A DNA stretch of 64,000 nt from Anaerolineaceae bacterium (GTDB taxonomy: Bacteria > Chloroflexota > Anaerolineae > Anaerolineales > Anaerolineaceae), in contig JAENYZ010000006.1 of NCBI GenBank assembly GCA_016841525.1, forward strand, positions 1-64,000, written 5' to 3'. The notes under the pieces were generated by a model. It saw only the letters and a list, made by a program, of their open reading frames with translations, was not told the origin of the DNA and ran no database searches. Of this stretch, positions 1 through 64,000 are shown piece by piece (within the stretch, counting starts at the first letter, position 1; every line of letters starts with the position of its first letter). Both the position numbers and the translations under genes were made by a program.

Positions 1-48
1 GTCAAGTTTAGAATTCCTTCTTTAACCCTTGACATTCAACACAGTTAC

Positions 49-272
49 TGCGAGGTACGAAGCAATCTGCGAGGTACGAAGCAATCTCAGCATCTGTCGT
101 CCCCGCAAATTGTCCACCATCTCTTATCCCCCTATCGTCACCTGTGCCCGTATGGGTATTGCGAGGAACTAAACAATCTTAGCATCTGTCATCCTTGCAA
201 ATTGTCCATAATCTTTAGTCTAATGTAACGCCGAGATTGCTTCGTCGGCCTGGCGGCCTCCTCGCAAAGACA
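49..272. repeat. Intergenic repeat cluster with tandem, direct and inverted copies
   Basis: A 19-bp unit, TGCGAGGTACGAAGCAATC, occurs twice in tandem (49-67 and 68-86). A diverged third copy starts at 159. A longer unit recurs: about 69-116 and 160-208 share the unit followed by AGCATCTGTC and GCAAATTGTCC. At about 231-272 the motif appears inverted (GAGATTGCTTCGT, the complement of ACGAAGCAATCTC) and ends in CTCGCAAAGACA. No open frame is credible here. This resembles dispersed extragenic repeats of bacterial genomes. There are no regular spacers, so it is not CRISPR. The first 48 bases show nothing recognisable. Confidence 0.75.
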
Positions 273-299
273 AAATTAGAAAACACACCCTGCGAAATT

Positions 300-767
300 T
301 TATCCCAAAATCTCTTTTGCCCAATCTTTCGCCCGTTCAAGCTCTCCTTCGTAAAGCGGGCCTTCTGTACCGCTGACACCAAAGCCCGTGCTCTCAATGC
401 AAATATTCGCGCCTGCTTTGGCCAATTGTTTTTCAATTTTCTTATCTGCATACCCGAAGATATTGATCATGAATTTCAAGAAACCTGAATCAGTTTTGTC
501 TTTAGGAATCCTGGTATCAAAGGCAGCTGCTTTTACGCCTTTCAACGCGTCGGAGCCCAGGCTCTTAAGATAATCCTTAATCGCAGGCGTCGGGTTGAAC
601 GCGCGGGTGGGGGAGCCGACCAGGAGAATGCTCAGTCCCTGTAAATCTTCACGGGTGACCTCGTCCACTTTTTTGAAAGGCACGTCGCCCAGGGCTTCAC
701 CAATAGCCTTTGCAACCTGTGCCGTGTTACTAAATACGGAATCATAAATGACTAGTTTTTCTGACAT
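300..767 (-). CDS. Flavodoxin-like protein
   Basis: This is a 155-residue single-domain protein of flavodoxin size. The N-terminus LVIYDSVFSNTAQVAKAIGEAL carries the P-loop-like FMN phosphate-binding segment (S/T-x-T/N-A-x-x-A-x-x-I) after the first beta strand. The 'LLVGSPTRAFNPTPAIKDYL' region fits the 50s loop and following helix of flavodoxins. It is probably a cytoplasmic FMN electron carrier or a flavodoxin-fold reductase-like protein; no partner enzyme sits beside it. It is transcribed away from the recR operon. Its 3' end abuts the repeat cluster and no strong terminator was seen. A specific member (FldA-type versus the flavodoxin domain of larger proteins) cannot be assigned. Confidence 0.8.
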   Translation of the reverse strand: MSEKLVIYDSVFSNTAQVAKAIGEALGDVPFKKVDEVTREDLQGLSILLVGSPTRAFNPTPAIKDYLKSLGSDALKGVKAAAFDTRIPKDKTDSGFLKFMINIFGYADKKIEKQLAKAGANICIESTGFGVSGTEGPLYEGELERAKDWAKEILG

Positions 768-966
768 GCGTTTGTCCTTTGTCTGTGGATTATAAATTCA
801 CTTCTATTGTAAATGATTTTGGAGGAGAATGGTGAATGGTGAATGGGAATTAGGTACCAGGAATTAGTTTTTTTCGGAGTGTGGACATCAGTCCGCTGTT
901 TTCTTCCCGCAAGTTTTTACCTTGACTTTGTCTTTTTGACAATAGCACAAGCAGAAAGCAACAAAA

Positions 967-986
967 AAGCGCCCAATAGAGCGCTT
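967..986 (-). terminator. Terminator of the dnaX-ybaB-recR operon
   Basis: AAGCGC (967-972) pairs with GCGCTT (981-986). Read on the minus strand, the stem is followed by a run of T (complement of the A run at 963-968), just downstream of the recR stop. This is a typical intrinsic terminator. Confidence 0.7.
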
Positions 987-1008
987 GATTTTCATAAAAT
1001 CCGTTACC

Positions 1009-1617
1009 TCAATCCAAATTCCGTCTTCCTGACAGGGCACGCAGAAGGGTGTTCTGATCCGCATATTCAAGATCGCCGCCGACAGGCAGCCCAAGTGCTA
1101 ACCGCGTCACTTTGATGCCCATTTTCACCAGGTTTTCGTGTAGGTACATAGCTGTTGCGTCCCCTTCCATGCTGGGGTTCGTCGCCAGGATGATCTCTTT
1201 GAACTCGTTTTCCTCCACCCGCTTGTAGAGTTCTTTGATTTTCAGGTCTTCTGCACCAATGCCTTCAATGGGGGAGAGAACGCCGTGCAGGACGTGGTAC
1301 AGGCCGTTATATCCACCTGTTTTCTCAATCGCCAGCACATCCAGGGGTTCTTCCACCACGCATAGAAGGCTTTTATCCCGCTGATTGCTGGCACAAATCT
1401 CGCATATTGGCGTGTCGCTGTGCGTAATATTAAAACACACTTCGCATAGACCTGTCTGTTGTTTGATGCTGATCAAGGCTTCTGACAGGCTTTGGGAGAT
1501 TTCTTCCGGTGCGCGAAGAAGGAAGAAGGTCAGCCGTGAGGCTGTTTTCGGACCAATGCCCGGTAAGCGGGAAAAGGCGTCAATCAGGTTTTGTACTGGT
1601 TCGGGTAGGGCGCGCAT
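1009..1617 (-). CDS. recR: Recombination mediator protein RecR
   Basis: The 202 residues match the usual RecR length. An N-terminal helix-hairpin-helix (FSRLPGIGPKTASRL, about 15-29) is followed by a four-cysteine zinc motif (C58, C61, C72, C75) and a Toprim domain starting at LLCVVEEPLDVLAIE. The C-terminal RLALGLPVGGDLEYAD is the family's Walker-B-like segment. With RecO and RecF, RecR loads RecA on gapped, SSB-coated DNA. The gene begins 8 bp after the ybaB stop, in the classical dnaX-ybaB-recR order, and ends at an intrinsic terminator. Nothing is missing from the family motifs. Confidence 0.97.
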   Translation of the reverse strand: MRALPEPVQNLIDAFSRLPGIGPKTASRLTFFLLRAPEEISQSLSEALISIKQQTGLCEVCFNITHSDTPICEICASNQRDKSLLCVVEEPLDVLAIEKTGGYNGLYHVLHGVLSPIEGIGAEDLKIKELYKRVEENEFKEIILATNPSMEGDATAMYLHENLVKMGIKVTRLALGLPVGGDLEYADQNTLLRALSGRRNLD

Positions 1618-1625
1618 CGATTGGA

Positions 1626-1967
1626 TTACATCCCCAATCCCAGGCCGCCGAGCATGTTTGTAAAGGGTGCCATCTTTTCGGCTGCAAGCTCTCTGGATTT
1701 TTCCAGTGCCGCGTTGATCCCGCTGTTGATCAAATCCTGAAGCATGTCAACATCTGCATCTTCCAGCAATTCTGGTGCGATTTCAACGGATTTGCAAACC
1801 TGGTCACCCGTCATGGTGATGCTGATCACACCGCCGCCAACCGTTGCCGTGACAGTTTCCTCAGCTAATTCTTCCTGAGCTTGTGCCATCTGTTGCTGCA
1901 TTTGTTGAAATTGTGCCATCATGCCGCCGCCTTTTGAAGAGGGTGGGCGATTATAACCTTTTGCCAT
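1626..1967 (-). CDS. YbaB/EbfC family nucleoid-associated protein
   Basis: This is a 113-residue small dimeric DNA-binding protein. The N-terminus is basic and Gly-rich (MAKGYNRPPSSKGGGMM). It is followed by a Gln/Glu-rich helix (QFQQMQQQMAQAQEELAEETVTATVGGG) that runs into the beta sheet, as in E. coli YbaB. Members bind DNA and organise the nucleoid. The gene sits between dnaX and recR, its conserved position in many bacteria. The start is supported by AAAGGATTACTT just upstream on the minus strand. Confidence 0.95.
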   Translation of the reverse strand: MAKGYNRPPSSKGGGMMAQFQQMQQQMAQAQEELAEETVTATVGGGVISITMTGDQVCKSVEIAPELLEDADVDMLQDLINSGINAALEKSRELAAEKMAPFTNMLGGLGLGM

Positions 1968-1989
1968 AAGTAATCCTTTCGTTTTTTTA

Positions 1990-3672
1990 TTAATCCTGAA
2001 TTTCTTCAGCGCTGCTTATTTTACCACCCAGATCACGGGTTGCAGTACCGACCATGCCGTCTTTTTCAATCTTAATGTTCTTGGGCAAAGCACTGCCCTG
2101 ATGGGAAGTTACGATGCACTTAACAAGCATGGGCTGCCCGAATACTTCTTCGAGGATGTCTGATGTGAGGGTGAGGTTACCCTCTTTCTCCATCATGCCT
2201 TTTAAGGTGTCTGAGGTAAACCCAAGAATCAGGGTGTTTCCGTCCACACCTGTCAGTTTGCAGGTGTTTAATAGACCCTCTGTGCGCGGGTTATGCTGCT
2301 TGACCCTTGCCCTGATCTCATTCCAGGCCTGGTGGACGTCGCTGATCGAGATCTGTCCCTCGATTTTTTCGATGTTACTCGGGGCTTGGACGACCTCGTT
2401 CTTTTCTGGTTCAACATCATCAGCCACGGGCTGTTTGGGTTCTGGATCCTTTGTCTTGACCTCAGGTGATTTCTTTGCCTTTGATACTTTTTTCTCGGCG
2501 GTGGGTTTGTCTACCCTGGGTGTTGTCTGATACGCAGGTGTTTGCTGATCGGACTTTGTTTCTGAAGTTTGTTTTATCTCATACAATTGTTCGGCTGGTT
2601 TCACCAGGTAATTTGTGAATGCCAGTTCAAGCCCAAGGCCAGGGTGCCAGTTGGCATGTTCATCTGCTGTTGCTTTATTAAATGCTTCAATTGCCTTGAG
2701 CAAGTCGGGCATGCTTAACTTGCTGGCATGTTCAAAGATTTTGAGTTCAACTTCTTCGGATACCTCGAAGCGATCCTTGTTTTCCATTTTGTAGAGCAAG
2801 ATATTCCGTAGGTAGGTCACAATTTGGCGGGCTAACTGCCGGGGATCTGTGCCGCCATCAAGCGCCCCGTTGATTTCACTTAATCCTTTGGATGAATCCT
2901 GGTCTATCAACGCCTGGATAATTTCAACCACACGCATATTCGTGGCTGTCCCCAGGGTTTGCTGGGCACTATCAAGCGTGATTGTCTCGGTGGTTGAAGC
3001 AAGCTGATCCAACAAGGAAATTGCATCTCGCAGGCTGCCGGTCGCCTGGCGAGCAATGATCGAAAAGACCCCATCTGCGACTTTAATGCCTTCTTCCTGG
3101 CTCTTTTCCTTCAAGAGTTTGACGATCGTGTCAATGGGAATGCGGCGAAATTCATGCCGCTGACATCGTGACAGCACGGTAGCAGGGATCTTGTGAATTT
3201 CTGTGGTTGCCAACACGAAGATGGCGTGTGGAGGCGGTTCTTCGAGGGTCTTCAATAACGCGTTGAATGCTGCTGTTGACAGCATGTGAACTTCATCAAT
3301 GATGTAAACCTTGAAATCACCCTGGGAAGGAGAAAAGTTGATCTTATCGCGCAGTTCACGGACGTCATCGACACTGGTATTTGAAGCAGCATCGATCTCG
3401 ATCAGGTCCATGAAGCGGCCGGCGTTGATCGCCTTGCAGTGCTCACACTGGTTGCAGGGTCGATCTTTTCGGTCGGGAGCTTTGCAGTTGACCGCTTTAG
3501 CCAGCAGTCGTGCTGTGGTTGTCTTGCCAGTGCCGCGGGGACCTGCGAAGAGATAGGCATGTGCGACGCGGTCCTGCACGACAGCATTATGCAGGGTTTG
3601 AATAACGTGTTCCTGTGCAACGACCTGGTCCCAATCCTGGGGGCGCCATTTACGATAAAGTGCTTTTGCCAT
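1990..3672 (-). CDS. dnaX: DNA polymerase III subunits gamma/tau
   Basis: This 560-residue AAA+ clamp-loader ATPase has Walker A GPRGTGKT (44-51), a zinc module with C63, C73, C76 and C79, Walker B/DEVH at 126-129, and the sensor 1 segment FVLATTEIHKIPATVLSRCQRHEF. Domain III (about 240-370) is followed by a Lys/Glu/Pro-rich linker and a tau-like C-terminal domain (about 440-535) that would contact the polymerase. It loads the beta clamp in the replisome. Upstream is the lamin-tail gene (17 bp gap); downstream are ybaB and recR. No slippery A-run frameshift site for a separate gamma form was identified. Confidence 0.97.
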   Translation of the reverse strand: MAKALYRKWRPQDWDQVVAQEHVIQTLHNAVVQDRVAHAYLFAGPRGTGKTTTARLLAKAVNCKAPDRKDRPCNQCEHCKAINAGRFMDLIEIDAASNTSVDDVRELRDKINFSPSQGDFKVYIIDEVHMLSTAAFNALLKTLEEPPPHAIFVLATTEIHKIPATVLSRCQRHEFRRIPIDTIVKLLKEKSQEEGIKVADGVFSIIARQATGSLRDAISLLDQLASTTETITLDSAQQTLGTATNMRVVEIIQALIDQDSSKGLSEINGALDGGTDPRQLARQIVTYLRNILLYKMENKDRFEVSEEVELKIFEHASKLSMPDLLKAIEAFNKATADEHANWHPGLGLELAFTNYLVKPAEQLYEIKQTSETKSDQQTPAYQTTPRVDKPTAEKKVSKAKKSPEVKTKDPEPKQPVADDVEPEKNEVVQAPSNIEKIEGQISISDVHQAWNEIRARVKQHNPRTEGLLNTCKLTGVDGNTLILGFTSDTLKGMMEKEGNLTLTSDILEEVFGQPMLVKCIVTSHQGSALPKNIKIEKDGMVGTATRDLGGKISSAEEIQD

Positions 3673-3689
3673 AATTCCTTGTTGATTTC

Positions 3690-4229
3690 TTAAGGTATTG
3701 AGTAAGATGCGATGATATTGCCGTTGTCGTCCACCAACTGTGCCGTTTCACCCGATTCCCAGATCGGGCTTTCGGACTGCCAGTACAATTCTATCACCGT
3801 ATCGATGCCCTTTTGGGAAAGAATTTTGATGGCACCGCTGTTGTTGAGGATGATTGTTGGGAAGGTGAATATATTCTCGTCTTCGTCCCTGAGCTGCCAG
3901 CCGGAGATGTCCACGGCGCCTTCGCTCTGATTACGAATTTCAACATATTCGAGGTCTAAATTGCCGGGAGCGACGATGGTCAGGATGCTGACTTCGAGAT
4001 CTTCCGTGAGAAGTTCCTGGTTTTGCTCCGAATTTACGGGGGCTTCAATAATGGAAGCTGTTGCAGTTTGTGATGCTGCTTCTGAAGCAGCATTTGTGAA
4101 GGCATCATTGGTCACAGCTGATGGGCCTGGATTTGACCGGTCCCACAACCACATGACCAGGAGCATGGTCGCAGCGGATAGGACGATATTTAGAAGGATG
4201 AAAGCAAATAGTCCTGATTTGTTTTTCAT
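3690..4229 (-). CDS. Membrane-anchored lamin-tail-domain protein
   Basis: I chose the start at MKNKSGLF (179 residues) because a single membrane helix (LFAFILLNIVLSAATMLLVMWLW) follows directly. A frame open further upstream adds only a hydrophilic extension. After a low-complexity Ala/Ser/Thr/Glu linker comes a lamin-tail (LTD) fold: EYVEIRNQ, AVDISGWQLRDEDEN, FTFPTIIL, then QLVDDNGNIIASYS. LTD domains are beta-sandwich modules often found on secreted bacterial proteins. The topology suggests a short cytoplasmic N-terminus with the LTD outside. It is the first gene of the dnaX operon, 17 bp before dnaX. Its function there is unknown. Confidence 0.75.
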   Translation of the reverse strand: MKNKSGLFAFILLNIVLSAATMLLVMWLWDRSNPGPSAVTNDAFTNAASEAASQTATASIIEAPVNSEQNQELLTEDLEVSILTIVAPGNLDLEYVEIRNQSEGAVDISGWQLRDEDENIFTFPTIILNNSGAIKILSQKGIDTVIELYWQSESPIWESGETAQLVDDNGNIIASYSIP

Positions 4230-4365
4230 ATGTTGATTTTTCCCATATTTTAGAATAATAGCACACCTTGGTCTAATTGCCAAAAATAAGAAGGTTCATT
4301 CTTGATGTGACCAAAGTAAAACTTATGAAGGTGTGCAAATTAACAAATTGATAACATACTCTTCC

Positions 4366-4404
4366 AAGTCCATTAATAGCCCTGTGATATTCTTGAATGG
4401 ACTT
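4366..4404. other. Perfect 9-bp inverted repeat in the spacer
   Basis: AAGTCCATT (4366-4374) and AATGGACTT (4396-4404) form a perfect stem with a 21-nt loop. It lies between the lamin-tail gene start and the DinB-like gene end. No U-run follows. It may be a leader structure of the dnaX operon or a protein site; the role is not determinable. Confidence 0.35.
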
Positions 4405-4495
4405 CGGGAATTTGATTTCTCTCCTTTCAAGTTTATCCTGAATCAGAAAGTTGTGACAAAACACAACTGAGATTATAAGGTGAGGTTAACGAAGC

Positions 4496-4525
4496 AAAAC
4501 AGGCGTTTGGTGAGGCGCCTGTTTT
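4496..4525. terminator. Intrinsic terminator of the DinB-like gene
   Basis: AAAACAGGCG (4496-4505) pairs perfectly with CGCCTGTTTT (4516-4525). It lies 26 bp past the stop of the minus-strand gene at 4551-5261. The A/T-ended stem gives a U-rich 3' arm in either direction. Confidence 0.8.
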
Positions 4526-4550
4526 GTGTTTAATGGATTAATTTTTTCCC

Positions 4551-5261
4551 TTACTCGGCAAGAGCTAATTCTTTGATATGTTCAATATGGTCTCGTTGAT
4601 GCCAGAGTGTCCTGCGCAGGATTTTTCGATAGGACCAGAATTCACCTTCAATCCCAATCACCTTTACCTGGTCGGCGAAGCTTGGAAAAATTTTGTCAAC
4701 CTGGTCAGCGGTCTGTTTAAGCCTTGCTTCCGGGTCAGGAAGCAATTCCTGTCGGGTCAAATCAGTCAGGTTAATTCGTGAAAGATAAAAGCGCTCACCG
4801 TTTGCGATGTGCTTGACGATGCCGAGGATGTTCCAACGTTGTCCTGGAAAATCCTTTTCGAGGATTTCGGGATTGAGAGTTGCGAGCCCTGCCAGCAGTT
4901 CTTCCCGCTGCCAGTGAAAGATTTTCAAACCTTGTTCGATCTCAATTTTGGATAAAGGTCGCCAATCATCGAGAAACCATGCATTGACTTCGTAGCCCTT
5001 ACCGTCAGGCACGAGTTCGTACATATCATTGATGCAAAATGTTTCAAAACGCTCTACAACCCGCATATCCATATCTTTAAAATCAACCCATGGTTTTGAT
5101 GTGTGATCTTTGATCCATATCTCATATTTGAGTAGCGCTCTTGGAAGGCGAATTAAAGCTTCTGCTTCATCCATTCCATAAGCAAAGCATCCTGGATAGT
5201 CCAGCGCCCAGGCAAGGCTGCGTCCTTCAATATTATTTTCCAACCCAATCCGTATCTGCAT
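4551..5261 (-). CDS. HicB-like / DinB-like two-domain protein
   Basis: Residues about 1-50 (IRIGLENNIEGRSLAWALD, PGCFAYGMDEAEALIRLPRAL) have the shape of a HicB-type partial RNase H fold. That is a strand pair, the 'YPGCFAxGxDEAEA' turn, then a helix. From about residue 115 a four-helix DinB/YfiT-like domain follows: WQREELLAGLATL, WNILGIVKHIANGERFYLSR, and LRRTLWHQRDHIEHI. It has candidate metal-binding histidines in the IxKHIAxxE and HxxDHIxH segments. DinB-fold proteins include thiol-dependent transferases and hydrolases. The gene is monocistronic, with its own terminator. I cannot name a substrate. Confidence 0.65.
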   Translation of the reverse strand: MQIRIGLENNIEGRSLAWALDYPGCFAYGMDEAEALIRLPRALLKYEIWIKDHTSKPWVDFKDMDMRVVERFETFCINDMYELVPDGKGYEVNAWFLDDWRPLSKIEIEQGLKIFHWQREELLAGLATLNPEILEKDFPGQRWNILGIVKHIANGERFYLSRINLTDLTRQELLPDPEARLKQTADQVDKIFPSFADQVKVIGIEGEFWSYRKILRRTLWHQRDHIEHIKELALAE

Positions 5262-5315
5262 AAAGACCTCCAGTTCTTGTTGCTATTATTGTAACAAAAA
5301 TTGCATAAGTCATTA

Positions 5316-5343
5316 AAAATCCGCCAAAATTTTGGCGGATTTT
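5316..5343. terminator. Intrinsic terminator behind the 27-residue membrane peptide gene
   Basis: This is a perfect 28-bp palindrome: AAAATCCGCCAAAA (5316-5329) and its complement TTTTGGCGGATTTT (5330-5343). It lies between the small ORF at 5436-5519 and the DinB-like gene, and gives the small ORF a separate transcript end. Confidence 0.75.
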
Positions 5344-5435
5344 GTGGGATTAATGATCGGGAGTTTCACCCCAACAACGAAGGCATCCAGGAAAGCTGTT
5401 GAGGTGAAAGTAATTGATTAACTAAATCAGGCATC

Positions 5436-5519
5436 TTAATGACGTTCCAGTCCAGTGAAGCTGATCAGGGCGAAAAGAAACCCTATCAAAGCCACAACCA
5501 GGTAAACAACAGCGCTCAT
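5436..5519 (-). CDS. 27-residue single-pass membrane peptide
   Basis: An ATG at 5519 opens a 27-codon frame ending in TAA: MSAVVYLVVALIGFLFALI then SFTGLERH. A very strong Shine-Dalgarno (AAAGGAGGAGGT) sits just upstream at about 5522-5533. The product is one hydrophobic helix of about 18 residues with a short polar, His-ended tail. A perfect intrinsic terminator follows at 5316-5343. RBS, start, helix and terminator together argue for real expression. It recalls KdpF-like or respiratory-complex small subunits in size and shape, but no kdp or oxidase genes are nearby. No function is assigned. Confidence 0.7.
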   Translation of the reverse strand: MSAVVYLVVALIGFLFALISFTGLERH

Positions 5520-5676
5520 GGACCTCCTCCTTTCATCATCATTTTCTAAATGGGACAGCAAAAATCCCATAAAACATTAGACGCAAAATAATTCGAAAAA
5601 GTTCCAAATTACTTCAAGTTAACTAACACATATTTCTTGGATTGGTCACGATTTTCAAAATATTGGCACTTAAAAT

Positions 5677-5704
5677 AAAAAAGCCAGTTAAATTCTGGCT
5701 TTTT
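5677..5704. terminator. Intrinsic terminator of the phosphoribosyltransferase gene
   Basis: AAAAAGCCAG (5677-5686, preceded by more A) pairs with CTGGCTTTTT (5695-5704). It lies 28 bp beyond the stop of the minus-strand gene at 5733. Confidence 0.8.
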
Positions 5705-5732
5705 GGCTTTTCAGAGGTGAATATATAGGACC

Positions 5733-6287
5733 TTATTCCGTGAAAACGGGCAGGTGTCCAAGGGAGATGATACCTGACCACTTTGCTCGCTCTCCTTCTG
5801 TCAGGATGGCAGCTTCAGCGACAATATCTGCACCAGCTTTTTCAAGGATCATGCGCATCCCCTGCAGGGTTGAACCGGTGCTGATCACGTCATCCAGGAT
5901 GATCACTTTCTTGTCTTTCACCTGTTCCCTGTCTTTCTCATCAAGGTATAAAGTCTGAGGCTCACCGGTGGTGATTGATAGGGTTTCTGATTGTAAGGCA
6001 TCGCCCATGTAGGGCTTATAGGATTTCCGTAAGATGATATAAGGTTTTTCCGTGACGACTGAGAGTGCGTGGGCAATTGGGATGCTTTTTGCTTCTGCAG
6101 TCACCAGGGCGTCATATTGAACGTCTTCTAATTTCTTGCCAAGGGCTTTTGCACAGGCTTCAACGAGCTCAGTGTCCCCGAGGATGTTCAGAATAGCGAT
6201 ACGAAGACCGGGTTTGACCTCAAATAATTCCAGCTCTCGATGGACCCCAGCGATATCAACACCGTAAGTTTCCCTTATTTGATTCAT
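5733..6287 (-). CDS. Purine-type phosphoribosyltransferase (adenine PRTase-like)
   Basis: This is a 184-residue type I PRTase. The PRPP-binding motif VIILDDVISTGSTLQ (about 128-142) is intact. It is preceded by the flexible loop and the segment 'DALVTAEAKSIPIAHALS' (PPi loop region), with 'YIILRKSYKPYMG' after it. The order and the ending LGHLPVF resemble adenine/xanthine PRTases more than orotate PRTase. It would convert a free purine base plus PRPP to the nucleotide. This matches two purine nucleoside phosphorylases elsewhere in the window (22012 and 37027) that release bases. It is monocistronic, with a terminator at 5677-5704. Base specificity cannot be read from sequence alone. Confidence 0.8.
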   Translation of the reverse strand: MNQIRETYGVDIAGVHRELELFEVKPGLRIAILNILGDTELVEACAKALGKKLEDVQYDALVTAEAKSIPIAHALSVVTEKPYIILRKSYKPYMGDALQSETLSITTGEPQTLYLDEKDREQVKDKKVIILDDVISTGSTLQGMRMILEKAGADIVAEAAILTEGERAKWSGIISLGHLPVFTE

Positions 6288-6610
6288 TTTCAGCTCCCTT
6301 CAGTTTCGTCAGCAATGAATTTATTATAATCCAAGATCAGCATGAAAATCTGATCTATTTTAAAAATTTTAGAGCGTGCCTGGGACGCCGATCCGGGCAC
6401 GCTCATATCGAAGGAGAAGAAGAGAAGTTTTTGTCTAATATGATCTTATAACAACAGAAGGCCTTTTGCTTGACGATTAACCTACGGGTACCCGACAAGT
6501 CACCGACACTTCATATCCGAGGGCAGTGTGTCTGAAATTAAAGATTTCCTAAAGATATTTTAAGGTAATATTGAAGATACTCATTGAATAGGTGAAAATT
6601 GAGGTGATCT
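6288..6610. other. Spacer with one GC-rich hairpin
   Basis: GAGCGTGCC (6372-6380) pairs perfectly with GGCACGCTC (6396-6404), with a 15-nt loop and no U-run. It lies between two divergently transcribed genes. No ORF is supported. The hairpin may be part of a leader of either gene. A short direct repeat, CCGACA (about 6491 and 6502), is also visible. Confidence 0.4.
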
Positions 6611-7147
6611 TTGGGAATTACGTTTGGAACATTAACTGCAACGCCTTTGGGAGAAATCAGCTTTTATGCCGGCGATAACGGCTTGAAACGGGTTGCGTTT
6701 ATACCCCTGGATGTTCTCAAAAAAAAGGATGGTATCCAAGAAACCCGGCCTTCATTGAGTGGTCTCGGAACAATTGGCATTTTGTTAACAGAACTGAATG
6801 AATATCTATTTGGCATCCGGAAAAACTTTTCAACCAAAATTAACTGGGAGAGTATGGGGGCATTCCAGCGAAAAGTCCTGAGCTTGACTGCGGAGATCCC
6901 CTATGGTCAGGTTCGTACTTACGGCGAACTGGCAAAAGAATTGGGTAAGCCTGGTGCATCACGCGCAGTAGGACGCGCGCTGGGGAGCAATCCGATGCCT
7001 ATTGTGATCCCCTGTCACCGGGTGATTGGTGCGGATGGGGGATTGCGCGGGTACACCGATGGCATTCAGACCAAAGCCTTCCTTTTGAGCCTGGAAGGAC
7101 ATGTGGTGGAATCAGGTAAAGTGACCAAAGTGTTGGAACATCAGTAA
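6611..7147 (+). CDS. Methylated-DNA-protein-cysteine methyltransferase
   Basis: The start is a TTG codon placed 5 bp after GAGGTGATC. The 178-residue protein ends in the MGMT fold. IPYGQVRTYGELAKELG (about 96-112) leads to the DNA-binding helix (GASRAVGRALGSNPMP) and the active-site PCHRVIG with Cys135. GGLRGYTDGIQTKAFLLSLEG follows. It transfers alkyl groups from O6-alkylguanine to its own cysteine in a suicidal reaction. The N-terminal ~80 residues form the usual small beta domain. era follows after a 13-bp gap and is probably co-transcribed. Confidence 0.95.
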   Translation: MGITFGTLTATPLGEISFYAGDNGLKRVAFIPLDVLKKKDGIQETRPSLSGLGTIGILLTELNEYLFGIRKNFSTKINWESMGAFQRKVLSLTAEIPYGQVRTYGELAKELGKPGASRAVGRALGSNPMPIVIPCHRVIGADGGLRGYTDGIQTKAFLLSLEGHVVESGKVTKVLEHQ

Positions 7148-7160
7148 GCGAGGATGAGCG

Positions 7161-8084
7161 ATGGCATCAATTGAGGCAATGGATTTTGAAGGATTTAAAT
7201 CGGGGTATGTAGCATTGGTGGGGAAGCCGAATGTTGGCAAATCCACATTGCTGAACCATTATATTGGACAGAAGATCGCGGCCGTCTCCTTTCGACCGCA
7301 AACCACCCGCCGCCGCCAACTTGGCATCCTGACGACGGAAGAAGCGCAGATCATCTTTGTGGACACGCCCGGTATCCATTCAGAATCGTTCAAATTGAGT
7401 GAGTTTATCAACGAAGAGGCGCAATATGCTCTGATGGATGCTGAATTGATTTTGTTCATCGTTGATGTCAGCCAGTTTCCTGACAAAGAAGATGAGATGA
7501 TTGCCACTGAAGTCAAGACACGGGCAGGGGATGTAACCCGTTTGCTCGTTTTGAATAAAGTTGACCTAGCTGATCCAGCCACGATTGAAAGTCATGAAGC
7601 TGCCTACCAAAAATTGATGGATTTTGATGATTCAATTCGGATATCTGGCATTACGCAATTTGGCCGTGATGCGTTGTTAGGCCGGATTATTGAATTGTTA
7701 CCCGAAGGTCCAAAATATTTCCCGGAGGATCAAATCACCGATACCTACGAGCGTGAAATTACAGAAGATATTATCAGGGCGGCCGCATTGACTTACCTGC
7801 AGGAAGAAGTGCCTTATGCCATCTTCGTCCAGGTCAACGATTATACGCTGCGGCCTAACGGGACACGCTTTGTCCATGCGACGGTTTTTGTGGAGCGGGA
7901 GTCTCAAAAAGGGATTGTGATTGGAAAACGAGGGTCGATGATCAAACAAATCAGTACCCTGGCACGTCAGGAGATTGAGGAGATGAGCGGCGAATCGGTG
8001 TTTTTGGAACTGCAGGTGAAGGTTGAAAAGAATTGGCGGAACAACCCGGACTTTTTGCGATACCATGGCTTGAGCCATGATTGA
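7161..8084 (+). CDS. era: GTPase Era
   Basis: This is a 307-residue, two-domain protein of standard length. The G domain has G1 GKPNVGKST (21-29), the TTRRRQLGILT switch, G3 DTPG and G4 NKVD. The C-terminal KH domain contains VIGKRGSMIKQISTLAR (about 252-268), then the family's VFLELQVKVEKNWR. Era binds the 3' end of 16S rRNA and helps mature the 30S subunit. Upstream is the MGMT gene (13 bp); downstream is a membrane protein gene 23 bp away. The ATG at 7161 has GCGAGGATGAGCG as its ribosome site. Confidence 0.97.
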   Translation: MASIEAMDFEGFKSGYVALVGKPNVGKSTLLNHYIGQKIAAVSFRPQTTRRRQLGILTTEEAQIIFVDTPGIHSESFKLSEFINEEAQYALMDAELILFIVDVSQFPDKEDEMIATEVKTRAGDVTRLLVLNKVDLADPATIESHEAAYQKLMDFDDSIRISGITQFGRDALLGRIIELLPEGPKYFPEDQITDTYEREITEDIIRAAALTYLQEEVPYAIFVQVNDYTLRPNGTRFVHATVFVERESQKGIVIGKRGSMIKQISTLARQEIEEMSGESVFLELQVKVEKNWRNNPDFLRYHGLSHD

Positions 8085-8107
8085 AGTCCATTGGGGGAGA
8101 TAAATTG

Positions 8108-8800
8108 ATGACACTTCTGGTATTTGCAGGTTTCCTGTTAGATTGGATAGCTGTTGCTTTTAATTGGCGAAAGATTAAACCAATTGCAAAAGTTCTGGCA
8201 ATGGTTCTGCTAATCCTGTGGACACTGGACAACGTTTCCTGGGCAATTAACCCGTCGATCATGCTATTGCTGCTGGCACAATTATCCGGATTGCTCGGGG
8301 ACATTTTTTTGTTATTATCTCACCGCTGGTTTTTACCCGGGTTGGGGGCGTTCCTGGTTGGGCATCTATTCTATATTGCGCTGCTGATAATCAACATGGC
8401 ATTTATTGTGGATTTATCATCTAATGCATTGATATACCCGGCTGTAATCGCTGCGGTCCTATGGGGTTTCGCCTTGAGGATCGTTTACAGCATATTCAAG
8501 CAAGAGCATTTTATCAGCCATCGAAACGGCAATTTGCTCTGGGTACTTGTACAGCTTTACATCTGGGTCCTGAGCGGCTTGATGTTTTTGACCTTTGTCC
8601 GCTTTTTCCTACAGCAAGGGTTTGACCGGACACTATGGTTATTGCCTATTGGCGGCCTTCTATTTTTAATCTCTGATACACTGCTAGCCTATGATCGTTT
8701 TGTTTCCAGGATAAACAGGGGGCAGTTGTGGGTGCACATGACGTATCACCTGGCGCAATTCTGCCTGGCAGGGGGCTTCTTGATTTTCAGGCAAATGTAG
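8108..8800 (+). CDS. YhhN/TMEM86-type membrane protein (lysoplasmalogenase family)
   Basis: I start at ATG 8108, which has GGGGGAG upstream, and not at the in-frame TTG 8081 that overlaps era. The 230-residue protein is almost entirely hydrophobic, with about eight predicted helices. Family marks are LSGLLGDIFLLLSHRWFLPGLGAFLVGHLFYIAL (aspartate in a helix, conserved Gly-rich turn, His) and the later LFLISDTLLAYDRF (second conserved Asp). Eukaryotic TMEM86 members cleave the vinyl ether of lysoplasmalogens; bacterial roles are less clear. It probably forms an operon with MGMT and era. Confidence 0.8.
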   Translation: MTLLVFAGFLLDWIAVAFNWRKIKPIAKVLAMVLLILWTLDNVSWAINPSIMLLLLAQLSGLLGDIFLLLSHRWFLPGLGAFLVGHLFYIALLIINMAFIVDLSSNALIYPAVIAAVLWGFALRIVYSIFKQEHFISHRNGNLLWVLVQLYIWVLSGLMFLTFVRFFLQQGFDRTLWLLPIGGLLFLISDTLLAYDRFVSRINRGQLWVHMTYHLAQFCLAGGFLIFRQM

Positions 8801-8856
8801 AATCCAGAATTAATGGGCTTTAGAGTGGGTAATTGGGCGTCACTCTGGTTTGACTA

Positions 8857-8885
8857 TTGACAAAATAGAACAAGTGTTCTATAAT
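8857..8885 (+). promoter_or_regulatory. Consensus sigma-70 promoter with an embedded LexA-type (SOS) box
   Basis: TTGACA (8857-8862), a 17-bp spacer and TATAAT (8880-8885) form a perfect consensus promoter. The spacer and -10 start contain the perfect palindrome AGAACAAGTGTTCT (8867-8880). It fits the Gram-positive LexA (Cheo box) pattern GAAC-RNRY-GTTC. A repressor bound there would block RNA polymerase. It drives the membrane-protein gene at 8923, 38 bp downstream. That the bound protein is LexA is inference. Confidence 0.7.
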
Positions 8886-8922
8886 CGGAATATGTAAGCA
8901 TTTAGTCAATTCGGAGGTTCTC

Positions 8923-9678
8923 ATGAATATCAGTCAGTCGGTCAAACCGTCGTTTTATAAGTCGCTTTCGAAAATCAATTCTCGGAAAGACCTTGTGTAT
9001 ATCCTCATTACAGTGTTAGCGTTGGTGGCTTTTGAGGCATTTAATTTCAGCACAACAGATTTTGCACTATCGGACTTGCTGGGTGATTTACGCTTTGCAG
9101 GTGTTCGGTGGGCGACCTTATTATCAATCGCTTTCTGTGGGATCGATTTTGCCGGTATTGCTCGTTTATTCGCTCCGCAAAACAAAATGGATCAAAACCG
9201 GACGGTATGGTACTTGTTTGGTGCCTGGTTTTTAGCGGGGACGATGAATACCCTTCTCACCTGGTGGGGCGTCTTGATGGCCATGCAGACGCATTCTGTG
9301 TTGAGCGCTGGCATTGTGGATGCGAACTTAATCACCAAATCCGTGCCGATCTTTATTGCTTTGATGGTATGGGTAATTCGCATATTGCTGATTGGAACGC
9401 TATCAAAAAAGAGCGACAAACTGATGGGGGAGAATAACAACAGCCAGGGGATGTCCATGTCACGCCGGGAATTCCGTCAGGCACAGAGCCGAGCTGCGCA
9501 CCCGCAAACTGAGGTGCAGCGATCTGTCCCCGTGGGTTTCACAAGCATATCAAATAAAAAGGGGAGCAAGACGCAGTCGAACTATCGACCGGAACCCAAA
9601 TACATCCCCATGCAGGACGAACCGCTGTACCATTCTATGAAGGCATCCGGGCAAAATCAACGTCGGCGTCAGGCTTAA
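8923..9678 (+). CDS. Four-helix membrane protein with a long cytoplasmic tail
   Basis: This is a 251-residue protein of unknown function. Four membrane helices are readable at about 24-44, 61-81, 98-120 and 134-157. The first is preceded by a basic, amphipathic leader. The remaining ~90 residues are polar, Gln/Ser/Arg-rich and predicted disordered, with an SRREFRQAQSRAA segment. The conserved-looking core includes GVRWATLLSIAFCGIDFAGIARLF and WYLFGAWFLAGTMNTLLTWWG. The RBS is TCGGAGGTTCTC before ATG. The promoter has a perfect LexA-type palindrome, so the gene may be DNA-damage induced. It is monocistronic and followed by a tRNA promoter. Confidence 0.75.
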   Translation: MNISQSVKPSFYKSLSKINSRKDLVYILITVLALVAFEAFNFSTTDFALSDLLGDLRFAGVRWATLLSIAFCGIDFAGIARLFAPQNKMDQNRTVWYLFGAWFLAGTMNTLLTWWGVLMAMQTHSVLSAGIVDANLITKSVPIFIALMVWVIRILLIGTLSKKSDKLMGENNNSQGMSMSRREFRQAQSRAAHPQTEVQRSVPVGFTSISNKKGSKTQSNYRPEPKYIPMQDEPLYHSMKASGQNQRRRQA

Positions 9679-9683
9679 ATTTA

Positions 9684-9712
9684 TTGACATTTTGAAGAAG
9701 TCATAGTAAGAT
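9684..9712 (+). promoter_or_regulatory. Promoter of the tRNA gene
   Basis: TTGACA (9684-9689), a 17-bp spacer and TAAGAT (9707-9712) end 24 bp before the tRNA 5' end. Confidence 0.7.
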
Positions 9713-9736
9713 ATCGAACGTAATTTAGTGAAATTT

Positions 9737-9808
9737 GGCGAAGTAGCTCAATGGTAGAGCAGTGGACTCATAAGCCATTGGTTGGCGGTTCAAATCCGCC
9801 CTTCGCCA
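9737..9808 (+). tRNA. tRNA with CAT anticodon (Met or Ile2)
   Basis: The 72-nt cloverleaf has a perfect 7-bp acceptor (GGCGAAG/CTTCGCC), a D-arm GCTC...GAGC, an anticodon loop CTCATAA with anticodon CAT, and a T-arm GGCGG-TTCAAAT-CCGCC. A is the discriminator base and CCA is not encoded. The anticodon stem has one mismatch (A-G) next to the loop. The ACTCATAA loop is also common in tRNA-Ile2, where C34 is modified to lysidine. So it is an elongator Met or Ile2, not the initiator. It marks the left edge of the AT-rich island. Confidence 0.9.
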
Positions 9809-10101
9809 TTTTTGCTTTAAATATTTGATAAAACTTAATCGTTTTACTTCAAACTTCGATAACGCTTACTATGTTGTTAAGGTGCCGACTAAAAACAAAC
9901 CTTAGCGCTTGTAAGCGCATCGTACAAGCTGTCCGGCCTGCCAGCCGGATGCTTGTGTTTAAAACACAAAATATTTTCCCCTATCAAAATACTGATTACA
10001 TTCTAAACCTAATTATTTTTCGAGTCAATAAGCTTTCTGGATGTTGCTCGTAAGCTTATTGAAAATCCATTTTGAAGTAATTATTTTAAAAAAATGGCTA
10101 T
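9809..10101. other. Spacer without a supported gene
   Basis: A 60-codon frame (9871-10053) is present but has no RBS and a composition unlike a gene. It shows only small hairpins, such as GCGCTT...AAGCGC near 9905-9918. No att-like repeat of the tRNA 3' end was found here. Confidence 0.5.
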
Positions 10102-10455
10102 TTATTGTTGCTCATTTACCGAAGTTTCTGAAATAGCTTTTGCCACTACATAGATATACGTCAAAGGTGTCGATCCTGTATTTCGAATATTATGTTCGGT
10201 CATTGGGGGACAATACAACACGGTGTTATTATCAAACTCGAGACTGTGATTGTCGTTGAAAATAAAAACGCCTTCTCCATCTAATATTACGATCAATTCC
10301 TCATTCGATTTTGTACTATGCTTTCCCACAGATTCACCAGGTTGAAGAACAACTTTTCCTGAACGCATTGAAGAACTATCAGGTGGTCCTCCCAAAAGCC
10401 GAGTATATCTGTTTTCACCAGAAGATGAATCGATAACAATAGGTATCAATGTCAT
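10102..10455 (-). CDS. Cupin-domain protein
   Basis: The 117 residues form a single small cupin. Motif 1 is PGESVGKHSTKSNEELIVILDG (about 39-60), with H and E in place, although the second His of the usual HxH is Thr. Motif 2 is PPMTEHNIRNTG (about 82-93), with the final metal His. Such small cupins bind a metal and act as isomerases, dioxygenases or sugar-binding modules; no substrate can be inferred. The gene is isolated in the AT-rich stretch after the tRNA, with a weak RBS (AAAGGTAATTAAT). Confidence 0.75.
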   Translation of the reverse strand: MTLIPIVIDSSSGENRYTRLLGGPPDSSSMRSGKVVLQPGESVGKHSTKSNEELIVILDGEGVFIFNDNHSLEFDNNTVLYCPPMTEHNIRNTGSTPLTYIYVVAKAISETSVNEQQ

Positions 10456-10655
10456 TATTAATTACCTTTATCTTTAATAGTGAAAGTGTGTAATTTATAG
10501 TTCGATGACTCAGAACTATTATATTAGCTTTTTTATCGGATATTGAGTTATCATTTCAGAAATCTCCTTTTTTAAATTGTTCCTTTCTCCATGGATTTTA
10601 CGTGGACCCCCAAATAAGCCTCTCTGTCGTTCGCTCCGTTTAATTCCTCGACTGC

Positions 10656-10754
10656 GGCCAACCCCTACGCTCCTTTAAAAGATAAGCAAACATTCCCCAC
10701 AGTCTGCATAAACAAAGATCGCAGATAGTGGGGACGTCGCTCCGGGGTTTGGCC
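10656..10754. repeat. Nested inverted-repeat element
   Basis: The outer arms are GGCCAACCCC (10656-10665) and GGGGTTTGGCC (10744-10754). Inside them lies a second stem: CCCCACAGTCTGC (10695-10707) and GCAGATAGTGGGG (10721-10733), with two mismatches and a 13-nt loop. GC-rich 'CGCTCC' motifs flank both sides. It lies in a non-coding stretch (10456-10790). It may be a folded RNA or a small non-autonomous mobile element. No target-site duplication was verified. Confidence 0.45.
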
Positions 10755-10790
10755 TGGCTCGTCAACAATGGCTGTTATGATGTAATTTTG

Positions 10791-11132
10791 TTACTCTTTA
10801 ACGCCAACCCTTTTAGACCTGCTGAGCCATCCTTCAATTATTGCACCATACAAAATCCCAGCCACAAAACTTATATGATCTTGAAATCCTGTAGCGCTGT
10901 AGAATCCAAAGGAAACCAAAAGCCCCAGAAGCGCCCCACGAAGCAATAACTGGCTTCTACTTCTTTCCTTCCAGGGAGCGCCAACAGCCAGTCCGATAAT
11001 GACACGGTTATACCAAAGTGAGAAAACAAAACCAGGCGAAACGGTTGAACCGGAGCGGATGGTCGCCCCCACCACACAGACAATTCCCAATAAAGCGCCG
11101 CCAACCAGCGCTTCCTTCATTCTTTTACTCAT
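10791..11132 (-). CDS. Small multi-pass membrane protein
   Basis: This 113-residue hydrophobic protein has about four helices: EALVGGALLGIVCVVGATI, FSLWYNRVIIGLAVG, LLLRGALLGLLVSFGFYS and FVAGILYGAIIEGW. Loops are positively charged (KERSRSQ). It belongs to no family I recognise with confidence. The ATG is preceded by AGGAGCAGGGATGAG on the minus strand, a good ribosome site. It stands alone, divergent from nothing obvious, inside the accessory stretch. Confidence 0.6.
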   Translation of the reverse strand: MSKRMKEALVGGALLGIVCVVGATIRSGSTVSPGFVFSLWYNRVIIGLAVGAPWKERSRSQLLLRGALLGLLVSFGFYSATGFQDHISFVAGILYGAIIEGWLSRSKRVGVKE

Positions 11133-11225
11133 CCCTGCTCCTTTTGAATTTATGTCGAGGCACGACTACTTTATTTCAGTATACTGTTTTTTCCTAAAGC
11201 TTTGACTGGAATTTCTTGTCGATAA

Positions 11226-11534
11226 AATTTTACCAAACTTTACCCCCGACGTTTTGCCCGTGGCAGTGACCTGAAAGGTCCTGCCACCGTAACCATCAAG
11301 GAGATTACCCAGGAGGAGCTCCACCCAGCCGGACGGCCTGTGAAAAAATTTGTTCTCTGGTTCACTGAGACCCCTTGCGGCGTGATCCTTACCCGTCCTC
11401 TAGCTCTTCAGCTAGCCGAGATCCTTGGGGATGATACAAGCACCTGGAAGGACCAGAAAATCACCCTTTACCCTGAGCCTATGAATGTTGCCGGAAGGCC
11501 GTGTGTAGCCATAAGAGCAAGATCGGTTTTATAA
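11226..11534 (+). pseudogene. Copy 1 of a small phage-type gene, start codon missing
   Basis: In frame from 11226 the sequence reads KLYPRRFARGSDLKGPATVTI, then a helix-strand region, ILGDDTSTWKDQKITLYPEP and VAGRPCVAIRARSVL before TAA. The pattern (YPxRF, DLxG, then GDDTxxWxxxKITLYP, AIRxR) recalls a family of about 100-residue phage or plasmid proteins of unknown role. A TAA lies directly upstream (11223-11225) and no ATG, GTG or TTG precedes the conserved N-terminus; the first possible start, GTG 11340, would lose a third of the domain. A near-identical decayed copy lies at 14130-14433. It is GC-richer than its surroundings and ends at a strong terminator. Confidence 0.65.
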
Positions 11535-11540
11535 TTGTCA

Positions 11541-11574
11541 AACAAAGCCCACCGGGTACCAGGTGGGCTTTGTT
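11541..11574 (+). terminator. Strong intrinsic terminator after copy 1
   Basis: AACAAAGCCCACC (11541-11553) pairs perfectly over 13 bp with GGTGGGCTTTGTT (11562-11574), with an 8-nt loop and a following T-rich tail. Confidence 0.85.
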
Positions 11575-12078
11575 TATTAAATTTTTCCCTCAAGCAGAAA
11601 TCATGTAACTGTTTTTATATTCTGGCTTACAAGTGGATATATCTGTCACTATTTGATTAAGAAACTATTTCTCCAAGAATTGTTTGTACATTAGTGTTTT
11701 AATTTGTTTACGCATATAGACTTGATATTTTCATCCAAGTCAAGGATATTCTAAGAATTTTTACTTATTAATAATTCATAAACAACAAATTATTGAGCGA
11801 TAAGATGATACAAAATCCGGTTTCTTGTGTTCTAATAAAGTTTGGGAAGAATTATTTTCATTGCTGCTTTTAATTTCTGAATTCTTCTTGACTAAAAACG
11901 AATCATTCACTTCCACGTGATAGAATAATGTATACTAGAAAATATCTTATCAAAAAATTAATTTAGTTGTATATGTCGTACTAATTATTTTATTTTGTCT
12001 TGTGTATTTTATTATGTGATTTTTAAAAAAGTCATTATAAATAGGTTCATTGATAGGCTGTTATCTTAGGAGGGGTAA
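11575..12078. other. AT-rich spacer upstream of the TPR gene
   Basis: About 500 bp with no supported ORF. It is rich in T runs and presumably carries the TPR gene promoter; several TATAAT-like hexamers occur but none has a convincing -35 partner. Confidence 0.4.
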
Positions 12079-13965
12079 ATGGCAAAAAATAAATTAGATA
12101 AAGAAAAGATAAAAAGGTCTATTGAACATAACTCCAAACTTGCCGCTGGTTGTATCAAACAACAAGATTATCCAAAAGCCTTGCAATATTTACAAAAAGG
12201 TTTGGATACCAGCATAAAGGAACTAGGTAAGGAGCACTGGTACACTGCTAACATTTACACCAATCTTGCCCTCTTATATCAAATCCAGAGTGATTACCCC
12301 AAGGCGCTGAACTACTTCCAAAAAGCACTTGATATTTTCGAAAAGGAGCCTGGTAAGGAGTACCCCGATACTGCTAACACATACAAAAACCTTGCCAATT
12401 TATTTTTAGCTCAGGGTGATTGCTCTAAAGCGCTGGATTATTATCAAAAAGTTCTAGATATTAAGAAAAGGAAACTTGGTAAGGAACATCCTGGTACTGC
12501 TAGCACTTACAGCATAATTGCTCCAATCTATCAAGCCCAGGGTGATATGTCTAAGGCACTGGAGTATTATCAAAAGGCGGTAAAATTCCTCGATAAGGAA
12601 GATCCCGATATTGCATACACTTACAATAATATTGCCTCATTGCATCATACCCAGGGTGATTATCCTAAGGCACTGCAATATTATCAAAAAGCGCTGCATA
12701 AGAAGATAAGAATCCTGGGTAAGAATGATCCCAGCACTGCTGCCACATACAAAAATCTTGGTTTTTACTATCATAACCAGGATGATCACCCTAAAGCGCT
12801 GAAGTATTATAAGAAAGCCTTAAGAATCTATACAAATGTGCTTGGTAAGGAGCATCCTGATACTGCCGCGACTTACCACGAGATAGCAAAGCTATATCTA
12901 GCGGAAGGGGAATACACCAAAGCCCTGGAGTATTTTCAAAAGTCGCTGTTTATCCGTGAAAAGATGCTCGGTAATGAACACCCCGATACTGTACGCACCT
13001 ACAACAGAATCGCCATGGTTTATTATCACCAGGGTGATTTCTCGAAAGCGTCGGAATATTATCAAAAGGTACTGGATTTTAAGGAAAAATTATTTGGTAA
13101 GGAAGACCCCAAAACTGCAGTAACCTACAATAACCTTGCTGAGTGCTTTATAAATCAGGGAGATTACTCCAAAGCGCTACAATATTTGAAAAAATGTTTG
13201 GATATCAGCATAAAGGAAAATGGTAATGAGCATTTCCGTACAGCCGAAATATATTTCAACCTTGCTGAGGTCCACAGAGTCCAGGGAGAAAAGATCAAGG
13301 CAATTGATTCTTTCCAAAAGTCAATAGGAGCTTGGAAAAACCGGTTCGGGAAATCCATCAAAATCGCTGAACCCCACAGAAAACTTGGTGCTCTTTATAA
13401 AGCCGAGGATAACTACCCCATGGCATTGCAACATTATCAAAAAGCGCTGGATATTTATGAAAAGGTGTAAGGAGAGGAGCACCTGAAAAATGCTGAAGCC
13501 TATTGCAACCTGGCTGAAATTTATCTTTTTCAGAAAGATTATACCAATGCGTTGCCATGCTTACAAAATGCCCTCAAAATATATAAAAAGTCACTGGGTG
13601 AGGAGCATCCCAATACTGCAATTGTCTACCACAGCTTAGCGGTGACCTATAAAAAGCAGGGTGATTACCCGAATGCACTAAAATATTTTAATAAAATGCT
13701 GAAAATTACTACGAAGGGTCTTGGAGGTCAAGACCCTGCCACTGCCGTCAACTATGCTAACATGGCAGAGGTTTATAAATCTCAGAATGATTTAAAAAAT
13801 GCAATTGTGTATTTTTTAAGATCATATGCAATTCTTTATCATAAATCTATGACAGATCTTCCATTATATTATTCAGTAAAGAACGATCTAAAAAATGCAT
13901 ATGAAGAATCAGGTATTAGTTCAATTCCGTTCGAGATTTGGCTAAAAGGAAAACTAAAAGAATAA
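12079..13965 (+). pseudogene. Kinesin-light-chain-type TPR protein interrupted by one in-frame stop
   Basis: ATG 12079 follows TTAGGAGGGG. The frame encodes about fourteen 42-residue TPRs of the type LAxxYxxQGDYxKALxYYQKALxIxxKxLGKEHPDTAxTYxN. At 13468-13470 a TAA replaces the Leu codon of repeat 11 (…EKV-stop-GEEH…). The same frame then continues without a shift through repeats 11-14 to TAA 13965. The first part alone would be 463 residues; the whole frame is 628 codons. A restart at ATG 13552 is possible but lacks an RBS. No effector domain or membrane helix is visible. It is probably a nonsense-mutated scaffold protein; sequencing error or readthrough are alternatives. It lies between the two phage-type relics. 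Confidence 0.8.
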
Positions 13966-14129
13966 GATAGTTAGGAAAGTTAAACTTTTAAAATTTTTAA
14001 TATTTTTTTTGTTGCATTGACGTATGAGTCATTCAGTTTGCTGCAATCCCCTAATAAACACGAAAAATTACAGATTTTTCATTATTAATTTCTTTTTGGT
14101 ACAAGATTATTAACTTTAATATGAAAATC

Positions 14130-14433
14130 TCACAAAACTTATCCCCGCCGTTTTGCCCGTGGCAGAGATCTCAAATGGCATGCCACCGTCACCATCAAGA
14201 AGATCAGCTAGGAGAAGCTCCACCCCGCCGGAAGACCGATTAAGAAATTTGTCCTCTGGTTCGCCGAGGCCCCTCGCGGCGTGATCCTCACCCGCCCCCT
14301 TGCCCTGCAACTCGCAGAAATCCTAGGGGATGATATAGCATCCTGGAAGGATCAGAAAGTCATCCTCTACCCCGAGCCCATGTATGTTGCCGGAAGGCCG
14401 TGTGTGGCCATAAGAGCAAGATCGGTTTTGTAA
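14130..14433 (+). pseudogene. Copy 2 of the small phage-type gene, with internal stop and frameshift
   Basis: The frame reads YPRRFARGRDLKWHATVTIKKIS, then TAG (14209-14211) where copy 1 has CAG. It continues through FVLWFAEAPRGVILTRPLAL and GDDIASWKDQKVILYPEP to VAGRPCVAIRARSVL and TAA. An ATG at 14120 (MKISQNL) lies in another frame and would join YPRRF only after a one-base indel. Copy 2 is therefore broken twice, while its 3' half remains very close to copy 1. A weak GCCCA/TGGGC hairpin with a T-run follows (14446-14477). Together with copy 1 it brackets the TPR gene as a direct repeat about 2.9 kb apart. Confidence 0.65.
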
Positions 14434-14675
14434 AAAAACCACAATGCCCACCTGCCTTGCATGGGCTTCGCTTTTTTGTAAGCCTTTGTTGAGTGAAAAG
14501 CGAAAAAAGTATAAAAGATTTCTTACTTTGATAAATATAATTCTTGTTGATAAATTGATCTTTGTTCCTTGCTTATTTATTTTACAAACATTGTTTTTAA
14601 CAGAATGTGTGTCTATTTGAATAAATTAATGTTTCAAATGTCTGAAGAATGTAATTTACTTATGACTTTTTTTCT

Positions 14676-14714
14676 GATGGGTTGGTTTTGTTTACTAAAA
14701 TCCACCAACCCATC
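14676..14714. other. Hairpin between copy 2 and the secreted protein gene
   Basis: GATGGGTTGG (14676-14685) pairs perfectly with CCAACCCATC (14705-14714), 15 bp past the stop of the minus-strand gene at 14729. On that strand the 3' arm is followed by A, not T, so it is not a classical terminator but may stabilise the mRNA end. Confidence 0.5.
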
Positions 14715-14728
14715 CTGAATAAATAGGT

Positions 14729-16930
14729 TTACTCAATTGTTAGGAATGTCCAGACCTCCCCACCAGTTTCGAAATTGTTTGTACCTATGTACAGTTGTCC
14801 TTTGTAACTTGTTATTGCATTGTCCCAATACGACCATCCATTGTTATTATCCTCAAATCCTCCAAAGGATACTTGGATCCATTCTGTGCCGGTTGCTGTT
14901 CGCCATACTTCCAGACCTGTCATGTCGTTTTGAATGACAATATAGAGATAGCCGTCAAATACTTCCATTCCGTTAATTAGATCATCACCTAAAGGGTAAG
15001 CATACATCTGAAGATCAAAAGCTTTGTCCCAGTTTTCACCGTCTGCAGACCGCCAGACCTCAATCGATATTGAATCAGAAGTAGTAGCATAAAGATAGCC
15101 GTCAAAGGTTGCCAAGGCAGTTACTCCTGAGTTCTCCGAATTGCCAAACCCGCCTTCCATAACAAGTTCATAATTGTTACCGTCCGTCCGCCATATTTGA
15201 CCGCCGGTATCGATATTATAAGTACCCCAATATAGTTTGCCATGGAATATATCACTTGCAGGAGCGCCCAGGTTAGCTGGATCTCCAAATCCTCCAGAAA
15301 TCGATAGGTTCCAATTAACACCATCCTTGCTAAACCAAATATCGTTGCCAACTCCTTCAGAGCCCCAGGTGCTTGCAAACAAGATATTATTAAATACTTT
15401 GAATGTATTAATTTCATTGGAAGAATAGTTGACATCTTCAATCCAATTCTGGCCATCAGCAGTACGCCAAATTTTTCCTTGGTCATCACCAAATTTCCAA
15501 CTGCCGCAGTAAAGATAACCCTTGAACTCAATCATCGCAGCACATGCGTTGGTGTCACGATGATCCACCATTTGCCAGGAAGTACCGTTTGTACGCCACA
15601 CTTCAGCATATTCATGGCCGTCATGAAGCTGCCATACACCAGCATAAAGATAACCTTTAAAGGTCGCCAGGGAAGGGATTTGCATATTTTCTGAATTCCC
15701 AAAACCATCATTGTTTACTTGGGTCCAGGGGAGAAATTCATCAGAATTATCAATATTAAATCCATAGAGTGTTGCATCTCCATCGTCATCTGGCACTAAT
15801 GAGTCAATCCATATTCCATGCCGTAAATCAATAGTAAAATCATCACCCTCTTGCATACATGGTACACTAAAATCGGCAAACCAGTTTCCCTCAATATCTG
15901 CAGTTACATAACGCCAGTACCATCCAAATCCATCAAAAGCTAAAGCCTCCAATGATTGCTCAGGTTCTGCGATGCCATAGACAATATCTGCTTCCAAGTC
16001 GAGTTCTGTAATCATTACATTGCTGACTTCCAACGTCTTTGTAAATGGGCCATAGACAGCTGCATCCACAAATGCAGTAATTATGTCCCCTGGCTTAAGA
16101 TCATAGTTATCAGTGTAAAATAGGAATGAATGAGGATCCCCTTCCACAATTTCTACGAGAACCTCTTTTGTATAATCAGGATTGGGTGTTGTCGCAGGAT
16201 CATCGACAAAAATTGTTACCATATCACCAATCGGCCAATCCCAACCCTCAATTTGATCATCATTTGCGCGAGCATATACAACTGGATTGGGAATACGAAA
16301 TTTTGCCCCTGTCCCATCTCCATCGTCGTCGTATACCATAGCATGAGCTCCCTCACCAGGATGCAGATCATAAACCTCTTCTCCATTTTGCGGGATTGAA
16401 AAATCTACTTCCCAGTATCCTTCTTCATCTGCAACCGCTTTCCTCAATGGTAGTATCTCATTATTGTATATATTGACAATAACCTCTTGGCCTACATCTG
16501 CGAATCCAGCAACTGTATCATTAACATGATCTACCTTATCGATCGTGATATATCTCATTTCATGTACTTTTGTCACATCCCCATGACTCATTGTGTATAA
16601 CTGGCCAGATTCTAAATCAAATGGCAAATCCTCCAGAGAGAATTCCGCACTGGTATCTTCTGGGAAATCAGCATATACAATAACAGTTGATGTAGCGGTG
16701 TAATCCACACCCACGCCATTTTTGGGATCATCGATTGTGAGGGTGACTTCCTCACCAAGTGGCCAACTCCATCCTATGACCTGTGTTTCTTCAAATGTAT
16801 AAACATCAAATCTTGGAAAATATTGGGCACTAACAGAATTTTGATTAGTGGGAAACAATGAAATCGACGCAAAAAGTAAGGTAAAAATTACCAATACTTG
16901 GATATTTAACTTCCTAATTTTCCTTTCCAT
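14729..16930 (-). CDS. Secreted repeat protein with a propeller-like C-terminal region
   Basis: This 733-residue protein has a Sec signal peptide (basic MERKIRKLN, then VLVIFTLLFASISLF, cleavage near SVSAQ). Residues about 38-390 hold related beta-rich modules. Two of them share 'V(I/E)GW(S/D)WP(L/I)G(E/D)xVTxxxDDP', and others read ADxxGxWxADFSVP. From about 400 a repeat of roughly 45-55 residues recurs six or seven times: FxGYLYAGTxxxxxGxEVWRTxDGxxWxxVxxxGFGNxxN. This repeat spacing suggests a beta-propeller. No enzyme motif, sortase signal or membrane anchor is visible. The ATG has AGGAGTCTTTAA upstream. It is probably an extracellular binding protein. Confidence 0.75.
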   Translation of the reverse strand: MERKIRKLNIQVLVIFTLLFASISLFPTNQNSVSAQYFPRFDVYTFEETQVIGWSWPLGEEVTLTIDDPKNGVGVDYTATSTVIVYADFPEDTSAEFSLEDLPFDLESGQLYTMSHGDVTKVHEMRYITIDKVDHVNDTVAGFADVGQEVIVNIYNNEILPLRKAVADEEGYWEVDFSIPQNGEEVYDLHPGEGAHAMVYDDDGDGTGAKFRIPNPVVYARANDDQIEGWDWPIGDMVTIFVDDPATTPNPDYTKEVLVEIVEGDPHSFLFYTDNYDLKPGDIITAFVDAAVYGPFTKTLEVSNVMITELDLEADIVYGIAEPEQSLEALAFDGFGWYWRYVTADIEGNWFADFSVPCMQEGDDFTIDLRHGIWIDSLVPDDDGDATLYGFNIDNSDEFLPWTQVNNDGFGNSENMQIPSLATFKGYLYAGVWQLHDGHEYAEVWRTNGTSWQMVDHRDTNACAAMIEFKGYLYCGSWKFGDDQGKIWRTADGQNWIEDVNYSSNEINTFKVFNNILFASTWGSEGVGNDIWFSKDGVNWNLSISGGFGDPANLGAPASDIFHGKLYWGTYNIDTGGQIWRTDGNNYELVMEGGFGNSENSGVTALATFDGYLYATTSDSISIEVWRSADGENWDKAFDLQMYAYPLGDDLINGMEVFDGYLYIVIQNDMTGLEVWRTATGTEWIQVSFGGFEDNNNGWSYWDNAITSYKGQLYIGTNNFETGGEVWTFLTIE

Positions 16931-17876
16931 TTAAAGACTCCTTTTGCAATCTCAACAAGATCACTCAGAATAAAATCTGTGAGAAAGCAATATATTTTTT
17001 GTTTAATATTTTGACAAATGTGGTGGAGGTGCACGTGAATAAAGGAAAATTACAAGCTCTTTTAAATACACTACAAAATCCCTTATGTATGGACCAATAG
17101 TGTACATTTAGCCACTCCTCAGAAATTAATCAAGGAATTTTACGAATTCATTCTTAACTTAACGATGTGGAGTTATGGGAATACAAAGAACTGCAAATGA
17201 CTGTATATGTTTATATTGTACAATAAAAGATTGCTAATTTCAAAAATAATGTTACACTAACGAATTTTTTCCGATTTAAAACCAAAAACTGAAAATTCTA
17301 TGAGGATTTACAATCATTACCATGATCTAGTTTTGTGAACATAAATTCAAATGGAATTGTAATAATAATGCATGAAAATAATCCCAATAATTCTTTCTGC
17401 GACATCCTTGAAGTGAGTGCATCTCTCTTTGGCATCTACAAGCGCTGTAATAATAATTGGATGGCTGCTAACAATACTAACTGGATATCAAGGGAGCGCT
17501 AATAATTAAAAAGACGGTCTTTAATCTTGATTCATTACCAAAAGCCAAATTTGGTGTTTGATGATCTTATGTGCGATAGTTAATAACATAATGAGAGATC
17601 AAATTAAGATTGAAGAGCAGACAAACATTAGCTTCCTCATCCAATTAACCAACAATTATGCTAGGAAAATGAATATTTTAAGTTAGCGAAACTTGTCAAG
17701 GACACACAACCAATTTTGAAGAATCACCGTGCCAAATTACATCCACTTGTGAAGAAAGTTCTTGATCATTACTAAAAATATAAGAGGGAAAAAGACTAAA
17801 ATGATATAAAATTTCATATTTTTGTTTCTGTTGTGATAAAATAGAATACATGTTCTATTCATAACCTAAATAAAAT
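16931..17876. other. Long AT-rich spacer without genes
   Basis: Almost 950 bp with stops in all frames and no recognised RNA, repeat or decayed domain. The last 45 bp hold the operator-like palindrome described separately. Confidence 0.5.
17831..17862 (+). promoter_or_regulatory. Operator-like palindrome resembling the SOS box at 8867
   Basis: TAGAATACATGTTCTA (17842-17857) is palindromic in its outer five bases on each side. It reads GAAT-ACAT-GTTC, one base from GAAC-N4-GTTC. The context AAAATAGAA-N-A-N-N-TGTTCTAT is shared with the promoter at 8863-8882. TTGTGA (17831-17836) and TATTCA (17856-17861) occupy -35 and -10-like positions at the same places relative to the palindrome. The first gene downstream is the 61-codon ORF at 17877. 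Confidence 0.45.
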
Positions 17877-18062
17877 ATGCAACATAATCACAATCCCCAC
17901 CAAGCTCCCCATCTCACCCAAACCTACGGCGACCACGGCCTCCGCAGCGCCTGCCCCGACCTTCTCGATTACTCCATGATCTTCGATATCTCCGGTGGCT
18001 TATATGATGGAGAACGCTTGAAGGTAGACAGCGCTTATCACCCCTGCTGGGACAACGTATAG
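17877..18062 (+). CDS. Unrecognised 61-codon ORF, possible gene fragment
   Basis: The frame MQHNHNPHQAPHLTQTYGDH continues with LRSACPDLLDYSMIFDISGG and LYDGERLKVDSAYHPCWDNV before TAG. Its base composition is clearly GC-richer than the flanking spacers and its residue use looks protein-like, unlike random AT-rich frames. There is no good RBS before the ATG, and no family is recognised. It may be the 5' remnant of a larger acquired gene or a small protein under the operator-like palindrome 20 bp upstream. Existence is uncertain. Confidence 0.35.
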   Translation: MQHNHNPHQAPHLTQTYGDHGLRSACPDLLDYSMIFDISGGLYDGERLKVDSAYHPCWDNV

Positions 18063-18322
18063 ATCAACACTCATTTTTCATTGATTACAACCAGGATGTA
18101 AAAATGTTATTAGCCAATAACAATGTAATTATTAATTTAATGAAATAATCTCAGCATTTTGCTATAATTAAGCATAATCACTATCCCGACTTTTCTCATC
18201 CGAGCATATCTGGAACGTTTCTTTATCGAACAACGTCTTAACGATAACGACGATCCCATAGATGTAATAATTAAAATTGGAAAGTATCTCTTACTTTCCA
18301 CCCTTTAATCTCGGAGGTTGAG

Positions 18323-18562
18323 ATGTCTCGAAAAATTTCTTTCGTTTTGGTTTTGCTGATCGCTTTGCTGTTACTTGCGGGCTGCCGGCGTGAGCCAGGG
18401 CTTGCCAACCCTGCCTCTGAGTTCTGTGAGGAAAATGGCGGTACGGTTGAGATCCGGGAGGATGACACAGGTGGGCAGGTAGGCTACTGCATCTTCCCGG
18501 ACGGCAGCGAGTGTGAAGAATGGGCATATTATCGCGGTGAGTGCCAGCCCGATGGTGATTAG
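18323..18562 (+). CDS. DUF333-domain lipoprotein
   Basis: The 79 residues begin with a lipoprotein signal peptide (MSRKISFVLVLLIALLLLAGC, lipobox LAGC with Cys21). The short DUF333 module follows: LANPASEFCEENGGTVEIR, GYCIFPDGSECEEWAYYRGEC. The cysteines likely form disulphides. These small modules occur on envelope proteins and their role is unknown; some are labelled 'putative hemolysin' without evidence. The start is supported by CTCGGAGGTTGAG just upstream. Acylated by Lgt (30046 in this window), it would sit on the outer face of the membrane. Confidence 0.85.
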   Translation: MSRKISFVLVLLIALLLLAGCRREPGLANPASEFCEENGGTVEIREDDTGGQVGYCIFPDGSECEEWAYYRGECQPDGD

Positions 18563-18701
18563 TCCCTGCCAGTAAAATTATGTTGGGCACACCTTGTTTG
18601 AACAATGTGGGGAGCCTGATGAATATTTTTTATCGATCTAAAGAGAGAAATATCCAGGCTCTCCATGGTGTTGATTAATCAGAACCAGGTGATTATTTGA
18701 C

Positions 18702-19691
18702 TTAATAAAAAGTCGTCCTAATCACCGGCTGGAACATATCCTTCCGCTTTGCACATACCTTATCCAGAAGGCATTCTGCACATATTGGCTCAGTCATCTC
18801 GGGACACTGGCTGCGCATATACCGGAACAGGAATTCATCGACCACGCTGATAGGTCTGCTGGAAAGTTCGACCAGCGTTTGTAGAACCTGGAAGGATGCA
18901 AATCGGACTGCCCACTCATCTTGCGGACTGACGATCTGCCGGTGCGTCAGCTTTGTTCTCATGTCTTCGTCAAGGACATCGACCATGCCAATGCGCAGGA
19001 TGGAGCGCATGCAGTGATAATCGACGATCGGTCCGATGGTTTCATTTTCTCCGAATTTTAAAAAGCCTTCCGGCCTTTGGCTGAGGCACAAAGCCAGCAA
19101 GTTGGATTTTTTCTTCAAGGGATCTTCTTTATAACCGCCCATTTCACCAAGAATAGATAGGAAAGTACCCAAAGGTTTCTCTGAATGATGTGATTCTTTG
19201 AGTATCTTCTCTGGGGTCAGACCTGAATTGAGCATGTCCCGACCAAAAGCCCGGGCTTGCTGAAGATGCAGCTCAATTGCCGGCATTTGCACATTCCCCT
19301 GATCATCACGAAAGACATTTTCAAACTCTTGCAGGCTTAAATTTGCCTGTCCTTCAGGGGTGAAAAAGGCAGGGTTCAGCTCCAGCATACGCGTGTAGGC
19401 ATAAAAAAGATAGCTTGACCCCTTCAATCGCTTTCCATCCAAAACGGCGAGCAGCGGTTTGTCATACTTACCGTTCTTTGTCTCCCAAAAGCTGAATTGC
19501 TGGAGGGTGACGGCGAAGAAATAGTCCAGGGTCAAAGGATGGTTGATGGGCGGTAAGTAATCCCCGACAAAATCAGGTTGACTGGCGGCAGGAAGGTCTT
19601 TGATTACCAGTGCAATTTTATTTACCTGAACCTGATTGATGCTGACACGAGGGTCAAGGCTCATTCGGTATTTATTCGATTTTTCTGTCAT
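18702..19691 (-). CDS. Conserved protein with an endonuclease III-like C-terminal Fe-S-type cysteine loop
   Basis: I start at MTEKSNKYR (329 residues), which has GGAGC seven bases upstream; a further upstream ATG lacks an RBS. The C-terminus holds C-x7-C-x2-C-x5-C (CPEMTEPICAECLLDKVC), close to the C-x6-C-x2-C-x5-C [4Fe-4S] loop of helix-hairpin-helix DNA glycosylases. About 85 residues earlier, GPIVDYHCMRSILRIGMV resembles their VDTHVxRxxxRLG segment, which bears the catalytic Asp. In the right place before it, DPLKKKSNLLALCLSQRPE could be the degenerate hairpin region. It may be a distant DNA-repair-like or base-recognition protein; the assignment is a hypothesis. No operon partner is evident. 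Confidence 0.55.
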   Translation of the reverse strand: MTEKSNKYRMSLDPRVSINQVQVNKIALVIKDLPAASQPDFVGDYLPPINHPLTLDYFFAVTLQQFSFWETKNGKYDKPLLAVLDGKRLKGSSYLFYAYTRMLELNPAFFTPEGQANLSLQEFENVFRDDQGNVQMPAIELHLQQARAFGRDMLNSGLTPEKILKESHHSEKPLGTFLSILGEMGGYKEDPLKKKSNLLALCLSQRPEGFLKFGENETIGPIVDYHCMRSILRIGMVDVLDEDMRTKLTHRQIVSPQDEWAVRFASFQVLQTLVELSSRPISVVDEFLFRYMRSQCPEMTEPICAECLLDKVCAKRKDMFQPVIRTTFY

Positions 19692-19873
19692 GTAATTAGC
19701 TCCAAATCGGGGATGATAGATCAAAGGTGTGCGAATATATTATTTACGGAACTTATCTGCGCTTTCTTAAACGCAAATAAATTTTGTTTGAGAGCATTAT
19801 AATATAAGTTAATCTCAGTAATTTTCTGGCGCCAGGTTTCTGCCCTGGTTTAATCAAATGATAGGAGTTTTCT

Positions 19874-21547
19874 ATGATGAAAACGATTCGTGGCCTGATT
19901 ATCGTCATTCTTTTGGTTATTTTCCTGTCTTCTTGTGCTCCTGCAGCACCCGTTGTCGAAACGGAACCGCCTGCAATCACGCTGCCAGAACCAACGCCAA
20001 CGTTCACACCTGAACCAGAGCCGGTCTTATGGTGGAAGGATATCGTGTTCTATGAAATTTTTGTTCGCAGCTTTTTTGATGGCGATGGGGATGGAATCGG
20101 CGACTTCCAGGGGATCATTCAAAAACTGGATTATCTCAATGACGGCGATCCAAACACCCAGGACGACCTGGGCATTGGTGGGATCTGGCTGATGCCGATC
20201 AACCCTTCACCCTCTTATCACGGTTATGACGTCACCGATTATTACGACGTCAATCCTGAATACGGCACGATGGATGAATTCAAACAATTGCTGGAAGAAG
20301 CCCACAAGCGGGATATCAAGGTGATTATTGACCTGGTCTTAAATCACACTTCTACGGCCCATCCCTGGTTTCAAGCATCACAGGATCCTGAGTCTGAATA
20401 TCACGATTGGTATGTCTGGTCTGAGGAAAATCCGCAAACGCCAGGTCCATGGTCACAGAATGCCTGGCATCGTAATGCAGCAAACGGCATGTATTATTAC
20501 GGAATCTTTTGGGGCGGCATGCCCGATCTTAATTATGACAACCCGGATGTCAGCGCCGAGATGATGAATGTTTCGAAGTTCTGGCTTGAGGAGGTTGGCG
20601 TTGATGGATTCAGGGTAGATGCAGCCCGTTATTTGTTCGCTGACGGCTTCGTACAGCAAGATACCAAAGAAACCATCCAGTGGTTTGAAGACTGGCGGTC
20701 CTTTTATAAAGATGTCAATCGTGACACTTTCACAGTTGGGGAGGTTTGGACCAATTTGCAGGTGACTGCGAAGTACGGCCAGGGAATGGATTCGCTGTTT
20801 ATGTTTGATCTGGCAGAGGATATCAAGAATTCGACTTATTACCCTGATCCATCGCGAATTATTCAATCCTATCTCACCGCCCTCGAATACTTTCCTGAGG
20901 AGGACTTCAGTACTTTTCTATCCAATCATGACCAGCAGCGTGTGATGTCGCTGTATGAAGGGAATGTTGATAAAGCAAAGACAGGTGCCTTTGTCTACCT
21001 GACGGGTCCGGGTGTCCCCTTTATTTATTATGGTGAGGAAATTGGGATGTTTGGCAACAAACCCGATGAAAATCTAAGGACGCTGATGCAGTGGTCGGGT
21101 GAAACCAATGCAGGGTTTACCCCGGGAACGCCATGGCAGCCAGCAGACAGCAGCTATCAGGAGGTCAATGTTGCTGCGCAGGAAGGGGAGGACACCTCTT
21201 TATTAAATCATTACCGTAGCCTTGTTAATTTGCGCAACCAGCATCCAGTGTTGCGGGTGGGTGCGTATCTGCCGTTTACATCTTCCTGCCGATTGATTTA
21301 TCCGGTTTTACGGATTGATGATGAAGAAGCGCTAATCCTCATTGCCAACCTAGATCGACGGGTACAGGAGGGCTGTACAATTTCAATTGAAGAGAGCCCC
21401 CTGGTAGGTGACTATGAGATTGAGGTCATCTTTGGCGAAGGTGAATTTGCCAGTATTAGCTTTGAAGAGAACGGCGCAATCCTTGATTTTCAAATCCCGG
21501 TGGATTTGGATCCCTGGGAATGTTTCATCCTGAAAGTACGACGGTAA
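19874..21547 (+). CDS. GH13 alpha-amylase-family lipoprotein
   Basis: This is a 557-residue secreted enzyme. The signal peptide ends in the lipobox LSSC (Cys21), and a Pro/Glu/Thr-rich linker follows (residues ~22-52). The (beta/alpha)8 barrel carries the GH13 regions: DVNPEYGTMDEF, VIIDLVLNHTS (region I), GFRVDAARYL (nucleophile Asp, region II), TVGEVW (acid/base Glu, region III) and FLSNHDQQR (region IV Asp). The C-terminal ~100 residues are the beta domain. It would hydrolyse alpha-1,4 or alpha-1,6 glucans at the cell surface. An RBS (GATAGGAGTTTTCT) precedes ATG-ATG. It is monocistronic. Confidence 0.93.
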   Translation: MMKTIRGLIIVILLVIFLSSCAPAAPVVETEPPAITLPEPTPTFTPEPEPVLWWKDIVFYEIFVRSFFDGDGDGIGDFQGIIQKLDYLNDGDPNTQDDLGIGGIWLMPINPSPSYHGYDVTDYYDVNPEYGTMDEFKQLLEEAHKRDIKVIIDLVLNHTSTAHPWFQASQDPESEYHDWYVWSEENPQTPGPWSQNAWHRNAANGMYYYGIFWGGMPDLNYDNPDVSAEMMNVSKFWLEEVGVDGFRVDAARYLFADGFVQQDTKETIQWFEDWRSFYKDVNRDTFTVGEVWTNLQVTAKYGQGMDSLFMFDLAEDIKNSTYYPDPSRIIQSYLTALEYFPEEDFSTFLSNHDQQRVMSLYEGNVDKAKTGAFVYLTGPGVPFIYYGEEIGMFGNKPDENLRTLMQWSGETNAGFTPGTPWQPADSSYQEVNVAAQEGEDTSLLNHYRSLVNLRNQHPVLRVGAYLPFTSSCRLIYPVLRIDDEEALILIANLDRRVQEGCTISIEESPLVGDYEIEVIFGEGEFASISFEENGAILDFQIPVDLDPWECFILKVRR

Positions 21548-21578
21548 TGACAAGAATCCATATCGAATATCAGGTTCT

Positions 21579-21818
21579 TCAGGAAATGATTCCGGAGATT
21601 ACCATGTAAACCATTATGAGTGCGGCAATGAAAATCGCCAAACCAACCATAGCGCCGATAGCAAACTTAACGCGCTGGCCTTTTTCCATTGAAGCCCATT
21701 GACCTTTTAGCTCTGGCAGGTATTCTTTGTCCGGTTCTTCCCGCGCAAAAAATGCCCCCAGGATCGTCTTCCGGGTTTTTTTTTGCTGTTTGTCATCAGA
21801 TTTTTTTTGATTTTGCAT
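21579..21818 (-). CDS. Small single-pass membrane protein
   Basis: This 79-residue protein has a very basic N-terminus (MQNQKKSDDKQQKKTRKTIL), a polar middle and one C-terminal membrane helix (FAIGAMVGLAIFIAALIMVYMVISGI). It is convergent with the GH13 gene, 31 bp apart. No family is recognised. Its charge bias predicts a cytoplasmic N-terminus with a tail anchor. On the minus strand AAGAGAAAG lies before the ATG, a moderate ribosome site. Confidence 0.6.
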   Translation of the reverse strand: MQNQKKSDDKQQKKTRKTILGAFFAREEPDKEYLPELKGQWASMEKGQRVKFAIGAMVGLAIFIAALIMVYMVISGIIS

Positions 21819-22011
21819 TAAACAAACTTTCTCTTACGCCAAATTTTTTGTAACGATATTTATATTATGATTGTGAGATAAAAAATTATCAACCCGGATT
21901 TTTGAAATTATATCAGAACAAAGGAAGCTCATCGTTATATCCTTAAAAATCCCATTAAATTGAACGAGTGTTATAATATGAGCACAATTACTGGAGATTG
22001 AAGAGGATTTT

Positions 22012-22848
22012 ATGGAAGACTTTATTACCATGAAGGAAATCAAACAAGCTGTGGATGCAATTCGTGCGAGGATTGACATCGAGCCAGAAGTTGGGATGAT
22101 TTTAGGCACCGGCCTGGGCGATTTGGCAGACAGCGTTGAAGACGCAGTTATTATCCCGAATGACCAGATTCCGCAATGGCCGCTTTCAACTGTCCAGGGG
22201 CATAAAGGACGCCTGGTGATTGGTAGGCTTGAGAACGTTCGAGTCCTGGTCTTACAGGGTAGAACGCATTTCTATGAAGGTTACAGTATGGGACGCATCA
22301 CATTGCCAGTGCGCGTCATGAAACAACTTGGATGTGATAAGCTGGTGGTGACAAATGCTGCAGGTGCAATCAATCCGGATTTCGTCCCGGGCGATTTGAT
22401 GCTGATCAATGATCACCTTAATATTATTGGTATGTCTGGTGCCAATCCCCTTAAAGGACCGAACCTGGAAGAATTCGGGCCGCGTTTTCCAGACATGAGC
22501 CAGCCATATGATCGAGAATTGTTAAAACTTGCCCAAGAAGCATGCAATGAAGCAGGGATGGCATTTCAAGAAGGTGTATATGCTTCATTGGCTGGTCCAT
22601 CATTCGAAAGCCCGGCAGAACTTCGCTTTCTGCAAACCGTTGGTGCTGACGCAGTAGGTATGTCAACGGTGCCGGAAGTGATTGTGGCAAAGCACAGCGG
22701 CATGCGCGTGTTGGGTATATCCGGAATCAGTAACAAAGCCAATTTGGACGGCAGCACGATAACTACTCATGAAGAGGTTTTAGAGGCTGGTAAGGTGTTG
22801 GTGCCGAAGTTGACAACGCTTATTCGTGGATTTTTAGGGAAACTATAG
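22012..22848 (+). CDS. Purine nucleoside phosphorylase (trimeric, PNP/MTAP family)
   Basis: The 278-residue length is typical of the trimeric inosine/guanosine phosphorylases. Motifs are GMILGTGLGDLAD (phosphate loop), QGHKGRLVIG, LQGRTHFYEGYSM, LVVTNAAGAINPDFVPGDLMLINDHLN (purine/ribose site) and VGMSTVPEVIVAKHSGMRVLGISGISNKA. It splits inosine or guanosine into base and ribose-1-phosphate. The base could be recycled by the phosphoribosyltransferase at 5733. ATG 22012 follows TGGAGATTGAAGAGGATTTT. An in-frame ATG at 22030 (MKEIKQAV) is a possible alternative. Confidence 0.95.
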   Translation: MEDFITMKEIKQAVDAIRARIDIEPEVGMILGTGLGDLADSVEDAVIIPNDQIPQWPLSTVQGHKGRLVIGRLENVRVLVLQGRTHFYEGYSMGRITLPVRVMKQLGCDKLVVTNAAGAINPDFVPGDLMLINDHLNIIGMSGANPLKGPNLEEFGPRFPDMSQPYDRELLKLAQEACNEAGMAFQEGVYASLAGPSFESPAELRFLQTVGADAVGMSTVPEVIVAKHSGMRVLGISGISNKANLDGSTITTHEEVLEAGKVLVPKLTTLIRGFLGKL

Positions 22849-22895
22849 GTTAGTGATTGCTTTGATTTCCATAGTGTTTTTCAGGAACGCCTGAT

Positions 22896-23594
22896 ATGAA
22901 CGCGTTTCTTGATGACATTTTGCGCGGCCTGGTCACATTCAGCACCGGTATTTTTATTTTGCTGGGTCTTGGTTTTGTGATCTATCTGCAAAAATTTTTC
23001 AAAGGACTGAGAACCTGGCAGGGTTCTGTTTTTGAATTGGAAAAAGACCTGGCGCAGCGAAAATTAATTTCAGCATCAACCGGTTTGACACTGATATTGC
23101 TGCTTATTATTGGGGAATTCTTGCTGATCACCTTTATCAATCCGAGGATGTCCCAGGTGCCAGATCAAACATCCAGAGCTATTAATCCCCTGGCATCACC
23201 AACCACAACTTTGTCGGGGGTGGTAGATCAAACACCTCAGCCTGTTACCATCACCAATGATTTGCAAGAAGATATCGTCTCGGAATGTGTCGAAGGTATT
23301 CTTGAAATCACGACTCCCGCAAATGGCGAACAGGTCAGCGGTACGGTAGAGCTGATTGGTTCAGTAAATGTCGAAAATTTTGGATCTTATAAATATGAAT
23401 TTTCAACAACCGGCACCATAAATTGGGTCACAATTGCTGCCGGTAATCAGTTAAAATTAGATGAGAGCCTGGGGTTTTGGTACACAAGCGCGCTCACCCC
23501 TGGGCCGTATTTGTTAAGCCTGGTGCCCTTAAATAATTTAGGTGAAGAGATGACCCCATGCGTTATTATTGTTGAGGTTGTTTTAGAGGAGTAA
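22896..23594 (+). CDS. Two-helix membrane protein with an external Ig-like domain
   Basis: This is a 232-residue protein of unknown function. Helices are at about 10-32 and 59-81, with a charged cytoplasmic loop between them (FKGLRTWQGSVFELEKDLAQRK). A Ser/Thr/Pro linker leads to a beta-rich domain from about 128 (GILEITTPANGEQVSGTVELIGSVNVENFGSYKYEFS) that resembles a bacterial Ig-like fold. It has two Cys residues that could pair. The next gene's RBS (GAGGAG) overlaps its end, so it is probably co-transcribed with the GNAT gene and the sensor at 24161. Confidence 0.6.
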   Translation: MNAFLDDILRGLVTFSTGIFILLGLGFVIYLQKFFKGLRTWQGSVFELEKDLAQRKLISASTGLTLILLLIIGEFLLITFINPRMSQVPDQTSRAINPLASPTTTLSGVVDQTPQPVTITNDLQEDIVSECVEGILEITTPANGEQVSGTVELIGSVNVENFGSYKYEFSTTGTINWVTIAAGNQLKLDESLGFWYTSALTPGPYLLSLVPLNNLGEEMTPCVIIVEVVLEE

Positions 23595-23601
23595 TTTATA
23601 A

Positions 23602-24141
23602 ATGCCTGAAATCACAATTCGTTCTTTTATACCTGAAGATGTTGAAAGTTTAAAATTTTTTGAACATGGATATTACACCGATTATGTTTGGCAAATGAGT
23701 TTGGATTTAAATATTGATCGGATGCGAACAACTTTTCAAAGGGTGCGTTTACCAAGGCAGGTGTTCGTTTCTTATCCACGTAAACGCGAAGTAATCTTTG
23801 AGGAAATGGATGATGTCGAAGCTGTCCTTGTGGCAGTTTTTGATGATCGACCCGTGGGATATGTCAAAATCACTTCCAGTAAAAACCTGGGTATTGCCAG
23901 AGTTTCAGACCTTGTGGTTTCTTCTCCGATTCGCCGACAGGGTATCGCAAGCGGCTTAATGGTAGCGTCGATGGATCTGTGTACAAATCGAAGGTTCCAC
24001 ACGCTTATTTTAGAAGTTCAATCAAAAAATGACCCCGCAATAAGGATGGCGAACAAACTTGGATTCAATTTCTGTGGATTCCAGGACCATTATTTCCCGA
24101 ACCAGGAATTGGCTTTGTTCTTCAGTCGCTTCACGCGGTAA
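23602..24141 (+). CDS. GNAT-family N-acetyltransferase
   Basis: The 179 residues form one GNAT domain. The acetyl-CoA site is RVSDLVVSSPIRRQGIASGLMVASMDLC (about 109-136), with the V-x-x-x-x-R-x-x-G-I/x-A pyrophosphate loop. The C-terminal NDPAIRMANKLGFNFCGFQDHYFP is typical of RimI-like members. It transfers an acetyl group from acetyl-CoA to an amine, but the acceptor cannot be read. It is flanked by the Ig-like membrane protein (7 bp) and the 7TM sensor (19 bp), suggesting one transcript. Confidence 0.88.
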   Translation: MPEITIRSFIPEDVESLKFFEHGYYTDYVWQMSLDLNIDRMRTTFQRVRLPRQVFVSYPRKREVIFEEMDDVEAVLVAVFDDRPVGYVKITSSKNLGIARVSDLVVSSPIRRQGIASGLMVASMDLCTNRRFHTLILEVQSKNDPAIRMANKLGFNFCGFQDHYFPNQELALFFSRFTR

Positions 24142-24160
24142 TTATTTGTAGGCAGGTTTC

Positions 24161-26074
24161 ATGCTTTTCGGAATATCCTGGGAAAGTGCGTTTCATACAA
24201 TAAGCCAGATCTTAACTGCTGGCGTAGCAATAACAGCGTTTTCGTTATTGTTATATTCTTTTGCCTATAACTTGCGAGAGCGTGTCGTCCGGGCATTCAT
24301 CATTATTTTATTGTGTGTGACCCTTGTCTTTACAACTGAGTCTATTGCAGGTGTCAGTCAGCAGCCAATGCTGATTGAGATGATGCTCAAGATGAAGTGG
24401 CTTGGAATCATTTTTTTGCCGGCAACATATTTGCACTTCGCCGATTCCCTGTTAACACTAACAGGCAGGCCAAGCAGGGGACGACGGCTATGGTCGGTTC
24501 GACTTATATATGCATTCTCGGTTTTCCTGGCTGCATTATTACCATTCAATATTATTGTTGGCCCCTATGTTGAGTCCGGCTTGCCAGCGCCGCATCTTGC
24601 CCGAACCATTTTCACCGATCTTTTTGCTATTTACTATATTGGCGTAATGGCTGTCGCAGGTTCGGTGTTGTACCGTGCATTTCAAAGGACAGTTACCAAA
24701 ACCAGCCGCCGCCGGATGATCTACTTACTTGCTGGTGCAACTGCGGCTGCGGTTGGCACTTTTCCCTATATGCTTTATGGATCAGGGGTTTTCTCAAAGG
24801 TCCCCATTATTTACTACATGCTTGTCAGCCTGAGCAGCATTGGCGTGGCGGGATTTTTGGTCGTAATGACCTACTCTGTAGCATTCTTTGGCGTCACCTG
24901 GCCTGATCGGCTTGTAAAGAGTCGGCTTTTCAAGTGGTTCTTACGCGGTCCTTTTACAGCGTCGATTGTGCTTGCTATTACAACCATCATCAGGCGGCTG
25001 GGGGTCATTTGGGATGAAGCAAATAATGCATTTGTCCCCATATCCATGGTGGGTATGATTTTGCTAATTGAGTACATCATCACATTATTGGCACCAATTT
25101 GGGAACGATTGATATTTTACGGAAGTGATCGCAAAGATATTGCCAGGATACAATCCCTGGAAGACCACCTCTTAACGCGGTCAGATCTTTCTCAATTCTT
25201 GGAAATCGTTACAGCCAGCATTTGTGATTTGTTGCAGGTCAAAGGTGCTTTTATTGCCGTAATGAACGGTGGCACACTTGAAATGTTGACGACCACAGGC
25301 GATGACAGCGATTTTAAGGGTATTGAGACCTCGGGTGAATTACTCGAGCTTTCTTTGAACGATAAGGCAAGAGTCAGGGGTGATTTTTTCTTTTGGAATG
25401 GACATTTATTGATCCCCCTGATTTATGAGGATTCACAAAATGGTAATATGCTGCTTGGTTTGTGTGGTTTTCCATGGGAAGAAGATCGCGAAATGGAAGA
25501 GGAACACCTGGAATCGATCAACTTGTTGGCGTACCGGGTTGAGATCGCTTTGAGAGATTGGCGTTTGCAGCAGCAGGTGATCAAATCGATGGAGAGCTTG
25601 CAGCCGCAGGTTGCTTTGATCCAACAATTGCGTGCAGCATCCAGTTATAATAAGACAAGTGTGTTGATGGATGAAGTGGATCTTCCAGAAGAAGATTTCG
25701 TGACCTGGGTAAAAGATGCCCTTTCTCATTATTGGGGCGGACCCAAACTGACAGAATCACCGCTTTTGAGTTTAAATATTGTCCAATCAGCTTTGAAGGA
25801 TTATGACGGCAACCCAACCAATGCTTTGCGGGCTATTTTAAAAGATGCAATTGAGAACATCAAACCTGAGGGCGAGCGGCGATTTACCGGTGAATGGATA
25901 TTATATAATATATTAGAAATGAAGTTTCTTGAGGGAAGAAAAGTGCGGGACGTCGCAACACGATTGGCGATGTCAGAAGCTGATCTCTACCGCAAGCAAA
26001 AGGTGGCCTTAGAAGCGGTTTCTAAAGCAATTATTGGCATGGAATTAGCGGCACGTGAGGATAATAAATCATGA
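24161..26074 (+). CDS. 7TM-GAF membrane sensor with a C-terminal HTH-like region
   Basis: This is a 637-residue protein. About seven membrane helices fill residues 10-310 in the style of 7TM sensor histidine kinases. A GAF domain follows (about 335-470: SDLSQFLEIVTASICDLLQVKGAFIAVMNGG). There is no HisKA, HATPase, GGDEF or phosphatase domain. The C-terminal ~80 residues include FLEGRKVRDVATRLAMSEADLYRKQKVALEAVSKAI, which has the spacing of a helix-turn-helix of sigma-region-4 type. It could be a membrane-bound one-component regulator, or the helices could bind a partner. It overlaps the next gene by 4 bp (ATGA), implying translational coupling to the S1 protein. Confidence 0.6.
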   Translation: MLFGISWESAFHTISQILTAGVAITAFSLLLYSFAYNLRERVVRAFIIILLCVTLVFTTESIAGVSQQPMLIEMMLKMKWLGIIFLPATYLHFADSLLTLTGRPSRGRRLWSVRLIYAFSVFLAALLPFNIIVGPYVESGLPAPHLARTIFTDLFAIYYIGVMAVAGSVLYRAFQRTVTKTSRRRMIYLLAGATAAAVGTFPYMLYGSGVFSKVPIIYYMLVSLSSIGVAGFLVVMTYSVAFFGVTWPDRLVKSRLFKWFLRGPFTASIVLAITTIIRRLGVIWDEANNAFVPISMVGMILLIEYIITLLAPIWERLIFYGSDRKDIARIQSLEDHLLTRSDLSQFLEIVTASICDLLQVKGAFIAVMNGGTLEMLTTTGDDSDFKGIETSGELLELSLNDKARVRGDFFFWNGHLLIPLIYEDSQNGNMLLGLCGFPWEEDREMEEEHLESINLLAYRVEIALRDWRLQQQVIKSMESLQPQVALIQQLRAASSYNKTSVLMDEVDLPEEDFVTWVKDALSHYWGGPKLTESPLLSLNIVQSALKDYDGNPTNALRAILKDAIENIKPEGERRFTGEWILYNILEMKFLEGRKVRDVATRLAMSEADLYRKQKVALEAVSKAIIGMELAAREDNKS

Positions 26075-27114
26075 GGGCTGATTTGAATCTTGGTAATTTT
26101 CGGGAGGGTAAGCGTATGCAAATCCAAGACCATCAGGCGAAGCAATTTGATGAGCCTATGGAACCTGACGAAGGGTGGTGGGCTGCTGTCCTGGCAGATG
26201 AACCCTATTTGGAAGAAGATGTTCTGCCCATTGAAACACTTACGTTGGAAGAGGTGAATTTTGATGATCATGTCACTTCACAAAAACTGCCGTCAGTCAA
26301 CTGGGAGATGGTTGAGAAAATATTCAATAATGATGAGATTGTTGAAATGCAAGTCGTAGGCCATAATCGAGGCGGAATTCTTGTCGAAGGTGACGAGATT
26401 CATGGGTTTGTTCCTTTATCGCATCTTGTTGATTTGCCCGCAAACATATCCGATGATGAACGGGAAGAATATCTTTTTAATTACCTGGATCGAAAAATCG
26501 ACTTAAAGATTATTGAATGTGAGCCAGAAAAAGACCGGGTTGTTTTTTCCGAACGGGCTGCATTGGCCAAGGAAGGACAGCGTAAGTATCTATTGAACAA
26601 CCTGGTTGAGGGAGATGTGGTCAGCGGCGTTGTGACAAACATCACACCTTTTGGTGCCTTTGTGGATTTGGGCGGACTCGAAGGTCTGATCCATATTTCA
26701 GAGCTGTCCTGGGGTCGCGTTAAACATCCTTGTGAGATCTTGAATGTCAACGATAAAATTGAGACCATGGTGCTCCAGGTTTCAGAAGAAGAAGGGCGGA
26801 TTGCGCTTAGTTTGAAAAGGCTAAAAAAGAACCCATGGGAAGTGCTGGCTGCTGTCCTTTCACCTGGTGATATTGTTGAAGCGAGAATAACCAGCATTGT
26901 TAAATATGGTGCATTTGCCGAGATTGAATGCGGCGTAGAAGGATTGATTCATATCTCATCCATTGATATTCCTGAAGATTGTGAACATATTGATGACTTC
27001 CTCTGTGAAGGTCAGCGAGTCCTTGTGCAAGTTTTAAGCATCGAACCAAAGAAAAGGCGGTTGGGACTGCAATTAGAAAGTTGTTTACCTGATAATGACG
27101 AGTCGAAAGAGTAA
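26071..27114 (+). CDS. S1 RNA-binding-domain protein (RpsA-like)
   Basis: The 347 residues contain an acidic N-terminal ~75 residues, then three S1 OB-folds. Module 1 (about 95-160) reads EIVEMQVVGHNRGGILVEGDEIHGFVPLSHL. Module 2 (about 188-260) is canonical: GDVVSGVVTNITPFGAFVDLGGLEGLIHISEL. Module 3 (about 272-340) reads GDIVEARITSIVKYGAFAEIECGVEGLIHISSI. Ribosomal S1 usually has four to six repeats, so this is a short S1-like protein that binds mRNA or the ribosome. It starts in an ATGA overlap with the sensor gene and its end overlaps ftsK by 20 bp. Confidence 0.9.
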   Translation: MRADLNLGNFREGKRMQIQDHQAKQFDEPMEPDEGWWAAVLADEPYLEEDVLPIETLTLEEVNFDDHVTSQKLPSVNWEMVEKIFNNDEIVEMQVVGHNRGGILVEGDEIHGFVPLSHLVDLPANISDDEREEYLFNYLDRKIDLKIIECEPEKDRVVFSERAALAKEGQRKYLLNNLVEGDVVSGVVTNITPFGAFVDLGGLEGLIHISELSWGRVKHPCEILNVNDKIETMVLQVSEEEGRIALSLKRLKKNPWEVLAAVLSPGDIVEARITSIVKYGAFAEIECGVEGLIHISSIDIPEDCEHIDDFLCEGQRVLVQVLSIEPKKRRLGLQLESCLPDNDESKE

Positions 27115-29356
27115 TTCCACAAAAAAGAGCGATAGTCCTAAACAAAGGGGTTTATTTGACAAGGATAAAACCTTCTTATCTCGCGTCATCGACAAGTTAA
27201 AAGGTTTTTCTCGCTATTTTTGGGATTTTACAGGCGTGATAGCTATTGCGCTGGGCTTGATCCTGTTCTTGAGTTTCCTCGGTGTTACTTCAGGTGCGCT
27301 CATAACCCCATTAACCGCTTTCTTTTCGTTGTGGTTTGGTTGGGGTCGTTATTTGATCGCAATAATTTTGATTTTTGTTGGTATTCGGGTCTTACGATGG
27401 CATAGACACCCGCCATCAAAGATGCTGATAGGAAAAATTGTGGCGATTGAGATTGCCTTCTTTTTGAGCTTGGGTTTAGCATCAATAATTTATGGGGGCA
27501 GCCCATCAGAGGCTGAAGTTGGGCTTGACCCTGGTGGCATTATTGGTTGGGGTATTGCAGAGATATTTCGCAATTTAGTTGGTCCAACGTTTGGATTTGT
27601 CATCATTCTGCTTTTGCTATTGGTTTCTGTTTTTTCTGCGCTGCGGCTGTTTTACAGATTGGAAAAATTTATTGACAAACAAATGGGGAAGTATGTCCTT
27701 CAACCGAGGAAAGGTGGTGTAGTCAGCAATGATGAAAAACCATCCGTACTTACAGAGGACGAAGTGGAAGATGAGGAAAAGCCTGAGCAGCCCAGGAAAA
27801 CGGTTTGGCTTCCTCCTGAATTTCGCAAGACATTTGACACGCCAACTTTAGCAGATGAGCAGCCGGATCGACCTGTAGAACGGTCCCCTGAATTACCTCC
27901 ATTAGATCTATTATCACGCGGCGATACTTATAAGCCCGACAAACGTACAATAAACATGACTGCGGGTTTGATTGAAAAAACACTGGATGAATTTGGTATT
28001 CCGGCAAAGGTTGTTGGATTCAGGACCGGTCCAACGGTGACGCAATTTGCAGTTGAACCTGGATACATCGACAAATCTGATGATGATCGTCAAAAGATCC
28101 GGGTCTCTCAAATTTCTTCTTTGCAGCGTGACCTGGCTTTAGCGCTATCAGCGGAACGACTGAGGATAGAAGCACCTGTGCCTGGAAAATCTTATGTGGG
28201 GATTGAGATACCAAACGCTAACAGTGCCAGCGTGCAGTTGCGGCCGTTGATTGAATCTGAAGCTTTCCAGCGGGTCAATTCTCCCTTAGCCCTGACGCTA
28301 GGGCGGGATGTTTCAGGCCGACCCGTTGTATCCGATTTAGCAACGATGCCGCATTTGTTAATCGCTGGAACAACAGGCTCAGGAAAAAGTGTGTGTATCA
28401 CCGCATTAACGACTTGTTTGGTGATGAATAACACCCCTGAAGAGTTGAAGCTGGCGATGATCGACCCCAAGCGTGTTGAACTCATGCGGTTTAACGGTTT
28501 ACCGCATTTGATGGGCAACGTCGAAACCGAGATTGAACGAATACTGGGCGTTTTGCGCTGGGCGACAACCGAAATGGATTATCGATATAAATTGTTGGAA
28601 AAGGCACGAGCGCGGAATATTGATTCGTATAATCACAAAATGGAGCGCCAGAATAAAGCCAAATTGCCAAAGATCGTCATTTTGATTGATGAGCTGGCAG
28701 ATTTGATGATCTCAGCACCAGATCAAACAGAACACGCTGTGATCAGGTTGGCGCAGAAAGCCCGAGCCATTGGCATTCATCTAATCCTTGCGACACAGCG
28801 TCCAAGCACCGATGTTGTCACTGGTTTGATCAAGGCGAACTTTCCGACCAGGATTTCCTTTACAGTTGCAAGCTCGATTGATTCAAGGGTCATTCTCGAC
28901 ACAAGCGGCGCAGAGACCTTGCTGGGAAAAGGTGACATGCTTTTCTTACATCCAGAAATTGGTTTGCCCATGCGAGCTCAGGGTGCGATTGTTTCGGATA
29001 ACGAATTGAACAAAATCATCCGATGGTGGAAAAAACAAGAAAAATCGGATCAAAAGATTGAAGAAAAGCCAGCACAAGCTCGCTATGATGACACCGAAGC
29101 GCCTCCCTGGGAAGAAAAAATTGGCAAGGAAGATGAGAATGATGAGGATGAGCTGCTGATTAAAGACGCAATTGCTTTGATCAAAGCCGAAGGTCATGCC
29201 AGCGCCTCCTATTTTCAGCGACAGCTGCGAATTGGATACCCACGGGCAGCAAGGCTCGTTGATCAGCTTGAGGAAATGGGCGTTATTGGAGCTTCCCAGG
29301 GCGGCGGACGTGAGCGAGAAATTTTGATCAATACAGACGATGAGGAAAATAGTTAG
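27095..29356 (+). CDS. ftsK: DNA translocase FtsK/SpoIIIE
   Basis: This is a 753-residue protein. Four membrane helices lie within residues 35-200. An acidic linker follows (EDEVEDEEKPEQP), then the alpha domain (MTAGLIEKTLDEFGIPAKVVGFRTGPTVTQFAVEPG). The RecA-like motor has Walker A GTTGSGKS (about 425-432) and Walker B IVILIDELADLM, with the LATQRPSTDVVTGLIKANFPTRISF segment. The C-terminal winged-helix gamma domain reads ASYFQRQLRIGYPRAARLVDQLEEMGVIG. It pumps chromosomal DNA through the septum. The start lies inside the S1 gene, so the two are translationally coupled. Confidence 0.96.
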   Translation: MTSRKSNSTKKSDSPKQRGLFDKDKTFLSRVIDKLKGFSRYFWDFTGVIAIALGLILFLSFLGVTSGALITPLTAFFSLWFGWGRYLIAIILIFVGIRVLRWHRHPPSKMLIGKIVAIEIAFFLSLGLASIIYGGSPSEAEVGLDPGGIIGWGIAEIFRNLVGPTFGFVIILLLLLVSVFSALRLFYRLEKFIDKQMGKYVLQPRKGGVVSNDEKPSVLTEDEVEDEEKPEQPRKTVWLPPEFRKTFDTPTLADEQPDRPVERSPELPPLDLLSRGDTYKPDKRTINMTAGLIEKTLDEFGIPAKVVGFRTGPTVTQFAVEPGYIDKSDDDRQKIRVSQISSLQRDLALALSAERLRIEAPVPGKSYVGIEIPNANSASVQLRPLIESEAFQRVNSPLALTLGRDVSGRPVVSDLATMPHLLIAGTTGSGKSVCITALTTCLVMNNTPEELKLAMIDPKRVELMRFNGLPHLMGNVETEIERILGVLRWATTEMDYRYKLLEKARARNIDSYNHKMERQNKAKLPKIVILIDELADLMISAPDQTEHAVIRLAQKARAIGIHLILATQRPSTDVVTGLIKANFPTRISFTVASSIDSRVILDTSGAETLLGKGDMLFLHPEIGLPMRAQGAIVSDNELNKIIRWWKKQEKSDQKIEEKPAQARYDDTEAPPWEEKIGKEDENDEDELLIKDAIALIKAEGHASASYFQRQLRIGYPRAARLVDQLEEMGVIGASQGGGREREILINTDDEENS

Positions 29357-29400
29357 TAGAATGACTTTTCCTCCTTAAACACTATGTTACACTTATTTTT

Positions 29401-30021
29401 ATGACTCAATCAGACCAACAAGATCCGAAAACATTTACCGATTTCTTACGACGCCTTTTCAAAGGCGTTCTTGACAGCATTGCTGCTTTCCTTAATAAAT
29501 TGGGCATCAAACCAAACATGGTCACAGCAGCCGGCCTTGTTGGGAATTTGATAGCAGCCCTTTTTATTGCATATGGGAAACTTACCTGGGGCGGTCTCAT
29601 TGCGATGCTTGTGGGGCCGCTGGATGCCCTGGACGGCACCATGGCACGCATGCGCAATGAAAGCGGGCGTTATGGTGCCTTTGTCGATTCGGTGACCGAC
29701 CGATACTCTGAAATTGCCTTGTATGGCGGTTTGCTTGTGTACTTCAACAAAACCGGTACATGGCAGGATGCGCTCCTGGTATTTTTTGCTGCTGTTGGTT
29801 CAATCATGGTTTCTTATACACGAGCACGCGCAGAAGCCTTGAATTTTTCTGCAAAAATCGGCTTGCTGACCAGGGCAGAACGGTATATTGTATTAATCCC
29901 GGGAATCATCTTTGGCTTTCCACAAATTTCCTTATGGATTTTAGCTTTAATGACACACGTGACTGCATTACAGAGGTTTTGGTATGTGCGGAAACAGGCT
30001 AAGGAAACTCCCCCGCAATAA
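29401..30021 (+). CDS. CDP-alcohol phosphatidyltransferase (phosphatidylinositol-phosphate synthase-like)
   Basis: The 206-residue membrane enzyme has the signature D-x2-D-G-x2-A-R-x8-G-x3-D-x3-D (DALDGTMARMRNESGRYGAFVDSVTD). Preceding it is LNKLGIKPNMVTAAGL, the typical amphipathic entry helix. About six helices follow the usual plan. It joins CDP-diacylglycerol to an alcohol. The pattern 'RYGAFVDSVTDRYSE' resembles inositol-phosphate-type members more than PgsA, but the acceptor is uncertain. It is 44 bp after ftsK and 24 bp before lgt, probably one transcript for membrane biogenesis. Confidence 0.88.
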   Translation: MTQSDQQDPKTFTDFLRRLFKGVLDSIAAFLNKLGIKPNMVTAAGLVGNLIAALFIAYGKLTWGGLIAMLVGPLDALDGTMARMRNESGRYGAFVDSVTDRYSEIALYGGLLVYFNKTGTWQDALLVFFAAVGSIMVSYTRARAEALNFSAKIGLLTRAERYIVLIPGIIFGFPQISLWILALMTHVTALQRFWYVRKQAKETPPQ

Positions 30022-30045
30022 TTAACAAAAAAAGGAAGATAAAAA

Positions 30046-30915
30046 ATGGTTACAGGCATCAAAATTGGTCCTTTGACCCTCAACTTTTATGGTTTGCTGA
30101 TCATGCTGGGAGTTATCCTGGCAGCGGTGCTGAGCACTTATGAAGCTAAACGAAAAAAACAAAACCCCGAAATTATTCTCGACAGCCTGACCTGGATTGT
30201 GCTTGGTGGCGTGATCGGTGCCAGATTGTGGCATATCTTCACACCGCCAGCCTCAATGGTTGCACAGGGTATTACCACGCAATACTACCTGACCCATCCA
30301 TTAGCGGCGATTGCCATATGGCGCGGCGGTTTGGGTATTCCAGGCGCAGTGGCTGGTGGTGCCCTGGCTTTTTACCTTTACGCCAAGAACAGAGGCTTGA
30401 AATTTGGGCTGTGGGCGGATATTTTTGCGCCAGGTTTGGCTTTGGGACAATCGATTGGGCGATGGGGAAACTTCATCAACCAGGAAGTTTACGGCAGTCC
30501 CACCGACTTACCCTGGGCGATCAGGATTGATCCGCAGCATCGATTGCCTGAGTTTATGGCATATGAGACCTATCACCCCTTATTTTTGTATGAATCGATT
30601 TTTAATTTTTTGAATATGGTTTTCCTCTTGTGGATTTCGAGGAAATTTGGAGATAAGTTGAAAAATGGCGATGTGTTTTTGACCTATCTTATTTCGTATC
30701 CGATTTTTCGATTTTTTATGGAATTCTTGAGGCTTGATAATTCCTTTGTGGGAGGGATTAACGCCAACCAGACTCTGATGATCGTCATTGCTGTTGCATC
30801 CCTGGGTGCCCTCATCTGGCGTCACAGAAAAGGTGTCGCTCCAGAAGAAAATGCGGTGGAAGAAGCTGTGGACGCTCCGACAAAAGAGGATGATGAAAAA
30901 ATTGAGCTTAATTAA
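30046..30915 (+). CDS. lgt: Prolipoprotein diacylglyceryl transferase
   Basis: This 289-residue protein has about seven membrane helices and the Lgt signature GRWGNFINQEVYG (about 143-155). Other family segments are FYGLLIMLGVI (N-terminal), YHPLFLYESIFNF and a 'FRFFMEFLRLD' motif that contains the essential Arg. It transfers diacylglycerol from phosphatidylglycerol to the lipobox Cys of prolipoproteins. Substrates in this window include the GH13 enzyme and the DUF333 protein. The C-terminal ~25 residues are acidic and extra to the family. The RBS is AAAGGAAG. Confidence 0.96.
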   Translation: MVTGIKIGPLTLNFYGLLIMLGVILAAVLSTYEAKRKKQNPEIILDSLTWIVLGGVIGARLWHIFTPPASMVAQGITTQYYLTHPLAAIAIWRGGLGIPGAVAGGALAFYLYAKNRGLKFGLWADIFAPGLALGQSIGRWGNFINQEVYGSPTDLPWAIRIDPQHRLPEFMAYETYHPLFLYESIFNFLNMVFLLWISRKFGDKLKNGDVFLTYLISYPIFRFFMEFLRLDNSFVGGINANQTLMIVIAVASLGALIWRHRKGVAPEENAVEEAVDAPTKEDDEKIELN

Positions 30916-30952
30916 TTTGTTGGCAGATAAAAGTAGGATGTTAATTTAAACA

Positions 30953-31699
30953 ATGCCAAAAATCACATTTCTCGGGACGGCGAGCGCTGTTCCGGATGCG
31001 AATCATCAGAATTCGCATCTCGTAATTGAGGGAGGAAATCGAGTGGTGCTTGTCGATTGCCCGGGTAACCCCTTTGTCCGTTTGCGCCAGGCAAAAATTG
31101 ATCCACTTTTAATAACCGATTTGATCCTGACGCATTTTCACCCGGACCACGTTACTGGTTTGCCGCTTCTGCTCATGGACTTGTGGTTGATGAAACGCAA
31201 GTCTCCATTAGTGATCTACGGCTTGCCAGAGGTTCTGGAAAAGTGCAAGCAAATGATGGGGCTTTATGATTGGGAAGATTGGGATAATTTCTACCCGGTG
31301 ACATTAATCGAGTGCCCAAATGTAGAAGGCAGCCTGTTATTTGAGACAGAGGAAATTCAAATTTGGACTTCGCCTGCTGAACACTTAATCCCATCGATCA
31401 GCATCAAAGCAAGTTTTGCTGAAGGTTCAATTTGCTATTCCGGAGATACAGCCCCAAGCAATGCGGTTGTAAACCTGGCAATAGGATGCGATATATTAAT
31501 TCACGAAGCTACGGGGGATGAAATTGGGCATTCTTCTCCTGGCGAAGCAGGAAAAATCGCACAGTCTGCTGGTGTTAAAAGGCTGTTTTTGATCCATTAT
31601 CCTTATGACAGTGACCCACAATTTTTATTGCAGGAAGCAAAAGCGCATTTTTCAGGCGATGTCGTTGTTGCTGAAGATTTGATGGTTGTGGAAATCTGA
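30953..31699 (+). CDS. Metallo-beta-lactamase-fold hydrolase (RNase Z-like)
   Basis: The 248 residues show the MBL metal motifs: ILTHFHPDHVTGL (HxHxDH), HLIPS (third-motif His), YSGDTAPS (bridging Asp) and an IHEATGDEIGHSS stretch, with a final LFLIHYPY His. The short form and the GHSSPGEAGKIAQSAGVKRL region resemble RNase Z/arylsulphatase-type enzymes (compare tRNase Z). The long exosite arm of true tRNase Z is not obvious. Zinc hydrolysis of a phosphodiester or ester is likely; the substrate is open. It follows lgt by 37 bp. Confidence 0.85.
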   Translation: MPKITFLGTASAVPDANHQNSHLVIEGGNRVVLVDCPGNPFVRLRQAKIDPLLITDLILTHFHPDHVTGLPLLLMDLWLMKRKSPLVIYGLPEVLEKCKQMMGLYDWEDWDNFYPVTLIECPNVEGSLLFETEEIQIWTSPAEHLIPSISIKASFAEGSICYSGDTAPSNAVVNLAIGCDILIHEATGDEIGHSSPGEAGKIAQSAGVKRLFLIHYPYDSDPQFLLQEAKAHFSGDVVVAEDLMVVEI

Positions 31700-31721
31700 A
31701 CTTTCCCCTAAAAGAATAAAC

Positions 31722-32225
31722 TTACCAGCCATGAAGAAAATCTTCCCATTCCTCACATTGATTGAGGTGTTTTCCAAATAGGTATTTAGCCGTGTTAGGA
31801 GGGTGTTGTGGCTGCTTCATGGGATACATGCCGGATTGTGCAGGGGTCATGCCGCCTTTAAGGTGGTTGCATCGGGGACAGGCTGCAACTACATTATCCC
31901 AATCCGTTTCGCCGCCAAGCCGTCGGGGAATAACATGGTCGATTGTCAGGTTGCTAAGCTGCCGACCGCAGTATTGACATGTGAAATTATCCCTTCGAAA
32001 GATTTCTTTCCTGGTCAGCTTGACAATTGGCCTGGGGCGTTTAATCATGCGAGTCAGACGGATAACTGATGGCAGCGGGAATGTTTGCGATACGGACCGA
32101 ATCACCCCTCGTCCATTCATGACCAGCGTTGCCCTTTCAGACAGAACCATATTGATCGCATGGTAGGTCGATGTGATATTGATTGGTTGAAAGTTTGCAT
32201 TCAACACAAGAACAGGATCGTTCAT
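31722..32225 (-). CDS. HNH endonuclease
   Basis: This is a 167-residue protein. The central zinc-ribbon/HNH unit is FTCQYCGRQLSNLTIDHVIPRRLGG, then WDNVVAACPRCNHLKG. It has two CxxC pairs and the DH of the active site. The first ~75 residues (DPVLVLNANFQPINITSTYHAINMVLSERATLV) are typical of a widespread chromosomal HNH family found in Chloroflexota, Actinobacteria and Cyanobacteria. Its in vivo target is unknown; a restriction or nicking role cannot be assumed. It is convergent with the MBL gene. Confidence 0.9.
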   Translation of the reverse strand: MNDPVLVLNANFQPINITSTYHAINMVLSERATLVMNGRGVIRSVSQTFPLPSVIRLTRMIKRPRPIVKLTRKEIFRRDNFTCQYCGRQLSNLTIDHVIPRRLGGETDWDNVVAACPRCNHLKGGMTPAQSGMYPMKQPQHPPNTAKYLFGKHLNQCEEWEDFLHGW

Positions 32226-32399
32226 AATTTCACCATAATGATTATATCAGTTTTGAATTTGCATGTTAATTTAAATTTCCCGGATAATTTTTGAAGTTTT
32301 CCAAAAATTGTCGTATTATAATCTCAGTATATAAATAATAATTTCCACAGCGAAGATGACCAAGAAAAACGGAAAACAGACATAAGAAAAGGTAATGAG

Positions 32400-32930
32400 A
32401 TGAAAAAGTGGCAGATCATCATAGGAATTGTATTAATTACACTAGGCGTATTTTCATTAGTAGATGTTATCTTTGAAATTAATTTCAGCCGATTTATCGG
32501 TCCGCTGATATTAATTGGGATCGGACTCTTGTTGATATTTCGGCATCAATTGGCAGGACCGGGTGTTGAGATTCGGATGCCGGTTTTGGGTGATATCCAT
32601 AAAGCAGGCAGTTGGGAAGCAAGGAAGCATGAATTTTGGTGGTTTGTTGGCGAAACGAGATTGGATTTTACAAATGCAATTTTTCCAGAAGGGGAAGCAA
32701 AAATAAAAGTTTTCGGTTTTGTGAATGACGTCAAAATCTATCTTCCACCAGATGTGGGTTTACGGATCCATTCCTTCGCTTTCCTCTCCGACTTTCATGG
32801 ACCTGGGAAAAAGGAAGAACGTTTTTTCGCACCTCTTGATGATCAAACGGCGAATTATGCTTCGGCAGATAAACGTGTTGAGGTGCAAATCATGAGTTTT
32901 GTTGGGGAAGTGCGAGTATTTTCCGGATAA
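32400..32930 (+). CDS. LiaF-like cell-envelope stress protein
   Basis: The 176 residues start with two short membrane helices (WQIIIGIVLITLGVFSLVDVIF and FIGPLILIGIGLLLIF). A beta-rich C-terminal domain follows (about 75-176), reading GETRLDFTNAIFPEGEAKIKVFGFVNDVKIYLPPDVGLRIHSFAFLSDF and ending in a RVEVQIMSFVGEVRVF strand. This matches the LiaF/DUF2154 'cell wall-active antibiotics response' fold. In Firmicutes LiaF holds the LiaRS two-component system inactive. No LiaRS pair is adjacent here, so the role is inferred from fold only. The RBS is AAAAGGTAATGAG. Confidence 0.82.
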   Translation: MKKWQIIIGIVLITLGVFSLVDVIFEINFSRFIGPLILIGIGLLLIFRHQLAGPGVEIRMPVLGDIHKAGSWEARKHEFWWFVGETRLDFTNAIFPEGEAKIKVFGFVNDVKIYLPPDVGLRIHSFAFLSDFHGPGKKEERFFAPLDDQTANYASADKRVEVQIMSFVGEVRVFSG

Positions 32931-33038
32931 TATTGATGCAAATCCTTAATTTATTCGTTATAATAATGGCTGTGGATGCATTTATGATGGATTTTTATTA
33001 TTATGCATAATTGATGTTAATCCGTCCTTGGCCGATAG

Positions 33039-33070
33039 CGCGCCTTGTGTGACGGGGCGCGTTTTCTTTT
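33039..33070 (+). promoter_or_regulatory. Terminator-like hairpin in the tyrS leader
   Basis: CGCGCC (33039-33044) pairs with GGCGCG (33056-33061) and is followed by TTTTCTTTT (33062-33070), 33 bp before the tyrS start codon. This looks like an attenuator. The conserved T-box sequence AGGGTGGNACCGCG is not visible, so the control signal is unknown. Confidence 0.55.
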
Positions 33071-33102
33071 GTGTTGATTCGGGAATTATAAAGGAGGCAA
33101 TT

Positions 33103-34317
33103 ATGAATATTGATCAACAGGTAACATATTTGATGCGAGGGACCGCATATGGTGACCAGGCGATGCATGAGTCGATGAGAAAAGAACTCAGGGACCGACT
33201 GGTTGAATCAGAAAGCTCTGGAAGACCATTGAGGGTTTACTGCGGATACGATCCCAGAACATCGGATTTGCATATCGGGCATACCGTTACAATGCGCAAA
33301 CTACGCCAATTCCAGGAACTGGGGCATCATGTTATTTTTGTCGTGGGGACCTATACCGCGTTGATCGGTGACCCCTCTGACAAAGACAAGCTGAGGGCAC
33401 AGCTCTCTCCCGAAGAAGCACAGGTGAACGCTGAAACCTATGCCGAGCAGGCATTTCGTATCCTTGATCGAGAGAAGACAGAGGTGCGTTATAATGCTGA
33501 ATGGCTCTCAGATTTAAAATTAAAGGATATGATCCACCTGGCATCGAATTTTACATTGCAGCAATTTTTTACGAGAGAAAACTTTAAAAAGCGTTTTGAA
33601 AATGACGAGGCAGTCTATTTTCATGAATTGTTCTATGCGATCATGCAGGGTTACGATGCCTACGCACTGGATGCAGATGTGCAGGTGGGCGGCACAGACC
33701 AGATGTTTAACATCATGACTGCTGCCCGGAAGATCATGTCATATTACGGTAAAAAACCGAACATTGGCATTATCCTGGGAATATTGCCCGGCACCGATGG
33801 TGAAGTTAAGATGAGCAAGTCCCTTGGGAACCATATTCCTCTGAACACAACGCCTGAAGATATGTTTGGAAAGGTGATGAGTGTCCCGGATAAAGCAATG
33901 TCAAGTTATGCACGTCTTGTCACTCGCTGGACCGTTGATAAGATTGACAAATTTGAAAATGCCATCGAAAAGGGTGAATTGCATCCCAGGGACGCCAAAT
34001 TAGAGCTGGCGAAGGAGATCACTTCAGCGTTCTTTGATGATGAAAAGGCACAAAAAGCGCAAGAACATTTCATCACCCTGTTTCAAAAAAAGGACACCCC
34101 GGATGATATGGAAGTGTTTAGGGCTTCAGGAGAGCCAATTTTACTGGACGTGCTTGTGGACAGCGGCCTGGTCCGTAGTAAATCCCAGGTTCGCCGCTTG
34201 GTTGATCAGAATGGGGTGAAGATTGATGGGGAAGCGGTTAGTGACCCCTACATGGTGTTGACTCCCCCCGTTATTGTTCAGGTCGGCAAACGACGATTTT
34301 TAAGAGTTGAAAAATAA
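33103..34317 (+). CDS. tyrS: Tyrosine-tRNA ligase
   Basis: I start at ATG 33103 (404 residues), which has AAAGGAGG upstream; the frame is open further but would translate the leader hairpin. Class I signatures are HIGH (57-60, LHIGHTVTMRKL) and KMSKS (VKMSKSLGNHIPLN). The 'YAIMQGYDAYALDADVQVGGTDQMFN' region binds tyrosine. An S4 RNA-binding domain closes the protein (LVRSKSQVRRLVDQNGVKIDG). It charges tRNA-Tyr. A terminator follows at 34339-34366. The length and motifs fit the longer (TyrZ-like) subclass. Confidence 0.96.
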   Translation: MNIDQQVTYLMRGTAYGDQAMHESMRKELRDRLVESESSGRPLRVYCGYDPRTSDLHIGHTVTMRKLRQFQELGHHVIFVVGTYTALIGDPSDKDKLRAQLSPEEAQVNAETYAEQAFRILDREKTEVRYNAEWLSDLKLKDMIHLASNFTLQQFFTRENFKKRFENDEAVYFHELFYAIMQGYDAYALDADVQVGGTDQMFNIMTAARKIMSYYGKKPNIGIILGILPGTDGEVKMSKSLGNHIPLNTTPEDMFGKVMSVPDKAMSSYARLVTRWTVDKIDKFENAIEKGELHPRDAKLELAKEITSAFFDDEKAQKAQEHFITLFQKKDTPDDMEVFRASGEPILLDVLVDSGLVRSKSQVRRLVDQNGVKIDGEAVSDPYMVLTPPVIVQVGKRRFLRVEK

Positions 34318-34338
34318 ATAAGCGAAGGATAAACACAG

Positions 34339-34366
34339 AGGCTGTTCAATTAAAAAAGAACAGCCT
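34339..34366. terminator. Intrinsic terminator between tyrS and the RodA-PBP fusion
   Basis: AGGCTGTTC (34339-34347) pairs perfectly with GAACAGCCT (34358-34366), followed by TTTTTTGTT. It ends tyrS. It sits 7 bp beyond the stop of the convergent fusion gene, and its A-rich loop and flank may serve both directions. Confidence 0.85.
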
Positions 34367-34372
34367 TTTTTG

Positions 34373-37024
34373 TTATTGCTGACCATTGGTCAATGAGATT
34401 TGTGTGGATTGTTCTAAGAGTGATAACCCGATTTCCTCGGCAAGTAAAGGCGCGTCTCTCTCGAGAAGAACGACCACTGTTGTCGGCTGACCCCGCCAAT
34501 CCGCAGTGGTGCCGGCGATAAACCAGGTGATCACTTGCTCATCCTGGGTTCCTACGTTTGATGTGATCTGCCAGTGCGGGGAATCAGGCGTTTCCAGCAG
34601 GCTGGTGATCCAGAAGGCTGCATCGGTACCCAATGCCTGAGAATTTTGTCCTAATTTTGAAAGAGTAATCCAGTTCTCGGTCGAATCTTGATAAGCGTTA
34701 ACAAGTCTGGGCGCGGGCAGGATGCCCTGATTTGTCAAAGCACTGGCGGCTAAAGCCATTTGAAGCGGTGTAAGATTGAATGCACCCTGACCTTTGTAAA
34801 GCGCTTCAGGTGTGTCATAATTCGGGGAATCAGCCTGGGCGACATTCAGACGAATATCAGGCGGTGAGAAGAAATTTAAATTTTGGAATAATTCAATAAG
34901 CTGATTGACATCCGTAAATTCAGCAAGTTTTGCCTGAACATCCTGGCACCCATGTGTCATAGCAGCTTGCCAGGTCAGGTCAGTGCCCGGGAAAGTCGCA
35001 CAGGTTTGCAATTGTGGAACACCATTCATTATGGAAAAGGGATCCTCATTTTGCTGGATAAGCTCAATTTGGGTCGTTGCAACGAAGGGGAATAGCGTAG
35101 ATCCCGGTGGGTACAAACCCTGGGTTGCTCGATTGACAAGCGGTGCGTCTTCATTATCAATCAGGTCTTGCCAACTATCTTCCAGCTTATTTGCATCAAA
35201 ATAGGGGTGGGATGCCATGGTTAAGATTTCACCCGATTGGGCGTTCATCAATACTATTGCACCTGGCTCCTCACCGAGCAAAGAATCTGCAAATTTTTGT
35301 AATTCAAGATCGATGGTTAGCCTGATATCCGATCCCTCGGGTGGTTGGTTATAAAGCAAATCCTGCCAGAAGATGGTCATTGCAGGATATGTTTCGTAAC
35401 CTCGCAAATAGTCAAACATACTTTCTTCAATCCCCGTTTGACCATAGGTTGGGTTCGTATAGCCAATTATTGGATAAAGCGGGATATGATTACTTTCTCT
35501 TTGGAAAGAACCTGTTTGACCAATGTTTGTAACTATGATTTGATTGTCCTGGTCAAGTATCTTTCCCCGTTCGCTAAAGCGATCATGAACAATCCAGCGG
35601 GGATTTTCAGGGCGATTGACTAGACTCGGCATGAACCAGAAAGATGCCAGACTGGTGACAATCATTTCTAAACCGAGAACAGCTATCAGAAGGCTGCTCA
35701 AAAGGATGGGTCGACGTCGTTGGACCATTTCAATCTGTGGATTGGCATGAACCCGTTTACTGATAATCAAAAGAAAAAGCATCGCAATAAAGGATACAAG
35801 TAGGGACGACCCACCATAGGACACAAAAGGCAGGGTAACCCCTGTCAGGGGGAGGAGTCCGATGTTCCCACCAATGATCAAAATGCTTTGAACACCAAAA
35901 TAAAAAGTTAAGCCTAATGCCAAATAGCGATCAAAGGAATGGTGGGTTGTTTTTATGAGCTTAATCGCTCTGTAGAGCAAAATGATGTAGAGTGAAATCA
36001 TCAAACCAGCGCCAAACAGGCCCAATTCTTCAGCTATTGATGAAAAGATAAAGTCGGACACAGACACGGGGATTAAGCCTGGGCTGCCCAAGCCGGGTCC
36101 TGTTCCAAAGATACTGCCTTCTGCAATTGCAATCAATGATTGAAGTATTTGATAAGATGCGCCTGAAGGGTCGCTAAATGGGTTCAACCAGGCATCAAAA
36201 CGCAGCTTGACGACGTCGATATAAAAATAAGCGAACCCAATAAGGATCGCGGCTAAAATAGGCGCACCATAAAAAAGGAGTTTGTTCCCTTTTGAGGAAA
36301 CGATCATGCCAACGTAGATCAAAAGAAAAATTGTAGCTGTTCCTAAATCCCTTTGAACGACGAGTAATGCCAAAGCAGAGCCAATAACAAATAAAGTAGG
36401 TAACAAGATATCGAATTTTTTGTAAACAAAGACCTGTCTATCTGTTAAGAAACTTGCCAGGAAAGCAATCAGAAGTATTTTTAAAAACTCTGAGGGCTGA
36501 AAGTGGATACCAAGGAATTCTAACCATAAAGTGGGTCCATTGCCTAAGGGATTGGTTCCCATGAAAATGGTTAAACCAGTCAGTAATAAACCTGAGATAA
36601 GCCAAATATATTTATAACGGCGCAAATAATCCAAAAAAATGGGGAAATTTAAGCCTAAAAAAACCAATGCTGAAGCTAATGCTATCCAAATTGATTGACG
36701 GAATCCTAAATTTGGATACAATCGCCAGATGGTCATTAATCCGATACCAGATAAAAGAGAAACTATTGGAAGAATATACGGATCTCTTTGGGGTAATTTT
36801 CGCGATGACTGATAATGCAGCAGCCCAAAAGCAGCTATCCAAACGGCTACCCCCAACCAATGATCATAGCGGTATCCTTCTGCCGCGCTATGGTAACGAA
36901 TCATCGGCGATATGGATAAGATGAGGGCAAATATGATTATAACGATTGCCGCTAGTGAAATTAATTTGACCTGAGTTTGATTTATGGGCGAACTTTTATC
37001 CCCATATGGAAAGATGTTGATCAC
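34373..37024 (-). CDS. RodA/FtsW polymerase fused to a degenerate penicillin-binding transpeptidase
   Basis: This is one 883-residue frame. Residues 20-425 are a SEDS glycosyltransferase of about ten or more helices. FQPSEFLK (175-182), NPFSDPSGASYQ with the conserved Asp285, GTGPGLG (307-313), EELGL (332-336) and LPFVSYGGSS (398-407) are all intact. Residues 475-880 follow class B PBP2/PbpA order (DRFSERGKIL, ASHPYFDAN, NRATQGLYPPGS). But the catalytic SxxK is STLF (Ser642, Phe645), the SxN position reads GCQ (692-694) and KTG reads NVG (823-825). The transpeptidase is therefore very probably inactive while the glycan polymerase should work. It is the last gene of the FHA operon, 2 bp after mtnP. 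SEDS and class B PBPs normally act as separate partners. Confidence 0.88.
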   Translation of the reverse strand: MINIFPYGDKSSPINQTQVKLISLAAIVIIIFALILSISPMIRYHSAAEGYRYDHWLGVAVWIAAFGLLHYQSSRKLPQRDPYILPIVSLLSGIGLMTIWRLYPNLGFRQSIWIALASALVFLGLNFPIFLDYLRRYKYIWLISGLLLTGLTIFMGTNPLGNGPTLWLEFLGIHFQPSEFLKILLIAFLASFLTDRQVFVYKKFDILLPTLFVIGSALALLVVQRDLGTATIFLLIYVGMIVSSKGNKLLFYGAPILAAILIGFAYFYIDVVKLRFDAWLNPFSDPSGASYQILQSLIAIAEGSIFGTGPGLGSPGLIPVSVSDFIFSSIAEELGLFGAGLMISLYIILLYRAIKLIKTTHHSFDRYLALGLTFYFGVQSILIIGGNIGLLPLTGVTLPFVSYGGSSLLVSFIAMLFLLIISKRVHANPQIEMVQRRRPILLSSLLIAVLGLEMIVTSLASFWFMPSLVNRPENPRWIVHDRFSERGKILDQDNQIIVTNIGQTGSFQRESNHIPLYPIIGYTNPTYGQTGIEESMFDYLRGYETYPAMTIFWQDLLYNQPPEGSDIRLTIDLELQKFADSLLGEEPGAIVLMNAQSGEILTMASHPYFDANKLEDSWQDLIDNEDAPLVNRATQGLYPPGSTLFPFVATTQIELIQQNEDPFSIMNGVPQLQTCATFPGTDLTWQAAMTHGCQDVQAKLAEFTDVNQLIELFQNLNFFSPPDIRLNVAQADSPNYDTPEALYKGQGAFNLTPLQMALAASALTNQGILPAPRLVNAYQDSTENWITLSKLGQNSQALGTDAAFWITSLLETPDSPHWQITSNVGTQDEQVITWFIAGTTADWRGQPTTVVVLLERDAPLLAEEIGLSLLEQSTQISLTNGQQ

Positions 37025-37026
37025 GA

Positions 37027-37893
37027 TTAATCCAGGTGTTTTTCAATCAATAACTTGATTTGGGTTTGCTTTATAGGATCGATGTGATCCCGGTTGGTGA
37101 TGAGTGCATTTTGCAGCGCATTTTGGCAATCACATTCAGCAGTTTCATCAATCATAATGACCATGTTTTTGATTGCCTCCTGGGCAAGGCTGATGTTTTT
37201 AGATAAGGTCCGAATGACCATATCAACGGTTACGGTCTCTTCACTGACGTGCCAAACGTCATAGTCTGTTACATGGGCCATCGTTGTGTAGCAAATTTCT
37301 GCCTCACGTGCAAGGAACGCTTCAGGAGAGGCTGTCATCCCGATAATATCAATTCCCCACTGCCTGTATAAGTTGGATTCCCCTTTCGTAGAGAACCTTG
37401 GCCCTTCAATGGTGATATAAGTCCCACCGCGATGATAAATTGTTTCTGTATTTTTGACAGCGTTCTCAAGGACATTTGAGAGATTTTCACAAAAAGGATC
37501 TGCCACACTGACATGTGCAACCAGCCCCTCGCCGAAAAAACTTCTTTCTCGTTTGTGTGTAAGGTCAAAAATCTGGTTTGGAATAATGATAGTGCCGGGG
37601 GCATAAGCTTCGCGCAATGATCCGCATGCGCTGACACTGACGATCCGCTTCACCCCCAGCTTTTTCAAGGCAAAGATATTTGCCCGGTAAGGGACTTCAC
37701 TTGGTGAATATGTATGCCCAATCCCATGCCGTGCAAGGAAAGCAACGGGTTTTCCTATCAAATTACCCAGAGTAATCGGGGCGCTGGGTTTTCCAAAAGG
37801 GGTATCAATTTCAATTGTTTCGATATCTGTCAGATCTTTAAAATTATACAAACCTGATCCGCCAATGACAGCCAAAATAGGGGTTTCGATCAT
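37027..37893 (-). CDS. mtnP: S-methyl-5'-thioadenosine phosphorylase
   Basis: The 288-residue length is typical of MTAP. Motifs are AVIGGSGLYNFKD (phosphate loop), LARHGIGHTYSPSEVPYRANIFALKKLGVKRIVSVSACGSL, YITIEGPRFSTKGESNLYRQWGIDIIGMTASPEAFLAREAEICY and the late DYDVW. MTAP releases adenine from methylthioadenosine, the by-product of polyamine synthesis. The adenine can be reused by the PRTase at 5733. Its position inside the fhaA-fhaB-rodA/pbpA operon is unexpected: 3 bp from fhaB and 2 bp from rodA. In Actinobacteria this slot is held by the phosphatase pstP. Confidence 0.94.
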   Translation of the reverse strand: MIETPILAVIGGSGLYNFKDLTDIETIEIDTPFGKPSAPITLGNLIGKPVAFLARHGIGHTYSPSEVPYRANIFALKKLGVKRIVSVSACGSLREAYAPGTIIIPNQIFDLTHKRERSFFGEGLVAHVSVADPFCENLSNVLENAVKNTETIYHRGGTYITIEGPRFSTKGESNLYRQWGIDIIGMTASPEAFLAREAEICYTTMAHVTDYDVWHVSEETVTVDMVIRTLSKNISLAQEAIKNMVIMIDETAECDCQNALQNALITNRDHIDPIKQTQIKLLIEKHLD

Positions 37894-37896
37894 GAC

Positions 37897-38337
37897 TTAC
37901 TCCAGTATGATATTTTGATTGATTCTAATTGTGATGTCTACTTTTCCCAGTGTTAATTTATCGCCATCTGTCAAAATTGTGCTTGTTGTAACCTGTCCTT
38001 GATTCAAATAAGTCCCGTTAGTGGATTTAAGATCCTCTACCCACCATTGTTTTTGTCGAAAAAACACCCTGCAATGTCTGAGTGAAATTGTTTCGTTATT
38101 TAAGAAAAAGTCAGAGGATGGGTCTCTTCCAAGGATAATTTCAGGTTGTCTGAATCGTTTTGTTATTTCTTCATCTTCGATTTTTACTGAGAGAAAAATT
38201 AGAGATGTGGTTTTCTCCTCTTTCAAAGCGCTTTCTCTTTTCAGATCCATGTAGATGGTATAAATTATCCACCCCAGAAATGTGTAGGACAATAATATGA
38301 GCAGTAAGCGAAGGGAGAATACTAATATGGCATTCAT
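37897..38337 (-). CDS. FhaB-like membrane-anchored FHA protein
   Basis: The 146 residues have one N-terminal helix (FSLRLLLILLSYTFLGWIIYTIYM), a charged linker and a C-terminal FHA domain (about 58-143). The phosphothreonine-binding residues are present: IILGRDPSSD (Gly-Arg), ISLRHCRVFF (Ser and His) and LKSTNGTYLN. It docks phosphothreonine proteins at the membrane. This matches FhaB/FipA of Actinobacteria, which couples Ser/Thr kinase signalling to septum and wall synthesis. Its start overlaps the fhaA-like stop (ATGA type, 38334-38337). Confidence 0.85.
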   Translation of the reverse strand: MNAILVFSLRLLLILLSYTFLGWIIYTIYMDLKRESALKEEKTTSLIFLSVKIEDEEITKRFRQPEIILGRDPSSDFFLNNETISLRHCRVFFRQKQWWVEDLKSTNGTYLNQGQVTTSTILTDGDKLTLGKVDITIRINQNIILE

Positions 38338-39125
38338 CTATTGTCACCTTCTAAATTGCTCCAATTATCCTCGATGGGTATTGCTGTTGTTGGATTTTCC
38401 GAGGTGATATCCTGCACAAAAATAAGGTTAACCATACCAATTCGAATGACATCCCCGGGTTGGAGAGTTGCCTGAGAAATTTTCTTTCCATTGATAAAAA
38501 GACCGCCAGTTGAACCCACATCAAAGATGATATAACGTTTGTTGATCGACCGCAGTTGTGCGTGGTGCCTTGATACGTGGGGTTCATTCAGGATTAAATC
38601 GTTCTCCGAGTGTCGACCGATATCAATTACTGATTTTTCAAGTGGAAAGTTTTCGTTTCCACCGACAATAAGATAAGCACGATCCGGGATTTCATCCTGA
38701 AGGCTTGGCCGTTCATTGTTGGGAATAGCAGCAGTGTCTGGCAGTACTTGTTTAGCAGGAGAGATACTGGCGTCCAGATAAAAACCCTTGCTTTGCATTG
38801 TTTCCTTGGGAAGGACTACTAATGTCGGAGGGTGATTAAACTCATAACCTTCAGAATTTCCTGTTTTATGTAGGAAATCCGCCATTTCATTCAAAATGTC
38901 CTGATGTGCTTTCCAATCATCAAGATCTTCCTCAGGCACATGAATTTTATATAGGTCAGGTGCTATGGCTCGATTTTCAGAGGCTGCTTTTGCATTTTCA
39001 TGCATCGCAGTCAATAAATCGTCGAAAAGTCTCCGAGGAGTATGCATCCCAGGAATTAGCCTGATGAGATTTTCTTCAAATAAGACACGTAAGCGTGTTT
39101 CAAATTGTTCAAGGTTATTATTCAT
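38334..39125 (-). CDS. FhaA-like protein (DUF3662 plus FHA)
   Basis: This is a 263-residue protein. Residues 1-115 match the FhaA N-terminal DUF3662 plan: LEQFETRLRVLFEENLIRLIP, PRRLFDDLLTAMHENA, APDLYKIHVPEEDLDDWKAHQDILNEMADFLHK. A linker leads to the FHA domain (about 150-245) with VIDIGRHSENDLIL, HVSRHHAQLR and VGSTGGLFINGKKI, so the phosphothreonine pocket is intact. In mycobacteria FhaA binds phosphorylated MurJ (MviN) and adjusts wall synthesis. No PknB-type kinase is in this window. The gene opens the operon and faces archease across a 30-bp gap. Confidence 0.87.
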   Translation of the reverse strand: MNNNLEQFETRLRVLFEENLIRLIPGMHTPRRLFDDLLTAMHENAKAASENRAIAPDLYKIHVPEEDLDDWKAHQDILNEMADFLHKTGNSEGYEFNHPPTLVVLPKETMQSKGFYLDASISPAKQVLPDTAAIPNNERPSLQDEIPDRAYLIVGGNENFPLEKSVIDIGRHSENDLILNEPHVSRHHAQLRSINKRYIIFDVGSTGGLFINGKKISQATLQPGDVIRIGMVNLIFVQDITSENPTTAIPIEDNWSNLEGDNR

Positions 39126-39137
39126 AAGAACCGATCC

Positions 39138-39151
39138 AGTATAATTATACT
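39138..39151. promoter_or_regulatory. Palindromic -10 element shared by fhaA and archease
   Basis: AGTATAATTATACT is a perfect 14-bp palindrome. It gives TATAAT on both strands (39140-39145 plus; 39144-39149 minus) in the 30-bp gap between two divergent starts. -35 matches are poor. If used rightward, transcription would begin within a few bases of the archease ATG (39156), giving a nearly leaderless mRNA. Confidence 0.5.
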
Positions 39152-39155
39152 CAAG

Positions 39156-39563
39156 ATGATTTTATCAGGTTATGAAGAGGTTGAGCACATTGCTGATATT
39201 GCGCTGAGAGTGTGGGGTGAAGATTTTTTTGATCTTCTCAGGCAATCTGCATGGGGGATGTATGAATTGATGGGCATTAAAAGGAACCGGGAGCTGATGA
39301 CGAATGTCAACTTTGAAGTTGGTCAGGGTAGTATGGAAATGCAGCTTGTTGACTTTTTGAATGAGCTTATATACCTGGTAGAGGATAAAGCTTTTTGTTT
39401 TGACAACTTTTCTTTTTTCAATACTATGGTTGCCATTGGTGTTTCTGCAAGGGGTTATAAAATTGATTCTTACCATCGCAGCATAAAAGCCGTCACCTTC
39501 CATAATTTGAATATTTTGAAAACGAACAAAGGTTTCGAGACCACGATTACTTTTGATGTATAG
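39156..39563 (+). CDS. Archease (RtcB activator)
   Basis: I start at ATG 39156 ([21 protein letters not shown], 135 residues), because archeases begin with exactly this strand and the upstream extension is non-homologous. The acidic calcium-site residues EHIADI and the later '[20 protein letters not shown]' helix, plus '[10 protein letters not shown]', are typical. Archease promotes guanylylation and turnover of the RNA ligase RtcB. The gene lies 5 bp before rtcB, its usual partner. No clear RBS precedes the ATG, which fits a leaderless start from the palindromic -10. Confidence 0.93.
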
Positions 39564-39568
39564 GAGTA

Positions 39569-41032
39569 ATGACAATGACCGAAATAAGTTTTGATATATT
39601 TACTCAGATTCGGGAATTCGAGTGGGAAATTTCACCAGATTTTCGTTCGGATATGCGCGTCCCGGTGCGGATTTTTGCGTCAAAGTCTCTTCTGCAGGAT
39701 TCTTTTCGAGATAAATCCATTGTTCAGGCAATAAATGTCAGCACATTACCCGGTTTGGTTGGCGCAGTGATGGTAATGCCGGATATGCACCAGGGATACG
39801 GGTTCCCTATTGGCGGTGTTGCCGCCACCGATATTGATGATGGTGTCATTTCACCGGGTGGAATTGGTTACGATATCAATTGCGGAGTGCGGTTGTTATC
39901 AACAAAGCTCAGTTATGATGAGATCAAGGACTACTTGAGTATTTTGGCTACGACCATCAACCAGTATTGCCCAAGCGGGGTGGGTGTGGATAGCAATTTG
40001 ACACTATCTAAAAATGAGCTGGTTGAAGCCTGTGTCAAAGGTGCAAAATGGGCAAAATCGGCAGGCTATGCAAGCCGGGAGGATATCCTCCATACCGAAG
40101 CTAATGGATGTTTGGATGGTGCAGATCCGAGCAAATTGAGCGAACGGGCTTTGTCTCGAGGAAGAACGCAGCTTGGTACTTTGGGCGGGGGAAACCATTT
40201 TATTGAGGTTGATATTGTCGCAAAGGTCTTTGATCAAGAAGCAGCCAGTGTAATGGGTTTGTATCCTGGAAAAATTGCCGCACAAATCCACACAGGGTCT
40301 CGAGGTTTTGGTCATCAAATTTGCACAGATTATGTCAGGCAATTACAAAACGCTGTCAAAAAGTATGGGATCAGCTTGCCTGATAAACAATTGGTGTGTG
40401 CGCCGATCCAGTCAACCGAGGGGCAGGATTATTTAGGGGCAATGCGGTGCGGTGCAAATTTCGCTTTTTTGAATCGTCAATTGCTCACCAATCGGCTGAG
40501 AGAGGCTTTTGAAAAGGTTTTAGCTGGAAAAGTCGATGACTGGCATCTCAAGCAAGTTTATGATATCGCTCATAACATCGGAAAATTTGAAAATCACATT
40601 GTAAATGGTGAAGAAAAGCTTGTGTGCGTTCACCGAAAGGGTGCAACTCGCGCCTTTGGGCCAGGATCTGAGGGGATTCCCGATGATTATGCAGAAATCG
40701 GTCAGCCTGTTCTTGTTCCAGGTTCAATGGGTACAGCTTCCTGGGTGCTTACCGGTACGCAATTGAGTATGGCGCGTTCATTTGGGTCTTCATGCCATGG
40801 TGCAGGCAGGGTCATGAGCCGATCACAGGCAAAACGAGAGGTGTGGGGAGAGGATTTGCTAAAACACCTTGAAAAGGAGGGCATAGAAATTCGTGCAGGC
40901 TCGATGGCTGGGCTTGCTGAGGAAGCGCCCCAGGCATATAAGGATGTCAACCAGGTCATGGAAAGCGTTGTGGGCGCAGGGATTGCCAAAAAGGTTGCTG
41001 TGCTTCATCCCCTTGTAGTAATCAAAGGTTAA
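39569..41032 (+). CDS. rtcB: RNA-splicing ligase RtcB
   Basis: The 487-residue length is the standard. Family motifs are [42 protein letters not shown] (metal-binding Asp and Cys), [12 protein letters not shown] (metal His), [12 protein letters not shown], '[10 protein letters not shown]' and the C-terminal [16 protein letters not shown] with the His that receives GMP. It joins 2',3'-cyclic phosphate or 3'-phosphate ends to 5'-OH RNA ends using GTP and manganese, in tRNA or rRNA repair. It is paired with archease. No RNA cyclase (rtcA) or rtcR regulator is adjacent. It overlaps the convergent PHP gene by 4 bp. Confidence 0.97.
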
Positions 41033-42096
41033 AGCCAGGCATAGATTGGATTGCTAAAAATCCATCCCCGTTGTTTACCTTTGTAAGGGATAAAGGATTC
41101 CACGCGGTAAACGCCAGGTTCTGTCGTCATGTGGGTGCAAACGTCACGATCCTGCCATTCATTGATTAATTTCCCATCTTTATAAAACCTGCAAAGGTTC
41201 TTTTGTGGGAGCCTGATCTGGAAAGTCAACCCACCTGTCACTTTGACCTCGTCTCCCATAATATATTGGCCTTGCTCGTTATGAACAGTAAAGCGAAAGC
41301 CATCGGTTGCTGCTGGGAGATCATAGCCAATAAAACAATGTCCTTTACGAAGCGCTGAAAGAACCTGCTTTTTTGCTTCAGCAAAATTTTTATTCAGAGG
41401 TTCCTCGGTCAGGATATGGGTTCGTAAGCTTTTAAAATGGTGTAAATAGGGATATAGTCTGAGGGTAAACGGCCCAATTTTCTTTTCTAATTGGTGCGCA
41501 TCGACCCCGGCTACGGCGATAATTTGCCTGTTTCGCGTAGCAATAAGCTCATCCCAGAGGTTAAGTGTTCTCTCCAGGGGTCCAAGAGACATTCGATTTG
41601 GAAAAAGGGCATTAATAATTGCAGAATTTAGATCCTGAGAAACGCTTTTAAATTCACTCAATTGGTTCCAGAGCTCGATTCCTGTGAAACCCTTAATATC
41701 CCATTTTCGCCAGGAAAAATCTTTTTCATTGAACCGCTCAAGAGAATCTTCAACAGGATGGGCAAGGAATGTTAGCCCATTGCCATTATTTACCTGGTCA
41801 ATTAACCTCTGGGGATTGCCAGCAAAAGGTGAAAGTTCTTTGTTTTGCCCTAAGATCAACATGTGGTTGCCGGGTGGTTCAAGAGCTCTATCATGGACTT
41901 CTTCGCCGACAAGCAGGATTACTTTGTTTTTGCCATCACCATGATACCCATCGAGCCCTTCTACCCAAATATTGTGGTCAGTGGTAATGATGCCATCAAG
42001 CCCAGCTTTTCTCGCGATTTCGATGAGTTCATTATGGGTTGCGCTGCCGTCAGAGTAGGTGGTATGGATGTGTAAAGCAAATTTTGATTCATTCAT
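41029..42096 (-). CDS. PHP-domain metal-dependent phosphoesterase
   Basis: This is a 355-residue protein. PHP motifs are [34 protein letters not shown] (about 8-42), [15 protein letters not shown] and AVAGVDAHQ, which supply the His/Asp/Glu trinuclear metal site. The C-terminal ~90 residues form a beta-sandwich ([44 protein letters not shown]). Secreted CehA-like PHP proteins have a similar layout, but no signal peptide is present. It probably hydrolyses a phosphoester; the substrate is unknown. It diverges from secG. Confidence 0.83.
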
Positions 42097-42100
42097 TGGG

Positions 42101-42130
42101 TTGACGTAATTTTCAGGTTGTGGGTATAAT
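42101..42130 (+). promoter_or_regulatory. secG promoter
   Basis: TTGACG (42101-42106), an 18-bp spacer and TATAAT (42125-42130) lie 25 bp before the secG GTG start. Confidence 0.7.
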
Positions 42131-42155
42131 CATCTCTGTTAAAAAGGAGGCACGA

Positions 42156-42383
42156 GTGGCAAATTATTTTGGTGTTGCATTAATTATAACGTCAATCGCT
42201 TTAATAGCGAGCATTATCCTTCAAAGTAAGGGTGTGGGATTGGGAGGATTAACAGGCGGCGGCGATACGGGCGGCGTTTATACGCAGCGCCGAGGCGTTG
42301 AGAAAGTTTTGTTTTGGGTGACAATTGGATTGAGTGTATTATTTTTCTTGTTAACCATATTAACAGTCATGTTTGGTGCATAA
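42156..42383 (+). CDS. secG: Preprotein translocase subunit SecG
   Basis: I choose GTG 42156 (75 residues), which sits after AAAAAGGAGGCACGA; the ATG at 42120 would overlap the promoter. It has two membrane helices (GVALIITSIALIASIILQ and VLFWVTIGLSVLFFLLTILTV). Between them is the cytoplasmic loop SKGVGLGGLTGGGDTGGVYTQRRGVEK, the SecG hallmark. SecG assists SecYEG and SecA in protein export. The gene is single and ends at a terminator (42434-42458). Confidence 0.95.
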   Translation: MANYFGVALIITSIALIASIILQSKGVGLGGLTGGGDTGGVYTQRRGVEKVLFWVTIGLSVLFFLLTILTVMFGA

Positions 42384-42406
42384 TCCGAATAATTTCGGAG
42401 CACCCT

Positions 42407-42460
42407 GGCGAAAAAAACTCACTTAAAACTATCGGGCAACTCGCCAAAAGGGTTGCCCCT
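42407..42460 (+). terminator. secG terminator with an alternative pairing
   Basis: GGGCAAC (42434-42440) pairs with GTTGCCC (42452-42458), followed by CTTTTATCTT. An upstream TGGCGA (42407-42412) can instead pair with TCGCCA (42441-42446), which lies in the terminator loop. The second pairing could be fortuitous. Confidence 0.7.
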
Positions 42461-42474
42461 TTTATCTTAAACTT

Positions 42475-44178
42475 ATGAAAAAATATCGTTGGCAATTACT
42501 GATCGTTCTTGTAACGGGTTTGATTGTTGGAATTTTGCTCATCATTCAGCAAATGGATGATGGTGAAGAAGTCCAATCAACCCCATCACCAATTTCAGGC
42601 GGTGTTTACACAGAGGCACTGATTGGTGAGTTTATGCGTTTAAATCCTTTTTTGGATCTGTATAATGAGCCAGATCGAGCCGTTGATCAGCTTATTTTCA
42701 ACAGCCTGGTTAAATTTGACTCAAGAGGTATTCCACAAAGTGATTTAGCAGAATCCTGGGGTGTTTCAAAAGATGGCACGGTTTACAATTTTAGCCTGCG
42801 AACAGATGTGTATTGGCATGATGGTGAACCTTTTAATAGTCAGGATGTATTGTATACCATCGGGCTCCTCCAAAGTCAGCACAATTTAATTCCGGAGGAT
42901 TTACGTAATTTTTGGGCTGAGGTTGAGGTTGTTGCGCTTTCAGATATCCAGCTGCAATTTTTATTACCGGAACCCTTTGCCCCATTCTTAGATTATTTGA
43001 GTTTTGGAATTCTCCCTGAGCACATCCTGGGCGGCCTTACGCTGGATGACATGGTGGATCATCCCTTTAACCTTGCGCCAGTAGGGACAGGACCTTTTCG
43101 TTTTCAGCGTCTGATTGTTGAAAATGAAAAAATTGTAGGTGTCGTCCTTGAGGCATTTGATGCTTATTTTCTTGAACGCCCTTATTTGGATGAATTCATC
43201 TTCCGTTATTATCCAAATTCACAGGAAGCTTTAACTGCATACCGGGAAGGTGAGGTGGAGGGTATTGGAAAAGTCCATTCATCTATTTTAGCGGATGTCC
43301 TGTCTGCGCCGGGTTTATCGGTTTACACAATCCGAGAACCGCTTTTGACGATGACTTACCTGAATCTTGACAATCCTGAAGTAGGCTTCCTTCAGAACCC
43401 CGATTTCAGGCGAGCTTTGCTGGCGGCAATCAATCGGGATGCGATTATTGAGCAAGTATTCAATGGTCAAGCCATTCAGGCGAATGGGCCAATTCTGCCA
43501 GGTACCTGGGCACATTATAATGATCTGGAAAAAGTGCCTTTTAATTTGGTAGAAGCAAAACGCTTGTTTGAATCAACAGGTGTGATCTATGATGAAGAGA
43601 TTGATTTATATCGAAGTGAATCGGATCTCGAAATTTCGCTGACTTTACTGCATCCGGATACTGCAGAACACACGCAGATTGCAGAACAAATCAAATCTGG
43701 TTGGGAAGAACTGGGCGTAAGTGTTACATTGGAATCTAAGCCGTATGAGAATGTTTTAGAGGATCTTACTTTACGGAATTATGAAACTGCCCTGGTTGAC
43801 ATCAATTTCACTCGTTCACCTGACCCGGACCCCTATCCATTTTGGGGACAGGCACAGATTCAATCAGGCCAAAATTACGCAGAATGGGATAATCGTTCGG
43901 CAAGTGAATTTTTAGAGCAGGCACGAATGACATCTGACATAGGGGAACGAGAACGTCTTTATCGAAATTTCCAGGTTTTGTTCATGCGCGAACTGCCTTC
44001 TTTACCGCTTTTTTATCCTGTTTATACTTATGCGGTCACGGAAGATATCAATGGTATCAGCCTGGGTCCACTCTTTGAGCCCAGTGACCGTTTTAACAAC
44101 GTTCATGAATGGTATATTCTTTCTGGTGTGGATACGAATACTGAAACTGACATAGAAGCAACTGATAGCGTTGAGTAG
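42475..44178 (+). CDS. Family 5 peptide/nickel-type extracellular solute-binding protein
   Basis: This is a 567-residue protein. An N-terminal helix (WQLLIVLVTGLIVGILLII) without a lipobox Cys suggests an uncleaved anchor or signal peptide. The SBP_bac_5 (OppA/DppA) fold is readable in GGVYTEALIGEFMRLNPFLDLYNEPDRAVDQLIFNSLVKFD, LAESWGVSKDGTVYNFSLRTDVYWHDGEPFNSQDVLYTI, APVGTGPFRF, FRRALLAAINRDAII and 'LPLFYPVYTYAVT'. It would bind oligopeptides or similar ligands outside the membrane. No permease or ATPase genes adjoin it, so it is an orphan binding protein. The next gene begins 10 bp later. Confidence 0.92.
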   Translation: MKKYRWQLLIVLVTGLIVGILLIIQQMDDGEEVQSTPSPISGGVYTEALIGEFMRLNPFLDLYNEPDRAVDQLIFNSLVKFDSRGIPQSDLAESWGVSKDGTVYNFSLRTDVYWHDGEPFNSQDVLYTIGLLQSQHNLIPEDLRNFWAEVEVVALSDIQLQFLLPEPFAPFLDYLSFGILPEHILGGLTLDDMVDHPFNLAPVGTGPFRFQRLIVENEKIVGVVLEAFDAYFLERPYLDEFIFRYYPNSQEALTAYREGEVEGIGKVHSSILADVLSAPGLSVYTIREPLLTMTYLNLDNPEVGFLQNPDFRRALLAAINRDAIIEQVFNGQAIQANGPILPGTWAHYNDLEKVPFNLVEAKRLFESTGVIYDEEIDLYRSESDLEISLTLLHPDTAEHTQIAEQIKSGWEELGVSVTLESKPYENVLEDLTLRNYETALVDINFTRSPDPDPYPFWGQAQIQSGQNYAEWDNRSASEFLEQARMTSDIGERERLYRNFQVLFMRELPSLPLFYPVYTYAVTEDINGISLGPLFEPSDRFNNVHEWYILSGVDTNTETDIEATDSVE

Positions 44179-44188
44179 GGATGGATTA

Positions 44189-44737
44189 ATGGCTTCATTT
44201 TTTACTGGAAAAGGGGATGCAGGAGATACAGGGTTTTTAGGGGAAGGGCGGATTTCAAAAAACTCATTGCGAATTGACGCTGTTGGCAGTGTTGATGAAG
44301 GCAACGCTGCGATTGGCTTTGCAAGATCGATTTCCCTTGGGCAAAACACAAAAGATATCTTGTTAAAGGTTCAAAAACAGCTGTATTTTTTAATGTCTGA
44401 GCTGTCTGCATCACCGGATGCCAGCGACCGTTTTGATAAGATCAGCGAAAATGAAATTAATTGGGTTGAGGAAAAAATTGCGGCTATTGAAGGTCTTGTC
44501 GATTTAAAGCGAGAATTTATCATCCCCGGTGAAAATCCATCAAGTGGGGCATTGAGCCTTGCCCGGGCAATTGTTCGACGAGCAGAACGCAAAGCAATTG
44601 CATTATTGGAAGCAAAGGAAATTAACAAAGAAATTCTGATTTCTTATTTGAACCGCTTATCCTCTTTATTGTTTATTCTTGAGGTTTACGAAGCGTCATT
44701 ATCTGGTTCTGGTGTTCGATTGGTAAAAGAGGCATAG
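44189..44737 (+). CDS. Cob(I)alamin adenosyltransferase, PduO type
   Basis: I start at ATG 44189 (MASFFTGKGDAGDTGFLGEG, 182 residues). The N-terminal TGKGDAGDTGFLGEGRISK is the PduO ATP-binding motif, and AVGSVDEGNAAIGFARS follows as usual. The helical bundle ends with ALSLARAIVRRAERKAIALLEAKEINKEILISYLNRLSSLLFILE, which contains the conserved Arg-Arg and Asn-Arg contacts. It makes adenosylcobalamin from cob(I)alamin and ATP. No cobalamin riboswitch or other cob genes are visible. It lies 10 bp after the binding protein gene and 3 bp before the DUF554 gene. Confidence 0.92.
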   Translation: MASFFTGKGDAGDTGFLGEGRISKNSLRIDAVGSVDEGNAAIGFARSISLGQNTKDILLKVQKQLYFLMSELSASPDASDRFDKISENEINWVEEKIAAIEGLVDLKREFIIPGENPSSGALSLARAIVRRAERKAIALLEAKEINKEILISYLNRLSSLLFILEVYEASLSGSGVRLVKEA

Positions 44738-44740
44738 GAC

Positions 44741-45457
44741 GTGATTGGCACTTTTATCAATGTAGGGACAATTCTGGTTGGCTCTTTAATTGGGGTATTA
44801 ATTGGGGGCAGATTATCACAAAGACTGCGCGAAACAATTGTTGCAGGATTGGGTTTGTTTACACTGGGTTACGGCATAATCGCCTTCATTGACACCCAAA
44901 ATGCACTTGTGCCCCTGGGAGGATTGTTAATTGGGGCTATGCTGGGTGAATGGTGGAAGATTGAGGAGGGACTTGAAAGAATTGGGATAAGCCTGAGAAA
45001 TGCAGTTATGAAGAGTGACCAGGAAAATGCTTCACAGAGGCGTTTTGTGGAGGGCTTTGTTACTGCCTCTCTCGTTTTTGTGATCGGTCCAATTGCGATT
45101 CTTGGATCTATTCAAGATGGACTGACCGGAAATTATGAAATGCTGACCATTAAAGCAATATTGGACGGCTTTGCCTCAATTGCTTTTGCCTCTACACTTG
45201 GGATTGGCGTTGCTTTTTCAGCCTTATCGATACTCATTTACCAGGGTTTGATCAGTTTGTTATCAGGTTTTTTCAGCCAGTATTTTTCAGCGGGGATGAT
45301 GACAGAGATGACTGCGGTCGGGGGCTTAATATTGATGGCAATTGCCATTAGCAGCCTTTTAACAATCAAGAAAATCAGAACGGGCAGTTTCCTTCCAGCA
45401 TTATTTGTTACACCGTTGATCGTGTTCATCATTGAACGATTTTTTGGGGGTTTGTAA
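44741..45457 (+). CDS. DUF554 membrane protein (YdfK-like)
   Basis: This is a 238-residue membrane protein with a GTG start. Family signatures are IGTFINVGTILVGSLIGVLIGGRL at the N-terminus, LGGLLIGAMLGEWWKIEEGLE, and the internal FVTASLVFVIGPIAILGSIQDGLTGN with GFASIAFASTLGIGVAFSALS. It has about seven helices. The function of DUF554 proteins is unknown; a transporter role is often assumed. It follows the cobalamin adenosyltransferase by 3 bp and is probably co-transcribed. Confidence 0.9.
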   Translation: MIGTFINVGTILVGSLIGVLIGGRLSQRLRETIVAGLGLFTLGYGIIAFIDTQNALVPLGGLLIGAMLGEWWKIEEGLERIGISLRNAVMKSDQENASQRRFVEGFVTASLVFVIGPIAILGSIQDGLTGNYEMLTIKAILDGFASIAFASTLGIGVAFSALSILIYQGLISLLSGFFSQYFSAGMMTEMTAVGGLILMAIAISSLLTIKKIRTGSFLPALFVTPLIVFIIERFFGGL

Positions 45458-45500
45458 TTTTATTTTGGGCTGAGAACAGCGCAACGAGGATTGATCCTTC

Positions 45501-46172
45501 TTAATTTGATAATTGATTTTCGACAGTGGTGATCAATTCATTGCTGTAAACCAGTTGGTCATTCACCAGGAAAGTTGGTGTTGCGGTCACCCCGACGGAT
45601 TGGGCAAAGCTTCGATCATCGAGATAGGCTTGTGCATATTGGTCGCTGAGCATGCACGCTTCAAATGCTTCAACATCAAGCCCGGCAGCGTTCGCATACC
45701 GGATTAGATTCTCAACAGAAAAGCCCTCTGCGGCACTTGCATAAGTATAAAGAAGCCCTTTATATTCAAAGAATTTGTTTTGATCTTCGGCACAATGGGA
45801 TGCTTCTGCAGCGTTTATGGATTCTTCACTGGCGCTAGCCATATTTACATAACGATAATAAACTTTCCCAGTATCTACAAAATCCTCAATAAAATCCTTT
45901 TCAAGGCTTTCCGAGAATATTTTGCAGTATCCGCAAGTATAACTCGAGAACGCAACGACCTTTACAGGCGCATTTGGGTCTCCGAGGGAAAAACCCTGGC
46001 TTGAATCGTAATTGGCGGGTTTAGAAAGCAATTTTGGCAAGAAAGCTAATAAGCCAATCACTGCCAGCACAGCAACTGTGATGAGTGCCGTCGTATAAAT
46101 TTTGCGACGCTTTTGTTCTTTTCTTTTTTGGCGTAGTAATTCGCGTTTGTTTTTGTTGCTTGTCATCGTCAC
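45501..46172 (-). CDS. Membrane-anchored DsbA-like thiol oxidoreductase
   Basis: This 223-residue protein has a strongly basic N-terminus (NKNKRELLRQKRKEQKRRK), one membrane helix (ALITVAVLAVIGLLAFL) and an extracellular DsbA/thioredoxin domain. The active site is CGYC (Cys80, Cys83) in FSSYTCGYCKIFSESL. The cis-Pro loop is GVTATPTFLVND. Two further Cys residues (in ASHCAED and EACMLSD) could form a second disulphide. It likely oxidises or isomerises disulphides of exported proteins. No DsbB or VKOR partner is adjacent. It is convergent with the DUF554 gene. Confidence 0.9.
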   Translation of the reverse strand: MTMTSNKNKRELLRQKRKEQKRRKIYTTALITVAVLAVIGLLAFLPKLLSKPANYDSSQGFSLGDPNAPVKVVAFSSYTCGYCKIFSESLEKDFIEDFVDTGKVYYRYVNMASASEESINAAEASHCAEDQNKFFEYKGLLYTYASAAEGFSVENLIRYANAAGLDVEAFEACMLSDQYAQAYLDDRSFAQSVGVTATPTFLVNDQLVYSNELITTVENQLSN

Positions 46173-46262
46173 TCTCAGTAATTTTGGTGTGATACTTATT
46201 CTGGATTATTGTTGAGGTCTAATTGTAAATCGTTTCTTAAAAATCAGGGAAAATCATTTTGA

Positions 46263-47132
46263 TCATAAATTTAATTTATAGACCGGGATTTCTTCACCGG
46301 TTCTTTCGAACCCAAATGTATCATAGAGTTTGAGCGAGGGGGAATTATCAGATTGTGTATTAACTGTTACCCGCCAAAACCCTTGTTGATCGAATTGACG
46401 CAGCAAATCATAGACCAGGGCGGATGCAATTCCCCTTCGCTGGTAATCAGGGTTGACTGCGAGTCGAGCAAGGTGACCGTAAATGGTCATGGAAGTGCTG
46501 ATTTGATACCCGATAATTATCCCCTGGCAAACGGCAACAGTGCTAATTCCCGGCTGTTCGTAAGCTTTTGTCAGTCCAGCGAGAGAATTTTGCCACAATG
46601 GTTGAAAAGCGATTTTGTCCAGGTCGTGGACTTCAGGGAGATCTGTCAAGTTCATTGGGCGGATTTTTATATCCGGGTTTATTGGCACTTCTGAAGGCAG
46701 CTTTCCTCCCCATTCGAGCACGACGATATTTTGTCTATGTTTAAATCCTGAAACGGACAGCAGTCCTTCAAACCAGCTGTGCAGTGCCAGTGCAGCCAGT
46801 TGATTTATTCCATTTTCTTTGAGCTTTACGATCGCTTTATCAAGAAGTCCTTGCCACGTTTCTTCGAGCGGCAGATTTTTTTTTGTCACAAAGGTTCGAA
46901 CCCAGGCTGATTTGTCATTTTCAGGTGTTGCACATAAAACGGCATAAATTTTTTTGTCTTTTATCAACAATAAATAAGGTTGGTACCCCAGCCAATCGAG
47001 GGTGCCAAACCAGTCCAGGTGTCGATGAATTTGGTTGTTTTCGTTAAGGAAACTGGCAATTTGATCGTAATGTTCAGGTTTTGCTTCGGTGATAATCATG
47101 GGGTTTTTTGGACTTGTTTTATCATTAAGCAT
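46263..47132 (-). CDS. GNAT-family acetyltransferase with a second, degenerate domain
   Basis: The 289-residue protein contains a C-terminal GNAT domain (about 155-285). Its acetyl-CoA loop is LARLAVNPDYQRRGIASALVYDLLRQF, and NSPSLKLYDTFGFERTGEEIPVYKL ends it. The N-terminal half (ITEAKPEHYDQIASFLNENN, LLLIKDKKIYAVLCATPE) looks like a second GNAT-like fold without the P-loop. The start at ATG 47132 is supported by AAAGG upstream; ATG 47099 is possible but has no RBS. The acceptor is unknown. It is 57 bp after the HTH regulator gene and on the same strand. Confidence 0.85.
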   Translation of the reverse strand: MLNDKTSPKNPMIITEAKPEHYDQIASFLNENNQIHRHLDWFGTLDWLGYQPYLLLIKDKKIYAVLCATPENDKSAWVRTFVTKKNLPLEETWQGLLDKAIVKLKENGINQLAALALHSWFEGLLSVSGFKHRQNIVVLEWGGKLPSEVPINPDIKIRPMNLTDLPEVHDLDKIAFQPLWQNSLAGLTKAYEQPGISTVAVCQGIIIGYQISTSMTIYGHLARLAVNPDYQRRGIASALVYDLLRQFDQQGFWRVTVNTQSDNSPSLKLYDTFGFERTGEEIPVYKLNL

Positions 47133-47189
47133 TCGAAACCTTTACAGCTATTTGTAAATCTATGTTGGAATTATTGTATTTACAGGTGA

Positions 47190-47852
47190 TCAGGCGGCTT
47201 TTAATTTCTCCAGCAGCAGTTTTGCGATTTCTGCCTGGTCTGTCATTGACAGGCTTTTGACTGCCTCGAGCAACACCGTTTGTGGGGTTTCTTCTTTATC
47301 ATCTGGTATTTCTCTACCATCCTGGTATTCAGGCTGCCATTGGGCTTGTTCTTGATTTTTTTCTACAATAAATTCTTCATCTGATTCAGGTGTGTCTTGG
47401 AGAAGCGAATTAATTGGGATCCCAAGGTGCTCGGTTATTTGGGTTAAGTGATCAAATGGTATTGACTCGCCATTTTCTTGATAGGATTTTAAGGTTTGCA
47501 GGGAGATACCCGTTTTATAATTCAGATTTTCTGCTGATATTCCCTTGTTTTCAATTTCAAGATTGAGTTTTGTTCGGATCATTTTATCCCGCAAATTTTT
47601 GAACATGGGCATTTTTTCTTCGCTTAGCAGTGCAGCCTGATCCAATTCCCGATCTGAGTCTTGAAAAAATGATTGCAATGGAACTTCAAGAAAAATGGCT
47701 AATAATTCGAGTTCCGGTAAGCTGAGAACGCCATTACCTTCCTCAAAATGATGATAGCGTTCTTTTTGAATGTTCAGGACCTTCGCACAATCATGCAAAC
47801 TGCGATTTTTTAATTTACGAATTCGCTTAATGCGTTCAACAATTTTTTCCAT
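47190..47852 (-). CDS. Double helix-turn-helix (XRE-type) regulator
   Basis: This 220-residue protein has a first XRE-like HTH at residues 2-62 (ERIKRIRKLKNRSLHDCAKVLNIQKERYHHFEEG). A second lies at about 90-150 (LNLEIENKGISAENLNYKTGISLQTLKSYQENGESIPFDHL). An acidic, disordered linker leads to a short C-terminal helix (LSMTDQAEIAKLLLEKL). No peptidase or ligand domain is present. It probably binds DNA as a dimer; the target is unknown. It may be co-transcribed with the acetyltransferase downstream (57-bp gap). Confidence 0.75.
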   Translation of the reverse strand: MEKIVERIKRIRKLKNRSLHDCAKVLNIQKERYHHFEEGNGVLSLPELELLAIFLEVPLQSFFQDSDRELDQAALLSEEKMPMFKNLRDKMIRTKLNLEIENKGISAENLNYKTGISLQTLKSYQENGESIPFDHLTQITEHLGIPINSLLQDTPESDEEFIVEKNQEQAQWQPEYQDGREIPDDKEETPQTVLLEAVKSLSMTDQAEIAKLLLEKLKAA

Positions 47853-47955
47853 TTTTTTTCCAATGAACTCATATTCTGGCAGATCAAATTTTGTTAAGAT
47901 GATTATAGCTTATCGAACCTAAATTTTGGGGTGAATTTTAGTTTTTCGGGTTTTT

Positions 47956-49554
47956 TTATAAATCCATGTCCAACCGATCATCTTTAAATACACAAATGCC
48001 TTCGATGAAGGTGGCAAGAGGTTTGATACTTGCTAATAATTCCGGATCAATTTTCTGAGGATCTTGATCAAGAACCAGAAAATCTGCTTTATAACCCGAT
48101 TCAATCTTGCCAAGATGCCCACCGCGTGACGCGTTCACAGCAGGATTTTGCGTGAAACCTTTTATTGCCTGTTCTAATGTCAACCTTTGTTCAGGATGCC
48201 ATCCATTTGGATCCGGTAACCCGTTTAGATTTCTGCGAGTGACTGCTGCATGAATACCATAAAATGGATTGATGGGTTCAACAGGGGCGTCGGAACCGCA
48301 AAGAATCATTATGCCGTGAATTATCATTGAGCGGTAGGCATAAGCATTCCTGGATCTTTCTCCCAGGTAGCGATCTGCCATATCCATGTCCGACGGTGCG
48401 TGGATAGCTTGGATTGATGCCGTGATGTCCAGATCTTTTATGCGCTGCAGATCCTTGTCGTCAATGATCTGGACATGTTCAATACGGTGTTTATAATGGG
48501 GGAGTTTATTATCAGCTTCATAGGTTCGAAGTTTTGAAAAAGCGTTCAAGACGACTTCGTTTGCCCGGTCACCAATGGCATGGATTGCCAATGCAAGTCC
48601 ATGCGCGACCGCATACTTCCCAATATCCACAATTTCATCTTCAGACAGCAGCAATGTACCGGTGTTTTCGCTGTGGAGATAGGGCTTATTCATCGCTGCC
48701 GTTTGAGGTCCGAGGGCACCGTCAGCAAAAAGCTTCACACTGCCAACTTGCAGCCAATCATCCCCATAATCAGTTCGTAAGCCGGCATTGATGAAGGTGT
48801 CAATATCCTTGAAGGGTACACTTTTCCTGACTCTAATTAATCGTTCCTGGTTTTGATAAAGTGTTTGTAAGGCTTTCCAGCAGTCCAATCCATCAAAATC
48901 ATGTACCCCAATTAAACCCATTTGCCATAGTTTCGGTATCAAATTCTTGATGTTTGAAATGATTTCCTTTTGCCCTGGTTTTGGGATGGCAGATTCGAGC
49001 TTTGCCATCGCACCCGATTCAAATAAAATGCCGGTAGGATTTCCATCTTGGTCCCTTTGAATGATGCCAGAGGGGGGATCAGATGTTTGATTTCCAATCC
49101 CTGCAAGTGCTAAAGCTTTTGAATTCGCCCATGCTGCATGCAGAGATTTTGCGGTCAGGTAAGCTGGATGATCTCCTGTTACAGAATCCAGTAAATCCGC
49201 TGACCCGAAACCATTTTCCCATCGATTGTGGTTCCATCCGTGTCCTCGGATCCATGCACCAGGTGGTAATTGTTCTGCTGCTTCTTTTACTCTTTCAAGG
49301 CAATTATCTATTGTAGGGGTTTCACAATCCACAATTGCCATACTGTCTGCCAGTGTTTGCAGGTGGACGTGACTGTCCGTTAAGCCAGGCCAAACCGTCA
49401 TGTTTTGAAGGTTTACTGCACTTTCAAATTGTGGAAAGGTATCTAAAATTTCTTGATCTGATCCAAGTGCAATGAAGGTACCATGGTCAACAGCGAAGGC
49501 GGTTTTTTGCGGCTGACCCGGTATATAAATATTTGCGTTGTAGTAGATTTTCAT
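47956..49554 (-). CDS. Amidohydrolase, YtcJ-like
   Basis: I start at MKIYYNANIY (532 residues), 4 bp after the parB stop; the longer frame would overlap parB. Amidohydrolase-3 features are GLTDSHVHLQ (metal HxH), RGHGWNHNRW, KLFADGALGPQTAAM, LALAIHAIGDRAN (metal His), HRIEHVQIID (metal His) and LCGSDAPVEPINPFYGIHAAV (catalytic Asp). The final strand is GYKADFLVLDQDP. Members cleave N-substituted amides such as formamides; the real substrate is not predictable. It is the last gene of the pfkB-parA-parB group. Confidence 0.9.
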   Translation of the reverse strand: MKIYYNANIYIPGQPQKTAFAVDHGTFIALGSDQEILDTFPQFESAVNLQNMTVWPGLTDSHVHLQTLADSMAIVDCETPTIDNCLERVKEAAEQLPPGAWIRGHGWNHNRWENGFGSADLLDSVTGDHPAYLTAKSLHAAWANSKALALAGIGNQTSDPPSGIIQRDQDGNPTGILFESGAMAKLESAIPKPGQKEIISNIKNLIPKLWQMGLIGVHDFDGLDCWKALQTLYQNQERLIRVRKSVPFKDIDTFINAGLRTDYGDDWLQVGSVKLFADGALGPQTAAMNKPYLHSENTGTLLLSEDEIVDIGKYAVAHGLALAIHAIGDRANEVVLNAFSKLRTYEADNKLPHYKHRIEHVQIIDDKDLQRIKDLDITASIQAIHAPSDMDMADRYLGERSRNAYAYRSMIIHGIMILCGSDAPVEPINPFYGIHAAVTRRNLNGLPDPNGWHPEQRLTLEQAIKGFTQNPAVNASRGGHLGKIESGYKADFLVLDQDPQKIDPELLASIKPLATFIEGICVFKDDRLDMDL

Positions 49555-49558
49555 GTGT

Positions 49559-50428
49559 TTATTCTGGCAAAATTTTATCCAAAATATCATTCAGTTCTTC
49601 ATCGGAATAATAATAAATTACAAGGCTGCCGCCATTTTTTGATTGATTCAAATTTACTTTGGTTCCGAAAAAATTTCGTAAACGGCTCTCGAGCGCCTGT
49701 GCTTCTGGTGAAGGGACTGGTTTAGGTCTCGAAGGCGGTTTTTCGCCGCTTAGTTTTTTAACTAAGGCTTCGGTTTGCCTTACATTCAATCCGAGGTTCA
49801 GGATGGTGCTCAATGCTGCTCTTTGGGCATTGGGTGTTTTCAGACTTAGAAGCGCTCTTGCATGTCCTTCAGTAATTAAATCCTCAGCAAGGGCATTTTT
49901 AACCTGGTCAGGCAGGTTCAGAAGGCGAAGTGTGTTGGTAACACTCGTTCTGCTTTTACCGACTCGCTCTGCTATTTGCTCATGGGTGAGTGAAAAATGT
50001 TCTGATAAGGTGTGATAAGCGTCTGCCATTTCTAAGGGTGTGAGGTCTGCTCGCTGCAGGTTTTCAATCAAGGCTAACTCGAGCTGCCCTTGCTCTGACA
50101 CACTGCGCTCAATTACCGGCACCATGGTTAATCCCGCTTTTTGTGCAGCTCGCCAGCGCCTTTCGCCGGCAATCAGTGTATATGCTCCATCTTCATCTTT
50201 GCTGACAATTAAAGGCTGGATAATGCCATGCTCACGGATGGATGCTGATAATTCTGCCAAAGCTTCTTCGTCGATCTTAGATCGGGGTTGCTGGGGGTTG
50301 GGTTGAATTTGCGTAATGGGTATTTGGATAATTCCCTGATCGGAAGCGACGTAAGAATCTTTTTTTGTTTCTTCGCTTCCGGGGATTAACGCATTTAATC
50401 CTTTTCCTAAACCGGGTCGACGTGCCAT
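49559..50428 (-). CDS. parB: Chromosome-partitioning protein ParB
   Basis: This 289-residue protein is of standard length. The N-terminal GLGKGLNALIPG is followed by the ParB CTPase/Srx-like domain (ITQIQPNPQQPRSKIDEEALAELSASIREHGIIQPLIV, GERRWRAAQKAGLTMVPVI). The HTH domain has LIENLQRADLTPLEMADAYHTL and HEQIAERVGKSRTSVTNTLRLLNL, and a C-terminal dimer domain closes it. It binds parS, loads CTP and spreads to segregate the origin. Its start overlaps the parA stop by one base (TAATG). No parS 16-mer was spotted nearby. Confidence 0.97.
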   Translation of the reverse strand: MARRPGLGKGLNALIPGSEETKKDSYVASDQGIIQIPITQIQPNPQQPRSKIDEEALAELSASIREHGIIQPLIVSKDEDGAYTLIAGERRWRAAQKAGLTMVPVIERSVSEQGQLELALIENLQRADLTPLEMADAYHTLSEHFSLTHEQIAERVGKSRTSVTNTLRLLNLPDQVKNALAEDLITEGHARALLSLKTPNAQRAALSTILNLGLNVRQTEALVKKLSGEKPPSRPKPVPSPEAQALESRLRNFFGTKVNLNQSKNGGSLVIYYYSDEELNDILDKILPE

Positions 50429-51231
50429 TACATAGCCTCCTGGATGATTGGTACCTGAACATTATCTTTTGCCATTAATTCTTTAGCAAGTGCTCGATAG
50501 GCTCGAGCACCGCTCGACCCTGGCTCAAAGACAGAGATGGGCATTCCGTAGGATGGAGCCTCTGCTAACCTGATTGACCTCGGAATCATTGTCTCGAAGA
50601 CCAGAGAGTCAAATGCCCCTCTGACCTCTGAGGCAACATCTGCGGCAAGGTTTGTCCGACCGTCGTACATCGTAAGTATCACGCCCCGGATCGATAAATT
50701 TGGAAATAATGAACTTTTGACACGATTTATGGTCTGGGTCAACTGCCCCAGTCCTTCCAGAGCCAAGTATTCGCATTGTACGGGAATAAGCAGGCCATCC
50801 TGTGCTGCAACCAAGCCATTCAATGTTAAAAGCCCCAGAGAGGGCGGACAATCAACCAGGATATAATCGTATCGATTTCTAATTGGGTCTAAGACCTGGT
50901 GCAGACGATTGCCACGGTTTTCCATTTCGATTAATTCGATTTCTGCTCCTGCTAATGCTGGTGATGCAGGGAGTAATGAAAGTTTAAACCTTGGGTTGTG
51001 GAGAATTTGAGTCAGGATGGGTTGAGCGCCAATCAGCACATCGTAAGTACCACCCTGAATTGTATTTTTATCAATTCCCAAACAGGAGGTGGCATTTGCT
51101 TGAGGGTCTATATCGACAATTAGAACCCGCTGACCGTAGAAACCAAGATATGATCCAAGATTAATCGCTGTCGTCGTTTTCCCGACCCCGCCTTTTTGGT
51201 TTACGATTGTGTAAATTTTTCCGAGTCCCAT
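50428..51231 (-). CDS. parA: Chromosome-partitioning ATPase ParA (Soj)
   Basis: The 267 residues have the deviant Walker A KGGVGKTT (13-20), switch I VDIDPQANATSCLG and switch II YILVDCPPSLGLLTLNGLVAAQ. There is no N-terminal HTH, so this is the chromosomal Soj type. It binds DNA as an ATP dimer and moves ParB-parS complexes. It is encoded 10 bp after the PfkB kinase and directly before parB. The replication-origin genes often near soj/spo0J (dnaA, rsmG) are not in the window. Confidence 0.97.
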   Translation of the reverse strand: MGLGKIYTIVNQKGGVGKTTTAINLGSYLGFYGQRVLIVDIDPQANATSCLGIDKNTIQGGTYDVLIGAQPILTQILHNPRFKLSLLPASPALAGAEIELIEMENRGNRLHQVLDPIRNRYDYILVDCPPSLGLLTLNGLVAAQDGLLIPVQCEYLALEGLGQLTQTINRVKSSLFPNLSIRGVILTMYDGRTNLAADVASEVRGAFDSLVFETMIPRSIRLAEAPSYGMPISVFEPGSSGARAYRALAKELMAKDNVQVPIIQEAM

Positions 51232-51241
51232 GCTTTTGCCC

Positions 51242-52114
51242 TTAATGTGCCATTAATTCCTGTTTAGCTTTTTTGATTTCATCTGAGTTTGGAATGCTCT
51301 CAAGACGCGAACGGGTTACTGACCAGGAAGCCAGTAAAACTGCAAAACGACCAGCTTCCCAGGGATCTCTCGTCATGTAGTACCGATAAAAGAATGCAGC
51401 AGCAAAAATATCACCTGCACCGGTATCATCCAGATATTTTACCTTAGGCGCATTGATAAACCTTGCATCGTTGTTCCAGTACACTCGTGCACCTCGATAA
51501 TTTTCTGTGACGACAAAAACCGGGGTCGTACCTGCCATTTTGGAGATAATTTCTTCATCTTTTTGGACATCGTCAATACTGATCACAACAGCATCAGCCT
51601 TTGAAAGGAATTTTTCCCAATTTTCCCAGGGCTGAAGTTCAACCCTGTTATCTTGATTCCTTCGCCGAAACCATCCTTGAGGGGTGAGGCATTTCAGACT
51701 GTCAGGAAAGGCGTCAAGAATTGCAGGGTCTACTTCGTTGGCAACAGGTCCCAGGTGAAGGATTGCTGGTGGTTGCGGAAAGCCTGGCAGCAAATCTTTT
51801 GTTATCGGGTCAGCAATATAGTAAAGGTATTGATCTCGATGAACGCCATCGGAAATATTTTTAAAAGTTGTCGTTTGTTTTGATGTGATTTCAAATAACT
51901 GGATATATTTCAGTACTTCTGTATCTAAATCTCCAGCACAAGATGTAATGATCCCGGTTCTCAATCCCAAAGCCTGCCCGGTCAGCCCTGAAAAGGCTAC
52001 GGTTCCACCAAGCTGTGTTCCTTCCTCGGTAAGATCTGCTGTGAGGTGACCGATAACAAGATAATCAAGGGGTTTTTGGGTTATGATGGATTTATTATGG
52101 TTTTCAGTTTTCAT
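51242..52114 (-). CDS. PfkB-family sugar/nucleoside kinase
   Basis: The 290-residue ribokinase-fold protein has the N-terminal LGGTVAFSGLTGQALGLRTGIIT and the anion-hole/catalytic motif YLDDTGAGDIFAAAFFYRYY (DTGAGD with catalytic Asp). The central RRRNQDNRVELQPWENWEKFLSKADAVVISIDD is less conserved. Similar proteins in Chloroflexota and archaea are annotated as ribokinase-like. The substrate may be ribose, fructose or a nucleoside and cannot be assigned. It is 10 bp before parA and probably the first gene of that transcript. Confidence 0.85.
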   Translation of the reverse strand: MKTENHNKSIITQKPLDYLVIGHLTADLTEEGTQLGGTVAFSGLTGQALGLRTGIITSCAGDLDTEVLKYIQLFEITSKQTTTFKNISDGVHRDQYLYYIADPITKDLLPGFPQPPAILHLGPVANEVDPAILDAFPDSLKCLTPQGWFRRRNQDNRVELQPWENWEKFLSKADAVVISIDDVQKDEEIISKMAGTTPVFVVTENYRGARVYWNNDARFINAPKVKYLDDTGAGDIFAAAFFYRYYMTRDPWEAGRFAVLLASWSVTRSRLESIPNSDEIKKAKQELMAH

Positions 52115-52351
52115 ATATTTAGACTAAAGTAAAAATCTTGAATTGTAAAAAATCGTAAATCTCCAAATGATTAGCAAAAAATGCTCTTTGGAATTATAGC
52201 ATGAATGGTCACCAGGGGTAATTTTCTAATTCTTTTCTTGTTTTGTGAAATTAATACTTTTCATTACCCAATTTTGTACTATAGTTAATTAATTTGAATT
52301 CTGAGATAATCTAGAGAGTAAACTAAAATTTTTTCATGACGGGAGTATGTC

Positions 52352-54094
52352 ATGTCAGATAACAAAAGTGCAGTTGAATATTCAAGAGCAATAGAGGACT
52401 TTCACAGTGCCAGGGCGAAAGCGCGGCTTCAGCATCTTTGGGCTTCGGTTACAGGTAAATCTGATGAACTGCTGCAGTATGATGAAATAACCCGAAAGAT
52501 GCACATTGAAGGCCTTTCTTCTAAAGGGATCAAAGAAATTCCATTGGATTCAATTGTGGGAAGCGTAAATCGTTACCAGGATTTTGACAAAGATTTTTTA
52601 CCTTTACGAAATGAGGATGTTGAACGTTGGGCACGGGTTAAAGCGATGATGACTTCCCCTGGCAGTCCTGGTTTACCACCGATCAGGGTTTATCAAATTG
52701 GTGAAGCTTATTTTGTGCTGGATGGGAATCACAGGGTTTCAATCGCCAAACAAATGGGCATTGAAAAATTAGAAGCGCATGTGGTTGAAATAAAAACAAA
52801 AGTGCCGCTATCGCCTGACGATTCGCCAGAAGATATCATTTTAAAAGCTGAATACACCGACTTTTTACAAGCAACCCGATTTGACGAAATTGTGCCGGGG
52901 GTGGCATTGAAACTTACTTTTCCGGGTCAATATGACACTTTAGAAGAACATATTCGTGTCCACCGTCATTATATGGGTTTGGAGCAGGAACGGGAAATCC
53001 CATGGGATGAATCTGTGCGGCATTGGTTTGATAATGTGTATAAACCGATTGTGGAAATCATTCAACAGCAAAATATTTTAAAGGAATTCCCGGAGAAAAC
53101 TGAAACTGACCTCTATATTTGGGTTCTTGATCATCAGACCTATATGCAGGAAGAATTGGGCTGGTCTATTCGTCCAGAGAAAGCCGCTGCAGATCTGGTT
53201 GCAGTTAGAGGTCGAAGGGTTATACGATTGTTACAACGCAAGTTTGAAGATTTATTGCGCTTCCTTTTGCCAAAACAACTGGAAGATTTTTCGAACCCAG
53301 GCGAATGGCATGCGAAAAAACAGCTCGAGAGCCAGAACCTTTTTGAGGACATATTGTTAGCTACGAATGGTCGGGCAGAAGGATGGATCGCGTTAGAACA
53401 AGCAATTATTGTTGCTGATCTTGAAGGCGCAGAAATCAAAGGCTTGATTGTAGAAGGTAAGTCAGAAATCGGGTATCTAAATCATGATGATTTAGAAAGA
53501 GCATTCAATGAACGGCTTAATCAGTCTGGCATTGCCGGCAACCTGGTTTTTGAACATGGGAATATTGCTGACACAATCCTTGACCGCGCTCAGGTTAATG
53601 ACCTTATTGTTCTAAAATTATCACATCCACCAAGACCGGAGTTTATCTCCAGGCTAAAATCCGGGATGCGGACGATCATCCGTCAAAGCACACGTCCGAT
53701 ATTGGTAGTAAGAGACCAGGTTAGCACCATGAATCATCTTTTGCTGGCTTATGATGGCAGTCCAAAGGGTGAAGAAGCCTTGTATATTGGTAAATATCTC
53801 GGTCAAAAATATCGTAAGCACATCAGCTTGCTCGTTGTCTGTGAAAAAGAAGAGCGGGGGAATGAACTTATGGAAAGGGCTAAGGCATACCTGGGTAAAA
53901 TTTGTGTGAGTTCAATCATGCGAGAGGCGACGAATGGGGTGAGCCAGACCATCCTTGAAGCAGCAAAAGAAAAGGGTGCAGATATGCTATTAATTGGTGG
54001 TTATGGTTTTCCACCGCTGCTGGAAGTCTTTTTTGGCAGTACAGTTGATGACGTGTTACGTGGAACCCAAATCCCCGTTTTGATCTGTCAATAG
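52352..54094 (+). CDS. ParB-like domain fused to two universal stress (Usp) domains
   Basis: This is a 580-residue protein. The N-terminal ~150 residues contain a ParB/Srx-type fold: IPLDSIVGSVNRYQDFD, LPPIRVYQIGEAYFVLDGNHRVSIAKQMGIEKLEAHVVEI, with DGNHR at 124-128. A helical middle follows (about 170-330). Two Usp domains end the protein (about 335-450 and 455-580). The second has the ATP-site pattern GGYGFPPLLEVFFGSTVDDVL and VLICQ; the first lacks it. The RBS is GACGGGAGTATGTC. Its 3' end overlaps the convergent phosphatase gene by 39 bp. It may be a nucleotide-sensing stress protein; no catalytic role is claimed. Confidence 0.8.
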   Translation: MSDNKSAVEYSRAIEDFHSARAKARLQHLWASVTGKSDELLQYDEITRKMHIEGLSSKGIKEIPLDSIVGSVNRYQDFDKDFLPLRNEDVERWARVKAMMTSPGSPGLPPIRVYQIGEAYFVLDGNHRVSIAKQMGIEKLEAHVVEIKTKVPLSPDDSPEDIILKAEYTDFLQATRFDEIVPGVALKLTFPGQYDTLEEHIRVHRHYMGLEQEREIPWDESVRHWFDNVYKPIVEIIQQQNILKEFPEKTETDLYIWVLDHQTYMQEELGWSIRPEKAAADLVAVRGRRVIRLLQRKFEDLLRFLLPKQLEDFSNPGEWHAKKQLESQNLFEDILLATNGRAEGWIALEQAIIVADLEGAEIKGLIVEGKSEIGYLNHDDLERAFNERLNQSGIAGNLVFEHGNIADTILDRAQVNDLIVLKLSHPPRPEFISRLKSGMRTIIRQSTRPILVVRDQVSTMNHLLLAYDGSPKGEEALYIGKYLGQKYRKHISLLVVCEKEERGNELMERAKAYLGKICVSSIMREATNGVSQTILEAAKEKGADMLLIGGYGFPPLLEVFFGSTVDDVLRGTQIPVLICQ

Positions 54095-57000
54095 CAGCGA
54101 ACGACAAATGGTTAAAATTGTCGTGTCATCACTCAATGGCGCGCCTTCTCTAAATTCATCGAGATCATTTTCTATTTTCTCTAAAGCAAATCGAGCGTTT
54201 TTTCCGATTGAAGATTTTAGTATGCGGATTAACCGATCTTCGCCATACATTTGATCCTGGAAATTAAAAGCTTCTGTTACACCGTCAGTATATAGAACCA
54301 GGCAATCGCCAGGATTGAGGATTAATTGTTGGTTTTCCAATTCGATATCAGGAAGAGCACCAAGGGCAATGCCCCCTTTTTCTAATGCAGTGACTTGTTT
54401 TGAGTTGAAACGGAGAACCAATGGTGGGTTGTGTCCGGCAATGGTGTAATCAAGCTTACCAGTTTTTAGCGACAAAATGCCATAATAAGTTGTGATGAAA
54501 AATCCATTTTTGGAGTTCTCAAGCAGTAAATCGTTCACCCTTTCAAGCGTTCTTGCGGGAGAATTTGATTCTAATGCAACAGCCCGTATAAGTGTTCGAG
54601 TGACGGTCATGTAAAGAGAGGCTGCCAGCCCTTTGTCAGACACATCTGCAATTACGATAGCCACTCGTCCATCAGGCAAAAGAAAATAGTCATAAAAGTC
54701 GCCGCCTACCTGGCGAGCGGTTTCCCAGTGAACAGCCATCTCCCAGCCTGGCATTTCTGGAATTTGGTCAGGCAGAAATGTTTGCTGGATCTCTCGAGCG
54801 AGTTGGAATTCCCTTTCAATTCTCTGCCTATCGAGCATTTCTTTGTTGAGGATATCGTTTTGAATTGCGAGGGAGGCTTGTTGAGAAATCCCGTTCAGGA
54901 GCTCAAAACGACGTTCTCGGTTGGCAGAAAAATTCTTGTCCTGTGCGATAAGCACGCCGAAAACCTGATCTTTTACTGATAGTGGAAAGCCCATCAATAA
55001 TGGGTAGCGGCTTTGCAAAACTGGCGTTGGATTTTGCTGGCCTTCATCTGGCAATGCAAGATCCCAGTCCTCTACAGGTAGAACAGTCTCAATAAATGGA
55101 TAAACAACGGGCTGATTGTTCTGGAAAACTGCATCCAACATCGGGAAATCTCCAGGCGGATATTCTTCTCCAATCAGTTCTGCGTTTTCCCTGTCTTTGC
55201 TGCCGATAACATGTGAAATTTCAAAGCAGTTTTCATCATCATCCCATAAATAGATGGCACTTGCGTCAATACCAACCAGGATGGGCAAGATACTCACGAT
55301 TGAATCAAGCGTGTCACTCAAGGTTCCGCCGCTTACGATTGCCTGGGCAGATTGTAACAAGACAGTAGATACGTAAGCTTCTTCCTGCTTATCCTCAATA
55401 AGGCGAATATTTTCAATTGCTACTGCTGTTTGCTGGATAATGCCCTGGACGATTCTTAACTGGTCATCTCCAAAGATTTTCGAATTTACCTCACTGGAAT
55501 CACCTTGTTTTTCATTTGCAAGCAGTAAGGCACCTAATAAATCGTTCCTGGAAGCTAAAGGCAGCAGGATTAAGTTATGTTCTGACAATTCTTTTGCCAG
55601 TTGTGGAGGCAAATTTAGTTCTGTTTCAGGCGCTGTTATTGTGAACGGCTGCTGAGTCGAAATGAGATTTTGAAGAACAGGTGCTTCCAAAACAGGATAG
55701 GGCAATTCTGGAATCGCGTCAAGCACTGGTGGATCGATGCCGTACATGTCGAACAATGAAAAAATTTTGCTGTTCGGTTCTCTTAAGAATAATGCACAAC
55801 CCTTGACACCAACCACCATGGGTGTGATGCGTACAATTGTCCCTACAAGTTCATTTAGATCTGTCAGTGATTGCGTAGCCTGGGCAACTTGCAGCAGGAT
55901 GGTTGAAATCCAGGCTTGTTCCTGGGAAGATCTGATAAGGCGATTGTTGTCAATGGCGATCGCCGCATAACTTGCAAAAGCGGATGTGATTTTCTGGGAT
56001 TCATTTCCATACCGCCCCGGTTCGTGGTGGATCAATGTCAGCATCCCCAAAATTTCATCCCCTGTTATAAGTGGGGCGGCAATAGAAGAATAGTTTTTGT
56101 CCAGATTGTATTTCAAACCAATAGGGCCAATTGGGTCATCAGGTTTTCGAACCCGTGGCTGTTTTTGTTTTAAAGCGTTTTCTACCCATTGATCAGGATG
56201 AAGAACATTTTTTTCAAACCCATCGGGTTGATATCCATCAGATGTATAAAAAGCTTTTAAAACCAGGTCGCGAGAATTATAGGAATTAGCATCCTGGGCG
56301 TCTTCATTGAACAGCCAGATGCCAGCAATATCACAGGGTAGGTTTTTTTGAAGCTGCATAAGGATGGTATCCATCACCTGTTGTAAATCGGCATTCTCAG
56401 AAAGCATGCTGGCGACATCTCGCAAAGATTCAGCAACCTGCCGCCGCCACTTTTCGGAACGATAAAGACCGGCGTTTCGTATAGCGATAGCAAGGTTGTC
56501 CGCAAGCGTTTCCATAAGCTGCTGATCTTCGGCCGTAAACGCCTTTTTTTCTTCACTTTGTATATCAAGAACCCCTAAAACCTCGCCGCCGAAGGTGAGC
56601 GGGACGGCCATTTCTGACCCGGAAAATGCTGTTTCGAAGGGCGATTCCAGAAACAAAGGCTCTTTCTTGACATCATTTATCCGTTTTGTTTTTCCTTCCC
56701 GAACAACTGCTGGGAGAATACCTATTTCAGCATCAAGTTTGTAGCTTACTGCCCACTGCAAATACAGGGCTGTCCTTTCACCGCTGCCGGCTTTAAAAAC
56801 CAAGCTCTCCTGAACGGGGTCGACGATGTAAATGTGAACAAATGGGAAATCAAATCTTTCGTTTATTAAATCGACAATCCTTTGGAGTAATTCATCTGTA
56901 TCAAGGATGTAGGTAACCGCACGTGAGACTTCGGAAACGGTTGCCATCTGTTCAGCCCGGTTATGGATTTCCTCGAATAACTGTGTGCTCTTAATTGCAA

Positions 57001-57922
57001 TGGCAATGTTATCAGCGAGTGCTCTGAGCACTAATAGATTGTCATCATCGAAGGCGTCAATTTCGTCTGATTGAACATCAAAGACACCCAGAACCTCATT
57101 TTCAATTTTAAGGGGGAGGACCGCCTCAGATTTTGTTTTTGCGAGTGAACCAACGATTTGGTAGCGGGGTTCTTGCGATACGTCATTGGCGATAACTTCC
57201 ATGCCAGATTTAGCAACATGCCCAATGATGTGTTCACCAAGACCAAAGCCCGGATGAGTGTTGTTTTCAAATTCAGGCCGGTCGCCATGATCTGCCCCAG
57301 CGCTGTTTTTGAAATGAAGCCGTTCTGTCTCGTGGCTAACGAGGAAAATGGCAACATAATAAAATCCGAATGTTTCCTGTACCAGCTCGGTGATCGTCCG
57401 AGTGAGGAGACTTAATTCCGTAATCTGCGAGATTTGAGCTGAGACAGTGCGGACAAGGCTGAGTTGTTTTTGACGCCAATTCTTCAATTCTGTTTGAAGA
57501 TTGCTGTAAATTGCAATAGCAGCCACAGATGAGACAGCCTTTAATAAGTCCAATTCTTTTTCAGCAAGCTGGGATTGACGATTTATGATGATCAATCCGA
57601 TGTCTTCATTCCCAGAGATTAAGGGCGACAAGGTCCAGTATTCATCGTCCGCGTCCAACATCAGAATGTCGTTGTTTTGTGTTAATTGATCAGAAAATAC
57701 TGCAAACGGATCAAAAGGGAATAAAGCTTCCGCTTGAGGGTTGTGTTTGAGGCGGTATTTTAACCAAATGTATGACGTGCCGCCATAATATTTTTTCAAG
57801 AAGGCTACTAAATGAGCATTTTGCTTTTGATAATCCCCCAGGGATGCCAATTTTTTGCCCAAAGCTATAATCTGGTCGTGTGAAAGGTCCATAACCTCTC
57901 GGGCATCTTGAATCGGAGTCAA
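54056..57922 (-). CDS. Multi-GAF SpoIIE/PP2C phosphatase (RsbU/RsbP-like)
   Basis: This 1288-residue protein has six GAF-like modules at about 25-145 (degenerate), 165-315, 330-490, 505-660, 675-850 and 860-1030. A helical linker (ILNKEMLDRQRIEREFQLAREIQQTFLP) leads to the SpoIIE-type PP2C domain (about 1060-1280). The metal Asp motifs are present: RQVGGDFYDYF, VAIVIADVSDKGLAASLYM, LVLYTDGVTEAFN and LSDDTTILTI. It would dephosphorylate the STAS protein at 58350 in response to GAF-sensed signals. No membrane helix is seen. The start ATG 57922 is 5 bp after the HATPase gene; the 3' end overlaps the Usp gene. Confidence 0.92.
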   Translation of the reverse strand: MTPIQDAREVMDLSHDQIIALGKKLASLGDYQKQNAHLVAFLKKYYGGTSYIWLKYRLKHNPQAEALFPFDPFAVFSDQLTQNNDILMLDADDEYWTLSPLISGNEDIGLIIINRQSQLAEKELDLLKAVSSVAAIAIYSNLQTELKNWRQKQLSLVRTVSAQISQITELSLLTRTITELVQETFGFYYVAIFLVSHETERLHFKNSAGADHGDRPEFENNTHPGFGLGEHIIGHVAKSGMEVIANDVSQEPRYQIVGSLAKTKSEAVLPLKIENEVLGVFDVQSDEIDAFDDDNLLVLRALADNIAIAIKSTQLFEEIHNRAEQMATVSEVSRAVTYILDTDELLQRIVDLINERFDFPFVHIYIVDPVQESLVFKAGSGERTALYLQWAVSYKLDAEIGILPAVVREGKTKRINDVKKEPLFLESPFETAFSGSEMAVPLTFGGEVLGVLDIQSEEKKAFTAEDQQLMETLADNLAIAIRNAGLYRSEKWRRQVAESLRDVASMLSENADLQQVMDTILMQLQKNLPCDIAGIWLFNEDAQDANSYNSRDLVLKAFYTSDGYQPDGFEKNVLHPDQWVENALKQKQPRVRKPDDPIGPIGLKYNLDKNYSSIAAPLITGDEILGMLTLIHHEPGRYGNESQKITSAFASYAAIAIDNNRLIRSSQEQAWISTILLQVAQATQSLTDLNELVGTIVRITPMVVGVKGCALFLREPNSKIFSLFDMYGIDPPVLDAIPELPYPVLEAPVLQNLISTQQPFTITAPETELNLPPQLAKELSEHNLILLPLASRNDLLGALLLANEKQGDSSEVNSKIFGDDQLRIVQGIIQQTAVAIENIRLIEDKQEEAYVSTVLLQSAQAIVSGGTLSDTLDSIVSILPILVGIDASAIYLWDDDENCFEISHVIGSKDRENAELIGEEYPPGDFPMLDAVFQNNQPVVYPFIETVLPVEDWDLALPDEGQQNPTPVLQSRYPLLMGFPLSVKDQVFGVLIAQDKNFSANRERRFELLNGISQQASLAIQNDILNKEMLDRQRIEREFQLAREIQQTFLPDQIPEMPGWEMAVHWETARQVGGDFYDYFLLPDGRVAIVIADVSDKGLAASLYMTVTRTLIRAVALESNSPARTLERVNDLLLENSKNGFFITTYYGILSLKTGKLDYTIAGHNPPLVLRFNSKQVTALEKGGIALGALPDIELENQQLILNPGDCLVLYTDGVTEAFNFQDQMYGEDRLIRILKSSIGKNARFALEKIENDLDEFREGAPLSDDTTILTICRSLLLTDQNGDLGST

Positions 57923-57927
57923 GATAA

Positions 57928-58338
57928 TTACCTTTTGTTTTTTATGAGTGTGAGTTTATTCCCTTTTTCTTTAGAAAATTCAAAGATAACTTTATCCATC
58001 AATTTTCGCATGAAAAAGATCCCAAGCCCCCGTTCTTTTCGAATTTCCAGAGGTGATTCGATGTCGGGTTTTGGTACATCATCCGGGTCAAATTCTTTCC
58101 CTTTGTCCTTTAGTATGATGTGTATGGCACTGTCAGTTTCTTTAACTTTGATCGCGATATTTCCCAAATCTTCGCCGCCGTAAGCATGATCGATAATATT
58201 TGAGCAAGCTTCATCCACAGCAGTTTGGATGGCGTAAACATCTTTAGGTTCAAATCCAGCTTGTTGCGCCTGGGTGACAATAAATTTGCTGATCAATTCT
58301 AAACTTTTGAAATTTCCCGGAAAGGTCTTTTTTGCCAT
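57928..58338 (-). CDS. RsbW-like serine-protein kinase / anti-sigma factor
   Basis: The 136-residue HATPase_c protein has the N box QTAVDEACSNIIDHAYGG, the G1 box HIILKDKGKEFDPDDVP and the G2-like ERGLGIFFMRKLMDKVIF. This is the compact RsbW/SpoIIAB architecture. It would phosphorylate the STAS protein on Ser/Thr and, when free, bind a sigma factor or other target. The gene is 11 bp after the STAS gene and 5 bp before the phosphatase gene, so all three form one operon. No sigma factor gene is adjacent. Confidence 0.92.
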   Translation of the reverse strand: MAKKTFPGNFKSLELISKFIVTQAQQAGFEPKDVYAIQTAVDEACSNIIDHAYGGEDLGNIAIKVKETDSAIHIILKDKGKEFDPDDVPKPDIESPLEIRKERGLGIFFMRKLMDKVIFEFSKEKGNKLTLIKNKR

Positions 58339-58349
58339 GCAATTAATTC

Positions 58350-58685
58350 CTAAAACCTGCCAATAGCGGTGGTTGTATCATCAGCAAATTCAAGCAGCTT
58401 GTCAAAACCAGCTAATTTGATATTTGAATAGATCAATTCTGGTACATTAGAAAAGATCAGCTTGCCATTCTTATTTTTTAAGAATTGTTTATGGATATTA
58501 ACAAACATCAGAATCCCGGAGCTTGACAGATATTTCACGTTGCTCAATTCCATGACGAGATTGTTACGTCCATCATCTATCAAGGCCTGGATTGCATCTT
58601 TGATGTTTTGCGTTGTGTAACTATCGATTCTACCTATTATTTTTAATACGTCACATTTTTGTTCTTCTGTGATGATGATTTCCAT
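58350..58685 (-). CDS. STAS-domain anti-sigma factor antagonist (RsbV/SpoIIAA-like)
   Basis: The 111 residues form a single STAS domain. CDVLKIIGRIDSYTTQNIKDAIQALIDDG leads to NLVMELSNVKYLSSSGILMFVNIHKQF, where the conserved Ser of the Asp/Lys-x-S-S-x-G motif is the phosphorylation site. NKLEFADDTTTAI-like residues close it. When dephosphorylated by the SpoIIE phosphatase (54056) it would bind the HATPase (57928) and free its target. It is the first gene of the operon and diverges from radC. Confidence 0.92.
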   Translation of the reverse strand: MEIIITEEQKCDVLKIIGRIDSYTTQNIKDAIQALIDDGRNNLVMELSNVKYLSSSGILMFVNIHKQFLKNKNGKLIFSNVPELIYSNIKLAGFDKLLEFADDTTTAIGRF

Positions 58686-58787
58686 TGTCGGTCCATTCTT
58701 TATGCAATTTGATGATATTATAACATGGTGAAGATTGTTTAATTCATGATAATCCGAAAAAACGATGCTTATTTCACAGGAGAAAAC

Positions 58788-59495
58788 ATGGCAGATTCAT
58801 TGCAGGGATACCGAATTAAAGATCTCCAGGAGTCACAGCGCCCTCGTGAACGTCTTGAAAGCCAGGGTGCAGAAGTACTAAATGATGCGGAATTAATTGC
58901 CATTTTGCTTCGGGTTGGCATGAAAGGGGCAAGCGCAGTTCAAATTGGACAGCGATTGTTGTATCTTTTTGGCGGCATGGATGGTTTAAACCGAGCAAGT
59001 TTTGTTGAGTTATGCAATGTGGAGGGGGTAGGTCCAGCAAAAGCAGCACAAATCAAAGCAGCAATTGAAGTAGGCAGACGTATTTCCAAAACAAAAGCAG
59101 AAGAACGCAGGTTAATTTCCAGCCCGCAAGATGTCGCTGACCAGGTTCAGTATAAAATGGCAGCTTTAGAGCAAGAAGAATTGTGGGTCTTATTGCTGGA
59201 CACTAGAAATCATCACTTGCGAACCGAACATCTTTACCGAGGCTCTCTCAATGCAAGCACAGTCCGCCCAGCAGAGATTTTTAAGGCGGGTATACGACAC
59301 AATGCGGCAGCTTTGATTATTGTGCATAATCACCCAAGTGGTGACCCTTCACCTAGCCCTGAGGACGTCAATTTGACCAGAATGTTAATTGAGGCTGGAA
59401 AGATGCTGGAATTGCCAATTTTGGACCATGTGGTCGTGGGTTCTCGAGGAACAGCATCGATCAAAACACTTCATCCGGGCTTGTGGGCAGCTTGA
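58788..59495 (+). CDS. radC: RadC/JAB-domain DNA-repair-associated protein
   Basis: I start at ATG 58788 (MADSLQGYRIKDL, 235 residues), which has CAGGAGAAAAC upstream. The N-terminal half contains a HhH segment (FVELCNVEGVGPAKAAQIKAAIEVGRRI). The C-terminal MPN/JAB domain has the metal motif HNHPSGDPSPSPED (HxHx(7)S...D), with the earlier Glu in 'WVLLLDTRNHHL' and GTASIKTLHPG at the end. RadC was once tied to repair; its true role is unclear. The gene overlaps the convergent rluA-type gene by 35 bp. Confidence 0.94.
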   Translation: MADSLQGYRIKDLQESQRPRERLESQGAEVLNDAELIAILLRVGMKGASAVQIGQRLLYLFGGMDGLNRASFVELCNVEGVGPAKAAQIKAAIEVGRRISKTKAEERRLISSPQDVADQVQYKMAALEQEELWVLLLDTRNHHLRTEHLYRGSLNASTVRPAEIFKAGIRHNAAALIIVHNHPSGDPSPSPEDVNLTRMLIEAGKMLELPILDHVVVGSRGTASIKTLHPGLWAA

Positions 59496-60156
59496 GCGTG
59501 TGATAAGCCTGGCGAAAATCATCCGGATAATTAGCAGAAAAATTCAACTTTTCCCTTGTTATTGGGTCAGGGAATATTAAGCTGCGCGCGTGCAGCATCA
59601 TTCTTGGAACATCAATCGGGGGCACAGGAAGACCAGTGCTGTAGAGCGAATCACCTAAAATTGCCAGTTTCATTTCTCGCAAATGTGCCCGGATTTGATG
59701 GGTTATCCCGGTGAGAATTTTGATTTCTAACAGTGCTCCATCATTGAGGTATTTCTTAACTTCACAAATTGATCGGGCAGGTTTTCCATGCTTTTCGTCG
59801 ACCCTTGTCCGATGTCTGCGATCTGCATCAATTTTTAAGGGGAGATCTATATCCTTATTACGCCAATTCGGTGCAGGGAATACCAGGCTGTGATAAGTTT
59901 TTTCAGTATCCCGGTTTTTGAATGCTTCATTCAATGTTCTATGGACATTGCTGTTTCGAGCGATGACCATGATCCCGCTTGTGTCTTTATCGAGCCGGTG
60001 CACCATCCACAGACTGCCATAAATTGGTTCCAATACACTTCGTAGATGGGGGAGTTGGGGATTGTAACCATCCGGCACAGACAATAATCCAGCAGGTTTA
60101 TCGATGATCAGCAGGTCCTGATTTTTAAAAATTATATTCGGTGTTTGGGTGATCAT
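59461..60156 (-). CDS. RluA-family pseudouridine synthase
   Basis: This 231-residue protein has the RluA catalytic signature HRLDKDTSGIMVIARN (active-site Asp, about 53-68). DLLIIDKPAGLLSVPDG (motif I) and LLEIKILTGITHQIRAHLREMKLAILGDSLY (motif III) also match. There is no S4 domain at the N-terminus, as in RluA/TruC-type enzymes. It isomerises uridine to pseudouridine in rRNA or tRNA. The site cannot be predicted. It is convergent with radC. Confidence 0.93.
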   Translation of the reverse strand: MITQTPNIIFKNQDLLIIDKPAGLLSVPDGYNPQLPHLRSVLEPIYGSLWMVHRLDKDTSGIMVIARNSNVHRTLNEAFKNRDTEKTYHSLVFPAPNWRNKDIDLPLKIDADRRHRTRVDEKHGKPARSICEVKKYLNDGALLEIKILTGITHQIRAHLREMKLAILGDSLYSTGLPVPPIDVPRMMLHARSLIFPDPITREKLNFSANYPDDFRQAYHTLKLPTSPDEVF

Positions 60157-60245
60157 AAATTGCCCTTTGTTTGGATACTGATCAGATTTTTATAGATGCA
60201 TTGATGATAAAATGAACGAAGGAAAGGATATTGAAAGGAGATTTT

Positions 60246-60554
60246 ATGTTCATCGTTCATGTTTTTATCCAGGTTAAACCTGAAAAAGTGGATGATTTCA
60301 TCGCTGCAAGTTTAGACAATGCCAGGGCGAGTGTGAAAGAACCCGGGATTTTGAGATTTGATGTTTTGCATAACCGCGAAGATAAAAATCATTTTGTGCT
60401 GGTTGAAGTTTACCGCACAAAGGAAGACACAGCCAGTCACAAAGAAACTGCCCATTACCACACCTGGAAAGAAACCGTTGCTGATATGATGGCGGTTCCA
60501 CGCACAAAACAAATATTCAATAATGTCTACCCAGGAGAAGATGGATGGCTTTAG
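60246..60554 (+). CDS. ABM-fold quinol monooxygenase-like protein (YgiN-like)
   Basis: I start at ATG 60246 (102 residues), which follows GAAAGGAGATTTT. The single ferredoxin-like ABM domain reads [73 protein letters not shown]. The final 'HYHTW' helix and 'EPGxLRFDVL' strand are typical. Members include YgiN and LsrG-like enzymes acting on quinols or autoinducer-2 derivatives. The start of the Fe-ADH gene overlaps its end by 10 bp, so the two are translationally coupled and may act on the same metabolite. Confidence 0.88.
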
Positions 60555-61711
60555 ATAAAAGCTTCGAATTTGTCACTTCTGAAAAAATTGTTTTTGGTAA
60601 TGGTTCAATTGCTCAAGTAAAGGAATCAGCACAAGAATTTGGACAGAAGGTGCTGCTGGTCTGCGGCAGCGGTTCTGTGCCAATGGAAAAACTGATCAAC
60701 TTTCTGGATGAAGGGAATTTAGCTTACGAGATCTTTCGGGTCGAGGGCGAGCCAAATATTTCAACAATTGAAGATGGTCTTTTACGGGCAAAATCTTCTG
60801 GGAGCACATTTGTCATTGGTTATGGAGGTGGGTCTGTCCTTGATACGGCCAAAGCAATTTCAGCGATGATGACCAACCCGGGTGAGGTGATGGAATACCT
60901 TGAAGTCATCGGTGGAGGGAAAAAGATCGTCAATTCGCCTGCCCCAATGATTGCAATTCCAACAACTGCTGGGACCGGGACTGAGGTTACCCGTAATGCT
61001 GTGATAGCCTCTGAGGTTCATCATGTCAAGGTCAGCATGCGCAGCCCCTTAATGATCCCAAAACTTGCTATTGTAGACCCAGAATTGACCATAACCATGC
61101 CGCCTTCGGTGACAGCGAGTACGGGAATGGATGCATTGACCCAGGTCTTTGAAGGGTATGTTTCTAATAAAGCCAACCCTATGACGGATGCACTGGCAAA
61201 AGAGGGCATTCTCAGGGGAAGCAGGGCTTTATTGAACGCCTATCAAAATGGCAACGATATGCGATCCAGGTATGATATGTCGTTGACGAGCCTATTTGGC
61301 GGCATTGTTTTAGGGAACAGCGGATTGGGTGCAGTACATGGCTTTGCAGGACCCATTGGGGGCATGTTCAATGCGCCGCATGGTGCGATTTGTGCGAGCC
61401 TTCTGCCTGCTGTTATGAAATTCAATGCGCTTGAGATTTCACGACGGGCGGATATGGCGCTTGTTCAGAAAAAGTTTGTCGAAATTGCGCAATGGATTAC
61501 TGGCAAACCTGATGCCAGTCTTGACGAGGGGATTGCCTGGATTGAGAATTTAGCGAAGCAATTAAACATCCCCGGATTAAAGGCTATTGGGATTAAGAAA
61601 GAAGATTTTGGAAGCATCATTGAAAAGGCCAGTGTTTCGTCAAGTATGCGGAAAAACCCTGTTAAATTGGAAACCGATACTTTGCTGCAGATTTTAGAAG
61701 AAGCTTATTAA
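60545..61711 (+). CDS. Iron-containing alcohol dehydrogenase-like oxidoreductase
   Basis: The 388 residues have the N-terminal NAD(P) domain ([20 protein letters not shown], GGGSxxD motif) and [23 protein letters not shown]. The metal domain is [29 protein letters not shown] and [13 protein letters not shown]. The first metal His of the DALTH pattern is Gln here. That occurs in some members, so metal type and activity are uncertain. It reduces an aldehyde or ketone or oxidises an alcohol. It is coupled to the ABM gene and ends at a terminator (61714-61740). Confidence 0.9.
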
Positions 61712-61713
61712 AA

Positions 61714-61740
61714 ATACAGCCCGGAATTACCGGGCTGTAT
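61714..61740. terminator. Terminator between the Fe-ADH and degV-type genes
   Basis: ATACAGCCCGG (61714-61724) pairs perfectly over 11 bp with CCGGGCTGTAT (61730-61740), with a 5-nt loop. It may serve both convergent genes. Confidence 0.8.
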
Positions 61741-61761
61741 GCATAATTTGTAACGTTCACA

Positions 61762-62604
61762 TCAGACAGATTTGAAGAAACTCACCTCAATCACACCAGG
61801 TCCCGCATGCACAACAATTGCAGGTGGAACGACATAAATAGGTATAGCTTCGATATTCAGGGCTTTTGCTAATTCAGCTGCTAATTTTGTTGCGCGTTCT
61901 TCTCCTCCGCAGTGACTTACCGTGATGTGTGAAATTTCGCCTTTGGGACACTCTTCCAAAACAAGTTCCTTAAGGCGGTTCAACGCTTTTGCGGAGGTGC
62001 GTTGTTTTTCAATTGCATTCACTTTTCCATCAAGTAAGCCCAGGATGGGTTTCATCTGTAATACACTGCCTAACAAATACGAGGCATTTCCGATTCGCCC
62101 ACCTTTGTGTAAGTATTCAAGAGTGTCAACTAAAAAGTAAACAACTTCCCGCTGGCTCAAATCTTTAATTTTTTGAACAATTACATCTGCAGGCAAGCCT
62201 TCATCTGCCCATTTTTTTGCCATCTTGACCAGGACACCTAATCCACCAGCAACCGTGCGAGTATCAATAATGTGGACATCGGCGTCCGGAACATTTTCGG
62301 CAGCAATTTCTGCTGACCTGAATGTGCCGCTGAGGTCTTTTGAAGGCGTCGGGATGATAATGGCTTCCCCTGCCTCAGCATAGGCTTCAAATAAAGGTTC
62401 ATAAAGCGCTGGGGGTGGGGCAGCAGTTTTTGGGAGGTCTTTTGCCTTCTGTAAATTAGAAAGAAAGGTGGGTGTGTCGATTTCTGTGTCATCTCGATAA
62501 GGTTCATCATTAAAAATGATGATCTGTGGGATAACATCGACTCCTAGCATACTTAATTCATCGAGCGGCAAGCCGCAGGTGGTGTCTGCAATGATTTTTG
62601 TCAT
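61762..62604 (-). CDS. DegV-family fatty-acid-binding protein
   Basis: I start at MTKIIADTTCGLPLDEL (280 residues), because TAGGAGAATT lies upstream; an upstream ATG would add a non-homologous stretch. Family features are IADTTCGLP at the N-terminus, PKTAAPPPALYEPLF (the TSQPS-like ligand loop), IIIPTPSKDLSGTFRSAEIAA and VYFLVDTLEYLHKGGRIG. DegV/FakB proteins hold a fatty acid for phosphorylation by FakA. No FakA gene is in the window. Both fatty-acyl-binding segments (SGT and RIG) are intact. Confidence 0.93.
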   Translation of the reverse strand: MTKIIADTTCGLPLDELSMLGVDVIPQIIIFNDEPYRDDTEIDTPTFLSNLQKAKDLPKTAAPPPALYEPLFEAYAEAGEAIIIPTPSKDLSGTFRSAEIAAENVPDADVHIIDTRTVAGGLGVLVKMAKKWADEGLPADVIVQKIKDLSQREVVYFLVDTLEYLHKGGRIGNASYLLGSVLQMKPILGLLDGKVNAIEKQRTSAKALNRLKELVLEECPKGEISHITVSHCGGEERATKLAAELAKALNIEAIPIYVVPPAIVVHAGPGVIEVSFFKSV

Positions 62605-62697
62605 AATAAATTCTCCTAGGTAGATAAATAAATGAATAGCATGATTATAACGTAATTCAATTCTCACTTCTTGCTTGTTTTACAATAATTGAATTAC

Positions 62698-64000
62698 TTA
62701 TCTTGAGATGATTAAGAAGATTTTCAAGATCCTTGTTTGGGTTAATAGTTTACTTAAATTTTGTCTTGCTGTGTTTACCTGGTTAATCGATAAGGATCCA
62801 CGCGAATAAATGCCTTGAATATAAAGGTCCGTAATATTTTGTATATTTTTATTAATCAGGCGAATTAGCTGTTGACCCAATCGTGAGGATTGTTGTTTGT
62901 TGAGAAAGTCAACAATGTCTTGTTGAAGCTCGAGAGGTGTGATTGATGGCTTTGGCGAGATATAAACACCTGTCAGGTGCCTTTTCATCCTCTGGTAAAT
63001 CTTCTCTATTTGATGATTTAATTGTAACTTTCTTGTTTTTGATGTTGAGAGTCTGTACCATATAAATCCTGCAACCAGTAGAACAATAATGCTTCCAGCC
63101 AGGATTAACAAATTTAACCAAATTGAGCTTTCTTCATTCACCATATCACCAGGATCATTTTCATTTGGGACCGTCAGCGGGTAATCGGTGTAAGTGTCCC
63201 ATGAAAAAGGAATGAGGCTGGTTGTCGGCTCAAAAGGCACCCACCCGTAAGGGGGGATGTAAATCTCAGGCCAGGCATGGGCATTTTCTTCCGTGACTAC
63301 GAACATTTGCCTGGCATAATCATATTGTCCGGTTGCATAACCAACTACGATTCGGGCTGGAATATTTGCCGCTCGGGATAAAATAACCATTGCACTCGCG
63401 AAATAATCACAATATCCCTTCTGTAAATCAAAAAGAAAATAATCCACCACATCAATATTCGGATTTGGCGTAGGAATATCCAAGGTGTATTCAAATTGAC
63501 GCAAATATGATTCAATTGCTTTAGCTTTATCATAGGTGGTGCTGGAATCTTTTGTAATGGTTGACGCGAGTTCATAAATGCGTGCTGGCAATTCCTCAGG
63601 TATTTGAAGGTAAGTTTTTAGAAATTCTTCAGGATCAGTTCCGGTTGTTTGACGCAGTTCTTCTTCAGATACAAGCAGGACAGGAGAATTAACCTCGTAA
63701 GACAGAGCATTTATTTGACCAGAAAAATATTCATTTGTTACGACACGCCAGCCGGTATTGACCCTGTGATCAACCGTTTGCGGGATACCTGAAGCATAAA
63801 GAGTTTCTGATGCAGTATTTGATTTATTAATTTTTAGGTTGAGAAGGCGTGAATGATTTAAATCTGCAATTTTTATGATTTCATTCTCAGAAAAAGTCTT
63901 CGTTGCAATTTCAGTGTTTGTCCAACCATTTCCTGTATATGTATCGTATGAACGTCCAAACCAATAATATTTTGGCAGGCTGCTGTTGAAATCAATCTCA
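62698..64000 (-). CDS. Transglutaminase-like protein (DUF3488/TgpA type), partial
   Basis: The frame is open from the right edge (64000) to the stop at 62698, so the gene is incomplete at its 5' end. TTG 63591 is internal and not the start. Visible upstream are YYWFGRSYDTYTGNGW and LRQTTGTDPEEFLKTYLQIP. The transglutaminase core follows: KGYCDYFASAMVILSRAANIPARIVVGYATG (catalytic Cys), ENAHAWPEIYIPPYGWVPFEPT (catalytic His). Then come a membrane helix (WLNLLILAGSIIVLLVAGFIWYRL) and a DUF4129-like cytoplasmic tail (ITPLELQQDIVDFLNKQQ). The missing N-terminus would hold more helices. Confidence 0.88.
   Translation of the reverse strand, partial: EIDFNSSLPKYYWFGRSYDTYTGNGWTNTEIATKTFSENEIIKIADLNHSRLLNLKINKSNTASETLYASGIPQTVDHRVNTGWRVVTNEYFSGQINALSYEVNSPVLLVSEEELRQTTGTDPEEFLKTYLQIPEELPARIYELASTITKDSSTTYDKAKAIESYLRQFEYTLDIPTPNPNIDVVDYFLFDLQKGYCDYFASAMVILSRAANIPARIVVGYATGQYDYARQMFVVTEENAHAWPEIYIPPYGWVPFEPTTSLIPFSWDTYTDYPLTVPNENDPGDMVNEESSIWLNLLILAGSIIVLLVAGFIWYRLSTSKTRKLQLNHQIEKIYQRMKRHLTGVYISPKPSITPLELQQDIVDFLNKQQSSRLGQQLIRLINKNIQNITDLYIQGIYSRGSLSINQVNTARQNLSKLLTQTRILKIFLIISR

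Follow-up and report, generated by a model that had tools for sequence, protein, structure and literature searches.

A SEDS polymerase fused to a catalytically dead class B PBP in Anaerolineae: a likely activator or scaffold in place of a transpeptidase

What can a transpeptidase domain do for the SEDS polymerase to which it is fused when all of its catalytic motifs are gone? The question is raised by one gene of an Anaerolineaceae bacterium (assembly GCA_016841525.1, contig JAENYZ010000006.1), found in the 64,000-nucleotide stretch that was analysed as a whole and is called here the window. The gene lies on the minus strand (Table 1); read on the plus strand, the same region holds stops throughout in the frame of the fusion gene. 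A preliminary description had seen in it a RodA/FtsW protein joined to a class B PBP in one frame, and both the open reading frame and the Pfam domains bear this out. FTSW_RODA_SPOVE (residues 108–424) is followed by PBP_dimer_2, the PbpA dimerisation domain (486–567), and by Transpeptidase (588–787), the last as a partial match to profile positions 1–192 of 299 (63 bits). A chance frame or an assembly artefact was ruled out by orthologues in many genomes. Structure prediction of the full chain, which the same description had proposed, showed an intact transpeptidase fold (AF2, pLDDT 90.1, pTM 0.86). The SEDS half (model range 80–430) matched P. aeruginosa FtsW (8bh1_A) with a VIA Z of 37.6 and an rmsd of 2.2 over 330 residues; the PBP half matched 4r3j_A (VIA Z 40.9) and M. 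tuberculosis PbpA (3un7_B, VIA Z 39.7). The second model gave a TMt of 0.86 to 6pl5_A. The alignment of E. coli RodA starts at residue 81, and the two helices modelled ahead of the SEDS core are probably extra.

Table 1. Features of the fusion gene and its upstream neighbours in the window.
Feature	Coordinates	Strand	Basis or remark
SEDS::pseudo-PBP fusion gene	34373..37024	-	883 aa, GTG start, stop included
Two N-terminal helices, residues 13-76	36797..36988	-	AF2 helices H13-44, H55-76
SEDS polymerase core, ~residues 81-430	35735..36784	-	PF01098, 231.5 bits (cut-off 26.4)
D285 of NPFSDPSG	36170..36172	-	variable; not the catalytic Asp
SEDS-half catalytic Asp, D324, in SDFIF	36053..36055	-	aligns with E. 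coli RodA Asp262 (8tj3_B)
PBP-half TM helix, residues 440-463, directly C-terminal to the SEDS core	35636..35707	-	AF2 H440-463
Pedestal / PBP_dimer_2 domain, ~residues 464-567	35324..35635	-	PF21922, 31.0 bits (cut-off 27)
Catalytically dead transpeptidase domain, residues 568-883	34376..35323	-	PF00905, partial
SxxK position, STLF, residues 642-645	35090..35101	-	alignment
SxN position, GCQ, residues 692-694, Cys693 retained	34943..34951	-	alignment
KTG strand, HWQITSNVG, residues 817-825, no Lys	34550..34576	-	alignment and AF2
Nucleoside-phosphorylase-family gene	37027..37893	-	PF01048; upstream, with 2 bases between it and the fusion gene
FhaB-like FHA protein	37897..38337	-	PF00498; conserved neighbour
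FhaA-like FHA protein	38334..39125	-	PF12401 FhaA_N and PF00498; conserved neighbour

The SEDS half retains its catalytic residues. The catalytic role of E. coli RodA Asp262 is given in PMC10449877, and the corresponding position 324 has Asp in all 110 readable rows of the alignment, the window included (row L223 has X at 324); E179, R275, and P319 are likewise invariant in all 110. The conserved Asp had at first been placed in NPFSDPSG, which proved to be a different and variable residue: position 285 is Asp in only 64 of 111 rows, followed by Glu (28), Ala (8), Gly (4), and Asn (4) among its five commonest residues. Since the catalytic residues are invariant, the SEDS half would be expected to polymerise lipid II. 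The NCBIfam equivalog cut-offs were not reached by the fusion either for ftsW (237.7 vs. 337.5) or for rodA_shape (202.5 vs. 336.7). It is the third SEDS gene of the genome, besides two others.

The PBP half combines the fold of a class B PBP with the loss of its active site. The transpeptidase fold and the pedestal are present (VIA Z about 40, PF21922, partial PF00905), and SxxK, SxN, and KTG are absent. The residues originally reported at the three motif positions (STLF, GCQ, and NVG at 823–825) were all found there. The register is firm for SxxK, anchored on conserved N631, R632, Q635, and G641, and for SxN, aligned to M. tuberculosis PbpA. For KTG it is ambiguous, as the Lys column falls on W818 in one alignment (our reading) and on N823 in another; both lie on the AF2 strand 817–825 and neither is Lys. 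Catalytic Ser and Lys elsewhere in the fold had been named beforehand as evidence against a dead enzyme. No transpeptidase column has re-acquired Lys, the maximum being 9 of 110 dead rows, whereas two columns are invariably Lys in the 50 active relatives, and a relocated Ser/Lys pair was rejected on this ground. Because the nucleophile–lysine pair is missing, we strongly infer that the PBP half forms no crosslinks. Of 110 dead rows, 59 retain C675 and 60 retain C693, a cysteine pair whose retention about matches the number of dead rows with the SxN-bearing subdomain (61 of 111).

An alignment of homologues, proposed earlier as a check, revealed that the loss is clade-wide. Among the matches listed, 112 of 122 loci of the class with a scorable PBP are without the catalytic residues: 73 of 73 fused pairs, 38 of 48 split pairs, and one PBP-only locus. 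This set consists of listed matches ordered by likeness to P0001 and does not sample class B PBPs at random; 16 of 138 class loci gave no PBP match and are uncounted, some of them running off contigs and some containing only a distant SEDS. The named-genome scan kept the best 80 of 561 relatives, and among these the Dehalococcoidia-type L145, L147, and L151 and the Lachnospiraceae locus L167 are fused pairs with all seven catalytic residues. As 38 of the 48 split class pairs are dead too, deadness is independent of fusion; the idea that it results from fusion was rejected on these pairs and on the four intact fused pairs outside the class.

Intact SxxK in homologues of the same clade had been named as a finding that would count against the reading. 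Among the matches listed, ten split class orthologues do keep the catalytic residues (one is cut off before KTG), but nine of them lie outside the dead-row clade on the SEDS tree, and the tenth, L087, is sister, within one genus, to the recently deleted L198. These positions therefore date the loss rather than refute the reading. Catalytic function disappeared on two or three occasions, apparently ahead of fusion. A strict single origin was ruled out by the separate positions of L198 and L246. Of 111 dead rows, 50 lack the subdomain around SxN (in at least one, L195, only through a cut contig), so much of the transpeptidase domain is expendable; this SxN-bearing subdomain was deleted four or five times. 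Before changes were counted, two outgroup paralogues and 12 rows that were gappy or on long branches (dead, intact, and unscored ones) were dropped and four rows were added; both trees are quick trees without bootstrap. On the SEDS tree, the intact fused Dehalococcoidia rows group within the dead clade with a branch length of 1.84, probably through long-branch attraction. Among the matches listed, none in G229, which belongs to the same family and is 99% complete on a single contig, was strong, so a genome can lack the gene; viral contigs yielded no relatives.

The dead half is under purifying selection. Between the window and two congeners, dN/dS was 0.080 and 0.075 for the dead half and 0.078 and 0.075 for the SEDS half. 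Across 15 wider dead pairs, some of which share a row, dN/dS of the PBP half was about 0.10–0.29, and in every one of them this half outpaced the SEDS half, which indicates relaxed constraint there. In the one intact pair tested, as between the window and its congeners, the PBP half was hardly or not faster. A pseudogene was ruled out by both sets of dN/dS values. Conservation was compared after leaving out two of the 112 dead rows (≤300 PBP residues). Mean pairwise identity in dead rows was higher in the pedestal (0.431), where contact with a partner would be expected, than in the transpeptidase domain (0.326), and the order was reversed in intact rows (0.331 and 0.399), the two sets differing in phylogenetic breadth. 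The SxxK region (0.503 in dead vs. 0.751 in intact rows) and the C strands (0.253 vs. 0.488) were eroded, and the alpha subdomain stood at 0.212 in dead rows. Such selection fits a putative activator or scaffold kept for its fold.

The neighbourhood places the fusion with the RodA-PbpA systems. In Actinobacteria the locus order is fhaA-fhaB-pstP-rodA-pbpA-pknA-pknB. In the window, FhaA- and FhaB-like genes lie upstream, and they do so in 31 of 38 named Chloroflexota loci among the best 80 of 561 relatives (L100–L136 and L139); four of the other seven begin at or near a contig end. The nucleoside-phosphorylase-family gene between them and the fusion, presumably MTAP-like, is also present in most named loci of the same set. 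The fusion falls in the PbpA subfamily by its PBP_dimer_2 score, which is above the cut-off (Table 1), and by the FhaA/FhaB neighbourhood. It thus resembles actinobacterial RodA-PbpA in pedestal, PbpA fold, and upstream genes and differs in that the catalytic residues of M. tuberculosis PbpA are absent and the two proteins are fused.

Enzymes that could crosslink in its place are present. The search for separate active class B PBPs, suggested at the outset, turned up motif-bearing PBPs: the genome encodes five further PF00905 proteins and six YkuD matches, one of the two other SEDS genes adjoins a motif-bearing class B PBP, and the other lies near one. The genome has MecA_N PBPs of its own at loci L002/L003. 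MecA_N-type PBPs occurred in 47 of 51 dead-pair genomes vs. 18 of 44 without the pair, a contrast between hand-picked genomes that is confounded by kinship (Fisher p 1e-7, ignoring relatedness). The sets, 64 and 43 genomes, were chosen by hand, and the groups exclude G200 and G082, where no PBP was found. Genomes counted as "without the pair" have P0001 matches no better than 2.8e-47; G198, G110, and G138 are borderline in that group, and a distant SEDS match (L207) occurs in G198. By family, the contrast was carried by f6 and f45, f50 had 2 of 5 vs. 0 of 1, and f21 and f35 showed none. In 4 of the 51 dead-pair genomes the association does not hold.

A SEDS-PBP fusion is not new in itself. Single-ORF natural fusions are described in PMC10449877, and L145, L147, L151, and L167 likewise carry SEDS and PBP in a single frame but have all seven catalytic residues. 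As with RodA-PBP2 of E. coli and T. thermophilus, the fusion has the SEDS fold and catalytic residues, and its PBP follows the SEDS C-terminus as in the synthetic RodA-PBP2 fusions (PMC10449877 and PMC6207328); unlike its PBP half, PBP2 is a penicillin-binding transpeptidase labelled by bocillin (PMC10449877). According to PMC10449877, the PBP2 TM helix stimulates polymerisation by RodA, and according to PMC10257715, RodA is activated by opening of PBP2. In B. subtilis, division can proceed with a catalytically inactive PBP 2B if PBP 3 supplies catalysis (PMC5656894), and C. difficile SpoVD mutants point to a similar catalysis-independent role in division (PMC12713402). Those mutants are engineered, whereas in Anaerolineae the catalytic residues were lost in nature, across a clade, and often together with a subdomain. 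In the literature searched, no clade-wide dead PBP partner of SEDS was found, and nothing relevant on Anaerolineae cell-wall synthases.

The fusion is thus likely a RodA-PbpA-type peptidoglycan polymerase whose pseudo-transpeptidase serves as activator or scaffold, with crosslinking in trans. Conservation of the dead half in Anaerolineae, a large environmental bacterial group, suggests that it survives to hold or switch on its polymerase partner. The class B PBP would have become a pseudo-transpeptidase covalently attached to the SEDS half. Its TM helix and pedestal may stabilise the active state of the polymerase or trigger it, and may dock regulators, and the emptied transpeptidase lobe would persist for its fold rather than for enzymatic activity. 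The strands could be crosslinked by MecA_N-type class B, FtsI-like, or PBP2-like PBPs (the last two being our own labels for PBPs of this genome, from neighbours and Pfam domains), by a class A PBP, or by L,D-transpeptidases; the enzymes are present and the role is putative. We lean slightly towards a broader proposal, in which the class B PBP of Anaerolineae RodA-PbpA is a dedicated covalent pseudoenzyme activator, the glycan is deposited by a polymerase that has no crosslinker of its own and is passed on for crosslinking in trans by MecA_N-type PBPs and possibly L,D-transpeptidases, and the two jobs of the SEDS-bPBP pair were separated more than once.

Instead of an allosteric activator, the dead lobe could be a domain that binds or senses nascent stem peptides, a regulator, or the FhaA/FhaB signalling neighbours, steering where or when the SEDS half works. 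The retained fold (AF2, VIA Z), the cysteine pair, and the frequent fhaA and fhaB genes upstream would suit such a role, but the least conserved parts (alpha subdomain and C strands) lie in this lobe and its SxN-bearing subdomain was deleted repeatedly, which argue against a conserved ligand site there; we consider this unlikely. Less probable still is a SEDS product meant to stay uncrosslinked or non-standard, e.g., a sheath strand or a poorly crosslinked layer, with crosslinking lost as unwanted. It would agree with separate losses within the same SEDS-PBP type and with the two further SEDS genes, one beside and one near a class B PBP that bears the motifs; against it stand the unchanged catalytic residues of the SEDS half and the tendency of MecA_N crosslinkers to co-occur.

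Decay of a remnant carried along through fusion would explain the faster PBP half of the wider pairs, the repeated deletions, and the congener L238, in which the gene is split into two frames. It is very improbable given that dead unfused PBPs persist as separate genes in the 38 split pairs among the matches listed and that dN/dS is 0.075–0.080 within the window's own genus. Hardly credible is acyl-transfer chemistry retained through a relocated nucleophile or base: S605 is Ser in 108 of 110 dead rows, but it is probably structural, since 44 of 50 intact rows have Ser there too, and the Lys columns argue against this as well.

On the broader proposal, the Anaerolineae fusion would amount to a separation-of-function allele of the SEDS-bPBP machine that arose in nature. 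Engineered mutants have been used to ask if a class B PBP matters through its chemistry or through its grip on SEDS; here the chemistry was removed naturally two or three times and the rest kept, with the SxN subdomain also gone in nearly half of the dead rows. The natural losses point to the PBP parts that the polymerase may still need, namely the TM helix, the pedestal, and the central fold. They could also provide single-chain SEDS synthases for biochemistry, predicted to be blind to beta-lactams. Among the best 80 of 561 relatives, the gene is dead and fused in the isolates Levilinea saccharolytica, Leptolinea sp. HRD-7, and Pelolinea submarina and is therefore testable.

In the 883-residue fusion protein (P0001), STLF, GCQ and NVG occupy the SxxK, SxN and KTG positions, so that all three transpeptidase motifs are lost, as the preliminary description had stated. 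The Pfam match to the transpeptidase domain is only partial. The polymerase residues of the SEDS half are intact; the catalytic Asp, previously placed in NPFSDPSG, is D324 instead, which matches Asp262 of E. coli RodA. Pfam and the AF2 model give the domain order as two N-terminal helices, SEDS core, TM helix, PbpA-type pedestal (PBP_dimer_2, Pfam) and transpeptidase domain. The model, built with 34 sequences, was confident (pLDDT 90.1, pTM 0.86). Among the ten best rows of the VIA comparison, the PBP half matched PbpA-type PBPs of Atopobium parvulum and M. tuberculosis with Z 39.7–40.9 and rmsd 2.7–3.0 across 366–378 residues, and residues 80–430 matched FtsW 8bh1_A in VIA with Z 37.6 and rmsd 2.2 across 330 residues.

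Coordinates of the fusion gene and related features
Feature	Position	Strand	Remarks
SEDS::PBP fusion gene	34373-37024	minus	883 codons, GTG start
TM helix of the fusion	residues 440-463		
Nucleoside-phosphorylase-family gene	37027-37893	minus	between fhaB and the SEDS::PBP gene, 2 bases from the fusion
Two neighbouring MecA_N-type class B PBPs (L002, L003)	G000:C1:250450-253705		in the genome of the window

Upstream of the fusion, three genes are closely packed on the same strand: one encodes an FhaA_N/FHA protein, the next, which overlaps it by 4 bases, another FHA protein, and the third a nucleoside-phosphorylase-family protein. The last is presumably MTAP-like, a salvage enzyme. Of the 38 named Chloroflexota loci (L100–L136 and L139, from the best 80 of 561 relatives), 29 have a relative together with fhaA and fhaB; at locus L130 this relative lies immediately upstream of a split pair (SEDS and PBP in separate genes) that is intact.

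The P0001 search extended to 296 genomes of the class, and 138 loci from 137 genomes (30 + 60 + 48) were picked among the matches listed; since the list was ordered by likeness to P0001, these loci are not a random draw. The PBP could be scored in 122 of these 138 loci. Among the matches listed, all 73 fused loci were dead (no more than three of the seven catalytic residues left), as were the single PBP-only locus and 38 of 48 split loci; nine split loci were intact (7/7), and L185, also split, kept SxxK and SxN, its sequence ending before KTG. The SxxK Lys and SxN Asn were found in none of the 112 dead rows among these matches, and the KTG Lys in one (L198). Within the genus of the window all eight relatives that were read were dead (L011 of G239 and L232–L238). 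In L238 (congener G302) the two halves lie in two overlapping frames, reflecting a frameshift or an assembly error. Five PBP-bearing rows from other families, read beside L232–L238, also lacked the motifs, and two further rows gave no PBP match. The gene can be absent, since among the matches listed G229, a 99%-complete single-contig genome of the same family, had no strong fusion match.

Judged from the best 80 of 561 relatives, the family occurs in Anaerolineae and in records labelled Chloroflexota, among them genomes of Levilinea saccharolytica, Leptolinea sp. HRD-7 and Pelolinea submarina, in each of which the pair is fused and dead. Outside the class, 40 of 43 named loci of the same set (L137–L179) had all seven residues; the exceptions, L139, L150 and L163, are labelled Chloroflexi bacterium. 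Four (L145, L147, L151, L167) were fused yet intact. The first three, Dehalococcoidia-labelled SEDS-PbpA fusions, apparently represent an independent fusion. One of them is labelled Dehalococcoides mccartyi, from a genus not known to have peptidoglycan, which makes this MAG label doubtful. Among 20 loci hand-selected from genomes that share the phylum but not the class, one (L246 of G321) was a fused 887-aa frame with all three motifs lost; the other 19 had SxxK- and KTG-type motifs, L253 having SCD for SxN.

In the SEDS-half tree a single clade of 130 rows contained all 113 dead rows, together with intact L087, 13 unscored rows and three intact Dehalococcoidia-type rows on long branches; the remaining 19 intact split rows fell outside. 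Changes were counted on a tree without the long-branch rows and with L246 added. The dead/intact character needed three changes (large clade, L198, L246), two of them forced by well-supported branches. L246 grouped with intact pairs (98% SH-aLRT) and is probably an independent loss of catalysis. L198 (2631–3767) and L087, which has all motifs, are sisters of the same genus; L198 shows a clean loss of the active-site subdomain, in which the stretch that begins at the SxxK Ser and stops short of the VTPLQMAL helix is replaced by E/L/G-rich low-complexity filler, and KTGT is still there. This recent transition is the clearest snapshot of the loss. The fused/split character needed seven changes. 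For the large clade the simplest reading is that catalysis was lost first and fusion came later; fusion first, followed by fission, is a less simple history that could also apply. Loss of the SxN-bearing subdomain took five changes, one row concerned, L195, being a cut contig. Of 110 dead rows, 59 keep C675 and 60 keep C693, the two members of a Cys pair; both counts are near the number of rows retaining that subdomain. A variant without it, L106, had a confident predicted fold (pLDDT 87.7) and again matched those PBPs, with a lower TM (TMt 0.61–0.66 vs. 0.72–0.78 for the fusion).

The dead PBP half is under selection. Compared with two congeners (~92% identity), the PBP half had dN/dS values of 0.080 and 0.075, and the SEDS half had 0.078 and 0.075. 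Across 15 wider dead pairs, in which some rows recur, the values were roughly 0.10–0.29 for the PBP half and about 0.03–0.14 for the SEDS half; the PBP half had the higher ratio in all 15, indicating relaxed but still present constraint, and the reverse was seen in the one intact pair. Mean pairwise identity in 110 dead and 50 intact rows was 0.431 vs. 0.331 for the pedestal, 0.326 vs. 0.399 for the whole transpeptidase domain, 0.503 vs. 0.751 for the SxxK region and 0.253 vs. 0.488 for the C strands, the two sets being of unequal breadth, so that comparison inside each set is safer. The pedestal was more conserved than the transpeptidase domain in dead rows and less in intact rows.

The SEDS half would polymerise lipid II, and the TM helix and pedestal may keep it active. 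This proposal draws on reports that RodA is stimulated by the TM helix of PBP2 (PMC10449877) and activated by PBP2 opening (PMC10257715) and, likewise, by PBP2(L61R) (PMC6207328). Natural SEDS-PBP fusions (PMC10449877) and engineered inactive bPBPs (PMC5656894, PMC12713402) have already been reported. A naturally dead, clade-wide SEDS-partner PBP was not found in titles and abstract openings; the search was limited to open-licence PMC full texts, and this is therefore weak evidence of absence.

Crosslinking had been proposed to occur elsewhere, and separate motif-bearing class B PBPs are indeed present. Besides the fusion, the genome encodes five PF00905 proteins. Four are class B PBPs: one is FtsI-like, one is PBP2-like and encoded next to a SEDS gene, and two are of the MecA_N type. 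The fifth is a class A PBP, which has a transglycosylase domain. All four class B proteins carry SxxK, SxN and KTG; the class A motifs were read by eye. There are also six YkuD matches. Among hand-picked genomes, MecA_N PBPs occurred in 47 of 51 with a dead pair, 5 of 10 with an intact pair and 18 of 44 with no pair. By family, again in hand-picked genomes, dead-pair vs. no-pair counts were 6/7 vs. 0/5 (f6), 7/7 vs. 0/3 (f45) and 2/5 vs. 0/1 (f50), and in f21 and f35 every genome tested had MecA_N, with or without the pair. This co-occurrence resembles B. subtilis, in which catalytically inactive PBP 2B is reported to support division provided that the cell also has PBP 3, which is related to S. 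aureus PBP 2A (PMC5656894). It is suggestive of MecA_N PBPs as candidate crosslinkers in dead-pair genomes. Several congeners also have two adjacent PF00905 genes of L002/L003 size.
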